From contig NZ_CP150144.1 of the NCBI RefSeq assembly GCF_037963145.1, forward strand, positions 682,001 to 746,000: a DNA stretch of 64,000 nt, written 5' to 3'. Source of the stretch: Oceanobacillus sp. FSL K6-2867. GTDB taxonomy: Bacteria > Bacillota > Bacilli > Bacillales > Amphibacillaceae. A program made the position numbers and the translations under genes. Below are positions 1 to 64,000 of the stretch, piece after piece. A model generated the notes under the pieces. That model was not told where the DNA came from and did not search any database. It was given only the letters and a program-made list of their open reading frames with translations. Position 1 is the stretch's first letter. Every line of letters begins with the position of its first letter.

Positions 1-690
1 TAAATGAAAAGTTCGTTCATTTAAATGGATAACCCGAATTCATTTTAAATACTTTTCATCTCTATTAACTTAAAGTACATTACCCTCCGCACATAAATTA
101 AAAACGCCTTTTTTATAACTTTTTTTCGGGGTTAGAATAAAACGCTGGAAAATTGAAAGAGCTCCTAAACAGCCCTTCAATTCTATTTCATTAAATGATT
201 TCTTTCAGTATAATTGAATTAGTTAATATATAGTAATAGAAAGGATGTTTGCCCTACAAATCTCGTACAAAGCCAAAAGCATTATATATTCTCGAGTTTT
301 TAAACAAACGAAAAAAGAAAAACAACACTACTTCAATCTGTATAAAGGATATGAAGGAGAAGTTCTATTCGATCATTTCACAGAAAACTACATGGGATCC
401 TTCACGCGTGATTCTCATATCTTTTTGGGTTCTATCGACTGTGACGGCTCTCTTCTCGGATGATTCTCATGTCTTTTTGGGTTCTATCAACCGTGACAGC
501 ATTCCTCTCGGTGGTTTTTATATTATATTTAGTTCTATCGACCGTGACAGCAACTATCTCAGTTAATTCTCATATCATTTCCAAATTTATCAACCGTGAC
601 GGTACTCTTCTCGGTCGTTTCTGTATATCTTGCCCCTTGCATTTCAATAAAATGATATATATAATAGTTAAAAACTCAATATGTTAAGCG
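1..690. other. Gene-poor region upstream of the trpS leader
   Basis: No convincing gene is visible. Three overlapping short reading frames run through 245-687, but none has a good ribosome site, and they exist because a 52-bp repeat (not a multiple of three) passes through all frames. A short inverted repeat (TAAATGAA at 1-8, TTCATTTA at 16-23) and a weak hairpin near 153-184 (AATTGAA/TTCAATT arms) could be terminators of genes outside the window. Confidence 0.6.
410..620. repeat. Imperfect tandem repeat, period about 52 bp, four copies
   Basis: The best-conserved core, TATC(A/G)ACCGTGAC(A/G)G, recurs with its TATC at about 433, 485, 536 and 588 (spacings 52, 51, 52). Each unit also carries a GATTCTCAT(A/G)TC-like start and a CTCTTCTCGG-like end. 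The outer copies are the most diverged. The period does not preserve a reading frame, so the repeat is unlikely to be coding. It looks like a degenerate member of a dispersed, intergenic repeat family; function unknown. Confidence 0.8.
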
Positions 691-724
691 ATGATAAAGA
701 TATAGTACAATTTACCCGCTGATT

Positions 725-880
725 TTTAGAGAGCTTGTGGTTGGTGGGAGCAAGCATCAAGGTAATTTGGAATTGGGCTTTAGAGCTGATGACAATTAAA
801 GTGATCTTACACAGTTAAGATAATTAGGGTGGCACCGCGGTTCATTCGTCCCTTTTCTATAGGGAGAATGGGCTTTTTTA
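725..880 (+). promoter_or_regulatory. T-box leader (tRNA-Trp responsive) of trpS
   Basis: The T-box consensus AGGGTGGCACCGCGG is present at 826-840. It is followed by a terminator hairpin (arms near 843-853 and 861-871) and a T run at 874-879. The stem I region starts near AGAGAGC at 728 and contains the conserved GGTTGGTG segment. A TGG codon at 774-776, in the GAATTGGGC context near the 3' side of stem I, is a plausible tryptophan specifier and agrees with the downstream gene. Uncharged tRNA-Trp should stabilise the antiterminator and let transcription reach trpS. The specifier position is inferred; the T-box itself is certain. Confidence 0.93.
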
Positions 881-910
881 ATGCTTTAAAATGATAAGAT
901 GGAGTGATAG

Positions 911-1903
<993 letters not shown>

Positions 1904-1911
1904 CAATTTAA

Positions 1912-1946
1912 AATGCGCTAGGCAGATCAATTCTGCTTAGCGCATT
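1912..1946 (+). terminator. Hairpin after trpS
   Basis: AATGCGCTA and TAGCGCATT arms bracket an AGGCAGA/TCTGCT inner stem. The following T tract is weak, so termination efficiency is uncertain. It lies between convergent trpS and yjbA. Confidence 0.6.
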
Positions 1947-1976
1947 GCTTTAGCTCATTCAATGACATGATGAAAA

Positions 1977-2738
1977 TTATTTTTGATTTGATGTATCATG
2001 CTCTGGTCCAATTTCCGCTTCCCACATCTTTTCCAAAAATGGTTGTCCACGAATCAGTTTCATACATAACTCTTCATGTGCAGTACTCCATCCATCCTTT
2101 ACACCGTTATACAATGCTTGCCATACCTTATCTTCATCCATAAAACGGATGGCAGGATACTTTTTTGGATCCCATTCTGTTAACCAATACCGCAATTCTT
2201 CACGATTATTTGTTGTTTTTAATTGGTCTAAGCCAATCATCAGCAATTGCTTAAGTTGTCTTTCTTTTCGTGTAAGACCAAATATTAGCTCCGGTGGCAT
2301 GGATAGCATATGGTATTCTTTCTTATAATCACTTTCAACAAATTTAAAGGATTGGGCTTTCGTATTGGCAATCATATCGAACACAAGCTGTTCCTGACGT
2401 GGTATTAATCTGCTTTTACGAATTGGAATGGAATAGCCAATCGTATCAAAAGCAAGTATTTCATTGCCATCGGTAACAATACATGCATACTCCACAACCG
2501 ATCTTTGCTGGCCTTTTCGTGTATATGCTCTTTTGTAAATTGAATCAAGCAAAGCTTTTGGCAGATCATGCATATCATTTTCAATGTAGTTATATAGTGA
2601 TTCTGTTATGTATAACAATGGCACTTGGTCCAGCAGCTCAATTGTGTCCTCTTTACGCCACTCATGAAAATGGCAGACACTATAGCCATTTTCTTCCCCT
2701 TCAAACCAATTCACCCATACATCGTGCAAATATAACAT
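1977..2738 (-). CDS. yjbA: YjbA family protein (DUF3603)
   Basis: Recognised as the YjbA/DUF3603 family by overall sequence and by its position next to trpS, as in B. subtilis. No biochemical role is known. The protein is acidic, without signal peptide or membrane segment, so probably cytoplasmic. I chose the start at MLYLHDVW because GTGAGGG lies seven bases upstream; a start seven codons earlier lacks a ribosome site. Length 253 aa. Confidence 0.88.
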
Positions 2739-2821
2739 AGAACAACCCTCACTTTTCATATTCCGATTTAGAATACATTATGACCATCACGGAGAAAAAT
2801 ATTCGAGAAGTTCCATTAAAA

Positions 2822-3022
2822 TTAATTTGGATAACGATAAAGCACATATGCCATGATTGCAAGTCCGATTAATAGAAAGTAGCATTCAATCCTTCCACTA
2901 ATAAAGATAAAATAGTCTGCCCATGATAAGCCAGCTGGCAAGAAGTTCATATATGCAATAATGGTAACGCCACCAGTAACAGCTAGTCCAAAACCAATGA
3001 GAAAAATAAAAATATACCCCAT
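2822..3022 (-). CDS. Small two-helix membrane protein
   Basis: A 66-aa hydrophobic protein with one membrane segment near residues 2-26 and a second near 45-61, ending in YRYPN. Two ATG codons are adjacent; the second has AGGTGG at the better distance. I do not recognise a named family. It lies between yjbA and the fabF region and is transcribed in the same direction, but a terminator and about 400 bases separate it from fabF, so it probably has its own promoter. Confidence 0.65.
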   Translation of the reverse strand: MGYIFIFLIGFGLAVTGGVTIIAYMNFLPAGLSWADYFIFISGRIECYFLLIGLAIMAYVLYRYPN

Positions 3023-3067
3023 CATACCCCACCTAAGCTTGTCCGTTTTTATTAATACATCCTATGC

Positions 3068-3101
3068 TTGTACAAACAAGAGCATGTCACTTTGTACAAG
3101 A
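3068..3101. repeat. Perfect 10-bp inverted repeat
   Basis: CTTGTACAAA at 3068-3077 and TTTGTACAAG at 3092-3101 are exact reverse complements, 14 bases apart. It lies about 45-80 bases upstream of the small membrane gene, so it could be an operator or a leader hairpin. No T run follows on either strand that would make it a clear terminator. Confidence 0.75.
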
Positions 3102-3227
3102 TTATTCGCTTACGCAGGAATCGCTGATCTGAATAACACTCTTTTCAGATTGAGCCCTTTCTATCTATCATTTTCCCATCCCCTTTATTACTATATAAGA
3201 TATAGGCTTTTATCCTTGAAAAACACT

Positions 3228-3255
3228 ATAAAAAAACACAGACATCTGTCTGCGT
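3228..3255 (-). terminator. Intrinsic terminator of the candidate small gene
   Basis: Read on the minus strand, ACGCAGAC, an AGAT loop and GTCTGTGT are followed by seven T. It ends a transcript that cannot be fabF, which has its own terminator at 3409-3446, so it supports a separate short gene or RNA. Confidence 0.85.
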
Positions 3256-3266
3256 TAAGTAGTTTA

Positions 3267-3359
3267 TTAACGGGTAGAATGGAAATGTCCTAACCTTACT
3301 TCCATACTGGGAACAAAGTTTCCGAATGAACTTCCTAACATCGCTACTCTCTTACCAAT
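3267..3359 (-). CDS. Candidate 30-codon gene with an ATT start
   Basis: On the minus strand AGAGGTG is followed five bases later by ATT GGT AAG, opening a 30-codon frame ending with TAA, 12 bases before a strong terminator. The peptide would begin (M)GKRVAMLGSSFGNF and end GHFHSTR; it has no signal peptide or membrane helix. An internal ATG at codon 7 would give 24 residues but has a poor ribosome site. ATT starts are rare but known (infC). It might instead be a small RNA whose SD-like sequence is fortuitous. Not recognised from any family. Confidence 0.35.
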   Translation of the reverse strand: MGKRVAMLGSSFGNFVPSMEVRLGHFHSTR

Positions 3360-3408
3360 TATTTCACCTCTTTAAAAATAAAGAAATTGAACGCTTCTCA
3401 TTTACAGG

Positions 3409-3446
3409 AAAAGCTGACTAGCGTTTCAAACCGCTGCCAGCTTTTT
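3409..3446 (-). terminator. fabF terminator
   Basis: AAAAGCTG and CAGCTTTT outer arms with an AGCG/CGCT inner stem, starting eight bases after the fabF stop codon on the minus strand. Confidence 0.75.
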
Positions 3447-3453
3447 ACTGCTA

Positions 3454-4692
3454 TTATTTATATTTTTTAAATACAAGTGCGACATTGTGGCCGCCGAAGC
3501 CAAGTGAGTTACTTACTACAATATCTACATTTTGTTGTCTTGCTTCATTCGGAACATAATCTAAATCACAGTCTGGATCTGGTGTTTCATAATTGATGGT
3601 TGCAGGAACAACACTATCTTTAATCGATTTGATAGAAATAACTGCTTCTACTCCGCCTGCAGCTCCAAGCAGATGTCCTGTCATGGATTTCGTGGACGAA
3701 ATTGCAAGCTTGCTAGCATGATCACCGAAAACAGATTTAATTGCAGCCGTTTCATATTTATCATTTAAATTCGTGCTTGTCCCGTGGGCATTAAGATAAT
3801 CAACTTCTTCTGGAGCAATTCCAGCATCCTTAAGTGCAAGTTCCATCGCACGTGCTGCACCTTCCCCATTTTCTGCTGGAGCGGTAATATGATACGCATC
3901 ACCTGTAGCTCCATAGCCTACAATCTCTCCATAAATTTCTGCACCACGTTCAAGTGCCGTTTCCAATGATTCGAGTATTAGGATTCCGGCTCCTTCACCC
4001 ATGACAAAACCATCACGATTTTGATCAAATGGACGGCTAGCTGTACGTGGATCTTCATTCGTAGACAAAGCTTTCGCTGAAGAGAACCCTGCAAAGGCCA
4101 TATCGGAAATCGGTGCCTCTGTTCCTCCAGCAATAATGTAGTCAACATCACCACGTTCAATAGCTTTGAAAGCATCTCCAATTGAATTAGCACCTGATGC
4201 GCATGCTGTAACAGAGCAAGAGTTAATGCCTTTGGCACCTAACTGAATAGATACCTGACCTGCCGCCATATCCGGAATCATCATAGGAACAAAAAATGGA
4301 CTAACCCTTTTCGGTCCTTTTTCCAATAGCTTTGTATGCTGCTCTTCCCATGTTTTCATACCACCGATTCCTGATCCAATCCATACTCCTACTCGGTGTG
4401 CATTGCTGTCATCAATCGTAAGCTTTGCATCCTCTACAGCCATTTTTGCAGCAGCAACTGCATACTGTGTAAATGGATCCATCTTACGCATATCTTTTTT
4501 ATCCATATACTCTGTTGGATCGAAATCCTTTACTTCCGCAGCAACCTTGGCAGGATAATTATCCTTGTTGACTTTTGTTACAAAGTCAATTCCTGATTTG
4601 CCTGCAAGAATATTTTCCCACATTGTTTCCACGTTATTTCCTAGAGGTGTTACTGCTCCTAGTCCAGTAACGACTACCCTGTTTTTTTTCAT
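3454..4692 (-). CDS. fabF: 3-oxoacyl-[acyl-carrier-protein] synthase II FabF
   Basis: Elongating condensing enzyme of type II fatty acid synthesis, adding malonyl-ACP to a growing acyl-ACP. The 412-aa length fits the family. The nucleophile Cys164 lies in TACASGANS, and the two catalytic histidines are in NAHGTSTN and [12 protein letters not shown]. The start at MKKNRVVV is set by AGGTGG eight bases upstream; a GTG four codons earlier is unlikely. It follows fabH by 31 bases, so the two form an operon under the FapR-type promoter upstream of fabH. Confidence 0.97.
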
Positions 4693-4723
4693 GACCTTTT
4701 CCACCTTTCACTAAATTAACGGC

Positions 4724-5662
4724 TTATCTGCCCCAGCGCATTGCAACGGCACCCCAGGTTAGCCCGCCACCAAAGCCAACTAATACAATTAAATCATTAT
4801 CCTTTATTTTACCTTCTTTTACCGATTCTGATAAAGCCATAGGTATTGATGCAGCAGAATTATTTCCATACTTTCGAATCGTCTGGGCCATTTTATCGGA
4901 TGAAATTCCTAAACGCTCACGCGCAGCATCCATAATCCGAATATTCGCCTGATGCGGCACTAAATAATCAACATCCTCTTTACTATAACCTAATTGATTA
5001 ATTACGTTAACTGTAGACTCCGGCATTTGTCTTACTGCAAATTTAAATACTTCACGCCCGTTCATAACGAGTTGATCATTTTCATTCTGATATAAATCTT
5101 TACCGCCAGATCCATTAGCTCCTAATTCAAAGGATAATATTCCTTTTCCTTCAGTTACTTCACCGACAACCGCTGCTCCAGCTCCATCTCCAAGCAATAC
5201 ACAGGTAGAACGGTCTTCCCAATTAATTATTTTAGATAGTTTATCTGCGCCAATAACGAGTACATTTTTGTAAGCTTTTGTTTCGATAAATTGTTTAGCT
5301 GTAATCAAACCATACATAAACCCAGCACATGCAGCGCCAATATCCATTGCTGCGGCCTTTGTAGCTCCAAGGCGTTCTTGCACCATGCATGCTACAGAAG
5401 GAAATGGGGTATCTGCTGTTACGGTTGCAACTAATATTAAATCAATTTCACTTGCATCCATTTTAGCTTCTTCAAGTGCCCCAAGTGCTGCGTAATAGGA
5501 CATATCCGATGTGTTTATATCGTCTTCAGCTAGCCTTCTTTCTTCAATCCCAGTTCGGGTGCGGATCCATTCATCATTTGTGTCAACTATTTTTTCCAAA
5601 TCTTTATTTGTAACAACTCTCGTTGGAAGATAATGTCCTGTCCCCAATATACCTACGTTCAT
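4724..5662 (-). CDS. fabH: 3-oxoacyl-[acyl-carrier-protein] synthase III FabH
   Basis: Initiating condensing enzyme of fatty acid synthesis, joining acyl-CoA and malonyl-ACP; in Bacilli it prefers branched primers. The 312-aa protein has the Cys-His-Asn triad: Cys112 in [10 protein letters not shown], His in VPHQANIRI and Asn in [16 protein letters not shown] site precedes the ATG. It is the first gene of the fabHF unit, with a FapR-like operator over its promoter. Confidence 0.97.
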
Positions 5663-5693
5663 ACTGACAGCTCCCTTATATATTCATTAATGA

Positions 5694-5746
5694 TGTTGCG
5701 TTTTAATATCAATTATTATGACTTGGTACTAATTTTAATGTAAAAT
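5694..5746 (-). promoter_or_regulatory. fabHF promoter with FapR operator
   Basis: Read on the minus strand, 5715-5733 is ATTAGTACCAAGTCATAAT. Against the published FapR consensus ATTAGTACCTGATACTAAT the first nine bases match exactly and the second half is degenerate. It sits within a sigma-A-like promoter, TTTACA, 18 bases, CATAAT, so a bound repressor would cover the spacer and the -10 box. Malonyl-CoA releases FapR in Bacillus; the same logic is inferred here. Confidence 0.82.
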
Positions 5747-5761
5747 CGTTCATTTAGCAAG

Positions 5762-5783
5762 AAAAAACGGAATTTCACCGTTT
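5762..5783 (-). terminator. med terminator
   Basis: AAACGG and CCGTTT arms with a seven-base loop, followed on the minus strand by a T run. It begins three bases past the med stop codon. Confidence 0.8.
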
Positions 5784-5785
5784 AT

Positions 5786-6733
5786 TCACTGCTCATTAGG
5801 AAGCAGGCCTGTCTCTTTATATTCTTTGATGAGATCATTTATTTCTACCTGAAACGTCTCTGGAATTGCATCATTGAATTCTCCTAATGTAATAAACTCA
5901 TCTTGAAAATCAAAAGTTAGTAACTCCCCCGCCAGCTTACCTTCATTAAATTGCTCGGCCGTTATTTCATAGAGCTCGTCTACATGCTGGATTGTACTTG
6001 TCAACACTGTGTCAGGAGCAATAGAAAGCTGATCTGTAATATAACCAATTGCATAATTTTGATCTGCAGCGGCTTTTCGGATTATTTCATCACTATAAGA
6101 ATCTCCAATCGGATACACTATATCCACACCATTTTGCTGCATCGTTTTATAAATGCCTGTTGCAATATCAATATTTGTCCAGCTATTTGTATAATTAATT
6201 CGTATATGGGCATCTGGGTTTTGATATTTTACGCCCTCATAAAACCCCTCCGCTTCAGATTGCCACGAAAAAGCAGCAATGACACCTATTTCATTTGTGG
6301 CTGTCATCTTACCAGCTACCATTCCAGCAAAAAATCCCATCGCATGCGAGTTAAAGTTTAAGCTCGTAACATTTTCACTGGTCTCACCACCATTAACATA
6401 AACAAAATGAACATCCGGGTATAGCTCTGCAATATCAATAAAATAATCACCATATATGTTGCTATGGCCAAATATTAAGTTCACTCCATCTTGGACTAGT
6501 TCATCAACAGCTTCATTAATCTCCTCTTCTGATGTTATATTTTCCTTGTAATATACTTGGACATCAAAACGTTCTTCGATTAGCAAAAGACCATTATAGC
6601 CTTTCTTACTCCATGCATTTTCATCAATGGCAGTATCAACCAGCAACCCAACATTTTGAATCTCACCTGTATCAAAATACGAGCAGCCAGAGAGAATGAA
6701 TATGAATAATAGTAAGATTATATTTTGCTTCAA
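5786..6733 (-). CDS. med: Med, BMP-family lipoprotein, positive regulator of competence
   Basis: Close to B. subtilis Med in sequence (for example GVNLIFGH, VIAAFSWQ, YAIGYITDQ, VLTSTIQHVD), a basic-membrane-protein-type periplasmic-binding fold that promotes comK expression. The start is taken as TTG at 6733 because GGAGGG lies eight bases upstream. This gives a 315-aa lipoprotein with a short hydrophobic leader and lipobox LSGC (lipidated Cys about residue 17). Longer starts would spoil the signal peptide. In B. subtilis comZ follows med in one operon; here a terminator and then fabH follow, with no room for comZ. Confidence 0.85.
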   Translation of the reverse strand: MKQNIILLLFIFILSGCSYFDTGEIQNVGLLVDTAIDENAWSKKGYNGLLLIEERFDVQVYYKENITSEEEINEAVDELVQDGVNLIFGHSNIYGDYFIDIAELYPDVHFVYVNGGETSENVTSLNFNSHAMGFFAGMVAGKMTATNEIGVIAAFSWQSEAEGFYEGVKYQNPDAHIRINYTNSWTNIDIATGIYKTMQQNGVDIVYPIGDSYSDEIIRKAAADQNYAIGYITDQLSIAPDTVLTSTIQHVDELYEITAEQFNEGKLAGELLTFDFQDEFITLGEFNDAIPETFQVEINDLIKEYKETGLLPNEQ

Positions 6734-6829
6734 GGCTTTGACCCTCCGTTCTGCCACATTTATGAAAGTTCTCAACATCATACCTGCTATATTTTCTTAG
6801 GTAAATCATCCCTATGTTATCCATATATA

Positions 6830-7447
6830 TCAAATCATAAAATTTCTTTTAGAACGGTAGTGTTCAATTACCGCTTTCACTCTTTTATGTTTAGGTATAT
6901 TCTCACGGATGAAGACGTTTTTTTCAAGTTTAGAATCATCTGATTTTCCTTTATCATGATGATTAACATATAAGACCCTCGGCAAATCTGAAATTTGCAG
7001 CCACTGGAGCAGTGCTTTTGAAAAATCACCTATATAAAGTGCATTTTTCTTAAATGCTTCTGATGCAAAAGGTATGAACTTACCTTGGTCAAATATCCCT
7101 TCTTCTTTCATCGGCATCCACTCTCCAAAAAGAATTGGAGTGTAAATAGCAGTGCATCTCTTATGCCCTTCCAAATAATCGGCGTTTTTAGCAGGATTAA
7201 TTACAATTAATTGTTCAAAATCATGCAATATGTCACTTGCAAGATCTCTGACAAAGATACCTGTATTAAACTTTTTTTGAACGTCTCCTGAAATCATGGA
7301 AAATGAGCTATTCCGTATAAAAAACATGCTTAAATCCTCTTCATTATCAGAAGCTTCCAAAGCATTAACATGATAACCATTTTCTAAAAGCATATCAGCA
7401 ATATGATAGGTTATCCATTCATTACAATCCATTACAAAAATAGACAT
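6830..7447 (-). CDS. yjaV: YjaV family protein
   Basis: A 205-aa protein with a beta-strand and glycine-poor start (MSIFVMDCNEWITYHIADML) reminiscent of a nucleotide-binding fold, but no catalytic motif I can name. It lies upstream of and in line with med, as yjaV does in B. subtilis, which is the main support for the name. AAGGTG precedes the ATG at good spacing. Function unknown; a role with med is only suggested by the conserved order. Confidence 0.72.
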   Translation of the reverse strand: MSIFVMDCNEWITYHIADMLLENGYHVNALEASDNEEDLSMFFIRNSSFSMISGDVQKKFNTGIFVRDLASDILHDFEQLIVINPAKNADYLEGHKRCTAIYTPILFGEWMPMKEEGIFDQGKFIPFASEAFKKNALYIGDFSKALLQWLQISDLPRVLYVNHHDKGKSDDSKLEKNVFIRENIPKHKRVKAVIEHYRSKRNFMI

Positions 7448-7671
7448 TCGTAAACACCTTCCCTTATCAAGGATTCTTGTGTTGCATTTAAATATTATAA
7501 TTTCATGACAAGCCTTTTCATTTTCATTCGTATTTGATAAACTATATGAGGGTATTAAGATGAATATCGTACGATTTATAAAATGATTTTCAAAACAATA
7601 TGAAACTGGGTTGTTTCAAAAGATTCACCTGATTATAACCTTTTATAGAATAAAAAAATGAGGTGGGAGCT

Positions 7672-7848
7672 ATGCGTTACATAATGACAATTGTTTGGGC
7701 CATATTGATTGGCGCTGCTGTATCCTATGTATTAACCAGCATGGGCGGAGAACCTTTCGTCCTATCAGATGCGTTAATTCTTTCAGCTGTTTTTGCAGTG
7801 GCTGCTTTCATTTTAAGTGATGGCGTGCTTCGAGAAGAAAGTAATTAA
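7672..7848 (+). CDS. yjzD: YjzD family small membrane protein (DUF2929)
   Basis: A 58-aa protein of two hydrophobic helices (about residues 3-20 and 29-48) separated by a short loop with MGGEPF. It matches the YjzD/DUF2929 family in length and pattern, and yjzD sits upstream of yjaV and med in B. subtilis; here it is divergent from yjaV. The start is fixed by AGGTGGGAG just upstream of ATG. Confidence 0.82.
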   Translation: MRYIMTIVWAILIGAAVSYVLTSMGGEPFVLSDALILSAVFAVAAFILSDGVLREESN

Positions 7849-7858
7849 AAGCAGAAAT

Positions 7859-7890
7859 AACCCTTGCCTTAAGCAATGATGGCAAGGGTT
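7859..7890. terminator. Bidirectional terminator
   Basis: AACCCTTGCC and GGCAAGGGTT are perfect arms, with T-rich sequence after the plus-strand arm and T-poor sequence on the other side. Shared by convergent yjzD and the Gly-rich protein gene. Confidence 0.85.
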
Positions 7891-7897
7891 TTCCGTT

Positions 7898-8218
7898 TTA
7901 ATACCAGGGAAGGATACTTATGGCTGCGAGTGCTGCTAGTGGCAAAATTAATCGTTGAAATCTACGAGGCGGCCGACCAAACCCGTAACCGAATCCTGGA
8001 TAGCCGAAACCGGGATAACCAAAACCAAATTGTCTATTATCTTCATGCTCTTGGTAAGCTTGTTGATTCGGATCTACTGGAACAGCAAAATATACATATT
8101 CATCATCCAAACCGGTTATAATTCCATCAAAACTTGAGCCATCGGTAGTTTGTGCAAATACATACGAATGCATATGGCTTTTACATAAATCATACATATG
8201 TTTAGTATTACTTTTCAT
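7898..8218 (-). CDS. Small-barrel-like protein with Gly/Phe/Tyr-rich repeat and C-terminal hydrophobic tail
   Basis: A 106-aa protein in three parts. Residues about 12-48 (HSYVFAQTTDGSSFDGIITG and following) look like an LSm/SH3-like small beta barrel. Residues about 61-82 are a low-complexity GFGYPGFGYPGFGYGFGR tract. Residues about 88-106 form a short hydrophobic tail (LILPLAALAAISILPWY). GGAGG lies eight bases before ATG. Proteins of this plan occur in many Bacillaceae, but I know no established function. The barrel assignment is inference. Confidence 0.75.
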   Translation of the reverse strand: MKSNTKHMYDLCKSHMHSYVFAQTTDGSSFDGIITGLDDEYVYFAVPVDPNQQAYQEHEDNRQFGFGYPGFGYPGFGYGFGRPPRRFQRLILPLAALAAISILPWY

Positions 8219-8313
8219 TTTCGTAACCTCCTTCTCACCAACAGCCTATTCATTGGCCCAGTATATGGTGACTTGTTTGCAGGTGAAAATGAACGGCAAA
8301 AGGAGAGAGAACA

Positions 8314-9135
8314 ATGGACTTTGTGTCAGAATTGTGGACAATCATTCAGTATTTTATTTTAGGACTCGTACAAGGTGTTACGGAACCAATTCCAATTTCA
8401 TCAAGTGGACATCTAATTATTTTCAGGGAACTCTTTGGAATTGAAGCAAGGGGTTTATCCTTCGAGATATTCGTGAACTTCGCTTCACTTTTAGCAGTTT
8501 TTATTATTTACTGGAACGATATTATTCGTTTAATTAAAAATGGCTTTACTTACTTAATAAAACAGGATCCAGAAGCTAAAAGCGACTTTCAATTTATTAT
8601 TTATCTTATTGTCGCTACAATCCCAGTTGGTATAATTGGTGTATTTTTCGGTGATGCAATTGGAGATGCATTAAGCGGAACAAATGTAGTGGGAGTTACC
8701 CTGCTCATTACTGCAGTTGCTATATGGATGATTCGTAATTTAAGAGGAAGAAAAAATGACCGTGACTTATCAATGAGAGATGCATTGATTGTCGGACTTA
8801 CACAAGCAGTTGCGGTGACACCAGGGATTAGTCGTTCAGGTTCAACAATTGTTGCATCGATGCTAGTTGGGATGAGGCAGGAAACAGCACTTCGCTTTTC
8901 ATTCCTGTTATATATCCCTGTCAGCCTTGGGACAACCATTCTGGAGGTACCTGAATTAGTGAGCAGCCCCGAATTTCAATCTATGCTCATTCCGAATATC
9001 ATTGCCTTTATTACAGCGTTTATTGCAACTTACTTTGCTTTAAAATGGTTTATGAATATCATGGCAAAAGGCAATTTAAAATATTTCTCCTATTACTGTG
9101 TTGTCGTCGGATTATTGGTTATATTCTTTTTATAA
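8314..9135 (+). CDS. uppP: Undecaprenyl-diphosphatase UppP (BacA)
   Basis: Integral membrane phosphatase that recycles undecaprenyl diphosphate to the monophosphate carrier used for peptidoglycan and teichoic acid synthesis. Both BacA signatures are present: [14 protein letters not shown] at residues about 20-33 and PGISRSGST near residue 170. The 273-aa length and about eight hydrophobic helices are typical. AGGAGAG precedes the ATG. It is a single-gene unit between terminators. Confidence 0.96.
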
Positions 9136-9140
9136 AACTA

Positions 9141-9171
9141 AAAGCAGCTCACTTCAAGAATGGGCTGCTTT
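9141..9171. terminator. Terminator between uppP and yitW
   Basis: AAAGCAGC and GCTGCTTT arms with a 15-base loop, T-rich outside on the plus strand. It serves uppP and possibly the convergent yitW. Confidence 0.75.
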
Positions 9172-9186
9172 CCTTATTATTTAAGA

Positions 9187-9498
9187 TCAATCCGGAATTC
9201 CAAGGGCAATTTTAGCATAACGTGACATTTTATCTTTGCCCCATGGCGGATCCCATACGACATTTACTCTTATTTCTTTCGCTTCTGGAATATCTGCAAG
9301 TGCATGCTTAATATCTGTTTCAATATGCGCAGCCAGCGGACATCCCATGGACGTTAAGGTCATCGTAACGTTACAAACCCCATCTTCATCTAAGTCAACA
9401 TCATATATTAATCCTAAATTAACAATGTCAATGCCTAACTCAGGGTCGATTACATTCTCCAATGCGCCAAGTAAATTCTCTTTTAACGCTTCATCCAT
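9187..9498 (-). CDS. yitW: YitW-like metal-sulfur cluster assembly factor (MIP18/DUF59)
   Basis: A 103-aa MIP18/SufT-type protein, cytoplasmic, implicated in Fe-S cluster assembly or delivery. Family features: VIDPELGIDIVNLGLIYDV near the N terminus and TSMGCPLAAHI with the conserved Cys. The start is the ATG behind GGAGG; a TTG five codons upstream overlaps that site and is rejected. It lies by yitV, as in B. subtilis. Confidence 0.9.
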   Translation of the reverse strand: MDEALKENLLGALENVIDPELGIDIVNLGLIYDVDLDEDGVCNVTMTLTSMGCPLAAHIETDIKHALADIPEAKEIRVNVVWDPPWGKDKMSRYAKIALGIPD

Positions 9499-9592
9499 AT
9501 GTTTTACCTCCAATCCTTCATCTATATCTATTTAAACATAAATTCAGCTTTTATTAAATGATTTTAGCCTAATCCTCCAGTCACAAAAGTGA

Positions 9593-10363
9593 TTATAAGT
9601 GTTTTTCAAACCACTTTACTGTTTCCAGTATAGCTGAACGACTTACTTTATGATTTTGATTTGGCTCTTTAATAAATTTTATGTTGTTTTTATTTTGGTA
9701 CACCGCATAGACCTCATCATAAAATGTGTATGAATGGTCAAATGGAACAACAGAATCAATTTCACCATGCCAAAATAATAATGGCCGGTCATTTAATTTC
9801 TCTGGCTGCTTCGATAAATCATATTTTTTCAGCTGTTCATAAAGGTTCTCAATCATTTCTTCTGTTACCGGCAAATTGCCCACTTTTTTAAAGCTCTCTA
9901 CTAATGTCTTTGCATAAGTGGTAATTTTGGGAGACCCCATTAAAATAGCGGCCGCTTTAATCCATGGATACTGGGTTAATGCTGCAGATGTTGTAATTCC
10001 TCCCATGCTTGTCCCAGCTACTCCAAAACGTCCGTCCAAAATTAAGTCTTTTTCTTCAAAGTATTTTTTAATTACAGCTAATTCCTTTACATTTTGCATA
10101 ACGATGTCCCAAAAAGAAACTTGCCTTTTCAATTTAGGGATATCCGGTTCTCTTTCCCCATGGTACATACTATCAGGCAATACTACTCTAAACCCTTTTT
10201 CAGCCAGTAAATATGCTAATGAAAGATTATGCTCTTTGGCACTTGTAAATCCATGAAAATAGGCAATAATCGGCAATGCCTCATTTTTCTTTTCTGCATC
10301 AACAACTACTAAGCTTGGTATTGTTTGAATTGTTTCTGTATAAATTCCAATCATGTATGTCAT
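9593..10363 (-). CDS. yitV: Alpha/beta hydrolase, YitV-type esterase
   Basis: Serine hydrolase of the dienelactone-hydrolase/BAAT-like fold, 256 aa. The nucleophile elbow is GTSMGG. The oxyanion strand YFHGFTSAKEH is N-terminal, a candidate acid lies in HGEIDSVVPF and the catalytic His in QNHKVSRS. No signal peptide. Substrate unknown. It precedes yitW in the same direction and is divergent from yitU, matching B. subtilis. The AGGAG site is only four bases from the first ATG; a second ATG three codons on is possible. Confidence 0.85.
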   Translation of the reverse strand: MTYMIGIYTETIQTIPSLVVVDAEKKNEALPIIAYFHGFTSAKEHNLSLAYLLAEKGFRVVLPDSMYHGEREPDIPKLKRQVSFWDIVMQNVKELAVIKKYFEEKDLILDGRFGVAGTSMGGITTSAALTQYPWIKAAAILMGSPKITTYAKTLVESFKKVGNLPVTEEMIENLYEQLKKYDLSKQPEKLNDRPLLFWHGEIDSVVPFDHSYTFYDEVYAVYQNKNNIKFIKEPNQNHKVSRSAILETVKWFEKHL

Positions 10364-10493
10364 TCCGCTCCTTCTCTGTATACTATGTTCTATTTTAAGG
10401 GTAAGCTTGAGCTTGTTGCAAATAATGTAAAGGAAAAATTACTTTACATATTTCGCTTTCCTCTATACACTAGTCACATACGAGGTGAATTTT

Positions 10494-11330
10494 ATGGAAA
10501 ATAAAAAACATTTAATTGCGTTGGATTTGGATGGTACACTCCTGACGAATAAACAAGAGATTAGTGCTCGAACGAAGCAAACGATTCAGACTGCCATGGA
10601 GGATGGGCATCTCGTTGTGATTTCTACTGGTAGACCACATCGTGCAAGTGTTCATTATTATAATGAACTTGGTTTAAATTCCCCCATGGTGAATTTCAAT
10701 GGTGCATTGATTCACCATCCTCAAGATCGCACATGGGACTATGCCATGCATACACCTATGCCGCTCAAAACCGCACATACAATAATTGATGCCTGCTATG
10801 ATCTGGAGGTTAATAACATACTGGCTGAAGTAATGGATGATGTTTATCTTGATAATTACAGCCAGGAAATCATCGATATTTTCCATCAAACACAAAAGGA
10901 TCGACCTTATATTATTGGAAGCATCAAGGATAAATTAAAAGAGAATCCAACTTCTGTTCTAATTTACCCGAAAAAAGACCATATTGAGTCATTGCGCAAT
11001 CATCTAGATGATTATCATGCTGAAATTATTGAGCACCGTCGATGGGGAGCACCTTGGAACATCATTGAAATCATTAAAAAAGGAATAAACAAAGCCGTTG
11101 GATTGCAAAAAATTGCTGATTATTACGGTATACCGAAAGAACGAATTATAGCGTTTGGTGATGAGGATAATGATTTAGAAATGATTGACTTTGCAGGTGT
11201 CGGGGTTGCGATGGGGAATGCAATTGATGAACTGAAGTCCGTTTCCAATTATCAAACCTTAACAAATGAACAAGATGGAATTGGAGTTTTTCTGGAGGAA
11301 TACCTGAAAATTAAGGTAAAGACAGTTTAA
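10494..11330 (+). CDS. yitU: Cof-type HAD phosphatase, YitU
   Basis: Haloacid-dehalogenase superfamily phosphatase, 278 aa. Motif I is DLDGTLL (nucleophile Asp near residue 10), motif II is VISTGRP, and motifs III/IV are the late Lys in KGINKAVGLQ and GDEDNDLEM. The long cap insertion is typical of the Cof/IIB subgroup, which acts on sugar phosphates or flavin precursors; the substrate is not determinable here. GAGGTG sets the start at MENKKHL; an earlier GTG lies inside that site. Confidence 0.9.
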   Translation: MENKKHLIALDLDGTLLTNKQEISARTKQTIQTAMEDGHLVVISTGRPHRASVHYYNELGLNSPMVNFNGALIHHPQDRTWDYAMHTPMPLKTAHTIIDACYDLEVNNILAEVMDDVYLDNYSQEIIDIFHQTQKDRPYIIGSIKDKLKENPTSVLIYPKKDHIESLRNHLDDYHAEIIEHRRWGAPWNIIEIIKKGINKAVGLQKIADYYGIPKERIIAFGDEDNDLEMIDFAGVGVAMGNAIDELKSVSNYQTLTNEQDGIGVFLEEYLKIKVKTV

Positions 11331-11379
11331 ACGCCAGTAGTTACCAGCTATATAAATTGAACTATTGTCCAAACTACTT

Positions 11380-11407
11380 AGTGAACGTATCATACGTTCA
11401 CTTTTGA
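11380..11407. terminator. Perfect 11-bp-arm palindrome after yitU
   Basis: AGTGAACGTAT, a single C, then ATACGTTCACT (11380-11402) followed by TTTGATTT. As RNA it would form an eight- to nine-pair stem with an ATCAT loop and short T run, so it may terminate yitU. The near-perfect DNA symmetry, 65 bases before the next gene's ribosome site, also fits an operator. Confidence 0.6.
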
Positions 11408-11466
11408 TTTGCTTTACTTTTAGCATCTGTTCGAGTGATTCGTTATTAACCAAGGAGGTTTTCGTC

Positions 11467-11616
11467 TTGGGCAAACGAAGTAAATCGAAGCGTTTCATTC
11501 ATCAGGGAGCCGCTTCTGTCAAAAAACATGCAGAAATTTTCACCTATCGTTCCACGTTATCGGATGAAGAACGAAAGCATGAAGAAGCAGACAATCACAA
11601 TCTAGGAGGGTTTTAG
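11467..11616 (+). CDS. Small basic hypothetical protein (49 aa)
   Basis: AAGGAGG is followed eight bases later by TTG, giving MGKRSKSKRFIHQG and a 49-residue, charged, soluble protein ending NHNLGGF. Its N terminus is strongly basic and its centre acidic. It resembles the small spore-associated proteins of Bacilli in size and composition, but I cannot assign a family. Its stop codon abuts the GTG of the DUF3813 gene, whose ribosome site lies inside this gene, so the two are co-translated. Confidence 0.72.
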   Translation: MGKRSKSKRFIHQGAASVKKHAEIFTYRSTLSDEERKHEEADNHNLGGF

Positions 11617-11811
11617 GTGCAAAACAACCTATTCCAGCAAGCTAAAGACGCAGTTTCAAACATGATGATGCAAGGTGGCAATGCTAACTCCCAAGATAAG
11701 CAAGCTGCACAAAATGCAATCCAAGCAGCTTACACCGAAGCTACACCTGAGGAACGTAATCAATTACAACAACTTGAACAGCAGTTGAAACAGCAAAATC
11801 AATTGCAGTAA
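11617..11811 (+). CDS. yitR: YitR-like DUF3813 protein
   Basis: A 64-aa Gln-rich helical protein (FQQAKDAVSNMMMQG at the N terminus, a coiled Q/L/E-rich C terminus ending KQQNQLQ). Family and synteny point to DUF3813/YitR of the yit region. Start GTG, six bases after AGGAGGG and directly following the TAG of the upstream gene. No signal peptide; function unknown. Confidence 0.78.
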   Translation: MQNNLFQQAKDAVSNMMMQGGNANSQDKQAAQNAIQAAYTEATPEERNQLQQLEQQLKQQNQLQ

Positions 11812-11861
11812 TGATTCTTTAAGCAATCTCTAATTCATCTAATGATGATGCTGGTTTGCTG

Positions 11862-11897
11862 AAAAAAATCTCCTCGTCCATCGGGGGGATTTTTTTA
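11862..11897. terminator. Terminator after yitR
   Basis: AAAAAAATCTCC and GGGGGATTTTTTT arms with a short loop; symmetric A and T runs allow function in both directions. Confidence 0.85.
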
Positions 11898-12014
11898 TTT
11901 ATGCTGTATCCACATTTTAACTGTTGAAATTCATCTGGGTCATAAGTATCTTTCTTTTTTTTTATACGTATTTCTGCTACTATATAGACAAGTATGTTTA
12001 GGAGGGATTTTATT

Positions 12015-12278
12015 ATGGGAGTTCGCATAGAAGCTACACCTAACCCCAATGCGATGAAATTTACTACTGATAAGCTAATCTTTGAAGGTACAAATAGCGT
12101 TTCCGTTATGCCAGGCAATACAAGCGAATACGATATTTTAAATGATTTGATGAAACTTGAAGAAGTAGATAATGTATTTGGCTACCAAAATTTCATCACT
12201 GTCAATAAACAATTTGATGCTGAGTGGGATGCTGTTAATCCAAAAGTACTTGAAGTTTTTGAAAAGCACGGTTATTAA
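12015..12278 (+). CDS. Nfu N-terminal-domain (scaffold) protein
   Basis: An 87-aa protein opening with MGVRIEATPNPNAMKF, the hallmark of the Nfu_N domain found at the N terminus of mitochondrial-type NifU-like scaffolds. The C-terminal CxxC Nfu domain that binds the Fe-S cluster is absent, so it is a stand-alone N domain. These occur in Bacilli, and the role is probably in Fe-S protein maturation or a partner interaction. GGAGGG precedes ATG by eight bases. Confidence 0.85.
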   Translation: MGVRIEATPNPNAMKFTTDKLIFEGTNSVSVMPGNTSEYDILNDLMKLEEVDNVFGYQNFITVNKQFDAEWDAVNPKVLEVFEKHGY

Positions 12279-12288
12279 GTACATAAAG

Positions 12289-12329
12289 CAAGAGGTTAAC
12301 CATGGTAAACTGGTTAACCTCTTGTTTTT
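12289..12329 (+). terminator. Strong terminator after the Nfu_N gene
   Basis: CAAGAGGTTAACCA and TGGTTAACCTCTTG are perfect 14-base arms with an eight-base loop, followed by TTTTTAT. Confidence 0.95.
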
Positions 12330-12345
12330 ATATTGCATACACATG

Positions 12346-12732
12346 TTATTCCTTTTTTATATCAACTGGAATATAGTTCGGATTTACAATTTCGCCGTCT
12401 TTATTTTTACCATATAACATCAAAATTGGTGGATCATTACTTTCAATCATAGCATTGGAAAGCTGTTCTTTAATTTCAAACTTTCCCCAATCTCCTGATT
12501 CTTGAGGGGCAGAAATTCGCCTTTCTTCAAAAATTTGCTTGTCCCCCTGCTCAATAATATAGAAGAACTCACCCTCTGCTGCAATAACCTCACCAGTTAG
12601 CACAAATTCATTCCCTTTTGATACAATATCAATATTTTGAAATACGACTGAATTAGTATTTTCCACTGCTGGATTATCATCTCCACATGCCGCCAGCAGA
12701 AAGACTATAGTTGCAAGCATAAAATATCTCAT
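12346..12732 (-). CDS. Lipoprotein with Gmad2-like immunoglobulin-fold domain
   Basis: A 128-aa lipoprotein: short leader, lipobox LLAAC with Cys at residue 16, then an acidic linker. The remainder has the Gmad2-like pattern: a G-x-F-x-L-x-G-E-V strand near residue 41 and a SGDWGKFEI strand near residue 81. Gmad2 domains occur in Bacillus spore-germination proteins. B. subtilis has ipi between yitT and yitU; this protein holds a similar place but does not look like the BsuPI inhibitor to me. It follows yitT by 14 bases and is probably co-transcribed. Confidence 0.72.
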   Translation of the reverse strand: MRYFMLATIVFLLAACGDDNPAVENTNSVVFQNIDIVSKGNEFVLTGEVIAAEGEFFYIIEQGDKQIFEERRISAPQESGDWGKFEIKEQLSNAMIESNDPPILMLYGKNKDGEIVNPNYIPVDIKKE

Positions 12733-12746
12733 ATATCATTCTCCTA

Positions 12747-13589
12747 TCAATCACGTCTGAAAGAACCAAATACACCTGCTGTTTCCACCACATTTGTAAA
12801 CGCAGTTGGGTCAACTTCATTTATTATTTTTTCCAAATCATATAACTCATAACGTGTAATGACAAGATACATTACACTTTTATCTGTTTTTGTATAAGCA
12901 CCCTTTGCAGGTAAAATTGTTATACCCCTAATCATTTTCCGATGAATTGCTTCCTGCAATTCATCTGCTTTTAATGTCACTATCCATGCAGTAACTTTCT
13001 CATGGCGTGTATGAATGGCATCAATTACCCGAGTTGATACATATAATGTAACCATTGTATACAATGCATTCTCTGGTTCGTATAAGATTCCAGCAAATAA
13101 AATAATGACAGCATTCATTATTAAAAAATAATTACCAATCGGCTTATCCTTCAAGCGTGATAAAATCATTGCTACAATATCCATTCCTCCAGTAGAGGCA
13201 CCGATTTTCAGTGTAATACCGACTCCAACACCACCAATAACTCCTCCAAATGCTGCATTTAATATAATATCACTGGATAGCCCGATTACAGGGATAACCT
13301 CTAAGAAAAGCGTTGAAAAAAATACAGAAATAATGCTGTAAATCGTAAACCCTTTTCCAACTTTATACCAGCCCAAAAGTAAAACCGGTATGTTAAGCAA
13401 GAAAAGCAAAATCCCTGTACTGACACCTATTCCAATAAAATCATTAAAAACACTTGATAATAGCTGTGCAGCTCCAGTAAATCCACTTGCATATACATTA
13501 GCTCCGATTAAGAAAAAGTTTAACGAAATCGCATTTAATAACGCTCCAAATATTACAACTACAATACGCTTCGCTTCCATCATAAACAT
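12747..13589 (-). CDS. yitT: YitT family membrane protein (DUF161/DUF2179)
   Basis: A 280-aa protein with five or six membrane helices (residues about 7-200) containing the family's GAxxGGxGxGI motif (FGGVIGGVGVGITLKIGAS) and a C-terminal cytoplasmic DUF2179 domain (residues about 215-275). No transport substrate is established for the family. GAGGAGG lies 13 bases before this ATG, which is long; nearby in-frame ATGs at codons 3 and 4 are no better. First gene of a two-gene unit with the lipoprotein. Confidence 0.87.
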   Translation of the reverse strand: MFMMEAKRIVVVIFGALLNAISLNFFLIGANVYASGFTGAAQLLSSVFNDFIGIGVSTGILLFLLNIPVLLLGWYKVGKGFTIYSIISVFFSTLFLEVIPVIGLSSDIILNAAFGGVIGGVGVGITLKIGASTGGMDIVAMILSRLKDKPIGNYFLIMNAVIILFAGILYEPENALYTMVTLYVSTRVIDAIHTRHEKVTAWIVTLKADELQEAIHRKMIRGITILPAKGAYTKTDKSVMYLVITRYELYDLEKIINEVDPTAFTNVVETAGVFGSFRRD

Positions 13590-13756
13590 AGCAGTACTTC
13601 AACCTCCTCTAAAATATAGTTCGTACACCTTATCGTTACTAACTGCCGGTGTGAAATTTGTAGATAATTCTAACTATTGCTGGATTATATTTTGACTAAA
13701 GCACTAGATAGCTATAAACTAGACATAGAAAGAAATCAGATTGTAGGTGAAAAAAA

Positions 13757-14623
13757 ATGACAATACAAATTCTCGCTGACTCAGCAAGTGATTTATCATT
13801 GAAACATTATAACGAATTTAACATCGAAATGGTATCATTAACCGTTCATTTAGAAGAAAAAGAATATGAAGACGGAAAAACCATTGACCCAAAAAGTGTC
13901 TATAACGCAATGAGAGATGGGAAATCTCCGAAAACTTCTCAAGTCTCTCCGCAAACATTTAAATCTGTCTTCACAAGCTTTGCAAAAGCAAATAAACCTC
14001 TTGTTTACATTGCTTTCTCTTCCGCCCTATCAGGAACCTATCAAACCGCCAAAATGATGGAACAGGAAGTAAAGGAAGAGTACCCAGATGCGCCAATTTA
14101 TATTATTGATACAAAATGCGCTTCAATTGGATATGGCCTTGTTGTCTTATATGCTGCAAAGCTTGCACAAAATGGTGCCTGTCTAGAAGAAATTATCGAA
14201 GCTGCAACCTACCAGGCTGAACATATGGAGCATATCTTTACGGTAGATGATTTAGAATATTTATATCGTGGTGGACGGGTCAGCAAAACTGCAGCATTTG
14301 TCGGTACATTGCTTAAAATCAAGCCATTACTCCATGTTGAGGGCGGTAAGTTAATACCACTTGAAAAAATTAGAGGCTCTAAAAAAGTACTTGGCAGAAT
14401 GCTTGAACTTATGGAAGAACGCGGGACTGATTTTCAAAATCAAACAATCGGCATTAGTCATGGAGATGCCCTGGAAACTGCTGAAAAGCTCGCTTCGATG
14501 ATTAGTGAAAAATTTGGTGTAAAAAGAGAAAACATTCTTATTGAAATGGTCGGTTCAGCAATTGGCTCTCATTCAGGACCTGGAACAATCGCACTATTCT
14601 TCTCAAACAAACCAACTAAATAA
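13757..14623 (+). CDS. yitS: DegV family fatty-acid-binding protein (YitS)
   Basis: A 288-aa DegV/EDD-fold protein. Diagnostic segments are DSASDLS near residue 8, SSALSGTYQTA around residue 95 and GSAIGSHSGPGTIALFF at the C terminus, which form the fatty-acid pocket. DegV proteins act as FakB-type carriers presenting fatty acids to the kinase FakA. TAGGTG lies eight bases from ATG. Divergent from yitT, the same neighbours as yitS in B. subtilis. Confidence 0.9.
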   Translation: MTIQILADSASDLSLKHYNEFNIEMVSLTVHLEEKEYEDGKTIDPKSVYNAMRDGKSPKTSQVSPQTFKSVFTSFAKANKPLVYIAFSSALSGTYQTAKMMEQEVKEEYPDAPIYIIDTKCASIGYGLVVLYAAKLAQNGACLEEIIEAATYQAEHMEHIFTVDDLEYLYRGGRVSKTAAFVGTLLKIKPLLHVEGGKLIPLEKIRGSKKVLGRMLELMEERGTDFQNQTIGISHGDALETAEKLASMISEKFGVKRENILIEMVGSAIGSHSGPGTIALFFSNKPTK

Positions 14624-14632
14624 CTTTCTCTT

Positions 14633-14665
14633 GCCTGCTCCTGATAAATTGGACAGGCTTTTTTT
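14633..14665 (+). terminator. Terminator after yitS
   Basis: GCCTG and CAGGC arms around a 16-base loop containing an extra TCC/GGA pairing, then seven T. Confidence 0.85.
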
Positions 14666-14730
14666 ATTTACCCTAAATTGGTGAGTTTAAAATATAAAAT
14701 TCAAAATAATTACTGAGGTATGTGTAAGCC

Positions 14731-14869
14731 TGAGTGTCCGGGATCACTTCGCGCGGATGCGCACCTTAGGGAACAGCTTCAGCTTCTCCGGAAGAAAACC
14801 TTCCTACGTGTCTTCAGACACGTGCTGTTCCCGCTGGAGTCATCACCCTACGCTCACCCGGACTGGTTA
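14731..14869. repeat. Interspersed structured repeat, family A, copy 1
   Basis: About 139 bases, GC-rich relative to its surroundings, sharing many blocks in the same order with 30493-30624: GGATC, CTTCAGC(T/C)TCTCCGGAAG, TCTTCAGACACG(T/G)GCTGTTCCC, CTACGCTCACCC and GACTGGTTA. Self-complementary segments GGGAACAGC/GCTGTTCCC (14769-14777 and 14824-14832) and ACGTGTC/GACACGT make a nested hairpin. This matches a repeat type common between genes in Bacillaceae. Confidence 0.88.
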
Positions 14870-14990
14870 GAATACAATACTGTATTTATTTTTTAATCCA
14901 TATCATTTATAGTGACCAATGATACGATAACCCATCAGCAAAGCTTTCTAAAGTAACCGGCCGAAATGAAAAAATAGTATGAATGAACTT

Positions 14991-15029
14991 CCTCCATCAT
15001 ATGAATGTATAAATAACTTATGATGGAGG
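14991..15029 (+). promoter_or_regulatory. Hairpin covering the ribosome site of the 65-aa gene
   Basis: CCTCCATCATA (14991-15001) is the exact reverse complement of TATGATGGAGG (15019-15029), and the right arm contains the GGAGG ribosome site of the gene starting at 15036. Folding would block translation. No long T run follows, so it is not a clear terminator. Confidence 0.65.
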
Positions 15030-15035
15030 TTTTCC

Positions 15036-15233
15036 ATGATTAATGAATTATTGGACGCGTTTGAGATGGAACACAAATTTGCCCCTCAAACAATTGATAA
15101 TTTATTAGACTATTGCCAGAAAAAATATATCCATGGCGAAATAGACCTTAAAACATATCGCAAATTTTATAATTGCTTACATGAAAAAGGTGCTGTTTCT
15201 GCACATGAGCTCTCAATCGAGAGTAAAATTTAA
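15036..15233 (+). CDS. YppF-like small protein (65 aa)
   Basis: A soluble 65-aa protein with two or three predicted helices (INELLDAFEMEH, TIDNLLDYCQKKYIHGEI, LKTYRKFYNCLHEKGA). The pattern NLLDY-x5-YI-x6-YR and the ...EKGAV end resemble the YppF family of Bacillus, but this is recognition by pattern only. GGAGG lies seven bases from ATG and is part of an 11-pair hairpin, suggesting translational control. Function unknown. Confidence 0.7.
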   Translation: MINELLDAFEMEHKFAPQTIDNLLDYCQKKYIHGEIDLKTYRKFYNCLHEKGAVSAHELSIESKI

Positions 15234-15287
15234 ACGTATTACATTGCCTGTGCCTTCTCTCCTCGGGTCTTCCTAATCTTTTTCCAT

Positions 15288-15313
15288 GATTGAAATTTAT
15301 CGATCCCGGGTAC
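15288..15313 (+). promoter_or_regulatory. Sigma-B-like promoter of the SDR gene
   Basis: GATTGA at 15288-15293, 14 bases, then GGGTAC at 15308-15313. Compared with the sigma-B consensus GTTTAA-N12-15-GGGTAT, the -10 box matches five of six and the -35 box four of six. It lies about 20 bases before the ribosome site of a gene whose B. subtilis relatives are general-stress proteins. Confidence 0.6.
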
Positions 15314-15350
15314 ATTGTTAATAAGCGATTTTCAAGGAGGACCTATTATT

Positions 15351-16223
15351 ATGGATATGGAACAAAAAAACGGAACACAAACACCACCTGCACAAATACA
15401 GCATAAACAGCCAGGAATAGAAGCAAAAATGAAACCAGAGCCAGCATATATTCGAAATAATTACAAAGGCAGTGATAAATTAAAGGATAAGGTTGCCATT
15501 ATTACTGGCGGAGACAGTGGTATTGGAAGATCTGCAAGTGTCCACTTTGCAAGGGAAGGTGCATCTGTCGCTATTATCTATCTGGATGAACATGAGGATG
15601 CGAATGATACAAAAAGACTGGTTGAAAATGAAGGTCAGAAATGCATTTTAATTAGCGGCGATATTGGAAATCAATCCTTTTGTGAGGCCGCTGTTACAGA
15701 GGTTTTAGATACATTCGGAAAAATTGATATATTAGTAAATAATGCTGCTGAACAGCACATACAAAACAGCATCATGGGTATTACGAGTGAACAGCTGGAA
15801 AAAACATTCCGCACAAATATTTTCAGTATGTTTTATTTGACAAAAGCTGTATTACCGAACCTGAAAGCAGGCAGCAGCATTATTAATACATCCTCCGTTA
15901 CTGCATACAAAGGGAATGTAGATTTAATTGATTATTCGGCTACAAAGGGAGCAATTACTTCCTTTACCCGTTCACTTTCCGGATCTCTTGTAGATAAAGG
16001 CATTCGGGTAAATGGTATTGCGCCGGGACCAATTTGGACACCATTAATCCCAGCATCTTTTACAGAGGAAAAAGTAAGTAATTTCGGTGCAGATACACCA
16101 ATGAAACGCCCTGGGCAGCCGCAGGAATTAGGACCAGCATATGTCTATCTGGCAAGTGAAGATGCAAGCTATATTACTGGTCAAATGATTCATATTAATG
16201 GCGGTACAATTCTGAATGGATAA
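15351..16223 (+). CDS. Short-chain dehydrogenase/reductase, general-stress (Gsp39/YdaD) type
   Basis: NAD(P)-dependent SDR, 290 aa. An N-terminal extension of about 45 residues rich in Gln/Pro precedes the Rossmann fold, a feature of the YdaD/YhxC/YhdF group. Motifs: TGGDSGIGR (coenzyme), NNAAEQ, catalytic Ser in NTSSVTAY, YSATK (Tyr and Lys), and the C-terminal TGQMIHINGG. AAGGAGG precedes the first ATG by ten bases. A sigma-B-like promoter upstream agrees with a stress role; substrate unknown. Confidence 0.9.
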   Translation: MDMEQKNGTQTPPAQIQHKQPGIEAKMKPEPAYIRNNYKGSDKLKDKVAIITGGDSGIGRSASVHFAREGASVAIIYLDEHEDANDTKRLVENEGQKCILISGDIGNQSFCEAAVTEVLDTFGKIDILVNNAAEQHIQNSIMGITSEQLEKTFRTNIFSMFYLTKAVLPNLKAGSSIINTSSVTAYKGNVDLIDYSATKGAITSFTRSLSGSLVDKGIRVNGIAPGPIWTPLIPASFTEEKVSNFGADTPMKRPGQPQELGPAYVYLASEDASYITGQMIHINGGTILNG

Positions 16224-16297
16224 TTAGAGAACTTGCCATCACATAGATTTTTTTAGGTAGCGTTCTTTGCTTTCTTATTTGCCAAACAAAATAGATG

Positions 16298-16336
16298 AAG
16301 GCTCCGCAGAAATATCCTTCGCTTCTGGAGAGCCTT
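16298..16336 (-). terminator. Terminator of the GH13 gene
   Basis: AAGGCTC and GAGCCTT arms with an inner CGCAGAA/TTCTG stem, six bases past the stop codon on the minus strand, followed by a moderately T-rich stretch. Confidence 0.75.
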
Positions 16337-16341
16337 CCTTC

Positions 16342-17835
16342 TTATTGCATCCGTTTCTTTTGTTTTGTACTTAAGTAAATTACAGCTCCAACAAACAAAA
16401 TAAATACACCGGCGACAAACCCAATAAATAACCAATTAATGCCTGCGTCTGGTTGAATTGTATACACTTCAGCACTTTCTCGTGCTAATCCAATACGATA
16501 ATCTCCGTTTTCATTTTCTCTAACTAAATTATCACCAAGGTATCCTCTTAATTCCATATTAGAAGGTATGTCAGCAATATCGACATATGCTGACTCACTA
16601 CCATTGTTGATTGCAATATACATCGATTCATCCTTATACGTTCGTTTAAACACACTCATCGCATCAGAGGTATCAACAATTTCGAAGTCTCCATACCTTA
16701 ATACAGGAAACTCATTACGCAATGCAGAGATCCGATTATGGAATTCCTTTAAATCCGGCTCACCACTATTAAACGGTACTAAACGCTGCGATTCTTCTGC
16801 ATCTGCACCATACATCGGAAGTTCACTTCCTTGAAGCACCATTGGTACACCTGGTGTTGTGTACATATAAGTTAATGCCAATGACCATGTCGTTAGCGTA
16901 TTTCTTCTATTCTCTGAAAATTCCTGTGTAAATCGTTTTGAATTAAAATCATCCATATACAATAACGGTTTCTGATTTTCTGCTGTTTGCCATACTTCAT
17001 AAATATTTTTCACAGCACTGTCTGGTTCAGCAAATACCTCCACCATTGCATCTTTTAAGCGCATACTGCTTACCGCATCCAGTGAAGTATCACTTATTAA
17101 TTCAGCACTATTCTCATCCGTAACGAGGATATCACCAAGCAAATAAAACTCAGGATTCAATTCTTTTACGTGCTGTGTAAAGCTCTTCAGAAACGCCAAG
17201 GGCGCTTGATCAACTGCCTGAAGCTTAAAGCCATCAATTTCTGTTTCATTCATCCAGTATTCTGCAATGTCAAGTAAATAAGCTTCCACATCTGGATGCT
17301 CCAAGTTTAAACGAGCAGTGTTCTCCATCCAAGCTGGATCTGTCAATTCATTATCAATGAACCAGTCTGCTTTCTCAGGATCGTCGATGAATGGATGACT
17401 TGCTGCAGCGTAATTTGCAACAAATTCCATAACTACTTTCATACCCCGATTATGCGCTTCTTCAATCAAAGTTTGCAGGTCTTCCATTGTCCCAAAATGC
17501 TCTTCCACTTGATAAAAATCTTCAATCCAATAGCCATGGAAGCCTTTTTCACTATTTTCCATTAAAGAGGATAAAGAAATTGTTGTAACCCCGATTTCCT
17601 GTAAATCATCAAGCTTTGCAATTACGCCTTGCAAATCTCCTCCTTGATATGCTTGCTGATCGTCCAGATTTACTTGAGTGTCATTAGTCGGTGTCCCATT
17701 ATTGTAACGATCTATCATGATATTATATATAATTTCGTCCTCTAGTCCCCGTTCTCCCTCTGCTGCAACATTGGGAACAAATGACGCAAACGCCATCATA
17801 CTTATTGCTAAAAGCACCCCTGCTATTTTCCTCAT
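16342..17835 (-). CDS. Membrane-anchored GH13 (alpha-amylase fold) protein lacking catalytic residues
   Basis: A 497-aa exported protein: signal peptide (about residues 1-25, ending NVAAEG), alpha-amylase (beta/alpha)8 barrel, a C-terminal all-beta domain, then one membrane helix (about 464-486) and a KQKKR tail. Fold markers are clear: IIYNIMIDRYNNG, YQGGDLQGVIAKLD, GVTTISLSS, GFHGYWIEDFY, TPGVPMVLQGSE. All catalytic positions are changed: the nucleophile Asp is Gln206 (GFKLQAV for GFRLDAV), the acid Glu is Asp235 (LLGDI), and the NHD triplet is DFN (residues 296-298). Region I DxVxNH reads EFVANY. So it is probably a non-catalytic glycan-binding or scaffold protein on the outer face. GGAGG sets the start. 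Confidence 0.88.
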   Translation of the reverse strand: MRKIAGVLLAISMMAFASFVPNVAAEGERGLEDEIIYNIMIDRYNNGTPTNDTQVNLDDQQAYQGGDLQGVIAKLDDLQEIGVTTISLSSLMENSEKGFHGYWIEDFYQVEEHFGTMEDLQTLIEEAHNRGMKVVMEFVANYAAASHPFIDDPEKADWFIDNELTDPAWMENTARLNLEHPDVEAYLLDIAEYWMNETEIDGFKLQAVDQAPLAFLKSFTQHVKELNPEFYLLGDILVTDENSAELISDTSLDAVSSMRLKDAMVEVFAEPDSAVKNIYEVWQTAENQKPLLYMDDFNSKRFTQEFSENRRNTLTTWSLALTYMYTTPGVPMVLQGSELPMYGADAEESQRLVPFNSGEPDLKEFHNRISALRNEFPVLRYGDFEIVDTSDAMSVFKRTYKDESMYIAINNGSESAYVDIADIPSNMELRGYLGDNLVRENENGDYRIGLARESAEVYTIQPDAGINWLFIGFVAGVFILFVGAVIYLSTKQKKRMQ

Positions 17836-17965
17836 AAACAATCCTCCATCACTTTTCAGGCTGCAAACTATCTCTTTACTTTATTATTAAGGAAGGAAAA
17901 AAATAGTCAATGCCATTGCTTCGATTGTTGAAAAGCCTTCACATTATTAGATTAAATTCATCTAA

Positions 17966-17993
17966 AAAGGCTGCCCAAAATGGACAGCCTTTT
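17966..17993. terminator. Terminator after yisL
   Basis: AAAGGCTG and AGCCTTT arms with an inner pairing, T-rich on the plus strand and A-rich on the other side, between yisL and the GH13 gene (both minus strand). Confidence 0.7.
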
Positions 17994-18003
17994 CCCTTCG
18001 CTA

Positions 18004-18378
18004 TTAAAAATAAAAGCCCATTGGCAAGCGGAAGAAACCAAGTACAAGTACAATGAGAAGTGCAATCCAAAATTGTATCCAAACACTTTTTGCTGGTTTT
18101 CCTTTGCCTAATTTTACAAGAATCATTTCCATTGCGGCAATAAGCCAGATACCTGCAGCTCCTTTTGTAGCAGCTTCTGCCGGATATGGCATTTGATAGC
18201 CGCCACTGAAATAATCCAATACGAGTACAATACCTGTATACAGAATAAACAAGTAAACTAGACGTAAGATCATGTGTACGATTTTCGCTGGTTTTGCTTT
18301 ACCTTGTTTTTGCATTACAATTGCAACGATGAACAAAATTAATCCTAATACCCATCCAGTAATGTGCATATGTGTCAT
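18004..18378 (-). CDS. yisL: YisL family membrane protein (UPF0344/DUF1516)
   Basis: A 124-aa protein with four hydrophobic helices, containing the family's GKAKPAKI-x-HM-x-LR-L-Y and later GKGKPAKS repeat-like cytoplasmic loops and the WLIAAMEM segment. Function unknown. AGGAGG is eight bases from the first ATG. Its upstream region, shared with divergent rocD, contains a short repeat remnant. Confidence 0.9.
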   Translation of the reverse strand: MTHMHITGWVLGLILFIVAIVMQKQGKAKPAKIVHMILRLVYLFILYTGIVLVLDYFSGGYQMPYPAEAATKGAAGIWLIAAMEMILVKLGKGKPAKSVWIQFWIALLIVLVLGFFRLPMGFYF

Positions 18379-18408
18379 TAATGCTACCTCCTTATATCAG
18401 CATTCAAA

Positions 18409-18448
18409 GTTGTCCAAAAAGTCGTTAAAATCTTCCTTTTGCACACAT
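18409..18448. repeat. Internally deleted copy of the family C (MITE-like) element
   Basis: GTTGTCCAAAAAGTCGTTAAAA is joined directly to TCTTCCTTTTGCACAC. These correspond to the two ends of the full element at 22778-23038 (GTTGTTCAAAAAGTCCGGTAAAA and CTCCTTTTGAACACG), with about 220 internal bases missing. It lies 30 bases upstream of yisL. Confidence 0.72.
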
Positions 18449-18595
18449 TCTTCAGATCTGATATACCGATTTCTATTCGTATCATATCATGGAACTAAGA
18501 ATAATTCATTTATTTGCTCTAAGGTGAAGTAAATCAATTCCAAAGCTGTTATACTGAAGTTAGTGTTTAAATTTTCCAACAATGGAGGGTCAAAT

Positions 18596-19786
18596 ATGAG
18601 AAGTCAAGAAATTATCGACCAGACACAGCAATTTGGTGCGAAGAACTATCATCCCCTTCCAGTAGTCATTTCAAAAGCAGAAAATGTTTGGGTCGAGGAT
18701 CCAGAAGGAAATCGTTATTTAGATATGCTTAGCGCTTATTCAGCCGTTAATCAGGGACACAGGCATCCTAAAATTATTGCAGCATTAAAAAAGCAGGCAG
18801 ACAATGTCACACTAACATCCAGAGCGTTTCATAATGATCAATTAGGAACATGGTATGAAAAAATTTGCAAGCTGACAAATAAAGATATGGCACTTCCAAT
18901 GAATACTGGCGCCGAAGCTGTAGAAACAGCAATCAAAGCTGCAAGGCGCTGGGCATATGATGTCAAAGGAGTAGAAAATAACAAAGCTGAAATTATCGCT
19001 TGCGAAGGCAACTTTCATGGTCGAACAATGACAGCGGTTTCTTTATCTTCTGAATTTGAATACCAACGCGGCTTCGGGCCAATGCTCCCAGGGATTAAAC
19101 TAATCCCGTACGGAGATATTGATGCTCTAAAGAATGCTATTAATGAGAATACGGCTGGTTTTCTTTTCGAACCAATTCAAGGAGAAGCCGGGATTATTAT
19201 TCCACCTGATGGATTTCTAAAAGAAGCTTATGACGTGTGCAAGGAAAATAATGTCCTATATATTGCAGATGAAATTCAATCGGGACTTGGTCGAAGCGGA
19301 AAACTATTTGCTTGCGACTGGGAGCATGTTTCTCCAGATATTTTAATTCTCGGAAAAGCCTTAGGTGGCGGCGTTTTCCCAATTTCCTGTATTGTTGCCA
19401 ACAATGACATTCTTGGTGTATTCAATCCTGGATCACATGGTTCTACTTTTGGCGGGAACCCACTTGCCTGTGCGGTTTCGATTGCATCATTAGAGGTTTT
19501 GGAAGAAGAAAAGCTAGCTGGCCGGTCCCTTGAGATGGGCAATCACATGCTCAATGAACTTAAGAAAATTAATAATGCAATCATAAAGGAAGTCCGTGGC
19601 AAAGGATTATTTGTTGGTGTTGAGCTTGCTGAAAGTGCTCGCCCATATTGTGAGGCATTAAAGGAGAAAGGTCTATTATGTAAAGAAACACATGAGAATG
19701 TTATCCGTTTTGCCCCACCACTTGTCATTTCTAAAAAAGACTTAGATTGGGCTATAGAACGAATCAAAGATGTATTACAGCCATAA
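18596..19786 (+). CDS. rocD: Ornithine aminotransferase RocD
   Basis: PLP-dependent ornithine--oxo-acid transaminase of arginine/ornithine breakdown, yielding glutamate-5-semialdehyde. The 396-aa length is typical. Features: [15 protein letters not shown] near residue 100, the PLP contact FEPIQGEAG and [11 protein letters not shown] (Asp), the Schiff-base Lys in [10 protein letters not shown], and [16 protein letters not shown] fixes the start at MRSQEI. Single-gene unit ended by a strong terminator; other roc genes are not in the window. Confidence 0.95.
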
Positions 19787-19800
19787 AAAACAACATAGAG

Positions 19801-19841
19801 AATCGCAGAAATGTCGACACATCAACATTTCTGCGATTTTT
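19801..19841 (+). terminator. Terminator after rocD
   Basis: AATCGCAGAAATGT and ACATTTCTGCGATT are perfect 14-base arms with a ten-base loop, followed by TTTTG. Confidence 0.92.
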
Positions 19842-19865
19842 GTCAAACGAAGTATTCAAATCAAG

Positions 19866-20378
19866 CTATTTCAGATTTTCTATTTCAGTCACCTTTTTTT
19901 GCCCCCATGGTGCAAGTTGTACAGTGATTAATGATTGACCCCTGGCCGAACGACTAAAGTCAAAATCAGGATGAAAAGATTCAATTCCATAGGTCACATG
20001 ATATTCTTTTTGCATGTCATTGTAGTATTGATATTTCCCTTGGAGAACGATCTGGTCCTGTTCAGCATCTACTTTCCGATCCGTTGCTTTTACAGCATGA
20101 AAAAACCCTTGCGCATCAGCTTCAAGCAAGACATTTATCTTCGTATTATAATCTACTTCTTCTTCAATCTTCCATGCATCCTCTGATATGAAATTAATTT
20201 CATAATTGATAGATGTCGTATGCTGATTATAGTTTCCATACGTATCCGTCATTTCCTCATGCTTACTAAGCAATTTTACCGTACGCCCATAATCATCGAT
20301 AAAATAATATTGGATACCTAAAAGAAAAAGTATCACAATTTGCAGCCCAAGCAGGGTATAGAATAATAAACGCTTCAT
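19866..20378 (-). CDS. GDYXXLXY-type membrane-anchored protein
   Basis: A 170-aa protein with one N-terminal membrane helix (about residues 3-23) and an extracytoplasmic beta-rich domain. It fits the GDYXXLXY protein family, which typically accompanies DUF2157 membrane proteins; that pairing holds here, since it begins two bases after the DUF2157 stop codon. In this copy the name-giving motif region (KYQYYNDMQKEYHVTYG) is diverged. The second of two near ATGs has the better spacing to AGGGGGAG. Function unknown. Confidence 0.75.
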   Translation of the reverse strand: MKRLLFYTLLGLQIVILFLLGIQYYFIDDYGRTVKLLSKHEEMTDTYGNYNQHTTSINYEINFISEDAWKIEEEVDYNTKINVLLEADAQGFFHAVKATDRKVDAEQDQIVLQGKYQYYNDMQKEYHVTYGIESFHPDFDFSRSARGQSLITVQLAPWGQKKVTEIENLK

Positions 20379-20380
20379 GC

Positions 20381-21583
20381 TCATTCTCCCCCTTTTTGAT
20401 TTTCGACAATTGTACGGCGCTGTTTTTCGACTGATAAACTAATTAAAAATAATAGTATACCTCCTATTAAAAAGAAAAGAGACTTATTCATCGCATCCCA
20501 TGCAAATTGAATATATACTGTGAAAACACTGACTAAAAAGGAGATCGTTCCAAGTAAAACATACTCACTATTCTCCACCTTATAGCCGATAAAGAGCCAG
20601 CCAAGTGCAAATATAAATAAAACAATTAAACTCATACTATATGAAAATGGTATAAACACGATTGGTAAGAATAAAACGAAGTCAATCAGCTGATAGCCTC
20701 GATTATCTATTATTTTTATAACTATTGCTGCCCCAAAAAGCACGAACCAAGCTGCTATAAAGCTCCATTGAAGGGTAACATCCTCCATGTAAAATTCGTT
20801 TTGGAGAATGAAAGTCTGGTACATCCCGAAAATAAAAATTGCAAGTAAGCTGATCCTTTTAAATGGCTCCCGATAGACTTGTTCTCTAAGTAAATCACCA
20901 GCAACATACAAAATTAAAAAGTAAAGAATCAACCAATAATACTGCTGGGACGCTATGAAAACAAGCGTTAATAATTGCACAACAAAGCTTATACTAAACA
21001 GATAGCTGAATAAATAATTCCGATGGTGATAGACAAAATGACCAAAACCGAGTAGTAATAGAAGCAGCAGAATCCAGCTAAAAGCTGAATTAATAGTCGC
21101 ATTGTATATTTGGCCAATTGTTGTTACTGCAATCGCAGCTGAATATAATAATTTATGCTCATAGATAAAATAGACGCCAAGACCTACAACTGCCCATATG
21201 ATAAACGGCCAAGCAAACGTCACTTGAATGGTATAAATATCAATAGCTAATAGCATTCCCGCCCCGAAAGCAATGTAGCCAAGCACAATAAAACTGATTG
21301 CTATTAAATCTGCACTTTTTCGGTAACGTATATCTCCTAATACATAGAGCACAGTCGTTACGCTTGCAAGGATAACAATCCTTGATAAATGCGGTTCCCG
21401 CGCCCAGTCAGACATAATAAATGTCAAAAATCCGAGTGCCATTAGTAAAATAGCAAATAGAAGGATAATTGAATTTGGACCACTTTTAGAATAGCGTTCT
21501 ATAATCTTATCGTACTGCTCGTCAGAAATAATACCTTCTTCCACCCATGCCCTTGCTTCCCGTTTTAGCTTTTGCTTATTCAT
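20381..21583 (-). CDS. DUF2157 multi-pass membrane protein
   Basis: A 400-aa protein with a cytoplasmic N-terminal domain (EARAWVEEGIISDEQYDKIIERY, the DUF2157 start pattern) followed by about twelve membrane helices. It is translationally linked to the GDYXXLXY gene and starts three bases after the frameshifted DUF418 gene, so all three may form one transcript. No function is established. Confidence 0.83.
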   Translation of the reverse strand: MNKQKLKREARAWVEEGIISDEQYDKIIERYSKSGPNSIILLFAILLMALGFLTFIMSDWAREPHLSRIVILASVTTVLYVLGDIRYRKSADLIAISFIVLGYIAFGAGMLLAIDIYTIQVTFAWPFIIWAVVGLGVYFIYEHKLLYSAAIAVTTIGQIYNATINSAFSWILLLLLLLGFGHFVYHHRNYLFSYLFSISFVVQLLTLVFIASQQYYWLILYFLILYVAGDLLREQVYREPFKRISLLAIFIFGMYQTFILQNEFYMEDVTLQWSFIAAWFVLFGAAIVIKIIDNRGYQLIDFVLFLPIVFIPFSYSMSLIVLFIFALGWLFIGYKVENSEYVLLGTISFLVSVFTVYIQFAWDAMNKSLFFLIGGILLFLISLSVEKQRRTIVENQKGGE

Positions 21584-21586
21584 CTG

Positions 21587-22748
21587 TCAACCCTCCAGCT
21601 TCCGTAATGGCTGTCGCTTTCCATAGGTTAAACTACGCCATAGCCACTCAAATGGTCCAAACCGAAATCGCCTTAACCACCAGTTACTAAGAAAGATTTG
21701 ACCAGTAAAAATAACAAGCACCATTCCTACTCCAGCTAGCGGACGTATCGAACCGTATAAACCGAAACCAATACCATAAAAAAGAATAAAGCAAATCATT
21801 GACTGCATGAGGTAGTTGGTTAATGCCATTCTTCCAACTGCCGCAAAAGGCTGGATGATTCTCTGACCAATTTTTCGTTGCGCTATAAATGTAATCGATA
21901 CAATATAAAATATGGCCGAAAATGTCCCGCCGACATTATCCTGAAGGTAGGATAGCCAAAGTGGATTCCCAACAAGATACGGCCCAACTTTGAACCCTAC
22001 AAAACCAATAAGTGAAACCAGCCAGAGCTTTCTCAAAATGGATTTATGCTTTTCTGGTTCATGCAGCCAGCGCTTTCTCGCGATATACATACCGAATAAA
22101 AATAATGGGAGTAATACCATAATTAGAAAAAAGAACCCTATTCCACCATTGGCATTCATCCAGTCATTATAATTTTGCTCCCAAATCGTAATAAGGCTCT
22201 CGCTTTGATAACTTGTAATAGCTTGCGTAATAGCGAGTTGGTTTGACCCTCCTAAAGCACTTCGCGTTCCATATAAAGCTAATGATAATAAACCAACACT
22301 TCCACCTAAAAGAGCTGCTCCCCATGCAAGCAAGGATGCATTGCTAGCTTTTAGAAACAATAGCAATAGCAGTCCAATAAGACCATAGGATAGTAAAATA
22401 TCTCCGTGCCAAATAACAAATGCATGGATTAATCCGAGCCCTGCTAAAATTGTTAACCGCTTCGCTAAAAAACAGCTTACACGAATTTTGCGTTCCACCA
22501 GCCTATCCTTCAGCAATTGGATTCCAAAACCAAACAAAAGTGAAAACAACGTATAAAAGCTTGCTTGAAAAAACATAGCGGTCAGCGGTAGAATTCCACG
22601 CTGCAGTTGCACCACCATAGATAAAGTCAGGAGCTGAGAAAGCTCCAATATTTACAATGAATATCCCGAAAATAGCAAAGCCCCTTGCAGCATCGATTGC
22701 TGCAAGACGGTTCTTTTCTTTAGTTGGTGCTGCATTTATATCCATCAT
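21587..22748 (-). pseudogene. DUF418 (YeiB-like) membrane protein gene, frameshifted
   Basis: The N-terminal part (MDINAAPTKEKNRLAAIDAARGF..., start behind AAAGGA) carries the DUF418 opening AIDAARGFAIFGIFIVNI and runs to STADRYVF. The remaining roughly 300 residues (QASFYTLFSLLFGFG to QPLRKLEG), with the family's later motifs, are in another frame. The two join at a run of six T on the minus strand (about 22567-22572); five T would restore one frame reading DRYVFQASFYTLF. So it is a one-base insertion, a sequencing error, or a switchable tract. The second frame alone lacks a plausible start. Confidence 0.85.
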
Positions 22749-23101
22749 TGATATCCTTTCAATTCCGGCTTCTAGAGGTTGTTCAAAAAGTCCGGTAAAA
22801 ATGACACATCGAGAACAGGGGACCTTCAACTAACTACCGACACGTCCTGTGTCGAACGTCGAAGTCACCACATCCTGTGGAAGCTCGTTGGCTTGCTTTT
22901 CCGTTCCTTGGAAAAGAAAAAACGCTTTTCCTGCGTGCAAGAACGTCTGCTCACGTATTAAACCCATACGTTCCGCTACTCAAAGCTATGCCGCCTCGAA
23001 CTTCTTGGTCCTTTTTTATCCTCCTTTTGAACACGCATCTAAAAAAACTAGCATGTAGTGAGATTTATCCCCCACTACATGCAGTTTCAAACCAATTTTG
23101 A
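22749..23101. other. Intergenic region filled by a MITE-like element
   Basis: No gene is seen between addA and the DUF418 gene; most of the stretch is the family C repeat (22778-23038). Short reading frames here are fortuitous. Confidence 0.75.
22778..23038. repeat. MITE-like structured element, family C, full copy
   Basis: About 260 bases bounded by inverted ends, GTTGTTCAAAAAG at 22778-22790 and CTCCTTTTGAACACG at about 23021-23035, with internal hairpins (GACACGTCCTGTGTC, CCACATCCTGTGG, TTTTCCGTTCCTTGGAAAA). An internally deleted copy lies at 18409-18448. It codes for no transposase, so any movement would depend on another element. Confidence 0.78.
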
Positions 23102-26100
23102 TCATACTTTGAGCAATAGATGCTTAGCAAAGAAATACAGATATGTTTCCTTCACTGGTTCCTTCCAGATTGTTTCCAATGCTGTTCGGTAAAGCCGCAT
23201 TTGTGTTTCATAACGTTTTATTAATTGTACCTTTACCTCTTCTGTAACATCTGCTGTAATCGCATCTGTTTTATAATCTAAAATAATCCAGCCATCCTCA
23301 CTTTGAATTAAGCAATCAATTACACCCTGTATCAATACTTGCTCATCTGTCTCACTTTCCCAAGTTGCATAAACCTGGCTTGCAGGCAACGTTAAACTAA
23401 ATGGAATTTCACGAATGACCTGTGGACTTTCCATCATCCGTTCGGCAATTTCACAATGAAAAAACTGCTCAATGGCTTCACTGTCGATAACGGAAGCTTC
23501 TACACGCGTCAATATTTCTTTATCAGCCAACATTTCCACCGCTTCCTCTATTTCTTTTTTCGTCAGCGGTTTACGTATTGGCAAATGCTGCATGACCGTA
23601 TGCAAGGCTGTCCCTTTTTCTGCAGCTGTTACTTGTCTTTCCTGCTGCATGAAATTTGGTCGCTTTATAATCGGCGCTCGGAAGGCTTGTACAAAGCGAT
23701 CATCACTATATTCGTCCTTCATTTCCTGCTGACGCTTCAATTCTGTCACAGACTGCTTTGCCCGTGACCTTGCAGCTTGGCTAAATGGATAGCGATAGGA
23801 TAAACGTTCATCAACAAATTCTTTTAATGTTCTATCCCCGACATTTACAGGCTGCCATTCGATAATCTTCTCTTTCAAATTCAAATCTGTTTCGATTGTT
23901 CTTTCTTCCAAATTTGTCAATTCACTGGCATGGATAATCGAAATATCCCACTTTGATGGATCTGCTTTGATTTCATCTAATACGTCATTGCTGATTTCCT
24001 CTTCACGTAGCTTCTCTGATTCTTTGTGACGAATGAGAGCTGGCCCAACCCAGTCCAAGTATGTTTTCGACTCCGCTCGGAAGTATGCTGGAAGTACCCA
24101 GTCTGGATGATTTTGTATTTTTTGCCATTTTTGCAGCTTCTTCTCAACAGATGCTACATTTCCAACCATTATTAATTTTTCCTTTGCTCTTGTCAAAGCT
24201 ACGTAAAGCACTCGCATTTCCTCTGCAAGCAGCTCCCTTCGCATTTCCTCCTTAAAAGCATGATAAAATAGTGTTGGATAGGTGATACGCTTGATTGGAT
24301 CAATATACTTACTCGCTAACCCTAAATCTTTATGCAATAAGTATTTTTGCATTAAATCCCGCTGATTAAACAGCTTGTCCATTGCCCCAACAATAACAAC
24401 CGGAAATTCCAGTCCTTTACTCTTATGAATCGTCATGATACGTACAACATCTTCTTGCTCACTGAGCGCCCGAGCTGACCCTAAATCATCGCCACGCTCT
24501 TCCATTCTTTCAATAAATCGGAGAAAACGGAATAGTCCTCGGAAGGAGGTTGTTTCATAGCCTCTTGCCCGATCATAAAGTGCCCTTAGATTCGCCTGAC
24601 GCTGTCTTCCGCCTGGCATCCCACCAACAAAATCATAGTAGCCTGTTTCCCGATAAATATCCCAAATCAATTCCGATAATGCACCTTGTCTGGACGCTAA
24701 GCGAAATTGTTCGAGCTGTTCTAAAAACCGGTTTAATTTCGTGGCCGTTTCATTTGTTTGCTGTTTTGAATAGGTGAGAACAGCTTCATAAAATGAATCC
24801 TGTTTTGCTGCTAGGCGTATCGCAGCAAGCTCATCCTCATTTAAACCAACAATCGGCGATTTTAATACCGAAGCGAGTGGAATATCCTGTCTTGGATTAT
24901 CAATCGCCTTCAACAGACTAAGCATTACCTTTACTTCAATTGCTTCAAAATAACCTGTTGAAAGCTCTGCATAGACTGGAATTCCTTGCTTTTTCAGCTC
25001 ATCTACAATTGTTGGTGCCCAAGTCATGGAACGCATTAAAATCACGATGTCACGATATTGCAGATCCCGTTGTGATTGTGTCGCTTTATCAACAACTTGC
25101 ATTGGCTTAGTACCCTCTTTTGAACCAATCCAAGTTTTAATTTTTTCTGCATACGCTCTTGCCTCTAACTGCGCCTTTTCTAAATCCTGAAAATCTTCTT
25201 CTTCATCTGATACCTCAGCATGCTCTTCCCCTGTTTCCCGATCAATTAACAGCAGCTCAGGAAAAGGTTTATCAAACGGCATATCCTCATACATTTTATT
25301 TCCATAGATCAGCTCAGCATCCTGATCATAATCAATTTCACCAAGCTCTTCATTTAAAATCTGTCTGAATATATAGTTCGCGCCAATTAAAACCTGTTCT
25401 CTGCTGCGGAAATTACTTGCCAAATCAATTCGCTTTGCCTGCTCTTCTTCTCGCGCAAACCGTTTATATTTTTCGATAAAAAGAGATGGCTCTGCATGAC
25501 GGAACCGATAAATACTTTGTTTCACATCGCCGACCATAAACATGTTTCCGGCTTCGGTACGATTGCTAATCAATGTTAAAATCGTTTCCTGAACGAGGTT
25601 TGTATCTTGGTATTCATCAACAAGTACCTCGCTGAACTGATTTTGAAACCCCGTCGCTACGTTTGATGGAATGATGTTATCTGCTGTCGATGCTTCGCTG
25701 GCAAGCAACTGCAAACAATAATGCTCCAAATCGGAGAAATCCACTAGTGCTTTCTCACGCTTCAGTTCCGTAAATCGATTTTTAAATTGTTTCACGAGCT
25801 CTGTCAACTGTTTAATTACCGGGGCAAGCTCACGCATATCCTCGATATGACTGGATAAATTCCGCCTGAACCATTCGCTGTTCATATCGTCCCAGCGTTT
25901 CTTGTAGCTTTTTCTTAGCTGTTTCACTTTCTCCTTCTTTTGCTCATCACAGTCGGCTTTTTTTCCCGAAAGCCTGCCGAAAGAGTTTGATGACATGAAC
26001 TGCTGCAATTCATCCCATGAATCAACCAAGTTCATTGCTTCATGCAACAACGCAATTTCCGTATCAATCGTATCCGCATAATGGTATGGTCCATCATTTT

Positions 26101-26824
26101 CCCGGGTTATGCTTAAAGCAAGCTCCATTTCTTGACGGATTGCTTCAAACTGGTTGTTCACTTCCCGTTTTATTATCGTTAACCAAGCTAAATCCTCCTC
26201 TCTCCAATCCTCCGGAATATGATAGGATTCAGCTAACTTATCTAGCCATTTTTCTGGCCATGGATTCTGAGTCGCAAATGTGTATAAATCCAGTATTAGA
26301 TTTTCCACTTCAAGGTCGCTTCGGTCATTAGAAAAACGATCCACCACCGCAAAAAACGCTTGTTGCTCCCCCGGTTCGGCTCCGTACCATTCTTCAAATA
26401 AATCCTCCAAAACTTCCTGCTTGATGAGGTCCCCTTCCATATCATCGGCAATTCGAAAAGATGGATCCATATCAATCAAATACGCATATTTTCGAACGAC
26501 ATCAAGACAAAAGGAGTGCAATGTGGAAATGGAAGCACGCTGCAATAAGGAAAGCTGTTTCTTTAAATGCATAGATGTCGGATTTTCTGCTAATGCTTTT
26601 TCAAGTGCAATTCCGACTCGATTACGCATCTCCTGTGCCGCAGCATTCGTAAATGTCACGACAAGCAAAGAGTCGATATCAACTGGATTGCTAGTAGATA
26701 ACAGCTTTTTAATAATCCGTTCAACAAGTACTGCAGTTTTTCCAGAGCCTGCTGCTGCGGCTACGAGAATATCGCTACCGGCAGTATAAATCGCCTCTTC
26801 CTGTTCCTTTGTCCAATTAACCAT
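23102..26824 (-). CDS. addA: ATP-dependent helicase/nuclease subunit A (AddA)
   Basis: Helicase-nuclease subunit of AddAB, the Gram-positive RecBCD counterpart that resects double-strand breaks up to Chi and loads RecA. 1,240 aa as expected. UvrD-type helicase: Walker A AAAAGSGKTAV (about residues 22-32), DEYQDTN (motif II), GDVKQSIYRFR, TIHKSKGLEFPVV and YVALTRAKEKL. The C-terminal RecB nuclease domain has IDYKTD-type ILDYKTDA (about 1180). GGAG precedes ATG by eight bases. Second gene of addBA, 103 bases after addB. Confidence 0.97.
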   Translation of the reverse strand: MVNWTKEQEEAIYTAGSDILVAAAAGSGKTAVLVERIIKKLLSTSNPVDIDSLLVVTFTNAAAQEMRNRVGIALEKALAENPTSMHLKKQLSLLQRASISTLHSFCLDVVRKYAYLIDMDPSFRIADDMEGDLIKQEVLEDLFEEWYGAEPGEQQAFFAVVDRFSNDRSDLEVENLILDLYTFATQNPWPEKWLDKLAESYHIPEDWREEDLAWLTIIKREVNNQFEAIRQEMELALSITRENDGPYHYADTIDTEIALLHEAMNLVDSWDELQQFMSSNSFGRLSGKKADCDEQKKEKVKQLRKSYKKRWDDMNSEWFRRNLSSHIEDMRELAPVIKQLTELVKQFKNRFTELKREKALVDFSDLEHYCLQLLASEASTADNIIPSNVATGFQNQFSEVLVDEYQDTNLVQETILTLISNRTEAGNMFMVGDVKQSIYRFRHAEPSLFIEKYKRFAREEEQAKRIDLASNFRSREQVLIGANYIFRQILNEELGEIDYDQDAELIYGNKMYEDMPFDKPFPELLLIDRETGEEHAEVSDEEEDFQDLEKAQLEARAYAEKIKTWIGSKEGTKPMQVVDKATQSQRDLQYRDIVILMRSMTWAPTIVDELKKQGIPVYAELSTGYFEAIEVKVMLSLLKAIDNPRQDIPLASVLKSPIVGLNEDELAAIRLAAKQDSFYEAVLTYSKQQTNETATKLNRFLEQLEQFRLASRQGALSELIWDIYRETGYYDFVGGMPGGRQRQANLRALYDRARGYETTSFRGLFRFLRFIERMEERGDDLGSARALSEQEDVVRIMTIHKSKGLEFPVVIVGAMDKLFNQRDLMQKYLLHKDLGLASKYIDPIKRITYPTLFYHAFKEEMRRELLAEEMRVLYVALTRAKEKLIMVGNVASVEKKLQKWQKIQNHPDWVLPAYFRAESKTYLDWVGPALIRHKESEKLREEEISNDVLDEIKADPSKWDISIIHASELTNLEERTIETDLNLKEKIIEWQPVNVGDRTLKEFVDERLSYRYPFSQAARSRAKQSVTELKRQQEMKDEYSDDRFVQAFRAPIIKRPNFMQQERQVTAAEKGTALHTVMQHLPIRKPLTKKEIEEAVEMLADKEILTRVEASVIDSEAIEQFFHCEIAERMMESPQVIREIPFSLTLPASQVYATWESETDEQVLIQGVIDCLIQSEDGWIILDYKTDAITADVTEEVKVQLIKRYETQMRLYRTALETIWKEPVKETYLYFFAKHLLLKV

Positions 26825-26853
26825 ATGTTCACTCCTCTCTTAGTTTTTTTAGA

Positions 26854-26905
26854 AAACTTGGTATTCACCAAGCCTTTCGGTGAAATCTAAAGTTGCACTT
26901 ATGCA
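26854..26905 (-). repeat. Interspersed hairpin repeat, family D, copy 1 (inside addBA)
   Basis: On the minus strand TGCATAAGTGCAACT is followed, 19 bases on, by CTTGGTGAATACCAAGTTT, a six-pair hairpin then T. The same two blocks in the same order occur at 62783-62835. It sits between addB and addA, in line with their transcription, so it could attenuate or process the message. Confidence 0.85.
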
Positions 26906-26927
26906 AATTGGTAAGTTTTATACTTAC

Positions 26928-29900
26928 TTATTTGCCCAGAATATCCTGTTCTTTTATTTCTTTAAGCTTCCGGTAATTATTCTCTCGTAATTCTGGATCA
27001 AATTGACAAACCGAATGAAACGGACAAAATGTACATGCAATCTGCTCTTTATGCTGGTATGGATTTAAATCCACGCCACCAGATGTCATATCAATCCCTG
27101 CGTTTCGCATTAATTGATGAATATGATGTTGTAAGCTGGAAAACGTTTCTTGATCCGCAATTTTGGAGTAACCATAAAACCCGCCATTCTTCTTGATGCC
27201 AGCAGGTACAATTTGACTGGATCCGGACTCCAGCGACTTGTCCATCATTTTGACAATTTCCTCATCGGACAGCAGCAAGCCTTGCATTTTATACTTCTTA
27301 AAGATCTCTTCGCTAATTTGATCATCATTTATTTTTTGTTTGCTTGAAATCATTGGATTATGAACATGGAAATAGAGCACTCCTGCCGGGGTTGCCTCCC
27401 TGCCAAGCCATTGCTCCGAATGCGTTAAGACGACATCTAAATAAGCAAGCATTTGTAATGCAATACCATAATAAACCTCCATTAGATTTAAGCCTTTCGC
27501 ACTTGATTTATAATCAATAATCCTCAAATATAGATTATCTTCATTCAAAGCCTTATCGACACGGTCAATTCTTCCGCGAAGCAAAAGCTCATATCCATTC
27601 GGCAATTGCATTTTTAATGGTGGAAGCTTTTCCTTGTCACCAAAGCCAAGCTCTAATCCAACTGGTGAGAAATTACTCTGTCTTGCTTGTTCACTTAGAA
27701 TGTAGGTGGCTCTCGCGATAACCTCCTGCAGCTTTTGCTGAATATATTTATATCGATTCGAGCTGTGAAGAATTTGATGCTGTAAAATAGGAGCAAGATT
27801 AAATACAGCCTTTCCGGCATAGCCATCTGCATCTTTTTTCGTTAGCTGTGCAAAGTCTTTTCCTTCACCTTGAATCCAATCGGTAATGATTTTTAACGCT
27901 TCATGGAAAAGCTGACCAATATCTGGCGCATCTAATTTATACGTCTTTCGTTCATCTAGCTTCAAGCTATATTTCGCAAAATGCTGATACGAGCATCTGT
28001 AATATGTCTCCAGTCTGCTTACACTTGCCTTCACTTGTTTCGGATAAAGCTCTTCCACTGTATCCTTCGCTAGATTGCTAGGTTTATTTTCATAATATAG
28101 GCTCTGTAATATCTTATAGGTTGTACTATATTTTGGCTGGTGTTCCACATACCAATTATACACTTCCCACCAGACAGGCTGTATTGGATAGCCTTTTTGG
28201 CTTCTTGCCAATTGCGCGGTCAGTGCCGACCTCGTTTTTACCGAAGTCGTGATAAATCGTTCCGCATCTGCCAATTCATCCGGGTCCTGCAGTAATAAAT
28301 GATTACAGCAAGACGGGAATAAATCTTCAATACGTTTAATAAGCTGGGACGGCATTTTTGCCTTTCCTTCCTCATCACTCAATGGATAGCTGATCATCAG
28401 CTTGTCCTGTGCTACTGTAAATGCAAGATACATATAAAACCAATCATCTAATAATTGACGTTTTCCGCTTTCAGCTAGCTTCATACCGTTTTCCGCTAAA
28501 ACCGCTCTTTCTTCTTCATTAATCATGCTATCAGTTGGCGGTTTCATTGGCCAAATTCCGTCGTTCACACCGAGGAGAAATGCACATTGCACCCCGCTTA
28601 GCCGTGAACGATCAACTGTTCCAACAATTACATGATCCATACTTGGTGGAACATGGGCAAATTTTAGCGTTTCAAAGCCAGCATCAAGTGCTGAGCGAAA
28701 AGTACCCAATTTCATCGGTTCATCACCAGCCATTTCCACCATTTCATCGAATAGCTGAATCACCGCTGCCCAGACCTGCTCCTGCTCTCTTCCTTTTTCA
28801 ATTTCGCCATGCTCATCATAATAAGTTCGCATGTCTTCTAAGCGCTCCGGAACACCGAGTTTTTCGAGTAATAAATAGGTTATTTCAGAAAGTTCTCTTA
28901 CTGTAGCTGCTTTTCTTATCTGTTCATCAAACGGCTGTAACGCCTTTACAATCTGGGCCCGATAAGTATTAATTCTCTCCTGTGTTTGCTTTTCCATATC
29001 GGTTTGCACCTTATTTTCAAAGCCGCGGAACCGCTGAAATTTCCATTCCTCATCACTAAACCAGCGTTCTCTCGAGCGAATTCCATATTCTAATACATAA
29101 TTTTCTAACTCATCGATTGCATCATTTGTTAAGGGGAACTTCTGATTTGATACCGGAATAAACCCTGTTTTTAAAACACGGAAAACAGCATCATATCGCC
29201 AGTTTCCTTCTACAATATCAAGCATGGACCGAATAAATTCTATCAATGCATGGTTCAGCATTGTTCTTTTTTCATCGATAAATACTGGAATATCGTGGTC
29301 ATCGAAAATTGTTTGAATTAGACTATGATAGACATCTGTTTGTCGAATAAAAATAGCAATATCTTGAAAGCGATACTTTTCCTCTCGAATAAGACGCAAT
29401 ATTTCCTGCGCAGTTCCTTCTACTTCTGCACGCGGATGAACTGCTTCTGCTATTTGAATTGGTACTTCACCGTGGAATTCAGGTGATGGCCTAACATCAA
29501 AATTTTGTTCTAAATGTGCAAAATACGGTCTATCCTTGAACCTGCCATTAGCCGGATTCATAACAATTGTTTCATCAACCATCACGTAATTCTCGTACGC
29601 AATTTGCTTTAGTGTATGATACGTTTCCGATGTTTGATGAAACAAGTCAAGTTCAGAGGTTGTATCATTCGGATTATCAACAGCAAGCGTAATCGTAACC
29701 GATTGACATTGCTTCATTAGCGCTTCAACCACAATAAGCTCATTTGGTGTAAAGCTATGAAATCCATCGATATAGATTTCTGCATCTTTTAAAATCGATG
29801 ATTCTACTATTTTCTCCGCTAATAGCTGTAATTGATCTTCTCCATCCATGTAATGATCCTTCAATGCAGCCGTAAGTTTTTCGTAAATATATACTAAATC

Positions 29901-30395
29901 ATCAAGCTTATTCAACAAAGCGACCTCACCGGGTGCTTTATGTACAAACTGATTCATATGCTCCATCTGCATGTGTAAAATCTCTGGGCTAATCTGATAT
30001 CGCTTAAATTCCGTAATCATCTGCTCCAATTGATTCAAGAAGCCTTGCTTTTCCATTGCTTTTTGGAAAACCTGCCACTCTCCCTGTTTCTCCTCAATTA
30101 TTTTGCGAAGCATCATTTGCAGTCCAATAGAGCTAATAAATTGTCTTGTACCGCCACCCGTTTCTTGTAATATACGCCATGCCAGACGAGAAAAGCTGAC
30201 TACTTGTGCACGTATGCTTCCTTTTATATCTTCATCATTAAACAATGCAAATTCCTGTTGAAATGTCATTTGGTCTGGAACAATATAAAATATTGGGGAA
30301 CCTTGAGGATTTGCTAACAGTTTCTCTTTGATTTCATCTAATGTTCTCCCGCTTTTTCCCGTACCAGATCTTCCCATGATAAATCGTAATCCCAT
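26928..30395 (-). CDS. addB: ATP-dependent helicase/nuclease subunit B (AddB)
   Basis: Second nuclease subunit of AddAB and the Chi-recognising component. 1,155 aa. The N terminus has a Walker A-like GRSGTGKSGRT (residues about 8-18). The C-terminal nuclease centre is in LYLRIIDYKSSAKG (Asp, Lys). An iron-sulfur cluster site is formed by an upstream Cys in TYYRCSYQHFA and three in CTFCPFHSVC near the end. GGAGGG is nine bases from ATG. First gene of addBA. Confidence 0.96.
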   Translation of the reverse strand: MGLRFIMGRSGTGKSGRTLDEIKEKLLANPQGSPIFYIVPDQMTFQQEFALFNDEDIKGSIRAQVVSFSRLAWRILQETGGGTRQFISSIGLQMMLRKIIEEKQGEWQVFQKAMEKQGFLNQLEQMITEFKRYQISPEILHMQMEHMNQFVHKAPGEVALLNKLDDLVYIYEKLTAALKDHYMDGEDQLQLLAEKIVESSILKDAEIYIDGFHSFTPNELIVVEALMKQCQSVTITLAVDNPNDTTSELDLFHQTSETYHTLKQIAYENYVMVDETIVMNPANGRFKDRPYFAHLEQNFDVRPSPEFHGEVPIQIAEAVHPRAEVEGTAQEILRLIREEKYRFQDIAIFIRQTDVYHSLIQTIFDDHDIPVFIDEKRTMLNHALIEFIRSMLDIVEGNWRYDAVFRVLKTGFIPVSNQKFPLTNDAIDELENYVLEYGIRSRERWFSDEEWKFQRFRGFENKVQTDMEKQTQERINTYRAQIVKALQPFDEQIRKAATVRELSEITYLLLEKLGVPERLEDMRTYYDEHGEIEKGREQEQVWAAVIQLFDEMVEMAGDEPMKLGTFRSALDAGFETLKFAHVPPSMDHVIVGTVDRSRLSGVQCAFLLGVNDGIWPMKPPTDSMINEEERAVLAENGMKLAESGKRQLLDDWFYMYLAFTVAQDKLMISYPLSDEEGKAKMPSQLIKRIEDLFPSCCNHLLLQDPDELADAERFITTSVKTRSALTAQLARSQKGYPIQPVWWEVYNWYVEHQPKYSTTYKILQSLYYENKPSNLAKDTVEELYPKQVKASVSRLETYYRCSYQHFAKYSLKLDERKTYKLDAPDIGQLFHEALKIITDWIQGEGKDFAQLTKKDADGYAGKAVFNLAPILQHQILHSSNRYKYIQQKLQEVIARATYILSEQARQSNFSPVGLELGFGDKEKLPPLKMQLPNGYELLLRGRIDRVDKALNEDNLYLRIIDYKSSAKGLNLMEVYYGIALQMLAYLDVVLTHSEQWLGREATPAGVLYFHVHNPMISSKQKINDDQISEEIFKKYKMQGLLLSDEEIVKMMDKSLESGSSQIVPAGIKKNGGFYGYSKIADQETFSSLQHHIHQLMRNAGIDMTSGGVDLNPYQHKEQIACTFCPFHSVCQFDPELRENNYRKLKEIKEQDILGK

Positions 30396-30492
30396 TGGTG
30401 TTAGCCCTCCTTAAACCATAAAAGTTGTTGCTTTTTGACACAATATATAAACTTCTAACTAGCTGTTGTGGTATGAGTAACTATCGCCGTCG

Positions 30493-30624
30493 GGGATCGC
30501 TACAAGCAGTCGCTTTCCGTGGGCACGGCTTCAGCCTCTCCGGAAGGAAACCACTTCCTGCGAGTCTTCAGACACGGGCTGTTCCCACAGGAGTCGACTG
30601 CGCTACGCTCACCCAGACTGGTTA
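30493..30624. repeat. Interspersed structured repeat, family A, copy 2
   Basis: Same orientation and block order as 14731-14869 (GGGATC, GGCTTCAGCCTCTCCGGAAG, TCTTCAGACACGGGCTGTTCCC, CTACGCTCACCC, GACTGGTTA), with differences spread over the length. About 130 bases, GC-rich, between sipV and addB. Confidence 0.88.
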
Positions 30625-30675
30625 AAGCAACGTTTTTGTTTCGTTAAATATATTTGTATTAGCCAATGTGCCAGT

Positions 30676-30800
30676 ATAAGCGCAGGAAACACACGTAGAC
30701 TTCTGCGGGATACATGGCCAGAGTGAGACTCTGAAGAACAGAGTTCGAAGAGGCTCACGGGTCACCCTAAGATGCGCGGAGTGTGTCTCCGTATCGGGTA
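30676..30800. repeat. Interspersed repeat, family B, copy 1
   Basis: Begins near TATAAGCGCAGGAAACACACG, with CTGCGGGATACATGGCCAG, GAGGCTCAC and GTGTGTCTCCG further on; the ends AACACACG and GTGTGTCTCCG are partly complementary. Its first 43 bases align without gaps, with eight differences, to the reverse strand of 55855-55898. It lies only about 50 bases from repeat A copy 2. Confidence 0.8.
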
Positions 30801-30937
30801 TACGCGCAACCCGTAATTACACATTACTCCACAGTTTTTCCAACTACGAAGCTTAAGAAGCAACAAATTTCACAAAAACAGTCAAATAATAAATAGAGCT
30901 CCTACCTATTTTACCAAAAGTAGAAGCTCCATTATAG

Positions 30938-31495
30938 CTATTTGCCAAAACTAAGCTTGGTCTGGGAGAGTGGCCAATATTTAATATCTACCTTGCCCAC
31001 AAGCTGATCCATCGATATAAATCCAAATGCCCGGCTGTCGTAACTATCACCGCGATTGTCCCCCATAACAAACAACTGACCTTCGGGAACAACTTTTTCT
31101 CCCGTTATTTCAGTAAGTGTAAAATTTTTTGTATATGGATGGCTGTCACTCGCCTGTACATAACCATCCATCCGCAAAAACTTTTCTGGAACGTATTCGC
31201 CATTGATATACAGCTTATCATCCTTATACTCAATTTCATCACCTGGCAAGCCGATGACTCGTTTCACATAATCGTCTTCTTTGTTCGCATGAAATACAAT
31301 TACATCAAAGCGACCCACATCTCTTATATTATATATAATTTTATTTACAATTAATAAATTGCCATCATATAATGTTGGCTGCATCGATTCACCGTCAACT
31401 ACATAGCTTGCAAAGATGCTTGATCTGAGAATTACCGCAAATAAAACGAGAAGTATTGCCAAAGGAACGAGTCTGCGATAATTAATTTTTTTCAT
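30938..31495 (-). CDS. sipV: Type I signal peptidase (SipV-like)
   Basis: Membrane-bound Ser-Lys protease that removes signal peptides from secreted proteins. 185 aa, one N-terminal helix (about residues 8-27) as in the Bacillus P-type enzymes. The nucleophile Ser37 is in GESMQPT and the base Lys78 in YVKRVIGLPGD; the GDNRGDSYDSR box is present. Of two near ATGs, the second has nine-base spacing to GGAGG. Neighbours yhjE and yhjD identify it with the sipV locus. Confidence 0.94.
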   Translation of the reverse strand: MKKINYRRLVPLAILLVLFAVILRSSIFASYVVDGESMQPTLYDGNLLIVNKIIYNIRDVGRFDVIVFHANKEDDYVKRVIGLPGDEIEYKDDKLYINGEYVPEKFLRMDGYVQASDSHPYTKNFTLTEITGEKVVPEGQLFVMGDNRGDSYDSRAFGFISMDQLVGKVDIKYWPLSQTKLSFGK

Positions 31496-31548
31496 CTTCA
31501 TCTGCCTCCAGGTTATTATATTCCTATAATACCCTAAAGGACGCCCTT

Positions 31549-32205
31549 TTAATCTTTCTTCCTATCTGGATAAGCCTTTTCCACAACTTTATTTTGCAAT
31601 TTCTGTTCCAGGTATTTTCCTAGTATCCAAAAGAGAAATATACCAATACCAACGACAATCGTTCGAACTGGGTTCTTTGCGAATTCCATAATACTGGAAC
31701 CAACATAGGATATCGAAAAAATCATAACCGCTTTTCCTAGAAAAACAGCAAGAATAAATTGATGTGTACTAACTTTTGATAGACCTGCAACAACATTAAT
31801 AATTGCCGATGGCGAAAACGGAAAACAAAGCAGAAGAAATAGCGGACCAAAACCATGCCTTTCCACCCACGCCGTAATCCTCTTTACTTGATTATTTTTA
31901 CGTATCCTTAGAAACAGCTTTGTGTTTCCTAGCCTTCTGATAACAATAAATACAACGATTGCTCCACTACTGGCACCAGCCCAAGACAATAAAAATCCTT
32001 CCAGTAAACCATATGCCGCCGCATTACCCAATACAAATACAATTAACGGCAAAAAAGGCAAAAAAGCTTCTGTAAATGGGAGTATTATTCCCGGCAGAGG
32101 ACCTAAGCCTTCATATTGTTGTAATAGTTGTTGTATAAAATCTTCCAGCCCTTCTGTTTCAAGAACTTCTTTCCAATTAGAAAAATTGATGTTTGACAAG
32201 TACAT
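31549..32205 (-). CDS. yhjE: TVP38/TMEM64 family membrane protein (YhjE)
   Basis: A 218-aa DedA-superfamily (VTT domain) membrane protein. Typical features: LPGIILPFTEAFLPFLPL near residue 37, WAGASSGAIVVFIVIRRLG, then ERHGFGPLFLLLCFPFSP and NVVAGLSKVSTHQFILAVFLGK, where the conserved Pro and Arg/Lys residues are expected. Likely lipid handling or membrane homeostasis, by family only. Directly upstream of sipV on the same strand, as in B. subtilis. Confidence 0.87.
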   Translation of the reverse strand: MYLSNINFSNWKEVLETEGLEDFIQQLLQQYEGLGPLPGIILPFTEAFLPFLPLIVFVLGNAAAYGLLEGFLLSWAGASSGAIVVFIVIRRLGNTKLFLRIRKNNQVKRITAWVERHGFGPLFLLLCFPFSPSAIINVVAGLSKVSTHQFILAVFLGKAVMIFSISYVGSSIMEFAKNPVRTIVVGIGIFLFWILGKYLEQKLQNKVVEKAYPDRKKD

Positions 32206-32427
32206 GTATTCTAATTCCCCTCGTTAACATAAGCCATTTTCGATTATAAATACAATTATCTCACTATACATTCTAAAACAAACCTTGAAAAATGCATAAT
32301 TTTAATTAACGATTCGGCCACTTTCTTTTTATTTAGCATGTATTTTTATTTTAATAGTGTATTTCCTTAAACTTTTAGCATATAATATAATAGAACCTAT
32401 GTTCTTGTTTTAGAGGAGGTTATCGAT

Positions 32428-32817
32428 ATGCGCTATCTTACAGATGAAGAATTAGAACTAAGTACTCGCTTTCTTTTCTTATCAATGGCAATGGTTGTCA
32501 TCAGACAAGATATGGAACATATTCAGCGTGGCGCCTTTAAAATTAAGGAAACCTATATAAAGCATTTAACAAAGATGGAAGAAAAAGCATCCAATGAACG
32601 AAGAATTCTGCGTGTGGCGATGAAGCAGAAGGGGATGCAAGTAATTACATTAAATAAGAACGATTCGTTTTCTTCATTCCTTTTTATTTGTCAAAACCGG
32701 GAAGAGAAGCGAAACTTTTTCAATCCCGCAATTCGCAAAAAAGTAGAAGCAATTCTAGATGAACTCATTGTGATGGATCTGCCACAGAACCAGGCTGATA
32801 CTGCTGGAAAAGTCTGA
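32428..32817 (+). CDS. yhjD: YhjD family protein
   Basis: A 129-aa charged, mostly helical cytoplasmic protein (LTDEELELSTRFLFLSMAMVVIRQD start). The name rests on position between yhjE and comK and on size; B. subtilis yhjD is of similar length and unknown function. AGAGGAGG precedes ATG. Its last 53 bases overlap the end of convergent comK. Confidence 0.75.
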   Translation: MRYLTDEELELSTRFLFLSMAMVVIRQDMEHIQRGAFKIKETYIKHLTKMEEKASNERRILRVAMKQKGMQVITLNKNDSFSSFLFICQNREEKRNFFNPAIRKKVEAILDELIVMDLPQNQADTAGKV

Positions 32818-33283
32818 CTCGATGATCCAATAAGTACCGGAATTGAGCAGTACGCTGCAATTGATTCATCATCGATCCATACGATGCATCAATGACTACT
32901 TTTCTGCCATTTGTAAATTGAATTTCCGTATGCTTTTCAGCAGCCTTTTTTATCTTATCGATAAATGAATGTGCAATCCATGAACATTTTCGATTGCTCG
33001 GTGAAGTAGTTGGAAAAAAGTACATTCCACTTGAAGGGTCAATGGAGATTGGTGCTTTATGTGTGATACCGCTTATATCTTTAGTCCCATCCTGCCTGCC
33101 TTTTAGACTGCTGCCAAAAAAGCGGCATGCATTGTCAATGATCTTTGTCGGGGAGTGATCGACCACATATTCTCCATCCTCTTCAATTACACGTGTAACT
33201 GCATCACCGTTTACATCACGTAAAGATAAGACTGCCATTGTAACAGGGGTTATTTCATGAGAGGCAAAATAATAATTTTCCAT
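32765..33283 (-). CDS. comK: Competence transcription factor ComK
   Basis: Master activator of competence genes, binding AT-box pairs. 172 aa compared with 192 in B. subtilis. Conserved blocks are clear: DNACRFFGSSLKGRQDGT (CRFFGSS), ISHK-like ITHKAPISIDPS, YFFPTTSPSNRKCSWIAHSF, FTNGRKVVID and a helical end. The start is uncertain: ATG at 33283, TTG just before, or ATG at 33295 which is too near AAAGGA. The shorter C terminus lacks the tail involved in MecA control in B. subtilis, an inference from length. Its 3' end overlaps yhjD. Confidence 0.9.
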   Translation of the reverse strand: MENYYFASHEITPVTMAVLSLRDVNGDAVTRVIEEDGEYVVDHSPTKIIDNACRFFGSSLKGRQDGTKDISGITHKAPISIDPSSGMYFFPTTSPSNRKCSWIAHSFIDKIKKAAEKHTEIQFTNGRKVVIDASYGSMMNQLQRTAQFRYLLDHRVRLFQQYQPGSVADPSQ

Positions 33284-33400
33284 CAAACAATTCATCCTTT
33301 CTAAAAAATAAAAAGAAAGTGGCTCAAGGACTAATTTACCATATTTGTATAAATAATAACAGCTAAAAACCAAATATTGAGAAAAATTAACGTAAACCAA

Positions 33401-33436
33401 AAAAATCCCACCCAAAACACCGTGGCGGGATTTTTT
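33401..33436 (-). terminator. lplJ terminator
   Basis: AAAAATCCCACC and GGCGGGATTTTTT arms with a short loop, T run on both sides. It separates lplJ from comK. Confidence 0.88.
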
Positions 33437-33438
33437 AA

Positions 33439-34434
33439 TTAATAGAGCAAATTAATAAAGTCCTCTTTGGAAATTCTGCCGAGATAGTGAGATACATCAA
33501 AATCTTCTAATGCAGCTTCAATCGCTCTTCGTTCATGGCGAACACCCTTTAGCTTATCTTCAAGCTCTTTCACATTTCCCACCCCAAAAAAGTCACCATA
33601 AATTTTGCAGTTTTCAATGATTCCTTTTTTAACATCCAAACGGACATCTACAAGGCCTGCATCAAATTTATACGTTTCCTGCACATTAAATGCCGGAGAT
33701 TTCCCGAAATTCCACTCCCATTGCTGATAACGTTTTTTTGAGATTTCGTAGATCTTCTCCCAATCTTCTTCTGTCAATATATACTGTGGAACATCGTTTG
33801 TATCCTCTACATCAAAAACATTTTTCAGGATGATTTCTTTAAATTGATTCATCGTAATTGGCTCGTCCAGATACTCGGCAATATTAGCAACTCGACTACG
33901 AATAGATTTAATTCCTTTTGATTCAATTTTTATCTTTTTAACCTTCAATGCTTTTGTAAGTTCCTCAAGCTCAGAATCCAGCATTAAAGTTCCATGGCTG
34001 AACATACGGCCCTTTGTCGAGAACATTGCATTTCCGGAAATTTTACGTCCCTCTACAGCTAAATCGTTTCGCCCCTGCATTTCTGCTGGAACACCTAATT
34101 TATTCAATGCATCAACCATCGGCTTTGTAAATTTAGCAAAGTTTTGAAAGCTGTTTCCGTCATCCTTTGTTATAAAGCTGAAATTAAGATTTTGTTCATC
34201 ATGGTAAACTGCTCCGCCACCTGAAAGACGGCGTACCACTTTAATTCCTTTATCATCCACATAATCTGTATTTATTTCTTCTATTGTATTTTGATTTCGC
34301 CCAATGATAATAGACGGTTTATTCACATAAAATAATAGGTATGTATCCTTCTCCCCAAAGTTTTCCAGAACATATTCTTCAATAGCCAAGTTTACCATTG
34401 GATCTGTAATCCCATTATTATTAATAAATTTCAT
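33439..34434 (-). CDS. lplJ: Lipoate--protein ligase LplJ
   Basis: Attaches free lipoate to the E2/H proteins of 2-oxoacid dehydrogenases and glycine cleavage. 331 aa with the two-domain LplA architecture: RRLSGGGAVYHDEQNLNFSF (about residues 68-87), NDLAVEGRKISGNA with the catalytic Lys, GTLMLDSEL, and the smaller C-terminal domain. AGGAGG lies nine bases from ATG. The order yhfI-lplJ is kept from B. subtilis. Confidence 0.95.
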   Translation of the reverse strand: MKFINNNGITDPMVNLAIEEYVLENFGEKDTYLLFYVNKPSIIIGRNQNTIEEINTDYVDDKGIKVVRRLSGGGAVYHDEQNLNFSFITKDDGNSFQNFAKFTKPMVDALNKLGVPAEMQGRNDLAVEGRKISGNAMFSTKGRMFSHGTLMLDSELEELTKALKVKKIKIESKGIKSIRSRVANIAEYLDEPITMNQFKEIILKNVFDVEDTNDVPQYILTEEDWEKIYEISKKRYQQWEWNFGKSPAFNVQETYKFDAGLVDVRLDVKKGIIENCKIYGDFFGVGNVKELEDKLKGVRHERRAIEAALEDFDVSHYLGRISKEDFINLLY

Positions 34435-34513
34435 TTACCGTTACCTCCTATATTGTCTATAATTAATTTTAAGCCAAAGAACCAAAGTAATCAATGGATA
34501 TCGCTCCTCACAG

Positions 34514-35245
34514 CTAGCTTTGCCAGATTGCACCTTCCTCTGCTAATCTTACATTTCCTTTATAATGATTTTTCGCTTCTACCACTAATTGATGAATATC
34601 ACCATATTGCGGCAAATGACTAAGCATTAATGTCTCCACATCAGCACCCTCCGCTATTTTTGCGCCTTCCTCGCTATTCATATGACCCGCTTTCGTCCCG
34701 TCTTGACCAGCATAATAATTACAATCAGCAATCAATAGGTCTGCCCCCTGTGCAAAATCCTTCCATTCTGCTTTATAGCTTGTGTCTGCTGTATAGACGA
34801 TTACCTTTTTTCCATCCGAAATTCGCATGCCATAGCACAAAACTGGGTGGTCCGTTTCGAAAAATTGAATCGTAAATGGTCCAAGTTTTAATTCTTCTTG
34901 CGGATTATATGGCATAGCTTTTGTATAGTCATGGGTTAAAGCTTGAAAGCTCGTTTGATCTGCTGTATGCCCATAGATCGGCAATAATTTATTTGAACCC
35001 TTTACATAGTACTCAATTAGCTTAGAATACTGGAGCACCCCAATATCAGCAATATGATCATGATGATAATGTGAAATGATAACCGCATCAAGAGTGGCAA
35101 CTGCTTTATATTTTTGCAATTTAGACAGTGCCCCACTTCCAACATCAATTAACAATGAAAAACCTTCTTTTTCAAGTAAATAGGAGGATGTTGCTCCATC
35201 CCTTGCCGGGTACCCGCCCCAGCAACCAATAACCGTTAATTTCAT
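34514..35245 (-). CDS. yhfI: Metallo-beta-lactamase-fold hydrolase YhfI
   Basis: A 243-aa cytoplasmic MBL-fold enzyme of the RNase Z-like/phosphodiesterase group. Metal ligands: ISHYHHDHIAD (HxHxDH, about residues 57-67), His in FETDHPVLCYG, Asp in YTADTSY and His in MLSHLPQYG. Substrate unknown. It precedes lplJ and is divergent from yhfH, as in B. subtilis. AGGAG precedes ATG. Confidence 0.9.
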   Translation of the reverse strand: MKLTVIGCWGGYPARDGATSSYLLEKEGFSLLIDVGSGALSKLQKYKAVATLDAVIISHYHHDHIADIGVLQYSKLIEYYVKGSNKLLPIYGHTADQTSFQALTHDYTKAMPYNPQEELKLGPFTIQFFETDHPVLCYGMRISDGKKVIVYTADTSYKAEWKDFAQGADLLIADCNYYAGQDGTKAGHMNSEEGAKIAEGADVETLMLSHLPQYGDIHQLVVEAKNHYKGNVRLAEEGAIWQS

Positions 35246-35356
35246 AAAAAAACACTCCTGTTATAAATTTTGTTGTAACACAGCATTGACAAACAACATA
35301 TTGTTATATTACAATGGATCTAATATTAAATACGTTAACACTAAAGGAGGATACAC

Positions 35357-35488
35357 ATGACTAGTATTGTTGAATTTTTCAGAAACCTGCCTAAAAAGAA
35401 GTGCAAGCAATGCGGTGAAGACATGATTCACGAGAAAGCTGACTGCTATGGCAATATCTGCGATGAATGTGACCATCCAGCAAGATAA
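35357..35488 (+). CDS. yhfH: YhfH family small zinc-ribbon-like protein (43 aa)
   Basis: A 43-codon frame behind AAGGAGG, beginning MTSIVEFFRNLPKKK and holding two knuckles, CKQC and CDEC, 19 residues apart, with ADCYGNICDEC between and around. The pattern EFxRNLPxKxCxxCG...CDxC is that of the YhfH family next to yhfI. It probably binds zinc; role unknown. Followed by a strong terminator, so it is a single-gene unit. Confidence 0.88.
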   Translation: MTSIVEFFRNLPKKKCKQCGEDMIHEKADCYGNICDECDHPAR

Positions 35489-35570
35489 CTGCAATACGAC
35501 AATTATTTATTAATGTGTATTACCTAAACAGATTACTTCTATGCCAACTGTACTACAACAAAACATTTTT

Positions 35571-35599
35571 TACAGCTATTATTATAGCTGTATTTTTTT
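35571..35599 (+). terminator. Terminator after yhfH
   Basis: ACAGCTA and TAGCTGT arms with a six-base loop and eight T. Confidence 0.9.
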
Positions 35600-35707
35600 T
35601 GCAAGCACAGGAAATACTCAAAATATTTTAGAAGGTTCTATTATTAACTGTCAAATTATAATATAATTTACTTAGAGATACGAAACATTTAGTAAAGGAG
35701 ATTAATA

Positions 35708-37519
35708 ATGGCAATTCACACAATAACCAAAAATCGTTCGGACATACCGGAAGAACAGAAGTGGGATTTAAAAGACTTATTCCCTTCCCATACTGCTTGG
35801 AATGAAGAGCTTAAGAAATTACAGGAAGATGTTACAGAAATTACAGCCTATAAAGGCAAGTTAGGCAATGATTCCAATACGTTATTACAAGCATTGCAGG
35901 CATTGGAAGCATTCCAGCAAAAACTTACGCGTGTTTCGGTTTATGCAATGCTTCGTTCCAGTGCAGATGGATCAGATCCCGATAACCAGCGAGACTCTGC
36001 GAGAGTAGCTGCTGCTATGGCTTCTATACAAGCAAAAACAGCATTTTTCCAATCTGAGCTATTGACGCTTTCTGAAGCAACAATAAATCAATTTCTCAGT
36101 GAACAATCTGAACTGACAACCTATAAAAAAATGCTTGAAGATTTAATGGAAAGAAAGCCATACACCCTTTCTCCAGAAATTGAAAAGACATTGGCTGCAC
36201 TTAGCGAGGTACATAATGCCCCATATATGATTTATCAGCGCAGTAAAGCTGCCGATATGCAGTTCGACTCCATTAAAAATGAGGAGAATGTCGACTTGCC
36301 TATGTCTGCAGCTCTTTATGAAGACCGTTATGAATTTACAGCAGATACTAATACACGCCGGGCAGCATACAAATCCTTTACAAAAACATTAGATCGATAC
36401 AAGAATACGTTTGCTGCTACCTATGCCACAGAAGTAACAAAACAAGTTACAATGGCTAACCTTCGTGGTTACAAATCCGTAACAGATATGCTTTTAGCAT
36501 CGCAGCAAGTTACAGAGAAAATGTATCACAATCAGTTAGATGTTATACAGCAAGGACTGGCATCACACATGCGCAGATTTGCAAAGTTAAAGAAGGAAAA
36601 ACTCGAGCTTGATGAAATGCGGTACTGTGATTTAAAAGCGCCGCTAGACCCGACATTTAATCCTAAAACAACGTATGAAGATGCAGCAGCTACCATTATT
36701 GAAGCACTGCAGGTAATGGGACCGGAATATACGGAAATTATGAAAGAGGGGATTTCTAACCGCTGGATTGACCGCTCTGATAATGCCGGTAAAGCAAATG
36801 GAGCATTTTGTTCCAGTCCATACGGCGTTCATCCATATATCTTAATAACATGGACAGATACAATGCGTGGCGCGTTCGTATTGGCACATGAGCTTGGTCA
36901 TGCCGGGCATTTTTATCTGGCAGGAAAGAATCAATCTCTAGTCAATACACGACCATCTACTTATTTCATTGAAGCTCCATCCACTTTAAATGAGCTGCTG
37001 CTGGCAGAGCATCTAATGAAAAACAACGATGACAAGCGCATGAAACGTTGGGTAATCACCCAATTGCTTGGAACCTACTATCATAACTTTGTTACGCATT
37101 TATTAGAGGGAGAATTTCAGCGCCGTATCTACACGCTAGCGGAGCAAGGGGTTCCCCTTACAGCAAACGTACTTTGCAAGGAGAAAAAAGAAACACTTGA
37201 GGCTTTCTGGGGAAATGACGTGGTATTTGATGAGGGTGCTGGCTTAACCTGGATGCGTCAGCCACATTATTATATGGGGCTTTATCCATACACCTATTCA
37301 GCAGGACTAACTGTTTCCACAGCAGTAGCAGAAAAAATTAAAACAGAAGGTAAACCAGCAATTGATCGCTGGTTAGATGTATTAAAAGCTGGAGGAACGA
37401 AAAAGCCGCTTGAATTAATTAAACAAGCTGGAGTTGATATGTCTAAACCAGATGCAATTCATATTGCTGTTAATTATGTAGGATTACTTGTAGATGAATT
37501 GGAAAGAACCTACGAATGA
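35708..37519 (+). CDS. pepF: Oligoendopeptidase F
   Basis: Cytoplasmic zinc metallopeptidase of family M3 that cuts short peptides. 603 aa, family-typical. The zinc site is AHELGHAGHF (HExxH near residue 398), and the third ligand Glu follows in YFIEAPSTLNELL. AAGGAG precedes ATG. The upstream stretch TTAACTGTCAAATTATAATATAAT contains a good -10 box. Single-gene unit with a terminator. Confidence 0.95.
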   Translation: MAIHTITKNRSDIPEEQKWDLKDLFPSHTAWNEELKKLQEDVTEITAYKGKLGNDSNTLLQALQALEAFQQKLTRVSVYAMLRSSADGSDPDNQRDSARVAAAMASIQAKTAFFQSELLTLSEATINQFLSEQSELTTYKKMLEDLMERKPYTLSPEIEKTLAALSEVHNAPYMIYQRSKAADMQFDSIKNEENVDLPMSAALYEDRYEFTADTNTRRAAYKSFTKTLDRYKNTFAATYATEVTKQVTMANLRGYKSVTDMLLASQQVTEKMYHNQLDVIQQGLASHMRRFAKLKKEKLELDEMRYCDLKAPLDPTFNPKTTYEDAAATIIEALQVMGPEYTEIMKEGISNRWIDRSDNAGKANGAFCSSPYGVHPYILITWTDTMRGAFVLAHELGHAGHFYLAGKNQSLVNTRPSTYFIEAPSTLNELLLAEHLMKNNDDKRMKRWVITQLLGTYYHNFVTHLLEGEFQRRIYTLAEQGVPLTANVLCKEKKETLEAFWGNDVVFDEGAGLTWMRQPHYYMGLYPYTYSAGLTVSTAVAEKIKTEGKPAIDRWLDVLKAGGTKKPLELIKQAGVDMSKPDAIHIAVNYVGLLVDELERTYE

Positions 37520-37585
37520 AGTTTGCGACCTACTTGTTAAGCAAATAAACGCTTGAGAGCTGGAATAATTCCGCTCTCACAATTT

Positions 37586-37626
37586 GGGATAGGATTGGAA
37601 TCTTGTATTCCAGCCCTATCCTTTTT
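37586..37626 (+). terminator. Terminator after pepF
   Basis: GGATAGG and CCTATCC outer arms with ATTGGAAT/ATTCCAG inner pairing, followed by TTTTT. Confidence 0.88.
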
Positions 37627-37672
37627 ATAATTTGATTAGTAACGTCAAGTGATTAATAGAGGATGATAATAA

Positions 37673-38299
37673 ATGAAATATGAGTGGAGAAAAAAGGAAA
37701 AGGATATATATATACCGAAACAACAACCCCAACTAGTTACCGTTCCAAATCAGCATTTTTTTATGATTCAGGGACAAGGAAATCCGAATAACGAGGAATT
37801 TTCCAACAGAATAAACGTCCTCTATTCGTTAGCATACGCTGTGCGAATGATGCCAAAACAAGGATATACTCCTGAAGGTTATTTCGAATATACGGTTTAT
37901 CCATTAGAAGGAATATGGGATTTGACCGAGAAAGGCAGACAACAGGATTCTCTGGATAAGAATGAATTCTTATATACCATTATGATTAAACAACCCGCAT
38001 TTGTAACTGAAGAAGTGGTAGAGAGAGCCTTTGAACATGTACGAAAGAAGAAAGCACATCCTCTACTAGATGAAGTGACATTTAACTCGATGGAAGAAGG
38101 TTTGTCTGTACAAATGCTTCACGTTGGTCCATATGATGATGAACCAAAAACGTTTCAGAAGATGGATGAATTTATAGCTAGCAATCAGCTTGAAAGAATG
38201 TCTTTAACACATAAAGAAATTTACCTATCAGATTTTCGAAAAGTTGAAGCATCTAAGCTTAAAACCGTTCTTCGTTACAAGGTAAGACAGAAAATATAA
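37673..38299 (+). CDS. GyrI-like small-molecule-binding domain protein
   Basis: A 208-aa stand-alone GyrI-like/SOUL-fold protein. Features: LVTVPNQHFFMIQGQGNPN near residue 20, NVLYSLAYAVR, the E-rich MEEGLSVQMLHVGPYDDEP segment and HKEIYLSDFRK. No DNA-binding domain is attached, so it is not a classical regulator; relatives may bind or hydrolyse small electrophiles. GAGG lies nine bases from ATG. Confidence 0.83.
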   Translation: MKYEWRKKEKDIYIPKQQPQLVTVPNQHFFMIQGQGNPNNEEFSNRINVLYSLAYAVRMMPKQGYTPEGYFEYTVYPLEGIWDLTEKGRQQDSLDKNEFLYTIMIKQPAFVTEEVVERAFEHVRKKKAHPLLDEVTFNSMEEGLSVQMLHVGPYDDEPKTFQKMDEFIASNQLERMSLTHKEIYLSDFRKVEASKLKTVLRYKVRQKI

Positions 38300-38306
38300 T
38301 CGTTTG

Positions 38307-38345
38307 AGTAGATGATACAGCTGATTGCTGGTCATCTACTTTTTT
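38307..38345 (+). terminator. Terminator after the GyrI-like gene
   Basis: AGTAGATGA and TCATCTACT arms, 16-base loop containing CAGC/GCTG, then TTTTTT. Confidence 0.88.
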
Positions 38346-38468
38346 ACTCGGTTTAAATTGCTCAATTGTCACATGAAATGTCGAATATCAACCAAATCAT
38401 CTTAAATATCAGCCTGCTTAGTCTGAACATCAGTATTTCCCCAAGAAAAGAATTTCCTTAAATAAGCC

Positions 38469-38499
38469 AAAAAGCTCCAGACTAGCAATTGTCCAGAGC
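38469..38499 (-). terminator. hemEHY operon terminator
   Basis: Read on the minus strand, GCTCTGGAC pairs with GTCTGGAGC (two wobble pairs) and is followed by TTTTT; it lies 11 bases past the hemY stop codon. Confidence 0.75.
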
Positions 38500-38509
38500 A
38501 TTAAAACTA

Positions 38510-39916
38510 TTATTGATTTAAAAATCCTAGCGCATCTTCAGCACTTTTGCGCCCATGTCCAATGCAATCTGGGATCCCAACGCCATCATAAGAGCTTCCT
38601 GTTAAAAATAAACCAGGCAATTCACTTGCTGCATTTGCGCGGATATCTGCCACAAGCTCCAAATGTCCAACATGGTATTGCGGTCTTGCATGTTTAAAAC
38701 GTGTAATAATGCTGAATTCGGGCTTTGCTTTTATTTTCATCGTTTTATTCAAATCACGTAAAACGATGTCTGTAATTTCTTCATCTGATAAATTAACAAT
38801 ATCTTGATCATCGGGTTTTCCAACATAGCAGCGGAATAAAGCTTTCCCTTCCGGAGTTGTATTTGGCCATTTGCGATGTGTCCACGTACAAGCCGTGATT
38901 CGATATTTTTCTCTCCGACTAACAAGAAAACCAGTACCATCGATATCTTTTTTTATTTGTGCCTGATCGAACGCAAGAACAACATTTGCAGTTGATGTTG
39001 CCGGAATATCATATAAGTTTTTAAGGAAATCATATTGTGAAAGCATCTTTGGAACTTTATTATGTGGCGCGGTCATAATAATCGCATCTGCCCGATACAC
39101 TTTTCCATTGCTTAATAACAAATGATAACCATGTTCCTTCTTCTCTATATGATCAACAGCAGTATGCGTACGTACCGTTCCATCAGCTAATTTTTCTTCA
39201 AGTCGGTCGATTAATGTCTCAAGTCCGTTTTCAAAGGAAAAAAACATTCCTTGCGACTTTTTCTCTTTTACTTTTTTTGCTGGCTTTGACATTGTTTTTT
39301 GCAAACCTTTGATTAAACTGCCATGCTCTTGCTCCATACGCTCAAACATAGGATACGTCGCTTGGAGGCTCATTTGATCAATATCACCAGAATGAATTCC
39401 TGAAAGCAGTGGATCAATCTGATAATCAACAAGCTCATTTCCAAACCGTCGGCGCATTAATGCACCAACTGATTGATCAACTGTTTCCTTGCTTTTCGGT
39501 AAAATCAAATCCCAAAGCGCTCGTATTTTACCTTTTAAGGAAAAAACATTGGATGCAAGCAGTGGTTTAATTTCTTTTGGCACCCCCATGAAAGCACCTT
39601 TAGGCATTTTATGTAATTTATTTTTCACTAAAATATAGGATTGTCCTGTACCATTGTATACAATCTCGTCTTCCAGACCTAGTTCTTGGACAAGATTCAT
39701 TGCTTCTGGTTTTCTTGCTAACAAAGAATCTGGTCCACGTTCAATCGTAAAACCATCCGTTTTGATCGTGTGAATTCGACCTCCAAGACGCTCACTAGCT
39801 TCAACCAATTTTACATCGACAGCTATTTGCTTTTCACGAATTTGCTTTTGCAAATAGTAAGCGGCGGATAATCCGGTTATCCCGCCACCTACTATCACAA
39901 TTTTTTTACGTTCCAT
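38510..39916 (-). CDS. hemY: Coproporphyrinogen III oxidase HemY (CgoX)
   Basis: FAD enzyme oxidising coproporphyrinogen III to coproporphyrin III in the Gram-positive coproporphyrin-dependent haem route. 468 aa. The FAD dinucleotide motif is VGGGITGLSAAYYLQ near the N terminus, with GGRIHTIKTDGFTIERGPDSLLA next, and the C-terminal GSSYDGVGIPDCIGHG. The ATG overlaps the hemH stop as TGATG, so translation is coupled. Last gene of hemEHY. Confidence 0.94.
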   Translation of the reverse strand: MERKKIVIVGGGITGLSAAYYLQKQIREKQIAVDVKLVEASERLGGRIHTIKTDGFTIERGPDSLLARKPEAMNLVQELGLEDEIVYNGTGQSYILVKNKLHKMPKGAFMGVPKEIKPLLASNVFSLKGKIRALWDLILPKSKETVDQSVGALMRRRFGNELVDYQIDPLLSGIHSGDIDQMSLQATYPMFERMEQEHGSLIKGLQKTMSKPAKKVKEKKSQGMFFSFENGLETLIDRLEEKLADGTVRTHTAVDHIEKKEHGYHLLLSNGKVYRADAIIMTAPHNKVPKMLSQYDFLKNLYDIPATSTANVVLAFDQAQIKKDIDGTGFLVSRREKYRITACTWTHRKWPNTTPEGKALFRCYVGKPDDQDIVNLSDEEITDIVLRDLNKTMKIKAKPEFSIITRFKHARPQYHVGHLELVADIRANAASELPGLFLTGSSYDGVGIPDCIGHGRKSAEDALGFLNQ

Positions 39917-40851
39917 CACACTTCACTCTTTACTTTACTTAATACTACCTTTACTAGTGAATCAATGAAGTCAGGATGAACGTTTGGCATTTCAGGACGA
40001 TAATAGGATACCCCCAACTCGTCACAAACTACTTTACATTCATAATCATTGTCATATAACACTTCCAAGTGATCTGCAATAAAACCGACTGGTGCATAGA
40101 CAAAAGCTTGATAACCTTCCTGATTATACAGATTTCGCGTAAGATCCTGAACATCTGGTCCTAACCAAGGGTCTGGCGTATTTCCTTCACTTTGCCAGCC
40201 AACTGCATAATTTTTAACCCCAGCTCCTTCGACAATTAAATCCGCTGTTTCTTGCAACTGCTCTGGATATGGATCACCATTTTTTAAAATTTTCTCTGGT
40301 AAGCTGTGTGCAGATACGATAAGTACTGCTTTTTCACGTTCTGCCTCAGTCATTTCATTGTAAATCTTTTTAACTCCATCCACCCAAAATTGGATAAACC
40401 CTGGCTCTTTATACCAGCTTTCAACAGCCTCAATGGAAATACCATGCTTCTCTGCTTCATTTGCGGCACGATCATTATAAGATTTCACACTAAACGTTGA
40501 ATAATGTGGTGCCAGCACTATAGAAACAGCCTCTTTGATACCATCCTTTGCCATCTCTTGTACCGCATCTTCAATAAATGGGGAAATATGCTTTAATCCA
40601 ATATATGCTTTAAATTCATATTCATTTTGCGATTCATTTAAACCATTTTCAATTGCATATGCTTGTTCTTCGGTGATTTTTGCTAATGGAGAAGTTCCAC
40701 CAATTGCCTTATAGCGATCTTTCAAGTCTTGAAGTGCCTCTGGCTCTGGCTTTCTTCCATGGCGAATATGTGTGTAATACGGTTCAATCTCTTCCTCCTT
40801 CGTCGGAGTTCCATATGCCATTACTAATAATCCCACTTTTTTCTTTTCCAT
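39916..40851 (-). CDS. hemH: Coproporphyrin III ferrochelatase HemH (CpfC)
   Basis: Inserts Fe2+ into coproporphyrin III. 311 aa, soluble monomeric Firmicute type. Features: [34 protein letters not shown] (metal-site His), [15 protein letters not shown] [29 protein letters not shown] and [18 protein letters not shown] (Glu). GAGGTG is seven bases from ATG. Middle gene of hemEHY, 43 bases after hemE. Confidence 0.95.
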
Positions 40852-40894
40852 TTCATTGCACCTCTTTGTGAAAAATTATAGTGTAAACAACTTC

Positions 40895-41929
40895 TTATTT
40901 TTGTGTATAAGAATGAATAAGCGCTGTTAACTTTTTCAATGTTTCTGGTTTAATATCAGGTGTCACGCCGTGTCCAAGATTAAACACATGCTTCCCATGC
41001 TGCATTCCTTCATCTAGAATAACTTTCGTTCGTTTTTCAATAGTTTCCCAGTCCGTCAGCAGAATGGTCGGATCCAAGTTTCCTTGGACAACTTTTGTTA
41101 CACCCATCGCACGAGCTTCGGCAATAGACGTACGCCAATCCAGACCAATTACGTCAACAGGGAGGTCATTCCACTCTAATAATAAGTGACGGGCTCCGAC
41201 CCCAAACGTTATCAACGGTACATTATGCTTTTTAAGCTCAGAGAATATTCTCGTCATTACTGGTTTAATAAATACACGATAGTCTGCAGCATTTAATGAA
41301 CCTACCCAAGAATCAAAAATTTGGACTGCTTTTACACCAGCTTTTACTTGAGCTTCAACATATGTTATAACCATGTCTGCCAGCTTATCCATTAAAGCAA
41401 ACCAAGCTTCTGGCTCACGGTACATCAAGCTTTTGGTTTTGCTGTAATTTTTGGATGGGCCGCCTTCTATCATATAGCTTGCTAGCGTGAACGGTGCACC
41501 ACTAAATCCAATTAAAGGCACATCAAGCTGTTCCTTTGTTAAGATACGTATCGTATCAAGTACGTATGGAATATCTGCTTCTGGATTAATTTCGCCAAGC
41601 TTTTCAATGTCAGCAAGGTTTCTGATTGGATTGTCAATGACTGGTCCAATTCCAGCTTTAATTTCCACATCCACACCCATCGCAGGTAATGGGGTCATAA
41701 TATCCTTGTATAAAATAGCGGCATCAACCCCATAATTTTCAACGGGAAGCCTTGTTACATAAGCACATAATTCCGGCTGATGCGTGATTTCAAATAACGA
41801 ATATTTTTTTTTCAATTCCCGGTATTCTGGTTGGGAACGTCCCGCCTGTCTCATAAACCAAGCAGGTGTATAATCCGTATCTTCTCCTTTATATGCTTTT
41901 AAAATCGTATCATTGATTCGTTTCGACAT
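40895..41929 (-). CDS. hemE: Uroporphyrinogen decarboxylase HemE
   Basis: Decarboxylates uroporphyrinogen III to coproporphyrinogen III, supplying hemY. 344 aa. Signatures [17 protein letters not shown] (UROD signature 1) and [17 protein letters not shown] (signature 2), with catalytic Asp in [14 protein letters not shown]. First gene of hemEHY; GGGTG lies about ten bases from ATG. Confidence 0.96.
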
Positions 41930-42053
41930 AATTTATTCACCCTTTTAACATACTGTGCGTTAATCCCCTATATATCCATACTTAACTATAGCGATTACAT
42001 CCCTTACTGTATAGTAACGGTAGCTGATTGTCATCAATTTGTCTAATTTCATT

Positions 42054-44225
42054 TTACCAATTAAGTTCCACTACTTCCGATCTGCCACCTTCCAGTTTGG
42101 TCAAGGGATCATACGCTACAACATAATACGCACTTCCGCGAAATAATGCATGATTTATGGTATACGCTGTTACACCTTGTACCTCACCAATGCGTTTATC
42201 GATTCCAGGTTTTTCTAGATATATTCGATAATGCACACGCTCATCATCTGAGCCTTCCCACGTTAACTTTCCTTGCACCAACGAAAAACCACCAAATTGA
42301 TATGCTGCACGGAGATTTGTAATTTGTGGAAGCTTGATTGGCTTTGGCAGCTCACTCACACCATCCGGTCTTGTAAATTCCGCAGCTAGCGCACCGCCAG
42401 TTTGCCTGTCAACCTCAGTTAAGATTGCTTTCGTTAATCTCGTTGGATAAGAACTGCCTCCCGTTAAATAATGATTTTCATCCGATTTATCATACCCAAT
42501 CCAGGCTGCAGTTACATATTCTGGTGTATATCCAACAAACCAAGCATCCTTGGCTTGTCCCTCAACATGCGGATGCTGCGTTGTACCTGTTTTTCCAGCT
42601 AAGGCTTTAGTGTATTCACCTGCAGATGCTGTTCCTGTATTAACAGTTTCTGTGAGCATCTCTGTCATCTGCCATGCCACTCGCGGACTAAAAACGGATG
42701 TAGCTCTAGCTTCATCTTCAAATATTATTTCATTATCTCGATCAAAAATGCGATGAATTGTTAGAGGTTCCACGATATTTCCTTCTTCCGAAAAGGAACG
42801 ATAGCTCGCAGCAAGCTGAAGCGGTGTTACACCTTCAGCTAACCCACCAAGAGCAATTGCTAATCCCTCATCCTCAATTGGCATTCCTAGTTGCTCCAGA
42901 TAACCTTTTGCATAGTCAACACCTATTTGATCTAGCAGCCATACGGTCGATGTATTTTTTGAACTGATTAATGCTTCATATATGGTAACTGCATTCGAGT
43001 ATGTTCCATCCGAGTTTGAGACCATGTATTTATCCATCTGCTGGTCAGGTAAAAGTGTAAAAGGTGTATATCTTTCCTCTTGCATGAGAGCTGGTCCATA
43101 TACTGCGACTGGTTTGAAGGTTGAGCCTGGCTGACGTTTAACTACTGTACGATTTAAATCGCCAAGCTGATAATTTCTACCGCCAATAACAGAAACTATA
43201 TTCCCTGTTTCACCTTCCATCATCACAAACGCGCCTTCCACTCCATCTGTATTTCCCGGGAAAAATTCGTCATTCAGAAATTGATCGTATGCGACTTTTT
43301 GAATCGTACTATCCATGTTAACGATAATTCGATATCCACCACGCTTTAATGCGTCAACTGAAAGCTGATGATCACTTGCAGCTTCTTTCATCACAAGGTC
43401 TATATAACTATCTGTCCAAGACTTTGCCTCTTTTTCCTGTATTTCCAGCCCCAATGTTTTTTCCTGTTCTGCAAGTCTTGTTTCGGCTGAAATAAATTCA
43501 GCATTCTCCATCGCTTGCAGGACAACATTTCTTCTATTCAGCGCTTTGTCTGGATGGTTAATTGGTGAATATCCATTTGGCGCTTTAGCCAGCCCAGCAA
43601 GCATAGCACTCTCTGCAATTGTCAAATCACTGACCGACTTCGAGAAGAAATAGTTTGAAGCCACTTCCACTCCATATAAACCGTGACCAAAATAAATTTC
43701 ATTCATATATAATTCCAGGATCTGATCCTTTGTTAATTCTTTTTCCAAATAAATGGCTGCCATTGCTTCCTTGATTTTTCGTGACCATGTTTTATCATTA
43801 TATAAAAACAGATTCTTCGATAACTGCTGCGTAATCGTACTTGCTCCTTCTACCTTACTCATCGCAATTATGTCCCGGTAGATCGCACGGATAATTGATT
43901 TGATATCAATTCCTGAATGGTCATAAAAGCGTCTATCTTCAATCGCAACATAAGCCTGTTGTAAGTGCTCTGGTATTTGATCAATTGGGACATAAATGCG
44001 ATTTTCATTGTATAACGACCCGATTACCTCTCCATTCTGTGTTTCAATGGTAGTCGTTTCATCTAATACCATACCTGCCTGATCAACAATAAGCTTTCCA
44101 CCAAATAAAGCAGCACCATATCCAAGAAGACCAATTCCAATCATAAAGACGATTATAAATAGAAATGCTTTTAATCTGCGCCGAATTGTTAGCCTGCGCT
44201 TATCTTTTCTAATATTTTTCCGCAT
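42054..44225 (-). CDS. pbpF: Class A penicillin-binding protein (PbpF-like)
   Basis: Bifunctional peptidoglycan glycosyltransferase/transpeptidase, 723 aa. N-terminal cytoplasmic Lys/Arg-rich stretch and one membrane helix (about residues 22-42). The GT51 domain has the catalytic Glu in AIEDRRFYDHSGID and EGASTITQQLSKN. The transpeptidase has RQPGSTFKP (active Ser) and GKTGTTQ. A fibronectin-type-III-like domain ends the protein. GAGGTG precedes the chosen ATG. Located upstream of hemE on the same strand, as in B. subtilis. Confidence 0.92.
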   Translation of the reverse strand: MRKNIRKDKRRLTIRRRLKAFLFIIVFMIGIGLLGYGAALFGGKLIVDQAGMVLDETTTIETQNGEVIGSLYNENRIYVPIDQIPEHLQQAYVAIEDRRFYDHSGIDIKSIIRAIYRDIIAMSKVEGASTITQQLSKNLFLYNDKTWSRKIKEAMAAIYLEKELTKDQILELYMNEIYFGHGLYGVEVASNYFFSKSVSDLTIAESAMLAGLAKAPNGYSPINHPDKALNRRNVVLQAMENAEFISAETRLAEQEKTLGLEIQEKEAKSWTDSYIDLVMKEAASDHQLSVDALKRGGYRIIVNMDSTIQKVAYDQFLNDEFFPGNTDGVEGAFVMMEGETGNIVSVIGGRNYQLGDLNRTVVKRQPGSTFKPVAVYGPALMQEERYTPFTLLPDQQMDKYMVSNSDGTYSNAVTIYEALISSKNTSTVWLLDQIGVDYAKGYLEQLGMPIEDEGLAIALGGLAEGVTPLQLAASYRSFSEEGNIVEPLTIHRIFDRDNEIIFEDEARATSVFSPRVAWQMTEMLTETVNTGTASAGEYTKALAGKTGTTQHPHVEGQAKDAWFVGYTPEYVTAAWIGYDKSDENHYLTGGSSYPTRLTKAILTEVDRQTGGALAAEFTRPDGVSELPKPIKLPQITNLRAAYQFGGFSLVQGKLTWEGSDDERVHYRIYLEKPGIDKRIGEVQGVTAYTINHALFRGSAYYVVAYDPLTKLEGGRSEVVELNW

Positions 44226-44385
44226 ATGTTCACCTCTACACAATTACAGTATTTATTATACGACATTTTTCGCCGAATCTAAAGAATATACTACCTATTA
44301 TTTAATAATAATTTTAATATAGCTTTGTGTAATCGTTGCCATTAAAGGGAATTATGATAGTATAAAAAGAAAAGGGGGATGTTAC

Positions 44386-44886
44386 ATGAAAGCATTTATG
44401 ACAAATGGGACAATTGAATTTCTTCTAAAGCTGCAAAAGACAAACCCAGAATTAAACCTGCACCTCATGTATAATAGTGAAGGAGGTATTGCTTATTATG
44501 AGAATCATGATAAGAAACTATTTCAATCTGGAAGAGAATATGAAATTTTAATTCAAACAGGGGAAATTCTTGCAGAAGGATTTGTTGTTATGAATAACAT
44601 TCCTGTTTCCGATGAAAGTAAACCCGGATTTGAATATCGATTCAAACAACGCAACAATTCAGTTGAGGGGATGCCTGGATTCCAAGCCTTCCGCTTATTA
44701 AGGCCGACAAAAAGCAATACCTATGTTGTCTTCACCCAGTGGAAATCTGCGGAGGACTTCGAAAACTGGAAGGAATCGAAAGAATTTAAGGAAGCACATA
44801 AAAAACAAGACGCTAAAAAGCCAGCAAACTTTCTTGAACAACCGTTTTTAACAATTTGCAATATGTATAATGAAAATGATCAATAA
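44386..44886 (+). CDS. hmoB: Heme-degrading monooxygenase HmoB (YhgC)
   Basis: A 166-aa protein with a C-terminal antibiotic-biosynthesis-monooxygenase (ABM) domain, residues about 65-160, containing GFQAFRLLRPTKSNTYVVFT and WKSAEDFENWKES. B. subtilis HmoB has this length and position (divergent from pbpF) and releases iron from haem. The N-terminal domain is an ABM-like remnant. GGGGGA precedes ATG. No Fur box was identified with confidence. Confidence 0.87.
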   Translation: MKAFMTNGTIEFLLKLQKTNPELNLHLMYNSEGGIAYYENHDKKLFQSGREYEILIQTGEILAEGFVVMNNIPVSDESKPGFEYRFKQRNNSVEGMPGFQAFRLLRPTKSNTYVVFTQWKSAEDFENWKESKEFKEAHKKQDAKKPANFLEQPFLTICNMYNENDQ

Positions 44887-44907
44887 GAAGCAAGCACGCT
44901 TGAAAAA

Positions 44908-44942
44908 AACTGCTCAGGGGATAACCTCTGAGCAGTTTTTTC
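44908..44942. terminator. Terminator after hmoB
   Basis: AAAACTGCTCAGGGG and CCTCTGAGCAGTTTTTT arms with an A run before and T run after, usable from both sides. Confidence 0.92.
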
Positions 44943-44981
44943 AAAGTAATTTATGAAGGGACTATTCCTTGTTTAGTATAT

Positions 44982-45389
44982 TTAAGATTGCATTAATTTT
45001 GCTTCTTCCGGGGTTATTGTCTTTATTTTCTTTATGAAATAATAATGCTTATAAAACATAAGTATAATTAAAACAATCCTTACAAGCAGGATATCGACAT
45101 AAAATACGGAAAATAAAATAAAAGCATCAGCAATTATGTTGATCCGAACTTTTTCCTTCTTGGTCATGCCCCGGTTTTCTTTGATACGAACAACGTAGTT
45201 TTCATAAAACTTGGTGCTCTTAAACCAATTATCAATACGCTGTGAGCTTTTCCCAAAACAAAACGCAGAAAACAGAAAAAAAGGTCCCCCTGGCAGGATC
45301 GGCAGGATCGTACCAGCAATACCAATACCAAAGGAGATAAGGCCTAGAAGCATAAATAGAGCACTTCTTATATTTTTAATGGTAATCAC
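44982..45389 (-). CDS. YbaN family membrane protein (DUF454)
   Basis: A 135-aa protein with N-terminal hairpin helices (FMLLGLISFGIGIAGTILPILPGGPFF, the DUF454 signature), FCFGKSSQRIDNWF, and a second hydrophobic pair near residues 86-117. Function unknown. The frame starts with GTG inside AAGGTG; alternatively that is the ribosome site and an ATT three codons later is the start. Either gives nearly the same protein. Confidence 0.83.
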   Translation of the reverse strand: MITIKNIRSALFMLLGLISFGIGIAGTILPILPGGPFFLFSAFCFGKSSQRIDNWFKSTKFYENYVVRIKENRGMTKKEKVRINIIADAFILFSVFYVDILLVRIVLIILMFYKHYYFIKKIKTITPEEAKLMQS

Positions 45390-45611
45390 CTTACTTTATA
45401 TGAATTTGAGCAATACAAAATAGCAAGTGTATAAAATCATATCTATTATTACGTTTTACTTCCATAATATCAACTTCCTGTTCATTTGAAAATGCAATTT
45501 TACTATGAACATTCTATTTTCCTACCCAAATTAAGCAAACACTAGCGTTCTTCCTTTCATAAATACATCCATGCTACAATGGGATAAAATACATCTGGAA
45601 GGAGGGATACC

Positions 45612-47381
45612 GTGCCAGACTGGTCCTATCATAGTATTTTTCGTCCTTTATTAAATAGATTGCCGCCCACCACCTCAAGAGAATTTATACATCGGGGAAT
45701 GAATCTCATCGCTGCACTTCCATTCCGGATTGGACCCCAAGTAATCCAATTTCTCGGCAGGGAAGAAAGTTCCCCGCTTATTCAAAAAAATGAACACGGA
45801 TTAACCTTTCATAATCCAGTTGGATTATCCGGAAAAATCGATCCGCTCCTTTCCGGAACAAAAGCTTTTACGAACCTAGGTTTTGGCTTCCTGGAAATCG
45901 GGCCTGTAACAGTAAAGCAAATAAATCATTTCTCAACTCCAATCGTTGATAGAAAGATAGAAAAGATTCATTTTGCTGCCACGGCGGAATCCATTGGAAT
46001 TGAAAAAACGCGCGAGCATTTACATAAGGTAAAAAAGAATCAGCCATTCTTCATCAGACTTATCGGGACATATGAAGAGCTATGCATGATGATAAAGCGG
46101 CTTGATCAATTTGCTGATGGTTATATTATTGAATCACCGTATCCAGATTTAATGCGAGAAACAGATAAGCCTATATTCTTTTCAACCACTTCACCAAATA
46201 AGAATCGTACAGAATATCCTTTTGCCGGTATTGTGTTGGAACATGCGGAAAAAGATGTTCCCCTCCTTGATAAAGTAGTTGATTTAAGAAAAAACGGCTT
46301 TCAAGGCACAATTATAACTTCAGGTGGAATCAAGGAACCAGAACAAGCGTTACAGTTATTAGATGCTGGTGCTGATTTCATGATGCTTTCAGATGGCTAT
46401 GTATTTGCTGGGCCAGGATTAACGAAACGAATCAATGAAGCACTTCTCGACCGTCTTGATTATAATCCTTCCCACCAATCTGGATGGTTTTCCTATTGGC
46501 TTTTTGGTTTATTTATTGTAATTGGGGGACTGCTGGCACTGCTATTCAGCATGACAACTGTAGTCCTTCCCTATGATGAGTTTTTTTTAGGCATCAAACG
46601 CCAAACCATTATAACTTTTAATGAGCGGATTATGCTATTTATGGCTCATGACCGGATGACCCTTGCCGGAACTATGATATCCGGGGGGATTGTTTATATG
46701 CAATTATCCAAGCATGGGGTGAAACATGGAATAAAATGGGCAAAGCAAGCAATTGATTTTGCTGCCATTATTGGCTTTTTGGGTATTTTTGCTTTTATTG
46801 GATTTGGTTATTTCGATTGGCTTCATCTTATTTTTTGGCTTGTTTTGCTGCCTGTATATATATATGGATATAGAAAAACCAAAGGCATTACTGGCACATC
46901 ATCTTCGAAAAACAGAAAAAATGATGTCATTTTTAAAAAAGGATTATTTGGACAATTAGCATTTGTATTGTTAGGATTTTCATTTATATTAGGCGGGATC
47001 ATCATTTCCACTATTGGAGTAACTACCATTTTCGTCCCAACTGATTTGACTTATATTTGTATGCCACCTGAAATGATGAACGCATTTAATGAGAACTTGC
47101 TGTCTGTTCTAGCACATGATCGCGCTGGATTTGGAAGTGCATTATTAAGCGTTGGCTTACTCGTATTAACACTCTCGTTATGGGGATTTCAACAAGGTAA
47201 TCAGTGGGTGTGGTGGACATATCTAATAGGTGGTCTGCCAGCATTTGGGGCAGGGATCTATATTCACTTCGCAATTGGCTATACGGCTTTTATCCATTTA
47301 TTACCTGCATATATTGCGCTTGGTTTGTTTTTTATTGGGTTAGTCCTTTCCTATCCGTTTTTTAACAAAACAAAGGTATAG
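45612..47381 (+). CDS. Dihydroorotate-dehydrogenase-like domain fused to a duplicated membrane domain
   Basis: A 589-aa protein starting with GTG six bases after AAGGAGGG. Residues about 1-285 follow class 2 dihydroorotate dehydrogenase: NPVGLSGKIDP where the enzyme has GLAAGFDKN, then NLGFGFLEIGPVT, and TSGGIKEPEQALQLLDAGADFMMLSDGYVFAGPGLTKRI for the phosphate/FMN-binding end. The usual RxGFNN segment and the active-site residues are not recognisable. Residues about 295-589 hold about seven membrane helices in two related halves, each with a VLPYDE/VPTDL start and an NE(R/N)-x5-AHDR motif. DHOD catalysis is unlikely; FMN binding is possible. Such fusions occur in some Bacilli as hypothetical proteins. 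Confidence 0.82.
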   Translation: MPDWSYHSIFRPLLNRLPPTTSREFIHRGMNLIAALPFRIGPQVIQFLGREESSPLIQKNEHGLTFHNPVGLSGKIDPLLSGTKAFTNLGFGFLEIGPVTVKQINHFSTPIVDRKIEKIHFAATAESIGIEKTREHLHKVKKNQPFFIRLIGTYEELCMMIKRLDQFADGYIIESPYPDLMRETDKPIFFSTTSPNKNRTEYPFAGIVLEHAEKDVPLLDKVVDLRKNGFQGTIITSGGIKEPEQALQLLDAGADFMMLSDGYVFAGPGLTKRINEALLDRLDYNPSHQSGWFSYWLFGLFIVIGGLLALLFSMTTVVLPYDEFFLGIKRQTIITFNERIMLFMAHDRMTLAGTMISGGIVYMQLSKHGVKHGIKWAKQAIDFAAIIGFLGIFAFIGFGYFDWLHLIFWLVLLPVYIYGYRKTKGITGTSSSKNRKNDVIFKKGLFGQLAFVLLGFSFILGGIIISTIGVTTIFVPTDLTYICMPPEMMNAFNENLLSVLAHDRAGFGSALLSVGLLVLTLSLWGFQQGNQWVWWTYLIGGLPAFGAGIYIHFAIGYTAFIHLLPAYIALGLFFIGLVLSYPFFNKTKV

Positions 47382-47456
47382 TGCTAAACTTTTTTAATAC
47401 AAGCCTAGTGCATGTTTAATTTTCCTTTAGCAGTATTACATCACAACATGAAAGAA

Positions 47457-47490
47457 GTAATGGCTTCGTCAAGGAAGCCATTACTTTTTT
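47457..47490. terminator. Terminator between the fusion gene and the thioredoxin gene
   Basis: GTAATGGCTTC and GAAGCCATTAC arms, six-base loop, TTTTTT on the plus side; shared by convergent genes. Confidence 0.88.
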
Positions 47491-47491
47491 A

Positions 47492-47971
47492 TTAGTTCAC
47501 TACATATTCATTAAAAAAGGTCTCGTAGCCCTCTTCAGGGTATTGTCCAACTAGACGGGCAACCTCTTCTCCATCTTCAAAATGAATCAGTGTTGGTGTT
47601 GATTCAATACGATATGCACTGCCCTCTTGACCAAACTCTAGTAAATTGAATTTCTTCATATCGACATCCATTGTTTCAGCTAATGGTGCAAGGTATGGTG
47701 TTGTATTTTGACAATAAATACAGGTTGGACTGTAGAAGTAAACCGTTACAGGTTCCCCACTTTGAATCGTTTCACTTAGTTCATCTGGAAGAATTTGATT
47801 TTGATATAATGGATCATCTAGCTGGTCAATCGTTGCCTGATCCAAATTATCTGTTCCATATGGATTTTCATTGTTATCGAGTGCTTGATTATTTTTATAA
47901 TCGAGAACGAAAAATAAAGCAATAAATAATACAACGATTACCCCAATAATAGCTATCATTTTCTTACCCAT
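47492..47971 (-). CDS. Membrane-anchored thioredoxin-like protein
   Basis: A 159-aa protein with one N-terminal helix (about residues 5-24) and an exported thioredoxin fold. Active site CIYC within VYFYSPTCIYCQNT; cis-Pro in IESTPTLIHF. It starts three bases after the DsbB-like gene, with AGGAGG inside that gene, so the two are coupled and it is probably the thiol-oxidase partner. In B. subtilis BdbC pairs with BdbD; this partner is of thioredoxin type without an inserted helical domain. Confidence 0.88.
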   Translation of the reverse strand: MGKKMIAIIGVIVVLFIALFFVLDYKNNQALDNNENPYGTDNLDQATIDQLDDPLYQNQILPDELSETIQSGEPVTVYFYSPTCIYCQNTTPYLAPLAETMDVDMKKFNLLEFGQEGSAYRIESTPTLIHFEDGEEVARLVGQYPEEGYETFFNEYVVN

Positions 47972-47974
47972 CCG

Positions 47975-48409
47975 TTATTTCCTCCTTTGTTCCTTTAAAA
48001 GCAGAAGATGTAAAACAATAATTACCGTAAATGCTATACCTGCTAAAAATGGTATGGTTATAAAACCAAAATAATTGACATAGACAGCATTGCACGGAAC
48101 CGCTCCTGTACATGCTCCTCCCAATTCATGCATTGCAGGTACTTTTTGCAGCATGTAGTGATAAATGGAAATTGGCAAGCCAATTACACTCAAAATTAAT
48201 CCTGGCAATGCAATTGAAATATCCTTTTTAATTGCTGCAGTCCCATAAATAATGACAAGTGGATACATTATGATTCTTTGATACCAGCACATTTCACACG
48301 GAACATATCCCATTATTTCTGAATAAAACAGGCTGCCTGTAGTTGCTAAAAATGCTTGTACCCACATGAACAACAATAAATTCTCAGTTTTTTTAGTCAT
48401 CTGCCGCAT
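47975..48409 (-). CDS. bdbC: DsbB-like disulphide bond formation protein (BdbC type)
   Basis: A 144-aa four-helix membrane protein that reoxidises a thiol-disulphide oxidase using quinone. The two Cys pairs are CEMC in VPCEMCWYQR and CTGAVPC in GGACTGAVPCNAV, with the conserved Arg after WYQ. The start is an ATG ten bases from AGAGAGGA, giving MRQMTKK; the longer frame has no ribosome site. Confidence 0.87.
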   Translation of the reverse strand: MRQMTKKTENLLLFMWVQAFLATTGSLFYSEIMGYVPCEMCWYQRIIMYPLVIIYGTAAIKKDISIALPGLILSVIGLPISIYHYMLQKVPAMHELGGACTGAVPCNAVYVNYFGFITIPFLAGIAFTVIIVLHLLLLKEQRRK

Positions 48410-48651
48410 ATTCGAGTATTCCTCTCTACTTTTATACATTTGTATTATACAAATGGTTGTAGTGAAAAACAATAAAACAGCTTTGATTGTTTTTCTTAAT
48501 ATGACAAATTATTGAACAATCAAGAGAAGTGTAATTCCTATATTTATTTATAATTTTTATTGTAAGTGAATGATCTACTCGTGGATGGACATGTTTAAAT
48601 CATGAAGTAAAAGTTGTTGATCGGAAGTGAATTCTATACTTTTTCTTTGGA

Positions 48652-48690
48652 AAAGCCGCTTAAAGTGATTCCTATTAAGCGGCTTTAAGC
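48652..48690 (-). terminator. liaFSR terminator
   Basis: AAAGCCGCTTAA and TTAAGCGGCTTT are perfect 12-base arms with an 11-base loop, just past the liaR stop codon on the minus strand. Confidence 0.85.
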
Positions 48691-48694
48691 CAGT

Positions 48695-49321
48695 TTATAG
48701 TAATTGATTACGGTGTACGTAAACAGCGGCTTGTGTTCGGTCATTAACATCCAATTTCGATAAAATGTTGCTAACATGTGTTTTAACTGTTTTGATGCCA
48801 ATATAAAGTTTGTCACTGATCTCTTGATTCGTCATTCCATTTCCGATACAGAGCAAAACTTCCATTTCACGTTCTGTCAATGCATCATGTGGCTTTTTTT
48901 GATCAGCGCGGAAATTGGACATCATTTTCCCAGCTACTTTTGGCTCAATGACATTTTCTCCGTTAAATGCTTTTTTTATAGTTGCTGCAATTTCAGGTGC
49001 AGCGGAAGTTTTTAATATATAACTAAAAGCCCCAGCTTCAAGCGCTGGAAATATTTGTTCATCATCATAATAGCTCGTCAAAATAATAATTTTACACTCT
49101 GGATAGCTTCCCATTATTTGCTTTGTCGCTTCAATCCCGGTTCCATCATCCATAATTAAATCCATTAAAACAACATCTGGCTTTAATTGGAGGGCGAGCT
49201 CTGCACCTTTATTCCCGCTTGATGCTTGACCGATAATTTCAATATCATCTTCTGTCTGCAAATAAGCAATTATTCCTTTTCTGACTATCTCATGATCATC
49301 AACAACTACAACACGAACCAT
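48695..49321 (-). CDS. liaR: Response regulator LiaR
   Basis: A 208-aa NarL/LuxR-type regulator. Receiver domain with VVDDHE acidic pair, phosphoacceptor Asp in VVLMDLIMDDG, and Lys in LKTSAA. C-terminal HTH: LTEREMEVLLCIGNGMTNQEISDKL, IKTVKTHVSNILSKL. It ends like LiaR/VraR (DRTQAAVYVHRNQL). GGGAGG is seven bases from MVRVVV; upstream frame extension lacks a ribosome site. Third gene of liaFSR, answering cell-envelope stress. Confidence 0.93.
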   Translation of the reverse strand: MVRVVVVDDHEIVRKGIIAYLQTEDDIEIIGQASSGNKGAELALQLKPDVVLMDLIMDDGTGIEATKQIMGSYPECKIIILTSYYDDEQIFPALEAGAFSYILKTSAAPEIAATIKKAFNGENVIEPKVAGKMMSNFRADQKKPHDALTEREMEVLLCIGNGMTNQEISDKLYIGIKTVKTHVSNILSKLDVNDRTQAAVYVHRNQLL

Positions 49322-49359
49322 TTTCATTCCTCCCACTAAATAACCCGATTTATCTCCTG

Positions 49360-50412
49360 CTAACAAGGAATCCGAATATCAATATATGTTCCTTCATCTG
49401 GATTAGAACGAATTACAAATGTCCCTCCTAATTCCTCACTGCGCTCTCGCATTGTTTTCAATCCATAGGATGTCTTTCTTTCTGTATCGTTCACTACATC
49501 AAATCCTTTGCCGTCATCCTGAATATGGACAAATAATTCACTGGATTTCTTATAAATCTCGACCTGAACAGTGTTCGCATTTGCATGTCTCAAAATATTC
49601 GATAAAGATTCCTGCACGATTCGAAATACATGCTCTTCAATCGTTTCACTAAGTTCAAGTTCCCCATTTATTGTGACTTGGAAATGAATTGGACTCTTCT
49701 GTTTTAACTCTTCGATTAATTTATGTATCCCTGTGGCCAATGAATCCCCTGATAGATGAACAGGTCGTAAATGAAGTAAAAGCGCACGCATTTCGGTTTG
49801 TGCCTGTAATGCTGCGGTAGCAACTTCCTTCATTTGCTTTTTCGCTAATACTGGATCTTTGTCAAATTGCTTGATCGAAGCCTCTGAGATCATCGTTAAG
49901 GCAAAAAGCTGCTGGCTGACAGCATCATGAAGGTCTCTTGCAATCCGTTGCCTTTCCTCAATAACTGCTGCCTTATGTGCTGACTTAGCAAAATCTGCTT
50001 TTTCATCTGCCATTCGCTGCAGCGATTTCACTTGATTCTTTAATTTATTACCTAGCTCATTTAAATCTTTAGCAATTCTCGTAATCTCATCTTCGTCTTT
50101 CATTGACTTTGGAAACTGTATGGAAGAATCATAATTTCCATTTGAAAACTGCGTTATAAGAAGTGAAATGCCATCCAGCTTAGTTTTTAACATATTCCCT
50201 ACCTCTTTAAAGCCAGTATATAATGAGATAACAAAGGCAATAAGTACATATAAAACCACAAACAGAAAAATGCTTTGTACCGTTAGCCATTCTGGCTCAA
50301 ATAAAACATACACAGATAATAAAATGGTAAGCAGCAAGATAGACGTTAAAAACATACTGTAAAGATGGGAACGAATAAAGATATAGCGAATACTTGAAAA
50401 CCTGTTTTTCAT
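49360..50412 (-). CDS. liaS: Sensor histidine kinase LiaS
   Basis: A 350-aa membrane kinase with two N-terminal helices and a very short outer loop (the intramembrane-sensing type), a HAMP-like linker, HisKA_3 domain with phospho-His in ERQRIARDLHDAVSQQLFAL, and an HATPase domain (ESLSNILRHANAN N box, DDGKGFD G1 box). It lies ten bases after liaF. Of two adjacent ATGs, the second has better spacing to GAGGAGG. Confidence 0.93.
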   Translation of the reverse strand: MKNRFSSIRYIFIRSHLYSMFLTSILLLTILLSVYVLFEPEWLTVQSIFLFVVLYVLIAFVISLYTGFKEVGNMLKTKLDGISLLITQFSNGNYDSSIQFPKSMKDEDEITRIAKDLNELGNKLKNQVKSLQRMADEKADFAKSAHKAAVIEERQRIARDLHDAVSQQLFALTMISEASIKQFDKDPVLAKKQMKEVATAALQAQTEMRALLLHLRPVHLSGDSLATGIHKLIEELKQKSPIHFQVTINGELELSETIEEHVFRIVQESLSNILRHANANTVQVEIYKKSSELFVHIQDDGKGFDVVNDTERKTSYGLKTMRERSEELGGTFVIRSNPDEGTYIDIRIPC

Positions 50413-50424
50413 CATACAGCCTCC

Positions 50425-51201
50425 TCACACACGATCAATACGAATGTTTCCAGCTTTTAGATTGATATAAAAGTCTAGCTTTCTGACTGCAGCCTCATAG
50501 TTATTCGTTTGATAGACTAATGTACGATTTATACCATCCGCAGACTGATCCAGAACTTGTATACTACCAGCTTTTACTCTCGCATTAATACGAAAATCAA
50601 CGTTTTCTGGTACTACCATATTCACATCTGCCGCAAGTGAATCAATTGTAATCGGTATTTTCTTTTCAGGAATAAATGCCTTCGAAAAATTAAAATAAAA
50701 ATCTCCAGCCATATGCTTGAGATGCATCGGCTCTGCAACCCAATTTTGCTCATCGAAGGTTTGGCTGCCGACGGAAAACATTGAATTATCGAAATGCCTT
50801 TTATACCATGTTGTATCGTAATCATAATTACGATTTTTGTCGTCATCAAAGGAATAAGCGACCGTGACCCGCTTACGACCAATTAGAGAAAATCCAATAT
50901 ATACAATAAGCAGTGGCCATAAATTAATAACATCCTTAAATGTGAATGTTATCCAGTCTAACCGATCCATGATTAGCAACGAACCAAATATTAGAAAAAA
51001 GGAACCAAAGATCCAGCTTCCCCCTCTTCTTCGCCAAAAACGAATCAAACCTGTAAAGCCGATCACAACAAAGAAAATCGGATAAATATAATGCCAGGCA
51101 ACACTAAAATTGAAATCAATCACTTCAAGATTAGCCAAAACAAGCATAATGCCAATTACAATTAAAAAAATTGCAAAGAAATACCGAATGAAATTTCTCA
51201 T
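50425..51201 (-). CDS. liaF: LiaF-like regulator of envelope stress response
   Basis: A 258-aa protein with four N-terminal membrane helices (about residues 5-105) and a beta-rich C-terminal domain with GDFYFNFSKAFIPEKKIPI, AADVNMVVPENVDFRI and a final KLDFYINLKAGNIRIDRV, as in LiaF/VraT. In B. subtilis LiaF restrains LiaS. It is the first gene of the liaFSR unit here; the liaIH targets are not next to it. Confidence 0.9.
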   Translation of the reverse strand: MRNFIRYFFAIFLIVIGIMLVLANLEVIDFNFSVAWHYIYPIFFVVIGFTGLIRFWRRRGGSWIFGSFFLIFGSLLIMDRLDWITFTFKDVINLWPLLIVYIGFSLIGRKRVTVAYSFDDDKNRNYDYDTTWYKRHFDNSMFSVGSQTFDEQNWVAEPMHLKHMAGDFYFNFSKAFIPEKKIPITIDSLAADVNMVVPENVDFRINARVKAGSIQVLDQSADGINRTLVYQTNNYEAAVRKLDFYINLKAGNIRIDRV

Positions 51202-51317
51202 CTCTTGTCATCCTTCCAAGCCTATCAATATAAACAGAGACTGTTCAAAGCTTTCCTGTTTTATTACTTTTATCATAAACCTAGATTCTGCGCTGTTAAA
51301 CCATCCAGAGGAGGCTT

Positions 51318-51956
51318 TCAGCTCCGACTTAAGACTGATTCAATCTTTTCATATACATATATGAGTCCCCATAAACAAATAAACCCAAGTGCAAATCCGG
51401 CAACAATATCGGTTATATAATGGACATGAATAACGTATCTGCTGATTCCAATCAGAAATATAAGGGTGGTAAACGTTGTTTGTGTAATAACAATCAGGAC
51501 ATTCGATTTCATTTTCTTTACCAATAAATAAGCAATCAGGCCGTAACAAACCATTGAAATCATAGCATGTCCAGATGGAAAGCTATAACCCTCTGCATTA
51601 GCTGCTGCCGAAATGCTTGGTCTTTCCCTTACTACAATGCTTTTAATAAATATATTCAATTGATGCGCAAGTAAAATTCCACCTGGAAAAAGAATAGCAA
51701 CAAACCATTTTTTCAGTAAAACACTTAACACAATCGCCATTATTACAACAAATGGCTCAAGAAATGATTCTGATCCAAGATTTGTTATCAATCGGAATGG
51801 CTGATAAATAATGGAATCGTGCAAGCTTTCAACAAATTGATTTGTCCACCTATCAATAGCGGGCACATTACCATTTACAATTTGTATAACCCAAACTCCT
51901 GTAATGATAAGTACTGCGACAAATAGGAACAACAATACTGTTCGATTTTTCTTCAT
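51318..51956 (-). CDS. PAP2 family phosphatase
   Basis: A 212-aa six-helix membrane phosphatase of the lipid/undecaprenyl-diphosphate type. The three motifs are VVRERPS (KxxxxxxRP), YSFPSGHAM (PSGH) and SRYVIHVHYITDIVAG (SRxxxxxHxxxD). GGAGGTG precedes ATG. It lies 116 bases upstream of liaF on the same strand, so may be read with it. A related PAP2 gene lies at 52716, beyond the ferritin-like gene. Confidence 0.9.
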   Translation of the reverse strand: MKKNRTVLLFLFVAVLIITGVWVIQIVNGNVPAIDRWTNQFVESLHDSIIYQPFRLITNLGSESFLEPFVVIMAIVLSVLLKKWFVAILFPGGILLAHQLNIFIKSIVVRERPSISAAANAEGYSFPSGHAMISMVCYGLIAYLLVKKMKSNVLIVITQTTFTTLIFLIGISRYVIHVHYITDIVAGFALGFICLWGLIYVYEKIESVLSRS

Positions 51957-52090
51957 TATTTCACACCTCCATTTTATCTTCTCATTTCAATTTAATGCTA
52001 TTATACAGGGATTTAGGTTTAAACAAAATCAGAGCGGGTATTGTATTAATATACTTAACGGTTTTACTATTGAAAAGGTGGAGATGAATA

Positions 52091-52525
52091 ATGGAAAAAG
52101 ACTTACAAAATTTAATCGATGGTTTAAATGAAGACCTAGCTCATGAGTATGGTGCTGCAATTCAATACACATACAGTGCATCTGTTGTTTCCGGTTTATA
52201 CCGTTCTGCATTAAAACCGTTTTTCGAATCGGAAATTACGGATGAACTTGGACATGCACTCTATCTTTCTGAAAAGATCAAAGCTCTTGGGGGCACTCCA
52301 ACAACTAAATCAGCTGATGTACCACAGCCAACAGAATTAAAATCAATATTGGAAGCAACCCTCCAAGCCGAATCAGATACGATTACGCGCTATGAAGAAC
52401 GAAAAAAACAGGCAGAAGATCTTGGATTAACAGAGCTTGTTGTTAAATTAGAAGATTTAATTTCGGATGAAACACACCATAAGGAAGAAATCGAACGATT
52501 ACTCGCTGATCCACGACTTTCTTAA
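52091..52525 (+). CDS. Ferritin-like diiron protein
   Basis: A 144-aa four-helix protein of the bacterioferritin/ferritin-like group. Metal ligands are visible: Glu in AHEYGAAIQY (helix 1), Glu and His in ITDELGHALYL (helix 2), Glu in QAESDTITRYEE (helix 3) and Glu plus His in SDETHHKEEI (helix 4). Probably iron storage or oxidative protection; no haem-ligand Met is evident. GGTGGAGATG spaces the start. Divergent from one PAP2 gene, in line with another. Confidence 0.85.
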   Translation: MEKDLQNLIDGLNEDLAHEYGAAIQYTYSASVVSGLYRSALKPFFESEITDELGHALYLSEKIKALGGTPTTKSADVPQPTELKSILEATLQAESDTITRYEERKKQAEDLGLTELVVKLEDLISDETHHKEEIERLLADPRLS

Positions 52526-52715
52526 TAGATTCCCCCCTTTTATTTAGGACGGCTAAAACAGCTGTCCTCCTTTCTTTGTTAACATCCATTTACTTATACA
52601 ATTTCTCGTGTATTCATGGTATGATAAATAAATTAGAATTTACCAGGTTTATATATAAAATAAGCAAAGCAGCATTAGAAAGAGTGATACCATCAGGAAT
52701 AAAAAATTATCAACT

Positions 52716-53390
52716 ATGCCCTTTTTTCTGACAGGGTTTTTATTTTTACTATTATTCTGTACTGTAGCTAGGGGCGTCCACGTTGAAAGTCAATGGATTG
52801 CTTCCCTGGACTCCTTATGGATAGAACGAATTCAAGGAACAATATCAGAAAGCAAAACATCCTTTATTAAAATAACAACAGAGCTTGGAAACATGAAGCT
52901 TATTATCGCCTTAACCATGATCCTCGTGATTGTTTTATTTTTTAAGCATAAGTATGCCGAAGGGCTTTGGTTTGGCGGCACCATACTCTTTTGTGCTGCA
53001 ATCGCTGGAAAGGTTCTAAAAAAGGCTTTTGACCGGGAACGTCCCGCTTTTTTGCAGCTTATTGAAAAAACAAATGAAAGTTTTCCAAGTGGGCATGCCA
53101 CAGGATCAACTATTTTTTATGGGTTTATCGGTCTAATACTTGTATGTATCATTGCTAAAATTTGGCTGAAACTTGTGGTTGGCTTTATCACACTGGCATG
53201 GATTGGTTTCATATTATTTACACGTGTTTACTTAGGAGCCCACTTCCCAACTGACGTTCTTGCTGGATTTCTATTTGGTATGGCTGCCGTATTTATATCA
53301 ATCGGGACTTATATTACCGTTCAGCAACCGCTCAAAAACTCACTTCGTAAATTGCAGTTAAAGAATCAAAGCGACGCCATTATAAAATAA
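52716..53390 (+). CDS. PAP2 family phosphatase (second copy)
   Basis: A six-helix membrane phosphatase with KAFDRERPA, SFPSGHATG and FTRVYLGAHFPTDVLAG motifs. From the ATG it has 224 aa, but no ribosome site lies near that codon and the helix would begin at once. An ATC at 52692, five bases after an AAGAGTG-like site, would add a basic MRNKKLST leader; I keep the ATG but the true start may be the ATC. Confidence 0.87.
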   Translation: MPFFLTGFLFLLLFCTVARGVHVESQWIASLDSLWIERIQGTISESKTSFIKITTELGNMKLIIALTMILVIVLFFKHKYAEGLWFGGTILFCAAIAGKVLKKAFDRERPAFLQLIEKTNESFPSGHATGSTIFYGFIGLILVCIIAKIWLKLVVGFITLAWIGFILFTRVYLGAHFPTDVLAGFLFGMAAVFISIGTYITVQQPLKNSLRKLQLKNQSDAIIK

Positions 53391-53391
53391 G

Positions 53392-53424
53392 AAGGCGCCC
53401 GTATTTTATACAGGCGCCTTTACG
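53392..53424 (+). terminator. Terminator after the second PAP2 gene
   Basis: AAGGCGCC and GGCGCCTT with GTAT/ATAC inner pairing, then TTTAC; the T run is short. Confidence 0.8.
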
Positions 53425-53435
53425 AAATTTGCGGC

Positions 53436-53481
53436 AAAGCACGATGTGTTCACATTCACATCTATTGCGTTGTGCTTTGAC
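53436..53481 (+). promoter_or_regulatory. Structured leader upstream of the MFS gene
   Basis: CAAAGCAC (53436-53443) and GTGCTTTG (53473-53480) enclose an inner GATGTG/CACATC hairpin. No T run follows, so it is not a terminator; it lies 90 bases before the TTG start. Role unknown. Confidence 0.45.
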
Positions 53482-53569
53482 TTACACAAATCAGCTCATC
53501 GCAATGTTAAGTATAACATCATTTATTAATAAGCACCATACTATAACCAGAATCTATTGGAGGTTAAAA

Positions 53570-54802
53570 TTGAAGAACAAATATATTATATTAGAAAATC
53601 AACAATCATCTAAACGAACAGTTTGGCTGCTTGTCTTCGGTATTATTCTGATTGGTTCCAATTTAAGAGCACCACTAACATCTGTCGGGTCCCTCATCCC
53701 ATTTATTCGGGATGATTTAGCATTAACCAATGCCATAGCAGGAAGTATTACTACTTTACCATTAATCGCATTTGCACTTCTTTCTCCCTTTGTACCAAAA
53801 CTGGCAAATCGTCTTGGCATGGAATGGACGATTTTTCTTTCCATGCTTGTTCTAACTACAGGGATTATTGTACGTTCGTTAGCAGCAGATGTTAACTTTC
53901 TATTCATTGGAACAATCTTAATAGGAATAGCAATAGCTTTTGGTAATGTGTTACTACCAGGATTTATCAAAATGAATTTTCCTTTAAAAATCGGAATCAT
54001 GACAGGTGTGTATGCTGTATCCATGAACATATTTGGTGCGTTGGGCTCTGGATTAAGTGTCCCTCTTGCTGGAGTTCAAGGTTTTGGCTGGTCTGGCGCT
54101 TTAGCAGTTTTCGCAAGTATTTCATTTTTAGCCATACTTGTTTGGATCCCACAGTTACTTCAAAGTAAAATTTCAGCTAACTCGATTACTGTAAAGAAAA
54201 ATGGTAATCATTTATGGAAATCTGGTTTAGCCTGGAAGATTACACTATATATGGGATGTCAATCTTTTCTATTCTATACATTAATAACCTGGCTTCCTGA
54301 TATATTACGAACAATTGGCTATCGTTCAAGTGCAGCAGGATGGATGGTTTTCTTGATGCAATTCTCTGTTATTCCTATCACCTTCATTATCCCGATTATT
54401 GCTGAGCGCTTGAAAAACCAAATCGGTCTTAGCATCGTAACCGCTTGTTTATATGCAACAGGCATACTTGGATTGTTAATCGGACATCCTTCTATCGTTC
54501 CTATTAGCGCTATCCTGATTGGTATTGCCTCTGGTAGTGCATTTAGTTTGTCAATGATGTTCTTTACACTAAGAACTTCGGATGGAAAACAGGCTGCAGC
54601 GTTATCCGGAATGGCTCAATCATTTGGTTACCTATTAGCGGCGTCGGGGCCAGTACTTATCGGAGGGATTCACGATATAACCAACAGCTGGCATATCCCA
54701 TTACTATTATTAGTAGGTGTCATCGGATTACTGATGCTATCTGGAATTGGATCTGGCAGACAACGCACGGTTGATGAGAAGCTTAAAACATCTTTGCAAT
54801 AA
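53570..54802 (+). CDS. CynX/NimT family MFS transporter
   Basis: A 410-aa twelve-helix major facilitator. The IGSNLRAPLTSVGSLIPFI segment of helix 1 and the FGNVLLPGFIKMNFP region near residue 130 are the signature of the CynX/NimT (cyanate/2-nitroimidazole) group. TTGGAGG is six bases from a TTG start giving MKNKYII; the longer frame reads through the upstream hairpin and lacks a ribosome site. Substrate not predictable. Confidence 0.88.
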   Translation: MKNKYIILENQQSSKRTVWLLVFGIILIGSNLRAPLTSVGSLIPFIRDDLALTNAIAGSITTLPLIAFALLSPFVPKLANRLGMEWTIFLSMLVLTTGIIVRSLAADVNFLFIGTILIGIAIAFGNVLLPGFIKMNFPLKIGIMTGVYAVSMNIFGALGSGLSVPLAGVQGFGWSGALAVFASISFLAILVWIPQLLQSKISANSITVKKNGNHLWKSGLAWKITLYMGCQSFLFYTLITWLPDILRTIGYRSSAAGWMVFLMQFSVIPITFIIPIIAERLKNQIGLSIVTACLYATGILGLLIGHPSIVPISAILIGIASGSAFSLSMMFFTLRTSDGKQAAALSGMAQSFGYLLAASGPVLIGGIHDITNSWHIPLLLLVGVIGLLMLSGIGSGRQRTVDEKLKTSLQ

Positions 54803-54898
54803 TGTATAACATGGAAATAGTAAAAATCGATTTATTTATTTGAATTTATCTTTAATATAGTGATACGCTTAATTTATTATAGAGAGGAGTGGTTTATC

Positions 54899-55741
54899 TT
54901 GACGACATCAATTCCAGAAATTAGGCTACATGACGGTATGAATGTGCCAGCAATTGGATTTGGTACATATAATCTAAATGGTAATCCAGGTGTAAATGCA
55001 ATCACGAGTGCTATCGATATTGGCTATCGCTTAATCGATACAGCCTACAATTATGAAAATGAAGGAACAGTTGGAGAAGCGGTCAGACGCAGCTCTGTTC
55101 CGAGAGAAGAACTAAGAATAACATCCAAATTACCGGGAAGATATCATGAATATGATAAAGCTGTTACAACTATTCAGGAATCATTATACCGTGCAAATCT
55201 GGATTACTACGATTTATACCTTATCCATTGGCCAAACCCAATCCAAGATATCTATGTGGAAGCTTGGCAAGCATTAATTGATGCAAAGAAATGGGGACTC
55301 ATTCGTTCTATCGGTGTTTGTAATTTCTTACCGGAACATATAGAGCGATTAGAAAAGGAAACCGGTGTAAAACCGAGTATGAACCAAATTGAATTGCATC
55401 CATTTTTCAACCAAGAACAACAACGAAAGTGGCATCAAGATAATCACGTTCAGACCCAATCTTGGAGTCCAATCGCTCGTGCAAATGATGTATTGCAAAA
55501 TGAAGTACTCCAGCAAATTGCCAATAACCATAACAAAACAGTGTCACAAGTAATTTTACGATGGCATTATCAACTAGATGCAATTCCAATTCCGAAATCC
55601 GGCTCAACTAAAAGACAATTAGAAAACATATCAATTTTTGACTTCTCACTGGACGAAACAGAAATGAACCTCATCGGGGATTTAACCCGACCTGATGGCA
55701 GAAATAAAAATCAAGATCCAGCTGTATATGAAGAGTTTTAA
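54899..55741 (+). CDS. Aldo/keto reductase
   Basis: NADPH-dependent oxidoreductase, 280 aa, (beta/alpha)8 barrel. Catalytic tetrad: Asp and Tyr in RLIDTAYNYENE, Lys in ITSKLPG, His in LIHWPNP. The NADP end is IPIPKSGSTKRQLEN. Closest to the YtbE/YvgN group (2,5-diketogluconate reductase-like, broad aldehyde substrates). AGAGAGGAG then TTG gives MTTSIPEIRL; the longer frame is not supported. Confidence 0.92.
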   Translation: MTTSIPEIRLHDGMNVPAIGFGTYNLNGNPGVNAITSAIDIGYRLIDTAYNYENEGTVGEAVRRSSVPREELRITSKLPGRYHEYDKAVTTIQESLYRANLDYYDLYLIHWPNPIQDIYVEAWQALIDAKKWGLIRSIGVCNFLPEHIERLEKETGVKPSMNQIELHPFFNQEQQRKWHQDNHVQTQSWSPIARANDVLQNEVLQQIANNHNKTVSQVILRWHYQLDAIPIPKSGSTKRQLENISIFDFSLDETEMNLIGDLTRPDGRNKNQDPAVYEEF

Positions 55742-55749
55742 ATTCACTT

Positions 55750-55788
55750 TAGCGCATCATATAATCAGTAAATGGTGCGCTACCTTTT
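55750..55788 (+). terminator. Terminator after the aldo/keto reductase
   Basis: TAGCGCATCAT and ATGGTGCGCTA arms (one wobble) with an 11-base loop, then CCTTTTT. Confidence 0.85.
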
Positions 55789-55854
55789 TACTAATTCAAT
55801 TTTCATTATATCGTAATACTCTATTTCCTAACCCAATCGTTTAAAGAAAGCTTG

Positions 55855-55898
55855 ACTGGCCACGTTTCCCGCATGAGACTACGTATGCTTCCTACGCT
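55855..55898 (-). repeat. Interspersed repeat, family B, copy 2 (fragment)
   Basis: On the minus strand AGCGTAGGAAGCATACG, then CATGCGGGAAACGTGGCCAG, align without gaps to the start of the copy at 30676, 35 of 43 bases identical. The rest of the element is not recognisable here. Confidence 0.78.
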
Positions 55899-56098
55899 AA
55901 TTTTGCTTCGCTACCTTCCACAGTACAATCACAAAATAGTTTAACACAACTAAATTATACCCGATTTCAAACAATCTATATTTGTTAGAACATACAGTTA
56001 CGGAATAATTTTTGTGCGAAAATTGAGTTTATGTGTAAAAACTCATGTTATAATAAAATAATTATCAAAGTGAATTAACTAAGAAGGTGGCGTTATTA

Positions 56099-57268
56099 TT
56101 GTTAGAAAATATACATCAATCAATTGATGAGCTTTATCCGGAAATGGTAGAGATCAGAAGATACTTGCATCAATACCCTGAATTATCCTTTCAAGAAACA
56201 AAAACAGCGAAATACATAGCAGACCGTTATAAGAAGCTCGGAATTCCATATAAAACAAACGTTGGCGGAAATGGTGTAGTGGCAACATTAAAAGGTGCAA
56301 AGCCCGGTAAAACAGTTGCTTTAAGAGCCGATTTTGATGCATTGCCAATTCAGGATGAAAAAGATGTAGCCTATAAATCAAAGGTTCCTGGCGTCATGCA
56401 TGCTTGTGGTCATGACGGTCATACGGCAACACTGCTAACACTTGCTAAAGTAATGAAAAAGTATCAAGCAGAGCTGACAGGGACAATTGTATTTATTCAT
56501 CAGCATGCGGAAGAGTATGCACCAGGTGGGGCAAAACCAATGATTGAAGCCGGGGTGCTTAATGAAGTAGACGCAGTATTCGGAACTCATTTGTGGGCAA
56601 CCGTTCCTCTAGGCGTGCTCCAAACTTCTAAGAAGGAATTTATGGCTGGGGCAGATCGATTTGAAATAAAGATTCAGGGACAGGGTGGACATGGTGCATA
56701 CCCACATGAAACAAAGGATGCGATTGTTCTTGGAGCAGAAGTCATCACTCAATTTCAGCAAATCGTCAGCAGAAGAGTAGATCCATTAGAAACTGCCGTG
56801 TTAACGACTGGAATTTTCCAAGCAGGGAATGCATTTAATGTTATTGCAGATCAAGCTGAATTAGTTGGGACAGTACGCTATTTTAATATGAATGTTCAAG
56901 AACAAATTATCAATGAAATGGAAAAAATCCTTAAAGGTATTTGCACATCAAATGATGCATCTTATACCTTCAACTATATAAAAGGCTATCCACCATTAAT
57001 CAATCATTCGGAAGGCGCTGAAATCGTGCTTGAAGCGAGCAAACAAATTGATGAAATTCATACAGCTGAAGAGGTTTTACCTGTAATGGGCGGAGAGGAC
57101 TTTGCTTATTATATGCTGGAGAAACCTGGAGCATACTTCTTTACAGGTGCGAACAAAGAAGGAAATCCATATCCGCATCATCATCCGAAATTTGATATTG
57201 ATGAGAAAGCTTTACCGATAGCTGCAAAGACATTGATCGGTGCTTATTTCGAATACCAAAATTCCTGA
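56099..57268 (+). CDS. yhaA: M20 family amidohydrolase YhaA
   Basis: Zinc-type N-acyl-amino-acid amidohydrolase/aminoacylase, 389 aa. Metal-binding stretches: MHACGHDGHTA (His, Asp), HQHAEEYAPGG (Glu pair) and PVMGGEDFAYY near the C terminus; RRYLHQYPELSFQE is the family start. AAGGTGG lies eight bases from the chosen TTG; the GTG in that site is not a start. It is convergent with ecsB as in B. subtilis, but ecsC, which lies between them there, is absent. Confidence 0.9.
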   Translation: MLENIHQSIDELYPEMVEIRRYLHQYPELSFQETKTAKYIADRYKKLGIPYKTNVGGNGVVATLKGAKPGKTVALRADFDALPIQDEKDVAYKSKVPGVMHACGHDGHTATLLTLAKVMKKYQAELTGTIVFIHQHAEEYAPGGAKPMIEAGVLNEVDAVFGTHLWATVPLGVLQTSKKEFMAGADRFEIKIQGQGGHGAYPHETKDAIVLGAEVITQFQQIVSRRVDPLETAVLTTGIFQAGNAFNVIADQAELVGTVRYFNMNVQEQIINEMEKILKGICTSNDASYTFNYIKGYPPLINHSEGAEIVLEASKQIDEIHTAEEVLPVMGGEDFAYYMLEKPGAYFFTGANKEGNPYPHHHPKFDIDEKALPIAAKTLIGAYFEYQNS

Positions 57269-57292
57269 TATTATATTTTTTAAGACCAAAAG

Positions 57293-57330
57293 AAGGAGAC
57301 CAGATCAAATTCAGATTTGGTCTCCTTTAT
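57293..57330. terminator. Terminator shared by yhaA and ecsB
   Basis: AAGGAGACCA and TGGTCTCCTT are perfect arms with a 15-base loop; T-rich on the plus side, A-rich on the other. Confidence 0.88.
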
Positions 57331-57332
57331 TA

Positions 57333-58547
57333 CTACTTTAATCTCGGCTTCATGTATCCATTTACAAAGAGAACTGTAAAAAGCAGCCCTCCCCCAAGAA
57401 CAATAACAAATCCTAAATATTCCTGCATTAAAATAAACAGGAGTGCGAATAGGATTGTTTGGATAGTAGCCAATTGATATACAATTTTAAGAACGGCATT
57501 TTTCTTATATGTGAGTTCCACCGGGTATAAATCAAGCCACATATTTGTCCGATGATGCTGATAAAGCGGCATCAGCTGGAAGGTGCTTAAATACAGAAAT
57601 AAAATTGCAAACAGCACCTTCACCCATAAATTCGGAATGAAATAAATGAACAGACATCCAATTATGATGAGACGTACATACATCCCTAAATAATCCCCGC
57701 TGCGAATAAAGGAAATTCGAAATAAGTAGTCATACGTATGTTTCGTTTCAAAAGGAACTCCCCTATTGACTAAATGAACAAGCCATTGCCTTTTTTTCAC
57801 ACGGTTTTTTAAATGCGGAACATCGGCAAACATATTGGCAATCCTATAAAATGTCTGCATGCGATTTTGGTCTTTTTCAACAAGTAAATCCCAAGCTAAC
57901 CCAGATTGTTTACTGGAATAGTAATAATCATAGAGAAAAACGATGACAAATAAAATGGATGTAATTCCTGCAAACAGCATGTCACCATTTACGATAAAAT
58001 AAAAGGTAACTCCATTTAAGATTGTGCGAATTAGGAGATCAATACTACGAATGCCTGGCTCCCTTACTTTAAGCATCCACCAATTTGCCAGTAAATTTGC
58101 CACTTTAAATAATAGGAGCAGAACTAATGTGAGCAAGTAAATGTTTCCTGCTCTTTCTGGATAAGTAGCAAAATATAGCGGTCCAAATGCCGCAGCGAAC
58201 AGCAGGATAATATAAAGCTGGATGACAAAACTATAAATCAGCGCATTACGGAAATAAGCTCCCATCTTTGTCTCCGCCACAATAAGAAACACAAGATCAG
58301 GTTCTTTCAGCAGTGTTCTGACAGGGCTATAGCTTGCAATTAAACCGAATGTACTCCCAATAATTACTGCTGTCGGGAAATTCGCTGGCAGATCCGTTAA
58401 CCATTGTTGGTAATAATAAGCAGATGCAGAAATAAAGAATAGAATAGCAAATGCCATATGACCATTAAAAATATATTTCAAATAACGGCTTGTCTCCTTT
58501 AAATGAGAAGAAAACCGCTTTTTATAAAATTCATGTGAATCAAACAT
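57333..58547 (-). CDS. ecsB: ABC transporter permease EcsB
   Basis: A 404-aa membrane subunit of the EcsAB exporter, with about ten helices. EcsAB affects secretion, competence, sporulation and intramembrane protease activity in B. subtilis; the transported substrate is unsettled. Its start overlaps the end of ecsA by eight bases. No ribosome-independent motif is diagnostic, so the assignment rests on family resemblance and the ecsA partner. Confidence 0.9.
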   Translation of the reverse strand: MFDSHEFYKKRFSSHLKETSRYLKYIFNGHMAFAILFFISASAYYYQQWLTDLPANFPTAVIIGSTFGLIASYSPVRTLLKEPDLVFLIVAETKMGAYFRNALIYSFVIQLYIILLFAAAFGPLYFATYPERAGNIYLLTLVLLLLFKVANLLANWWMLKVREPGIRSIDLLIRTILNGVTFYFIVNGDMLFAGITSILFVIVFLYDYYYSSKQSGLAWDLLVEKDQNRMQTFYRIANMFADVPHLKNRVKKRQWLVHLVNRGVPFETKHTYDYLFRISFIRSGDYLGMYVRLIIIGCLFIYFIPNLWVKVLFAILFLYLSTFQLMPLYQHHRTNMWLDLYPVELTYKKNAVLKIVYQLATIQTILFALLFILMQEYLGFVIVLGGGLLFTVLFVNGYMKPRLK

Positions 58548-59286
58548 GGCTATCTTCTTCTTTCGTTAATTGCACATACAAATCATCCAACGTCGAATCA
58601 GGCATCTGAAAGCTTTCACGTAATTCTTCCAGTGTTCCAATCGCACGCACAACCCCATCATGCAAAATAACAAAACGATCACAATAGCGCTCTGCAGTAG
58701 CAAGAATATGTGTCGACATTAACACACCTGATCCATTATTTTTCATCCCTTCCATTAATTGCAGATAAGATTGAATACCTAATGGATCCAACCCTACAAA
58801 AGGCTCGTCAACTATATAAAGTGGTGGTTCAATTAAAAACGCACACATAATCATGACCTTTTGACGCATCCCCTTTGAAAAATGGACTGGGAACCAGTTC
58901 AGCTTTTTCTCTAGGCGAAATTCCTTTAAAAGCGGATGAAGCCTTTCCTCGAATACGTCCTCAGCAATTCCATATGCCATCGCCGTTAGGCGCAGATGCT
59001 CATAAAGTGTTAATTCATCATATAAAATTGGCATCTCTGGTATATATGCCATTTGATTGCGGTATGTTTCTGGATTATCCTTGTAACTCTCTCCATTCAC
59101 CCGGACTGTTCCTTTTTTCGGCTGCATTAGCCCAATAATATGCTTGATTGTCGTACTTTTCCCAGCACCATTTAAACCAATTAAACCTACAATTTCCTTT
59201 GGTTTAACGTCAAATGAAATACCATGCAATACATTTTTATGTGTATACCCTCCATGAAGGTTATCGATATGTAATAAGGATTCCAT
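58540..59286 (-). CDS. ecsA: ABC transporter ATP-binding protein EcsA
   Basis: ATPase of the EcsAB exporter, 248 aa. Walker A GLNGAGKSTT (about residues 37-46), an atypical signature HFSKGMRQKV, Walker B LYIVDEPFVGLDP and switch His in STHILAT. AAGGAGGG precedes ATG. It is divergent from hit and followed by ecsB, as in B. subtilis. Confidence 0.94.
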   Translation of the reverse strand: MESLLHIDNLHGGYTHKNVLHGISFDVKPKEIVGLIGLNGAGKSTTIKHIIGLMQPKKGTVRVNGESYKDNPETYRNQMAYIPEMPILYDELTLYEHLRLTAMAYGIAEDVFEERLHPLLKEFRLEKKLNWFPVHFSKGMRQKVMIMCAFLIEPPLYIVDEPFVGLDPLGIQSYLQLMEGMKNNGSGVLMSTHILATAERYCDRFVILHDGVVRAIGTLEELRESFQMPDSTLDDLYVQLTKEEDSHV

Positions 59287-59444
59287 TAAAGTCCCTCCTT
59301 CTCATTACTTCTGATTTTATCATTATTGTGGTACATTGCCAAAGGCAAACCTTACGACAGTTTTCTTCAACTTTTTTAAAAATCCATGTATAGGATAATT
59401 ATTTCAGAACAAAATAGTAAGGAAGAAACGAGGATGTCTCACTA

Positions 59445-59600
59445 CAACAAAATCTTGTCATACGCAAATGAGGTGTTGACGATCGAATATCTAATGTAAT
59501 TTCGTGTAAAAAACACACAAAATGAGGTGTTAGTGTTCGATAATTACTCTGATTTTTCGTACTAAAACGAGATGGGGTGTCAGTGTTGGCATACTAATGA
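59445..59600. repeat. Degenerate tandem repeat, period 50-54 bp, three copies
   Basis: The core (A/G)ATG(A/G)GGTGT(T/C)(A/G)(G/A)(T/C)G(T/A)T recurs with its central T at 59469, 59523 and 59573. Each is preceded by TTTCGT(A/G)(C/T)(T/A)AAAA-like sequence (TTTCGTGTAAAA, TTTTCGTACTAAAA). A fourth remnant may lie at about 59427. Not coding. Confidence 0.68.
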
Positions 59601-59743
59601 TATAAAGCCCTTTTACCAGCTTCCGCTTCATAAGAAGTGGACAATTGGTATAACGGTTTTTGTAAACCAATAACAAATCATCTTTGATGAGTTACAGGTG
59701 TTTACAGTTCCCCAGCATTAGTTAAAACATCCTCTTTCTTCCT

Positions 59744-59792
59744 ATAACAGGCAGATTCGCTTGAAGCGGGTCTGACCTGTTTCTTTATTTTG
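59744..59792 (+). terminator. Terminator-like hairpin upstream of hit
   Basis: AACAGG, AGA, GCTT and their complements AAGC, TCT, CCTGTT make an interrupted stem (about 59746-59781), followed by TTCTTTATTTT. It lies before the hit promoter, so it would end a transcript from the intergenic region. Confidence 0.6.
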
Positions 59793-59904
59793 CTTAAATT
59801 TGTCTTTTTTTTTGAAAACAAAGGGAATTGCTTTACTTTTGTCCCTAAAAGTTACTACAATAAAAATAATCATACGAATTCAATTATTAAAGGAGAGATA
59901 AAAA

Positions 59905-60330
59905 ATGAAACATGACGATTGTATTTTTTGCAAAATAGTTACTGGCGAACTTCCTTCTGCCAAAGTATATGAAGATGAGCATGTCTATGCATTCCTGGAT
60001 TTAAGTCAGGTTACAAAGGGACATACACTTGTTATTCCAAAAACACATACAAAAAACATTTATGAAACACCTCCTGAGATTGCAAAGGAATTATTCGCTC
60101 GGGTTCCAATTATTGCCAATGCCATTAAAAAGACGTACAGCCCTTTAGGTATGAATGTTTTAAACAATAATGAAGCACCCGCAGAGCAATCTGTATTCCA
60201 TCTCCACTTGCATCTGATTCCAAGGTATGGCGAAGGTGATGGCTATACGCCAAACTGGATTGTACATACGGATGAGTATACATCAGAAGATCTGCAAAAT
60301 ATTGCCCAGGAAATTCAAACAGCGTTTTAA
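59905..60330 (+). CDS. hit: HIT family nucleotide-binding protein Hit
   Basis: A 141-aa histidine-triad protein of the HINT/Hit type: zinc-knuckle-like CIFCKIV at the N terminus, FLDLSQVTKGHTLVIPK, and the triad HLHLHLIPR with the catalytic His. Probably hydrolyses nucleoside phosphoramidates or dinucleotides. AAGGAG precedes ATG. Divergent from ecsA as in B. subtilis; serC, which follows hit there, is missing here. Confidence 0.93.
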   Translation: MKHDDCIFCKIVTGELPSAKVYEDEHVYAFLDLSQVTKGHTLVIPKTHTKNIYETPPEIAKELFARVPIIANAIKKTYSPLGMNVLNNNEAPAEQSVFHLHLHLIPRYGEGDGYTPNWIVHTDEYTSEDLQNIAQEIQTAF

Positions 60331-60504
60331 GCTCAAAAGCGGAGGTCCTCGTTAGCAACGTAAGAATTTCAAGGAAAGAAGTCTCGTTATGGCTGAAGCA
60401 CTTTATGGACATGCCTATTCAAGACATTTAGCAAAAATTAGAGCTTTTAATTTTCAATAAATTCTGCTATACTATTGCTAACATTTCGCAACTGACAATG
60501 AGTG

Positions 60505-60556
60505 TACAGTTGGAAATAGAAAAGCTTGAGCATAGAATAGATGAGGAGAGTTAAAA
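60505..60556 (+). promoter_or_regulatory. TRAP-type (G/T)AG repeat leader of trpP
   Basis: Seven NAG triplets are in series: TAG 60517, AAG 60522, GAG 60528, TAG 60533, TAG 60538, GAG 60543 and GAG 60548. The last five are exactly five bases apart (two-base spacers), the spacing required by the TRAP (MtrB) ring. They run into the GAGGAGAG ribosome site seven to twelve bases before ATG, so tryptophan-bound TRAP would block translation, as known for trpP (yhaG) in B. subtilis. Confidence 0.85.
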
Positions 60557-61078
60557 ATGAATACGAGAATATTGATTATTTTATCCCTATTGGTAGGTAT
60601 CGGTGCTGTTTTGCATGCAGTTGTTCCACCCATGCTTTTTGGTGTAAAGCCAGATATGCTGTTGTCGATGATGTTTCTGGGAATTTTACTATTTCCTAAA
60701 GCAAAATATGTTCTTATCCTATCCATTGCAACAGGCATCATATCCGCTTTAACAACATCCGCACCAGGAGGGCAAATTGCCAATATTATTGATAAACCTG
60801 TTACAGCCTTTGTATTTTTTGCTTTATTTTTACTTATTAAGAATAAAGTTAAAATTACAATTGGGGCACCTGTTTTAGCTGCAATTGGTACAATAATCAG
60901 TGGTGCTATCTTCCTTTCCGTTGCATTATTTATTGTTGGATTAATGGAAGGTGGATTCCTGGCATTGTTTGTTGGTATTGTATTACCTGCCACAGTATTA
61001 AACACCATCATCATGATTGTTGTTTATCCGATTGTACAGGGTATTATGAGACGGTCCAAACCAATGACAGCAGCTTAA
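60557..61078 (+). CDS. trpP: Tryptophan transporter TrpP
   Basis: A 173-aa protein with five or six membrane helices, matching TrpP/YhaG: HAVVPPMLFGVKPDM at residues about 16-30, SALTTSAPGGQIANIIDKP around residue 67, and an RRSKPMTAA tail. The family imports tryptophan, probably as an ECF-type or stand-alone transporter. Its TRAP-type leader makes tryptophan feedback likely. Position between hit and yhaH follows B. subtilis. Confidence 0.93.
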   Translation: MNTRILIILSLLVGIGAVLHAVVPPMLFGVKPDMLLSMMFLGILLFPKAKYVLILSIATGIISALTTSAPGGQIANIIDKPVTAFVFFALFLLIKNKVKITIGAPVLAAIGTIISGAIFLSVALFIVGLMEGGFLALFVGIVLPATVLNTIIMIVVYPIVQGIMRRSKPMTAA

Positions 61079-61083
61079 TATTA

Positions 61084-61118
61084 AAAAAACCTCTGCAACA
61101 TTTTCAGAGGTTTTTTTC
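61084..61118 (+). terminator. Terminator after trpP
   Basis: AAAAAAACCTCTG and CAGAGGTTTTTTT are perfect arms with a nine-base loop. Confidence 0.95.
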
Positions 61119-61345
61119 ATGTTTTTCTGTTTTGAAGTAGCATTATTTCCACTTATTTTTTATAATCAAATTAGTGAAGCCTTTTCATATTTGTGCAAGG
61201 TTAAGAATGTGAATCAATAGGACCGGAGCAGACATGGCTGCAGCGTCTTATTGCAGGACTTTTTTGAAACACCTTTATAAACATGTTTGATAGCACTATG
61301 AAAAGTGGAAATGATATAATAGAAGCAGGAAAGGAGTGCGTAGCT

Positions 61346-61705
61346 ATGTCTAAGGGAAAATCATTTTTACTAGGACTGCTTGTCGGGGGGACAGTTAGTG
61401 CAGCAGTTACATTATTAAGCACACCTGAATCAGGAAGGGATGTACGTGTTCGTGTAAGAGATCAGGGATTGGAATTAAAACTCCTCCTAAATCGACTAAA
61501 AGTAGAAGGTATACGACTACAGCAACAAATCAAACACACATCCAAAGAGGGTGCTGTCCTCATTAAAGACTTAACAGATGAAATCAGAAAATCTGTTGAA
61601 GAATGGAAAGACACAGTAGAACCCCATCAAGAGAGCATTTACCAATCCTTGGAACAGATTGAAACAAGTCTGAGAGACCTGGAAAACAAAGTCAAAAATT
61701 ATTAA
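61346..61705 (+). CDS. yhaH: YtxH family protein YhaH
   Basis: A 119-aa protein with an N-terminal membrane helix of YtxH type (KSFLLGLLVGGTVSAAVTLLSTPESG, residues about 4-29) and a long charged coiled-coil-like tail. In B. subtilis YhaH is stress-related. AAGGAG is followed by ATG at suitable distance; the longer frame has no ribosome site. Shares a terminator with convergent yhaI. Confidence 0.87.
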   Translation: MSKGKSFLLGLLVGGTVSAAVTLLSTPESGRDVRVRVRDQGLELKLLLNRLKVEGIRLQQQIKHTSKEGAVLIKDLTDEIRKSVEEWKDTVEPHQESIYQSLEQIETSLRDLENKVKNY

Positions 61706-61716
61706 TGCTAGAATTA

Positions 61717-61754
61717 AAAAATGAGACAGCTTGGTTAGGGCTGTCTCATTTTTG
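61717..61754. terminator. Bidirectional terminator of yhaH and yhaI
   Basis: AAAATGAGACAGC and GCTGTCTCATTTTT are perfect arms with a nine-base loop and A/T runs on both sides. Confidence 0.93.
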
Positions 61755-61766
61755 GTTTTTTCCAAC

Positions 61767-62126
61767 TCACCTTCTCCGATGCTGCCTGTCATATTCCTCT
61801 AATATCTTACTGAACTCCGACATAAGCAATGGATAGCACCCTTCTGATTTTAGCGCTTCAATTGTCTCGTTTGGATTCAGCTTTTCATTCAGCATACCAG
61901 CAAATTGAATAAGCAATGATGTAAAATCTAACAGGCCTTCTTCTTTTTGAAGCTCATACGTTTCGTTCAAACCTTCAATCATGTCCATCATTTCGCTGTA
62001 TTCCTTGCGGGTAAGATTATGTTCAATAATCAATTTGATGACGGGGTATTGATTCATATCTATTATTTTGGAAAGTAATTGTATATGAAATGATGAGCTG
62101 TCATTTGTATTTTCAAATTCCCCCAA
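61767..62126 (-). CDS. yhaI: YhaI family protein (DUF1878)
   Basis: A 119-aa acidic, helical cytoplasmic protein; MNQYPVIKLIIEHNLTRKEYSEMM and the ...LIQFAGMLNEKLNPNETIEAL block match DUF1878. The likely start is TTG at 62126, eight bases after AAGGGGG. In B. subtilis scoC (hpr) lies upstream of yhaI; it is not present here. Function unknown. Confidence 0.82.
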   Translation of the reverse strand: MGEFENTNDSSSFHIQLLSKIIDMNQYPVIKLIIEHNLTRKEYSEMMDMIEGLNETYELQKEEGLLDFTSLLIQFAGMLNEKLNPNETIEALKSEGCYPLLMSEFSKILEEYDRQHRRR

Positions 62127-62500
62127 CTCAGGTTCCCCCTTAAGATAGCGTCTCTATAAAACACTGTTCTCTCTCTATATATAACTGTGTTTTTTTATCA
62201 ATAACAAGCAGCTCAACTATTATATTGCCTTCATTTGCTGCACAGAAGCTCTACTTGCTAAATTCGTGTTGAAAATTATATTTTTTCGTCTTTCTACTAT
62301 TATACAGAAACATGTATAACAAAAAAAGCTTCTTTCACTTTATTCACAACGATTCATACATTATATATCCGTAATGAACTCATTTGAGCTGTAAAAAGAT
62401 AATGCATTTCTCTATTTTTCTTCAACTGCCTCTGTTCATCAAGCTCTTCTTTTGGTAGAGTAAGATTACAAGTGTACATTGAATGAGAGGAGTTCAAATC
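62127..62500. other. Intergenic region upstream of yhaI
   Basis: AT-rich, with no supported gene and no repeat I can recognise. It must hold the yhaI promoter on the minus strand (TATATATA near 62178-62186 is a candidate) and that of the 61-aa gene on the plus strand. The place where scoC would be expected. Confidence 0.55.
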
Positions 62501-62686
62501 ATGATCATTTTTTTTATGTGCTTTGCTTTTGTCGTTTTGCTTATTTTCAACACTCTTACAAAGTCCTTCTGCATCAAAATGCAAATGGACATACATAAGC
62601 AAGCAAAAATATTCCGTGTCATCAATATGATTATGGTCGCATTACTCGTATGCTCCTACCTGCGTGTCATGAATGTGACAGTTTAA
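62501..62686 (+). CDS. Small two-helix membrane protein (61 aa)
   Basis: AGAGGAG is followed eight bases later by ATG, opening a 61-aa protein with helices at about residues 2-18 and 40-55 and a basic Cys-containing middle (TKSFCIKMQMDIHKQAK). No family is recognised. It lies between yhaI and prsA, where B. subtilis has small yha/yhz genes. Confidence 0.7.
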   Translation: MIIFFMCFAFVVLLIFNTLTKSFCIKMQMDIHKQAKIFRVINMIMVALLVCSYLRVMNVTV

Positions 62687-62782
62687 CGGTATTTTTTAGG
62701 TATTTTACATAATACTATTTTTTCTAAAAGGAAGTATGTTATATTTATCATTGGCAGATAATACAGTATAAACTATTCTTAT

Positions 62783-62835
62783 CTGCATAAGTGCAACTGA
62801 GTTATCCGCCCAAATACTTGGCGAATACCAAGTTT
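62783..62835 (+). repeat. Interspersed hairpin repeat, family D, copy 2
   Basis: TGCATAAGTGCAACT, 19 bases, then CTTGGCGAATACCAAGTTT, matching 26854-26905 (other strand) nearly base for base in both blocks but not between them. It lies 45 bases upstream of prsA, in line with it. Confidence 0.85.
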
Positions 62836-62880
62836 AATGAAAACTAGAACCAACAAACAGATTAGGAGTGTTTAAAGACG

Positions 62881-63780
62881 ATGAAGAAATTAGCCTTGGC
62901 TGCTATTATTACTGCTGGTACTCTCACGTTGGCAGCATGTACAAATAATGAAGCAGATTCTGAAGTGGTTGTGGAATCAGAAGCTGGAGATATTACAAAA
63001 GATGACTTTTATGAAAAATTAAAAAGCCGTAATGGAGAAGCTATCCTTGAAGAAATGATTACAATCAAGGTTCTTGAGAATAATTATGAAGTAACTGATG
63101 AAGACGTGAAAGCTGAGATTAAATCGATGAAAGATACATATGGTGATCAATATGATTCAATTATCGAGCAAAACTTTGGCAGTGAAGATGAACTGCGGGA
63201 AATTATTCGCATAAGCCTGCTGCAGGAAGCTGCAATTGCAGAAGATATAGAGATTACAGAAGAAGATCTTAAGGAAGAATATAATCGTCAAAACACTGAG
63301 ATTAAAGCACAGCATATTCTTGTAGCTGATGAAGCTACAGCGAATGAAGTGAAACAAAAGCTGGATGATGGTGAAGATTTTGCTGAGTTAGCAAAAGAAT
63401 ATTCAACAGACGGTTCTGCTGAGGATGGCGGAGATCTTGGATACTTTTCAACCGGTGAAATGGTCCCTGAGTTTGAAGAAGTTGCTTACAGCATGAAGGT
63501 AGACGAAATCAGTGATCCAGTACAGTCACAATTCGGTTACCATATCATTAAAGTAAATGATATTCGTGATAAAGAAGAAAGCATCGGTAAATTTGAAGAT
63601 GTAAAAGAAGACCTTCGTCGTGAATTACTAACGAAGCGAATGGATGTTACAAAAGTTCAAGAGAAAATGGATTCGCTAATTGAAGACGCAAAGGTCGATA
63701 TTAAAATCGATGAATTTAAGGATCTTCTTGAAAAACCAAAAACAGATGAAACACAAGGAACAGATGAAGCAAAAGGATAA
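62881..63780 (+). CDS. prsA: Foldase lipoprotein PrsA
   Basis: Extracytoplasmic parvulin-type peptidyl-prolyl isomerase that helps secreted proteins and penicillin-binding proteins fold. 299 aa. Signal peptide and lipobox LAAC (lipidated Cys at residue 20), N- and C-terminal chaperone lobes, and the PpiC domain at about 140-230 ([41 protein letters not shown]). AGGAG precedes ATG. Together with sipV and ecsAB it points to active secretion. Confidence 0.96.
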
Positions 63781-63790
63781 AAAACAATTT

Positions 63791-63826
63791 GGCTGTCAAG
63801 GTGAACGAAACACCTGACAGCCTATT
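63791..63826. terminator. Terminator between prsA and yhaL
   Basis: GGCTGTCAAGGTG and CACCTGACAGCC arms with a seven-base loop, followed by TATTTTA. Confidence 0.88.
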
Positions 63827-64000
63827 TTAATTGGAGCGTTGCTGTCCTTTTTCTGACTCACGCCGTAGCTTATCTTCATGAATACGGTCCATATAGATTT
63901 GTCCTTCTCGTTCAATAAACTGCTGGTCTAATTTCCTTTCTGCAAGCATTGCTCGGAATGCCATATAACCGCTAAGGAAAATCAAAATAATTACAGCAAA
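63827..64000 (-). CDS. yhaL: YhaL-like sporulation protein, 5' end outside the window
   Basis: The last 57 codons: a hydrophobic helix (AVIILIFLSGYMAF) followed by a charged helical tail with IEREGQIYMDRIHEDKLRRE. This plan and the neighbour prsA match B. subtilis YhaL, a small sporulation protein. It is convergent with prsA. The start codon is beyond position 64000. Confidence 0.72.
   Translation of the reverse strand, partial: FAVIILIFLSGYMAFRAMLAERKLDQQFIEREGQIYMDRIHEDKLRRESEKGQQRSN

Follow-up and report, generated by a model that had tools for sequence, protein, structure and literature searches.

GH13_45 proteins that lack the catalytic triad were already described by Sarian 2017 (PMC5347038), whose group ii consists of putative GH13_45 members (Nos 28-34) in which the entire triad is substituted "without an obvious regularity". 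The same paper reported as active BmaN1, which has a K-E-H triad and for which Asp203, Glu231 and His294 are claimed as catalytic residues, and a kcat of 255.80 per s has been given for this protein (PMC11448133). The mammalian 4F2hc and rBAT ectodomains are termed "fake or orphan" glucosidases in the title of PMC8537225; in these SLC3 heavy subunits the membrane domain precedes the ectodomain and the SLC7 partner is covalently linked (PMC8537225). In its accessible text, Sarian 2017 (PMC5347038) treats neither recurrence nor selection, and its genome context is confined to the promoter of bmaN1 itself. We found no publication on recurrence, operon place or anchor retention in a literature search that reached few subscription journals.

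The window, by which we mean the whole stretch of 64,000 nucleotides that was analyzed, holds a gene whose product has GH13_45 alpha-amylases as its closest relatives by both sequence and structure (Table 1). The protein also falls among GH13_45 in a tree that held this family and four deep outgroup rows only, and it has the C-terminal membrane helix region of the subfamily. However, the motif LPDlx in CSR-V (as defined in PMC11239784) reads ARLNL at residues 174-178, and the GH13_45 Trp pair (PMC5347038) is replaced by Tyr193-Trp194. The alignment confirmed the claim of the first-pass annotation that the catalytic residues are replaced: the three catalytic Asp/Glu/Asp of GH13, i.e., the nucleophile, the general acid and the third Asp of a competent enzyme, are Gln206, Asp235 and Asn298, and region I has Glu137/Tyr142. 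Judging from these residues we infer that the protein is inactive, and the annotation's "probably non-catalytic" can be kept at that strength.

Table 1. The GH13_45-like gene and its upstream region, with positions in the window.
Feature	Position	Strand	Basis or remark
Degenerate GH13_45 alpha-amylase homologue, CDS, 497 aa	16342..17835	-	ORF and family match
GxN linker, transmembrane helix (about 469-490) and basic tail	16345..16449	-	Structure model
Domain C, residues 382-462, PF22026; constraint retained	16450..16692	-	
Domains A and B, (beta/alpha)8 barrel, residues 28-381	16693..17754	-	
Region IV Asp295-Asn298, DDFN for DNHD	16942..16953	-	
Asp235 at the general acid Glu position	17131..17133	-	
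Gln206 at the catalytic nucleophile Asp position	17218..17220	-	
Region I MEFVANYAA, Glu137/Tyr142 where Asp/His are expected	17404..17430	-	
Signal peptide, about residues 1-25, ending in NVAA	17761..17835	-	Cleavage place judged by eye
Ribosome binding site GGAGG	17843..17847	-	Read in sequence
Promoter-like site TTGACT-16-AATAAT	17883..17910	-	10/12 matches; same place in kin
Conserved upstream element TGTGAAGGCTTTTCAACAAT	17924..17943	-	Before the TTGACT promoter-like site; also given as TGTGAANNNTTTTCAACAAT

The annotation had also described a membrane-anchored protein with a signal peptide, and this description is supported both by the predicted structure, which has an N-terminal helix at residues 2-18 and a C-terminal anchor spanning 468-496, and by the relatives. 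By a simple hydrophobicity rule, all 94 substituted rows of the tree described below have a C-terminal membrane helix followed by a basic tail, and 92 of the 94 have a hydrophobic N-terminus, the remaining two having late starts. Helix and basic tail are likewise present in 65 of the 69 D-E-D rows (L155 being counted within the 69), the exceptions being the four deep outgroup rows.

The substitutions extend to the orthologs. All 28 genomes of the window's genus that were examined were typed, and in all 28 the gene is a substituted open frame. A second GH13_45-like copy was not found in these genomes among the matches listed, weaker GH13 matches being untyped; when an intact GH13_45 query was used, the remaining matches in the same genomes had no more than 39% barrel identity or were shorter (untyped), and lay mostly in frames of at least 549 residues. 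Across the best 120 of 575 homologs, among which the query is counted, the nucleophile column never has Asp, each sequence carrying His, Gln or Pro there; the acid column is Glu in two and the third place is Asp in four. The best 120 listed homologs of an intact relative, for comparison, read D-E-D in 116 cases, D-E-N in three and D-E-E in one. The kin that bear names belong to Oceanobacillus, Virgibacillus, Lentibacillus, Paucisalibacillus, Cerasibacillus and Ornithinibacillus. Paucisalibacillus globulus holds both kinds of gene: the copy at the yisL place is substituted and the one beside mal genes is intact (L087, L131). GH13_45 copies split in two frames were seen as a second copy in one genome (G033; L074) and in Melghiribacillus (L146); a further split copy (L070) looks to be from the same genome as the latter.

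In other Bacillaceae, where the amylase is intact, the gene order is LacI-GH13-malG-malF-malE with a neopullulanase-like gene. As a rule one flank consists of degV, yajQ and an SDR gene and the other, beyond the mal genes, of asnO and yisL, which gives a largely conserved order of degV-yajQ-SDR-[LacI-GH13-malGFE]-asnO-yisL (we assigned names such as malG, degV, asnO and yisL by similarity). Loci of the window's clade mostly have the GH13 gene alone between those same flanks; O. sojae-like loci differ on the degV side. A malEFG-LacI operon is found elsewhere in the window's genome (C1:3544000-3559000; L170), at a distance from the old place; it includes an oligo-1,6-glucosidase-like gene and lacks GH13_45. 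A MalG match at E 1e-60 is missing from 4 of the 28 genus genomes, and the substituted gene is still kept in these four; its role is therefore not tied to maltodextrin import. We rejected yisL as a functional partner: it adjoins the gene in most clade loci, yet the pairing is inherited from the older gene order and so its adjacency is no evidence of partnership. In other lineages asnO or other genes stand between the GH13 gene and yisL.

Substituted GH13_45 copies arose repeatedly, mostly where malGFE was gone. Our trees were of the "quick" kind, with SH-aLRT support only, and the catalytic columns were left out of the 87-locus tree. That tree (50 non-DED and 37 DED loci) requires 8 state changes, at least 5 of which are forced by starred branches, while the 163-row tree requires 10, with at least 7 forced in this way. 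For the 87 loci, a single origin of the substituted rows (51, including L155) was rejected (lnL 125.85 lower, p-AU 0.0014). We read the changes as losses because the deep rows are intact, the method itself being blind to gain versus loss. The row L155, which has D-E-D letters in otherwise lost motifs, was counted as intact in the 87-locus tree and the anchor count, as substituted in the single-origin test, and was left unlabelled in the 163-row state count. The rows dropped from the 163-row tree were 21 loci that were near-copies or from the same genome, all but 11 of the clade loci L031-L062, and the rows shorter than 400 residues (L070, L074, and L146, all split copies); two identical pairs were kept (L106/L285 and L096/L225).

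We sought malGFE within the fetched stretches, of about 4-6 kb a side and shorter at contig ends, and scored it as present when two or more of its genes were found. By this measure 87 substituted rows of the 163-row tree are without malGFE and 7 are with it, and 62 intact rows are with it and 6 without, with one row unlabelled. A further 60 loci gave 36 substituted without and 4 with malGFE, and 19 intact with and 1 without, although this was a non-random set (40 of 52 hand-picked middling-score genomes plus 20 hand-picked high-scoring ones), a few of which came from genomes already included (L239, L276, L285). In independent pairs, loss of the triad and loss of malGFE went the same way in 5.1, the other way in 0.0 and showed no difference in 1.9 (median p 0.0625); with the 87-row tree the median p was 0.125. 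By counts the link between the two losses is strong, but since these values are modest and there are exceptions both ways, we consider it likely and not proven. Both orders of loss were seen. An intact triad stands without malGFE in L293, L227, and L228, the first of which may represent a transitional state, and malGFE accompanies a lost triad in L237, L245, L248, L261, L153, L069, and L147; the other intact rows without malGFE (L152, L154, and L156) are outgroup rows. By group code, L293 has congeners (L243, L244, and L264) that are substituted.

In the window, a promoter-like site of its own precedes the gene, and yisL appears to end in its own hairpin, which was seen by eye with a T run after the gene at about 17993-17964. 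A promoter scan returned 3 sites versus 7.0 from shuffles, hence the scan alone is no evidence; a terminator scan found none, and there was no Rfam match within 15000-19000. The loose TGTGAAGGCTTTTCAACAAT pattern of the upstream element matches 42 of the 46 loci in the clade, with four genomes counted twice, versus 2 of 79 other loci. The form TGAANNNTTTTYAACAAT occurs exactly once in the genome, upstream of this gene, and the strict form of the element has four one-mismatch matches versus two for the reversed control. The element resembles a ResD-type box. However, the genome-wide pattern gave 9 matches against 8 for its reversed control, and no recognizable respiratory gene starts beside these matches, as judged by the first residues of the neighboring frames. 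One of the four one-mismatch matches is near qcrABC, but it is inside the presumed qcrB frame. Control of the gene by ResDE is unsupported and we reject it. No good match to a catabolite-repression (cre) site was seen by eye.

The annotation's view that the gene is maintained rather than decaying agrees with the pattern of selection. By the Nei-Gojobori method, all 14 pairs of substituted genes, taken as partly overlapping triplets, gave a dN/dS of 0.098-0.157, which is far below 1 and therefore indicates purifying selection. Intact copies are held two to three times more tightly, with a dN/dS of 0.012-0.083 in the four of nine pairs whose dS was unsaturated. To locate what is kept, we compared normalized site rates (in log units) among 42 clade, 35 other substituted and 49 intact distinct rows. 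Relative to the intact rows, the cleft (residues 136-178, 201-211, 230-239, and 291-302, a set that thereby includes domain B) shifted by +1.51 in the window's clade and by +2.00 in the remaining substituted lineages; the corresponding shifts were +0.54 and +0.73 for the rest of the barrel and -1.22 and -0.64 for domain C. The difference between cleft and domain C has p values of 1.4e-15 and 7e-17, which are nominal as sites are not independent. The dN of domain C over the dS of the gene was 0.03-0.14 for 12 substituted pairs, against 0.04-0.09 for the four of eight intact pairs with usable dS; these are about equal and constraint on domain C has therefore been retained, not gained. In substituted copies, then, constraint on the cleft is relaxed and that on domain C is retained, which fits partner binding but could also reflect folding. 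The anchor was considered as the constrained part and rejected: site rates relative to intact copies suggested it, but pairwise dN did not, the anchor sequence being only loosely constrained at short range. What we retain is that the anchor is present.

That catalytic residues were lost repeatedly while the protein and its tether were kept suggests a second job. We give about even weight to the reading that the window's protein, tethered at the surface, is no longer catalytic and serves in binding or as a scaffold, thereby continuing an older second role that the anchored amylase had. The ancestral GH13_45 alpha-amylase would have been anchored on the outer face of the membrane beside the maltodextrin importer, and would have had or gained a second role, independent of catalysis, that needed the anchored body and above all domain C. 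In the window's lineage malGFE has gone from the place, the catalytic residues have been replaced and the gene stands behind a promoter-like site of its own. On this account activity would be lost, a second role would exist, and a partner would be bound through domain C and the membrane-facing side.

A serious rival, although we think it rather unlikely, is ligand binding in a cleft remodeled in the window's clade, which would hold an oligosaccharide or wall polymer at the surface without cutting it. The clade has kept HGYW (His100, Gly101, Tyr102, and Trp103, conservation 0.94-1.00) and has newly conserved Tyr142 (0.94), His/Gln206, Asp209 (0.96) and Gln335 (1.00), and its regions I, II, III, and IV evolve at 0.50, 0.49, 0.91, and 1.14 of the mean rate. 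The slowness of regions I and II together with the new conserved residues points to a ligand in the cleft and makes a remodeled pocket possible. However, one wall of the cleft is made up by domain B, and this domain is shortened and evolves fast in the clade (1.51 of the mean); LPDlx is lost, and regions II and III are faster than the mean in the remaining substituted lineages (1.35 and 1.58 of it). It is more doubtful still that the protein remains an enzyme with unusual catalytic residues, as claimed for BmaN1. In keeping with that idea BmaN1 was reported to be active (PMC5347038, PMC11448133), and both Asp235 (0.86) and Asp209 are acidic and mostly conserved in the clade, but the Lys-Asp, Glu, and His of BmaN1 differ from the clade's residues, some clade members have N, G, T, or S at position 235, and position 298 varies widely. 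Moreover BmaN1, whose locus (L217-L220; motifs YHGYA, VEFPLT, and GYYVKDIDQ) we found through its published C-terminus, may itself belong to the same grade, because that locus is without the region I Asp...His and malGFE. A functionless, slowly decaying remnant is very improbable, since the looser dN/dS and the existence of broken copies (the second copy in G033, L074) are set against open frames in 28/28 genomes, low dN/dS in 14/14 pairs, an anchor in 94/94 rows and a conserved promoter region.

Returning to the reading of a retained second role, its extension to the subfamily is more tentative and we hold it at somewhat below even confidence. GH13_45 amylases would be two-function proteins which, besides cutting starch, have an envelope- or transporter-related role in Bacillaceae; catalysis would have been discarded repeatedly, in independent events, when maltodextrin use moved or was lost, with the second role kept, leaving widespread surface pseudo-amylases that are named alpha-amylase and perhaps include BmaN1. 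Recurrent loss of catalysis with the anchor kept amounts to a natural experiment. It points to a second, hidden function of GH13_45, which thereby becomes testable. In Bacillaceae many proteins are probably misnamed "alpha-amylase", and the pattern gives reason to re-test the reported activity of BmaN1.

Among known systems, the GH13_45 alpha-amylases GTA (4e2o), those of Anoxybacillus (5a2a/5a2c) and BaqA are the nearest kin of the window's protein, which differs from them in the replacement of the whole triad, LPDlx and the Trp pair, in its shortened domain B and in the absence of malGFE from the place. The 4F2hc and rBAT ectodomains similarly have a GH13-family body on one membrane helix, a likeness that the first-pass annotation had put forward and that holds at best in the sense of "works like": unlike those proteins, in which the membrane domain is N-terminal of the ectodomain and the SLC7 partner is linked by a disulfide, the window's protein has its anchor at the C-terminus and contains no cysteine. 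The BmaN1 group, from Priestia megaterium, shares with it a substituted triad, a transmembrane helix and a locus from which malGFE is missing, the BmaN1 locus having LacI beside the gene, but differs in having Lys-Asp, Glu, and His at the three catalytic places, in its reported activity and in forming a separate branch of the tree. The closest fit is to the description of group ii of Sarian 2017 (PMC5347038). Its main text does not name Oceanobacillus, overlap with our set is possible, and both group ii and the window's protein are closer to BaqA than to BmaN1.
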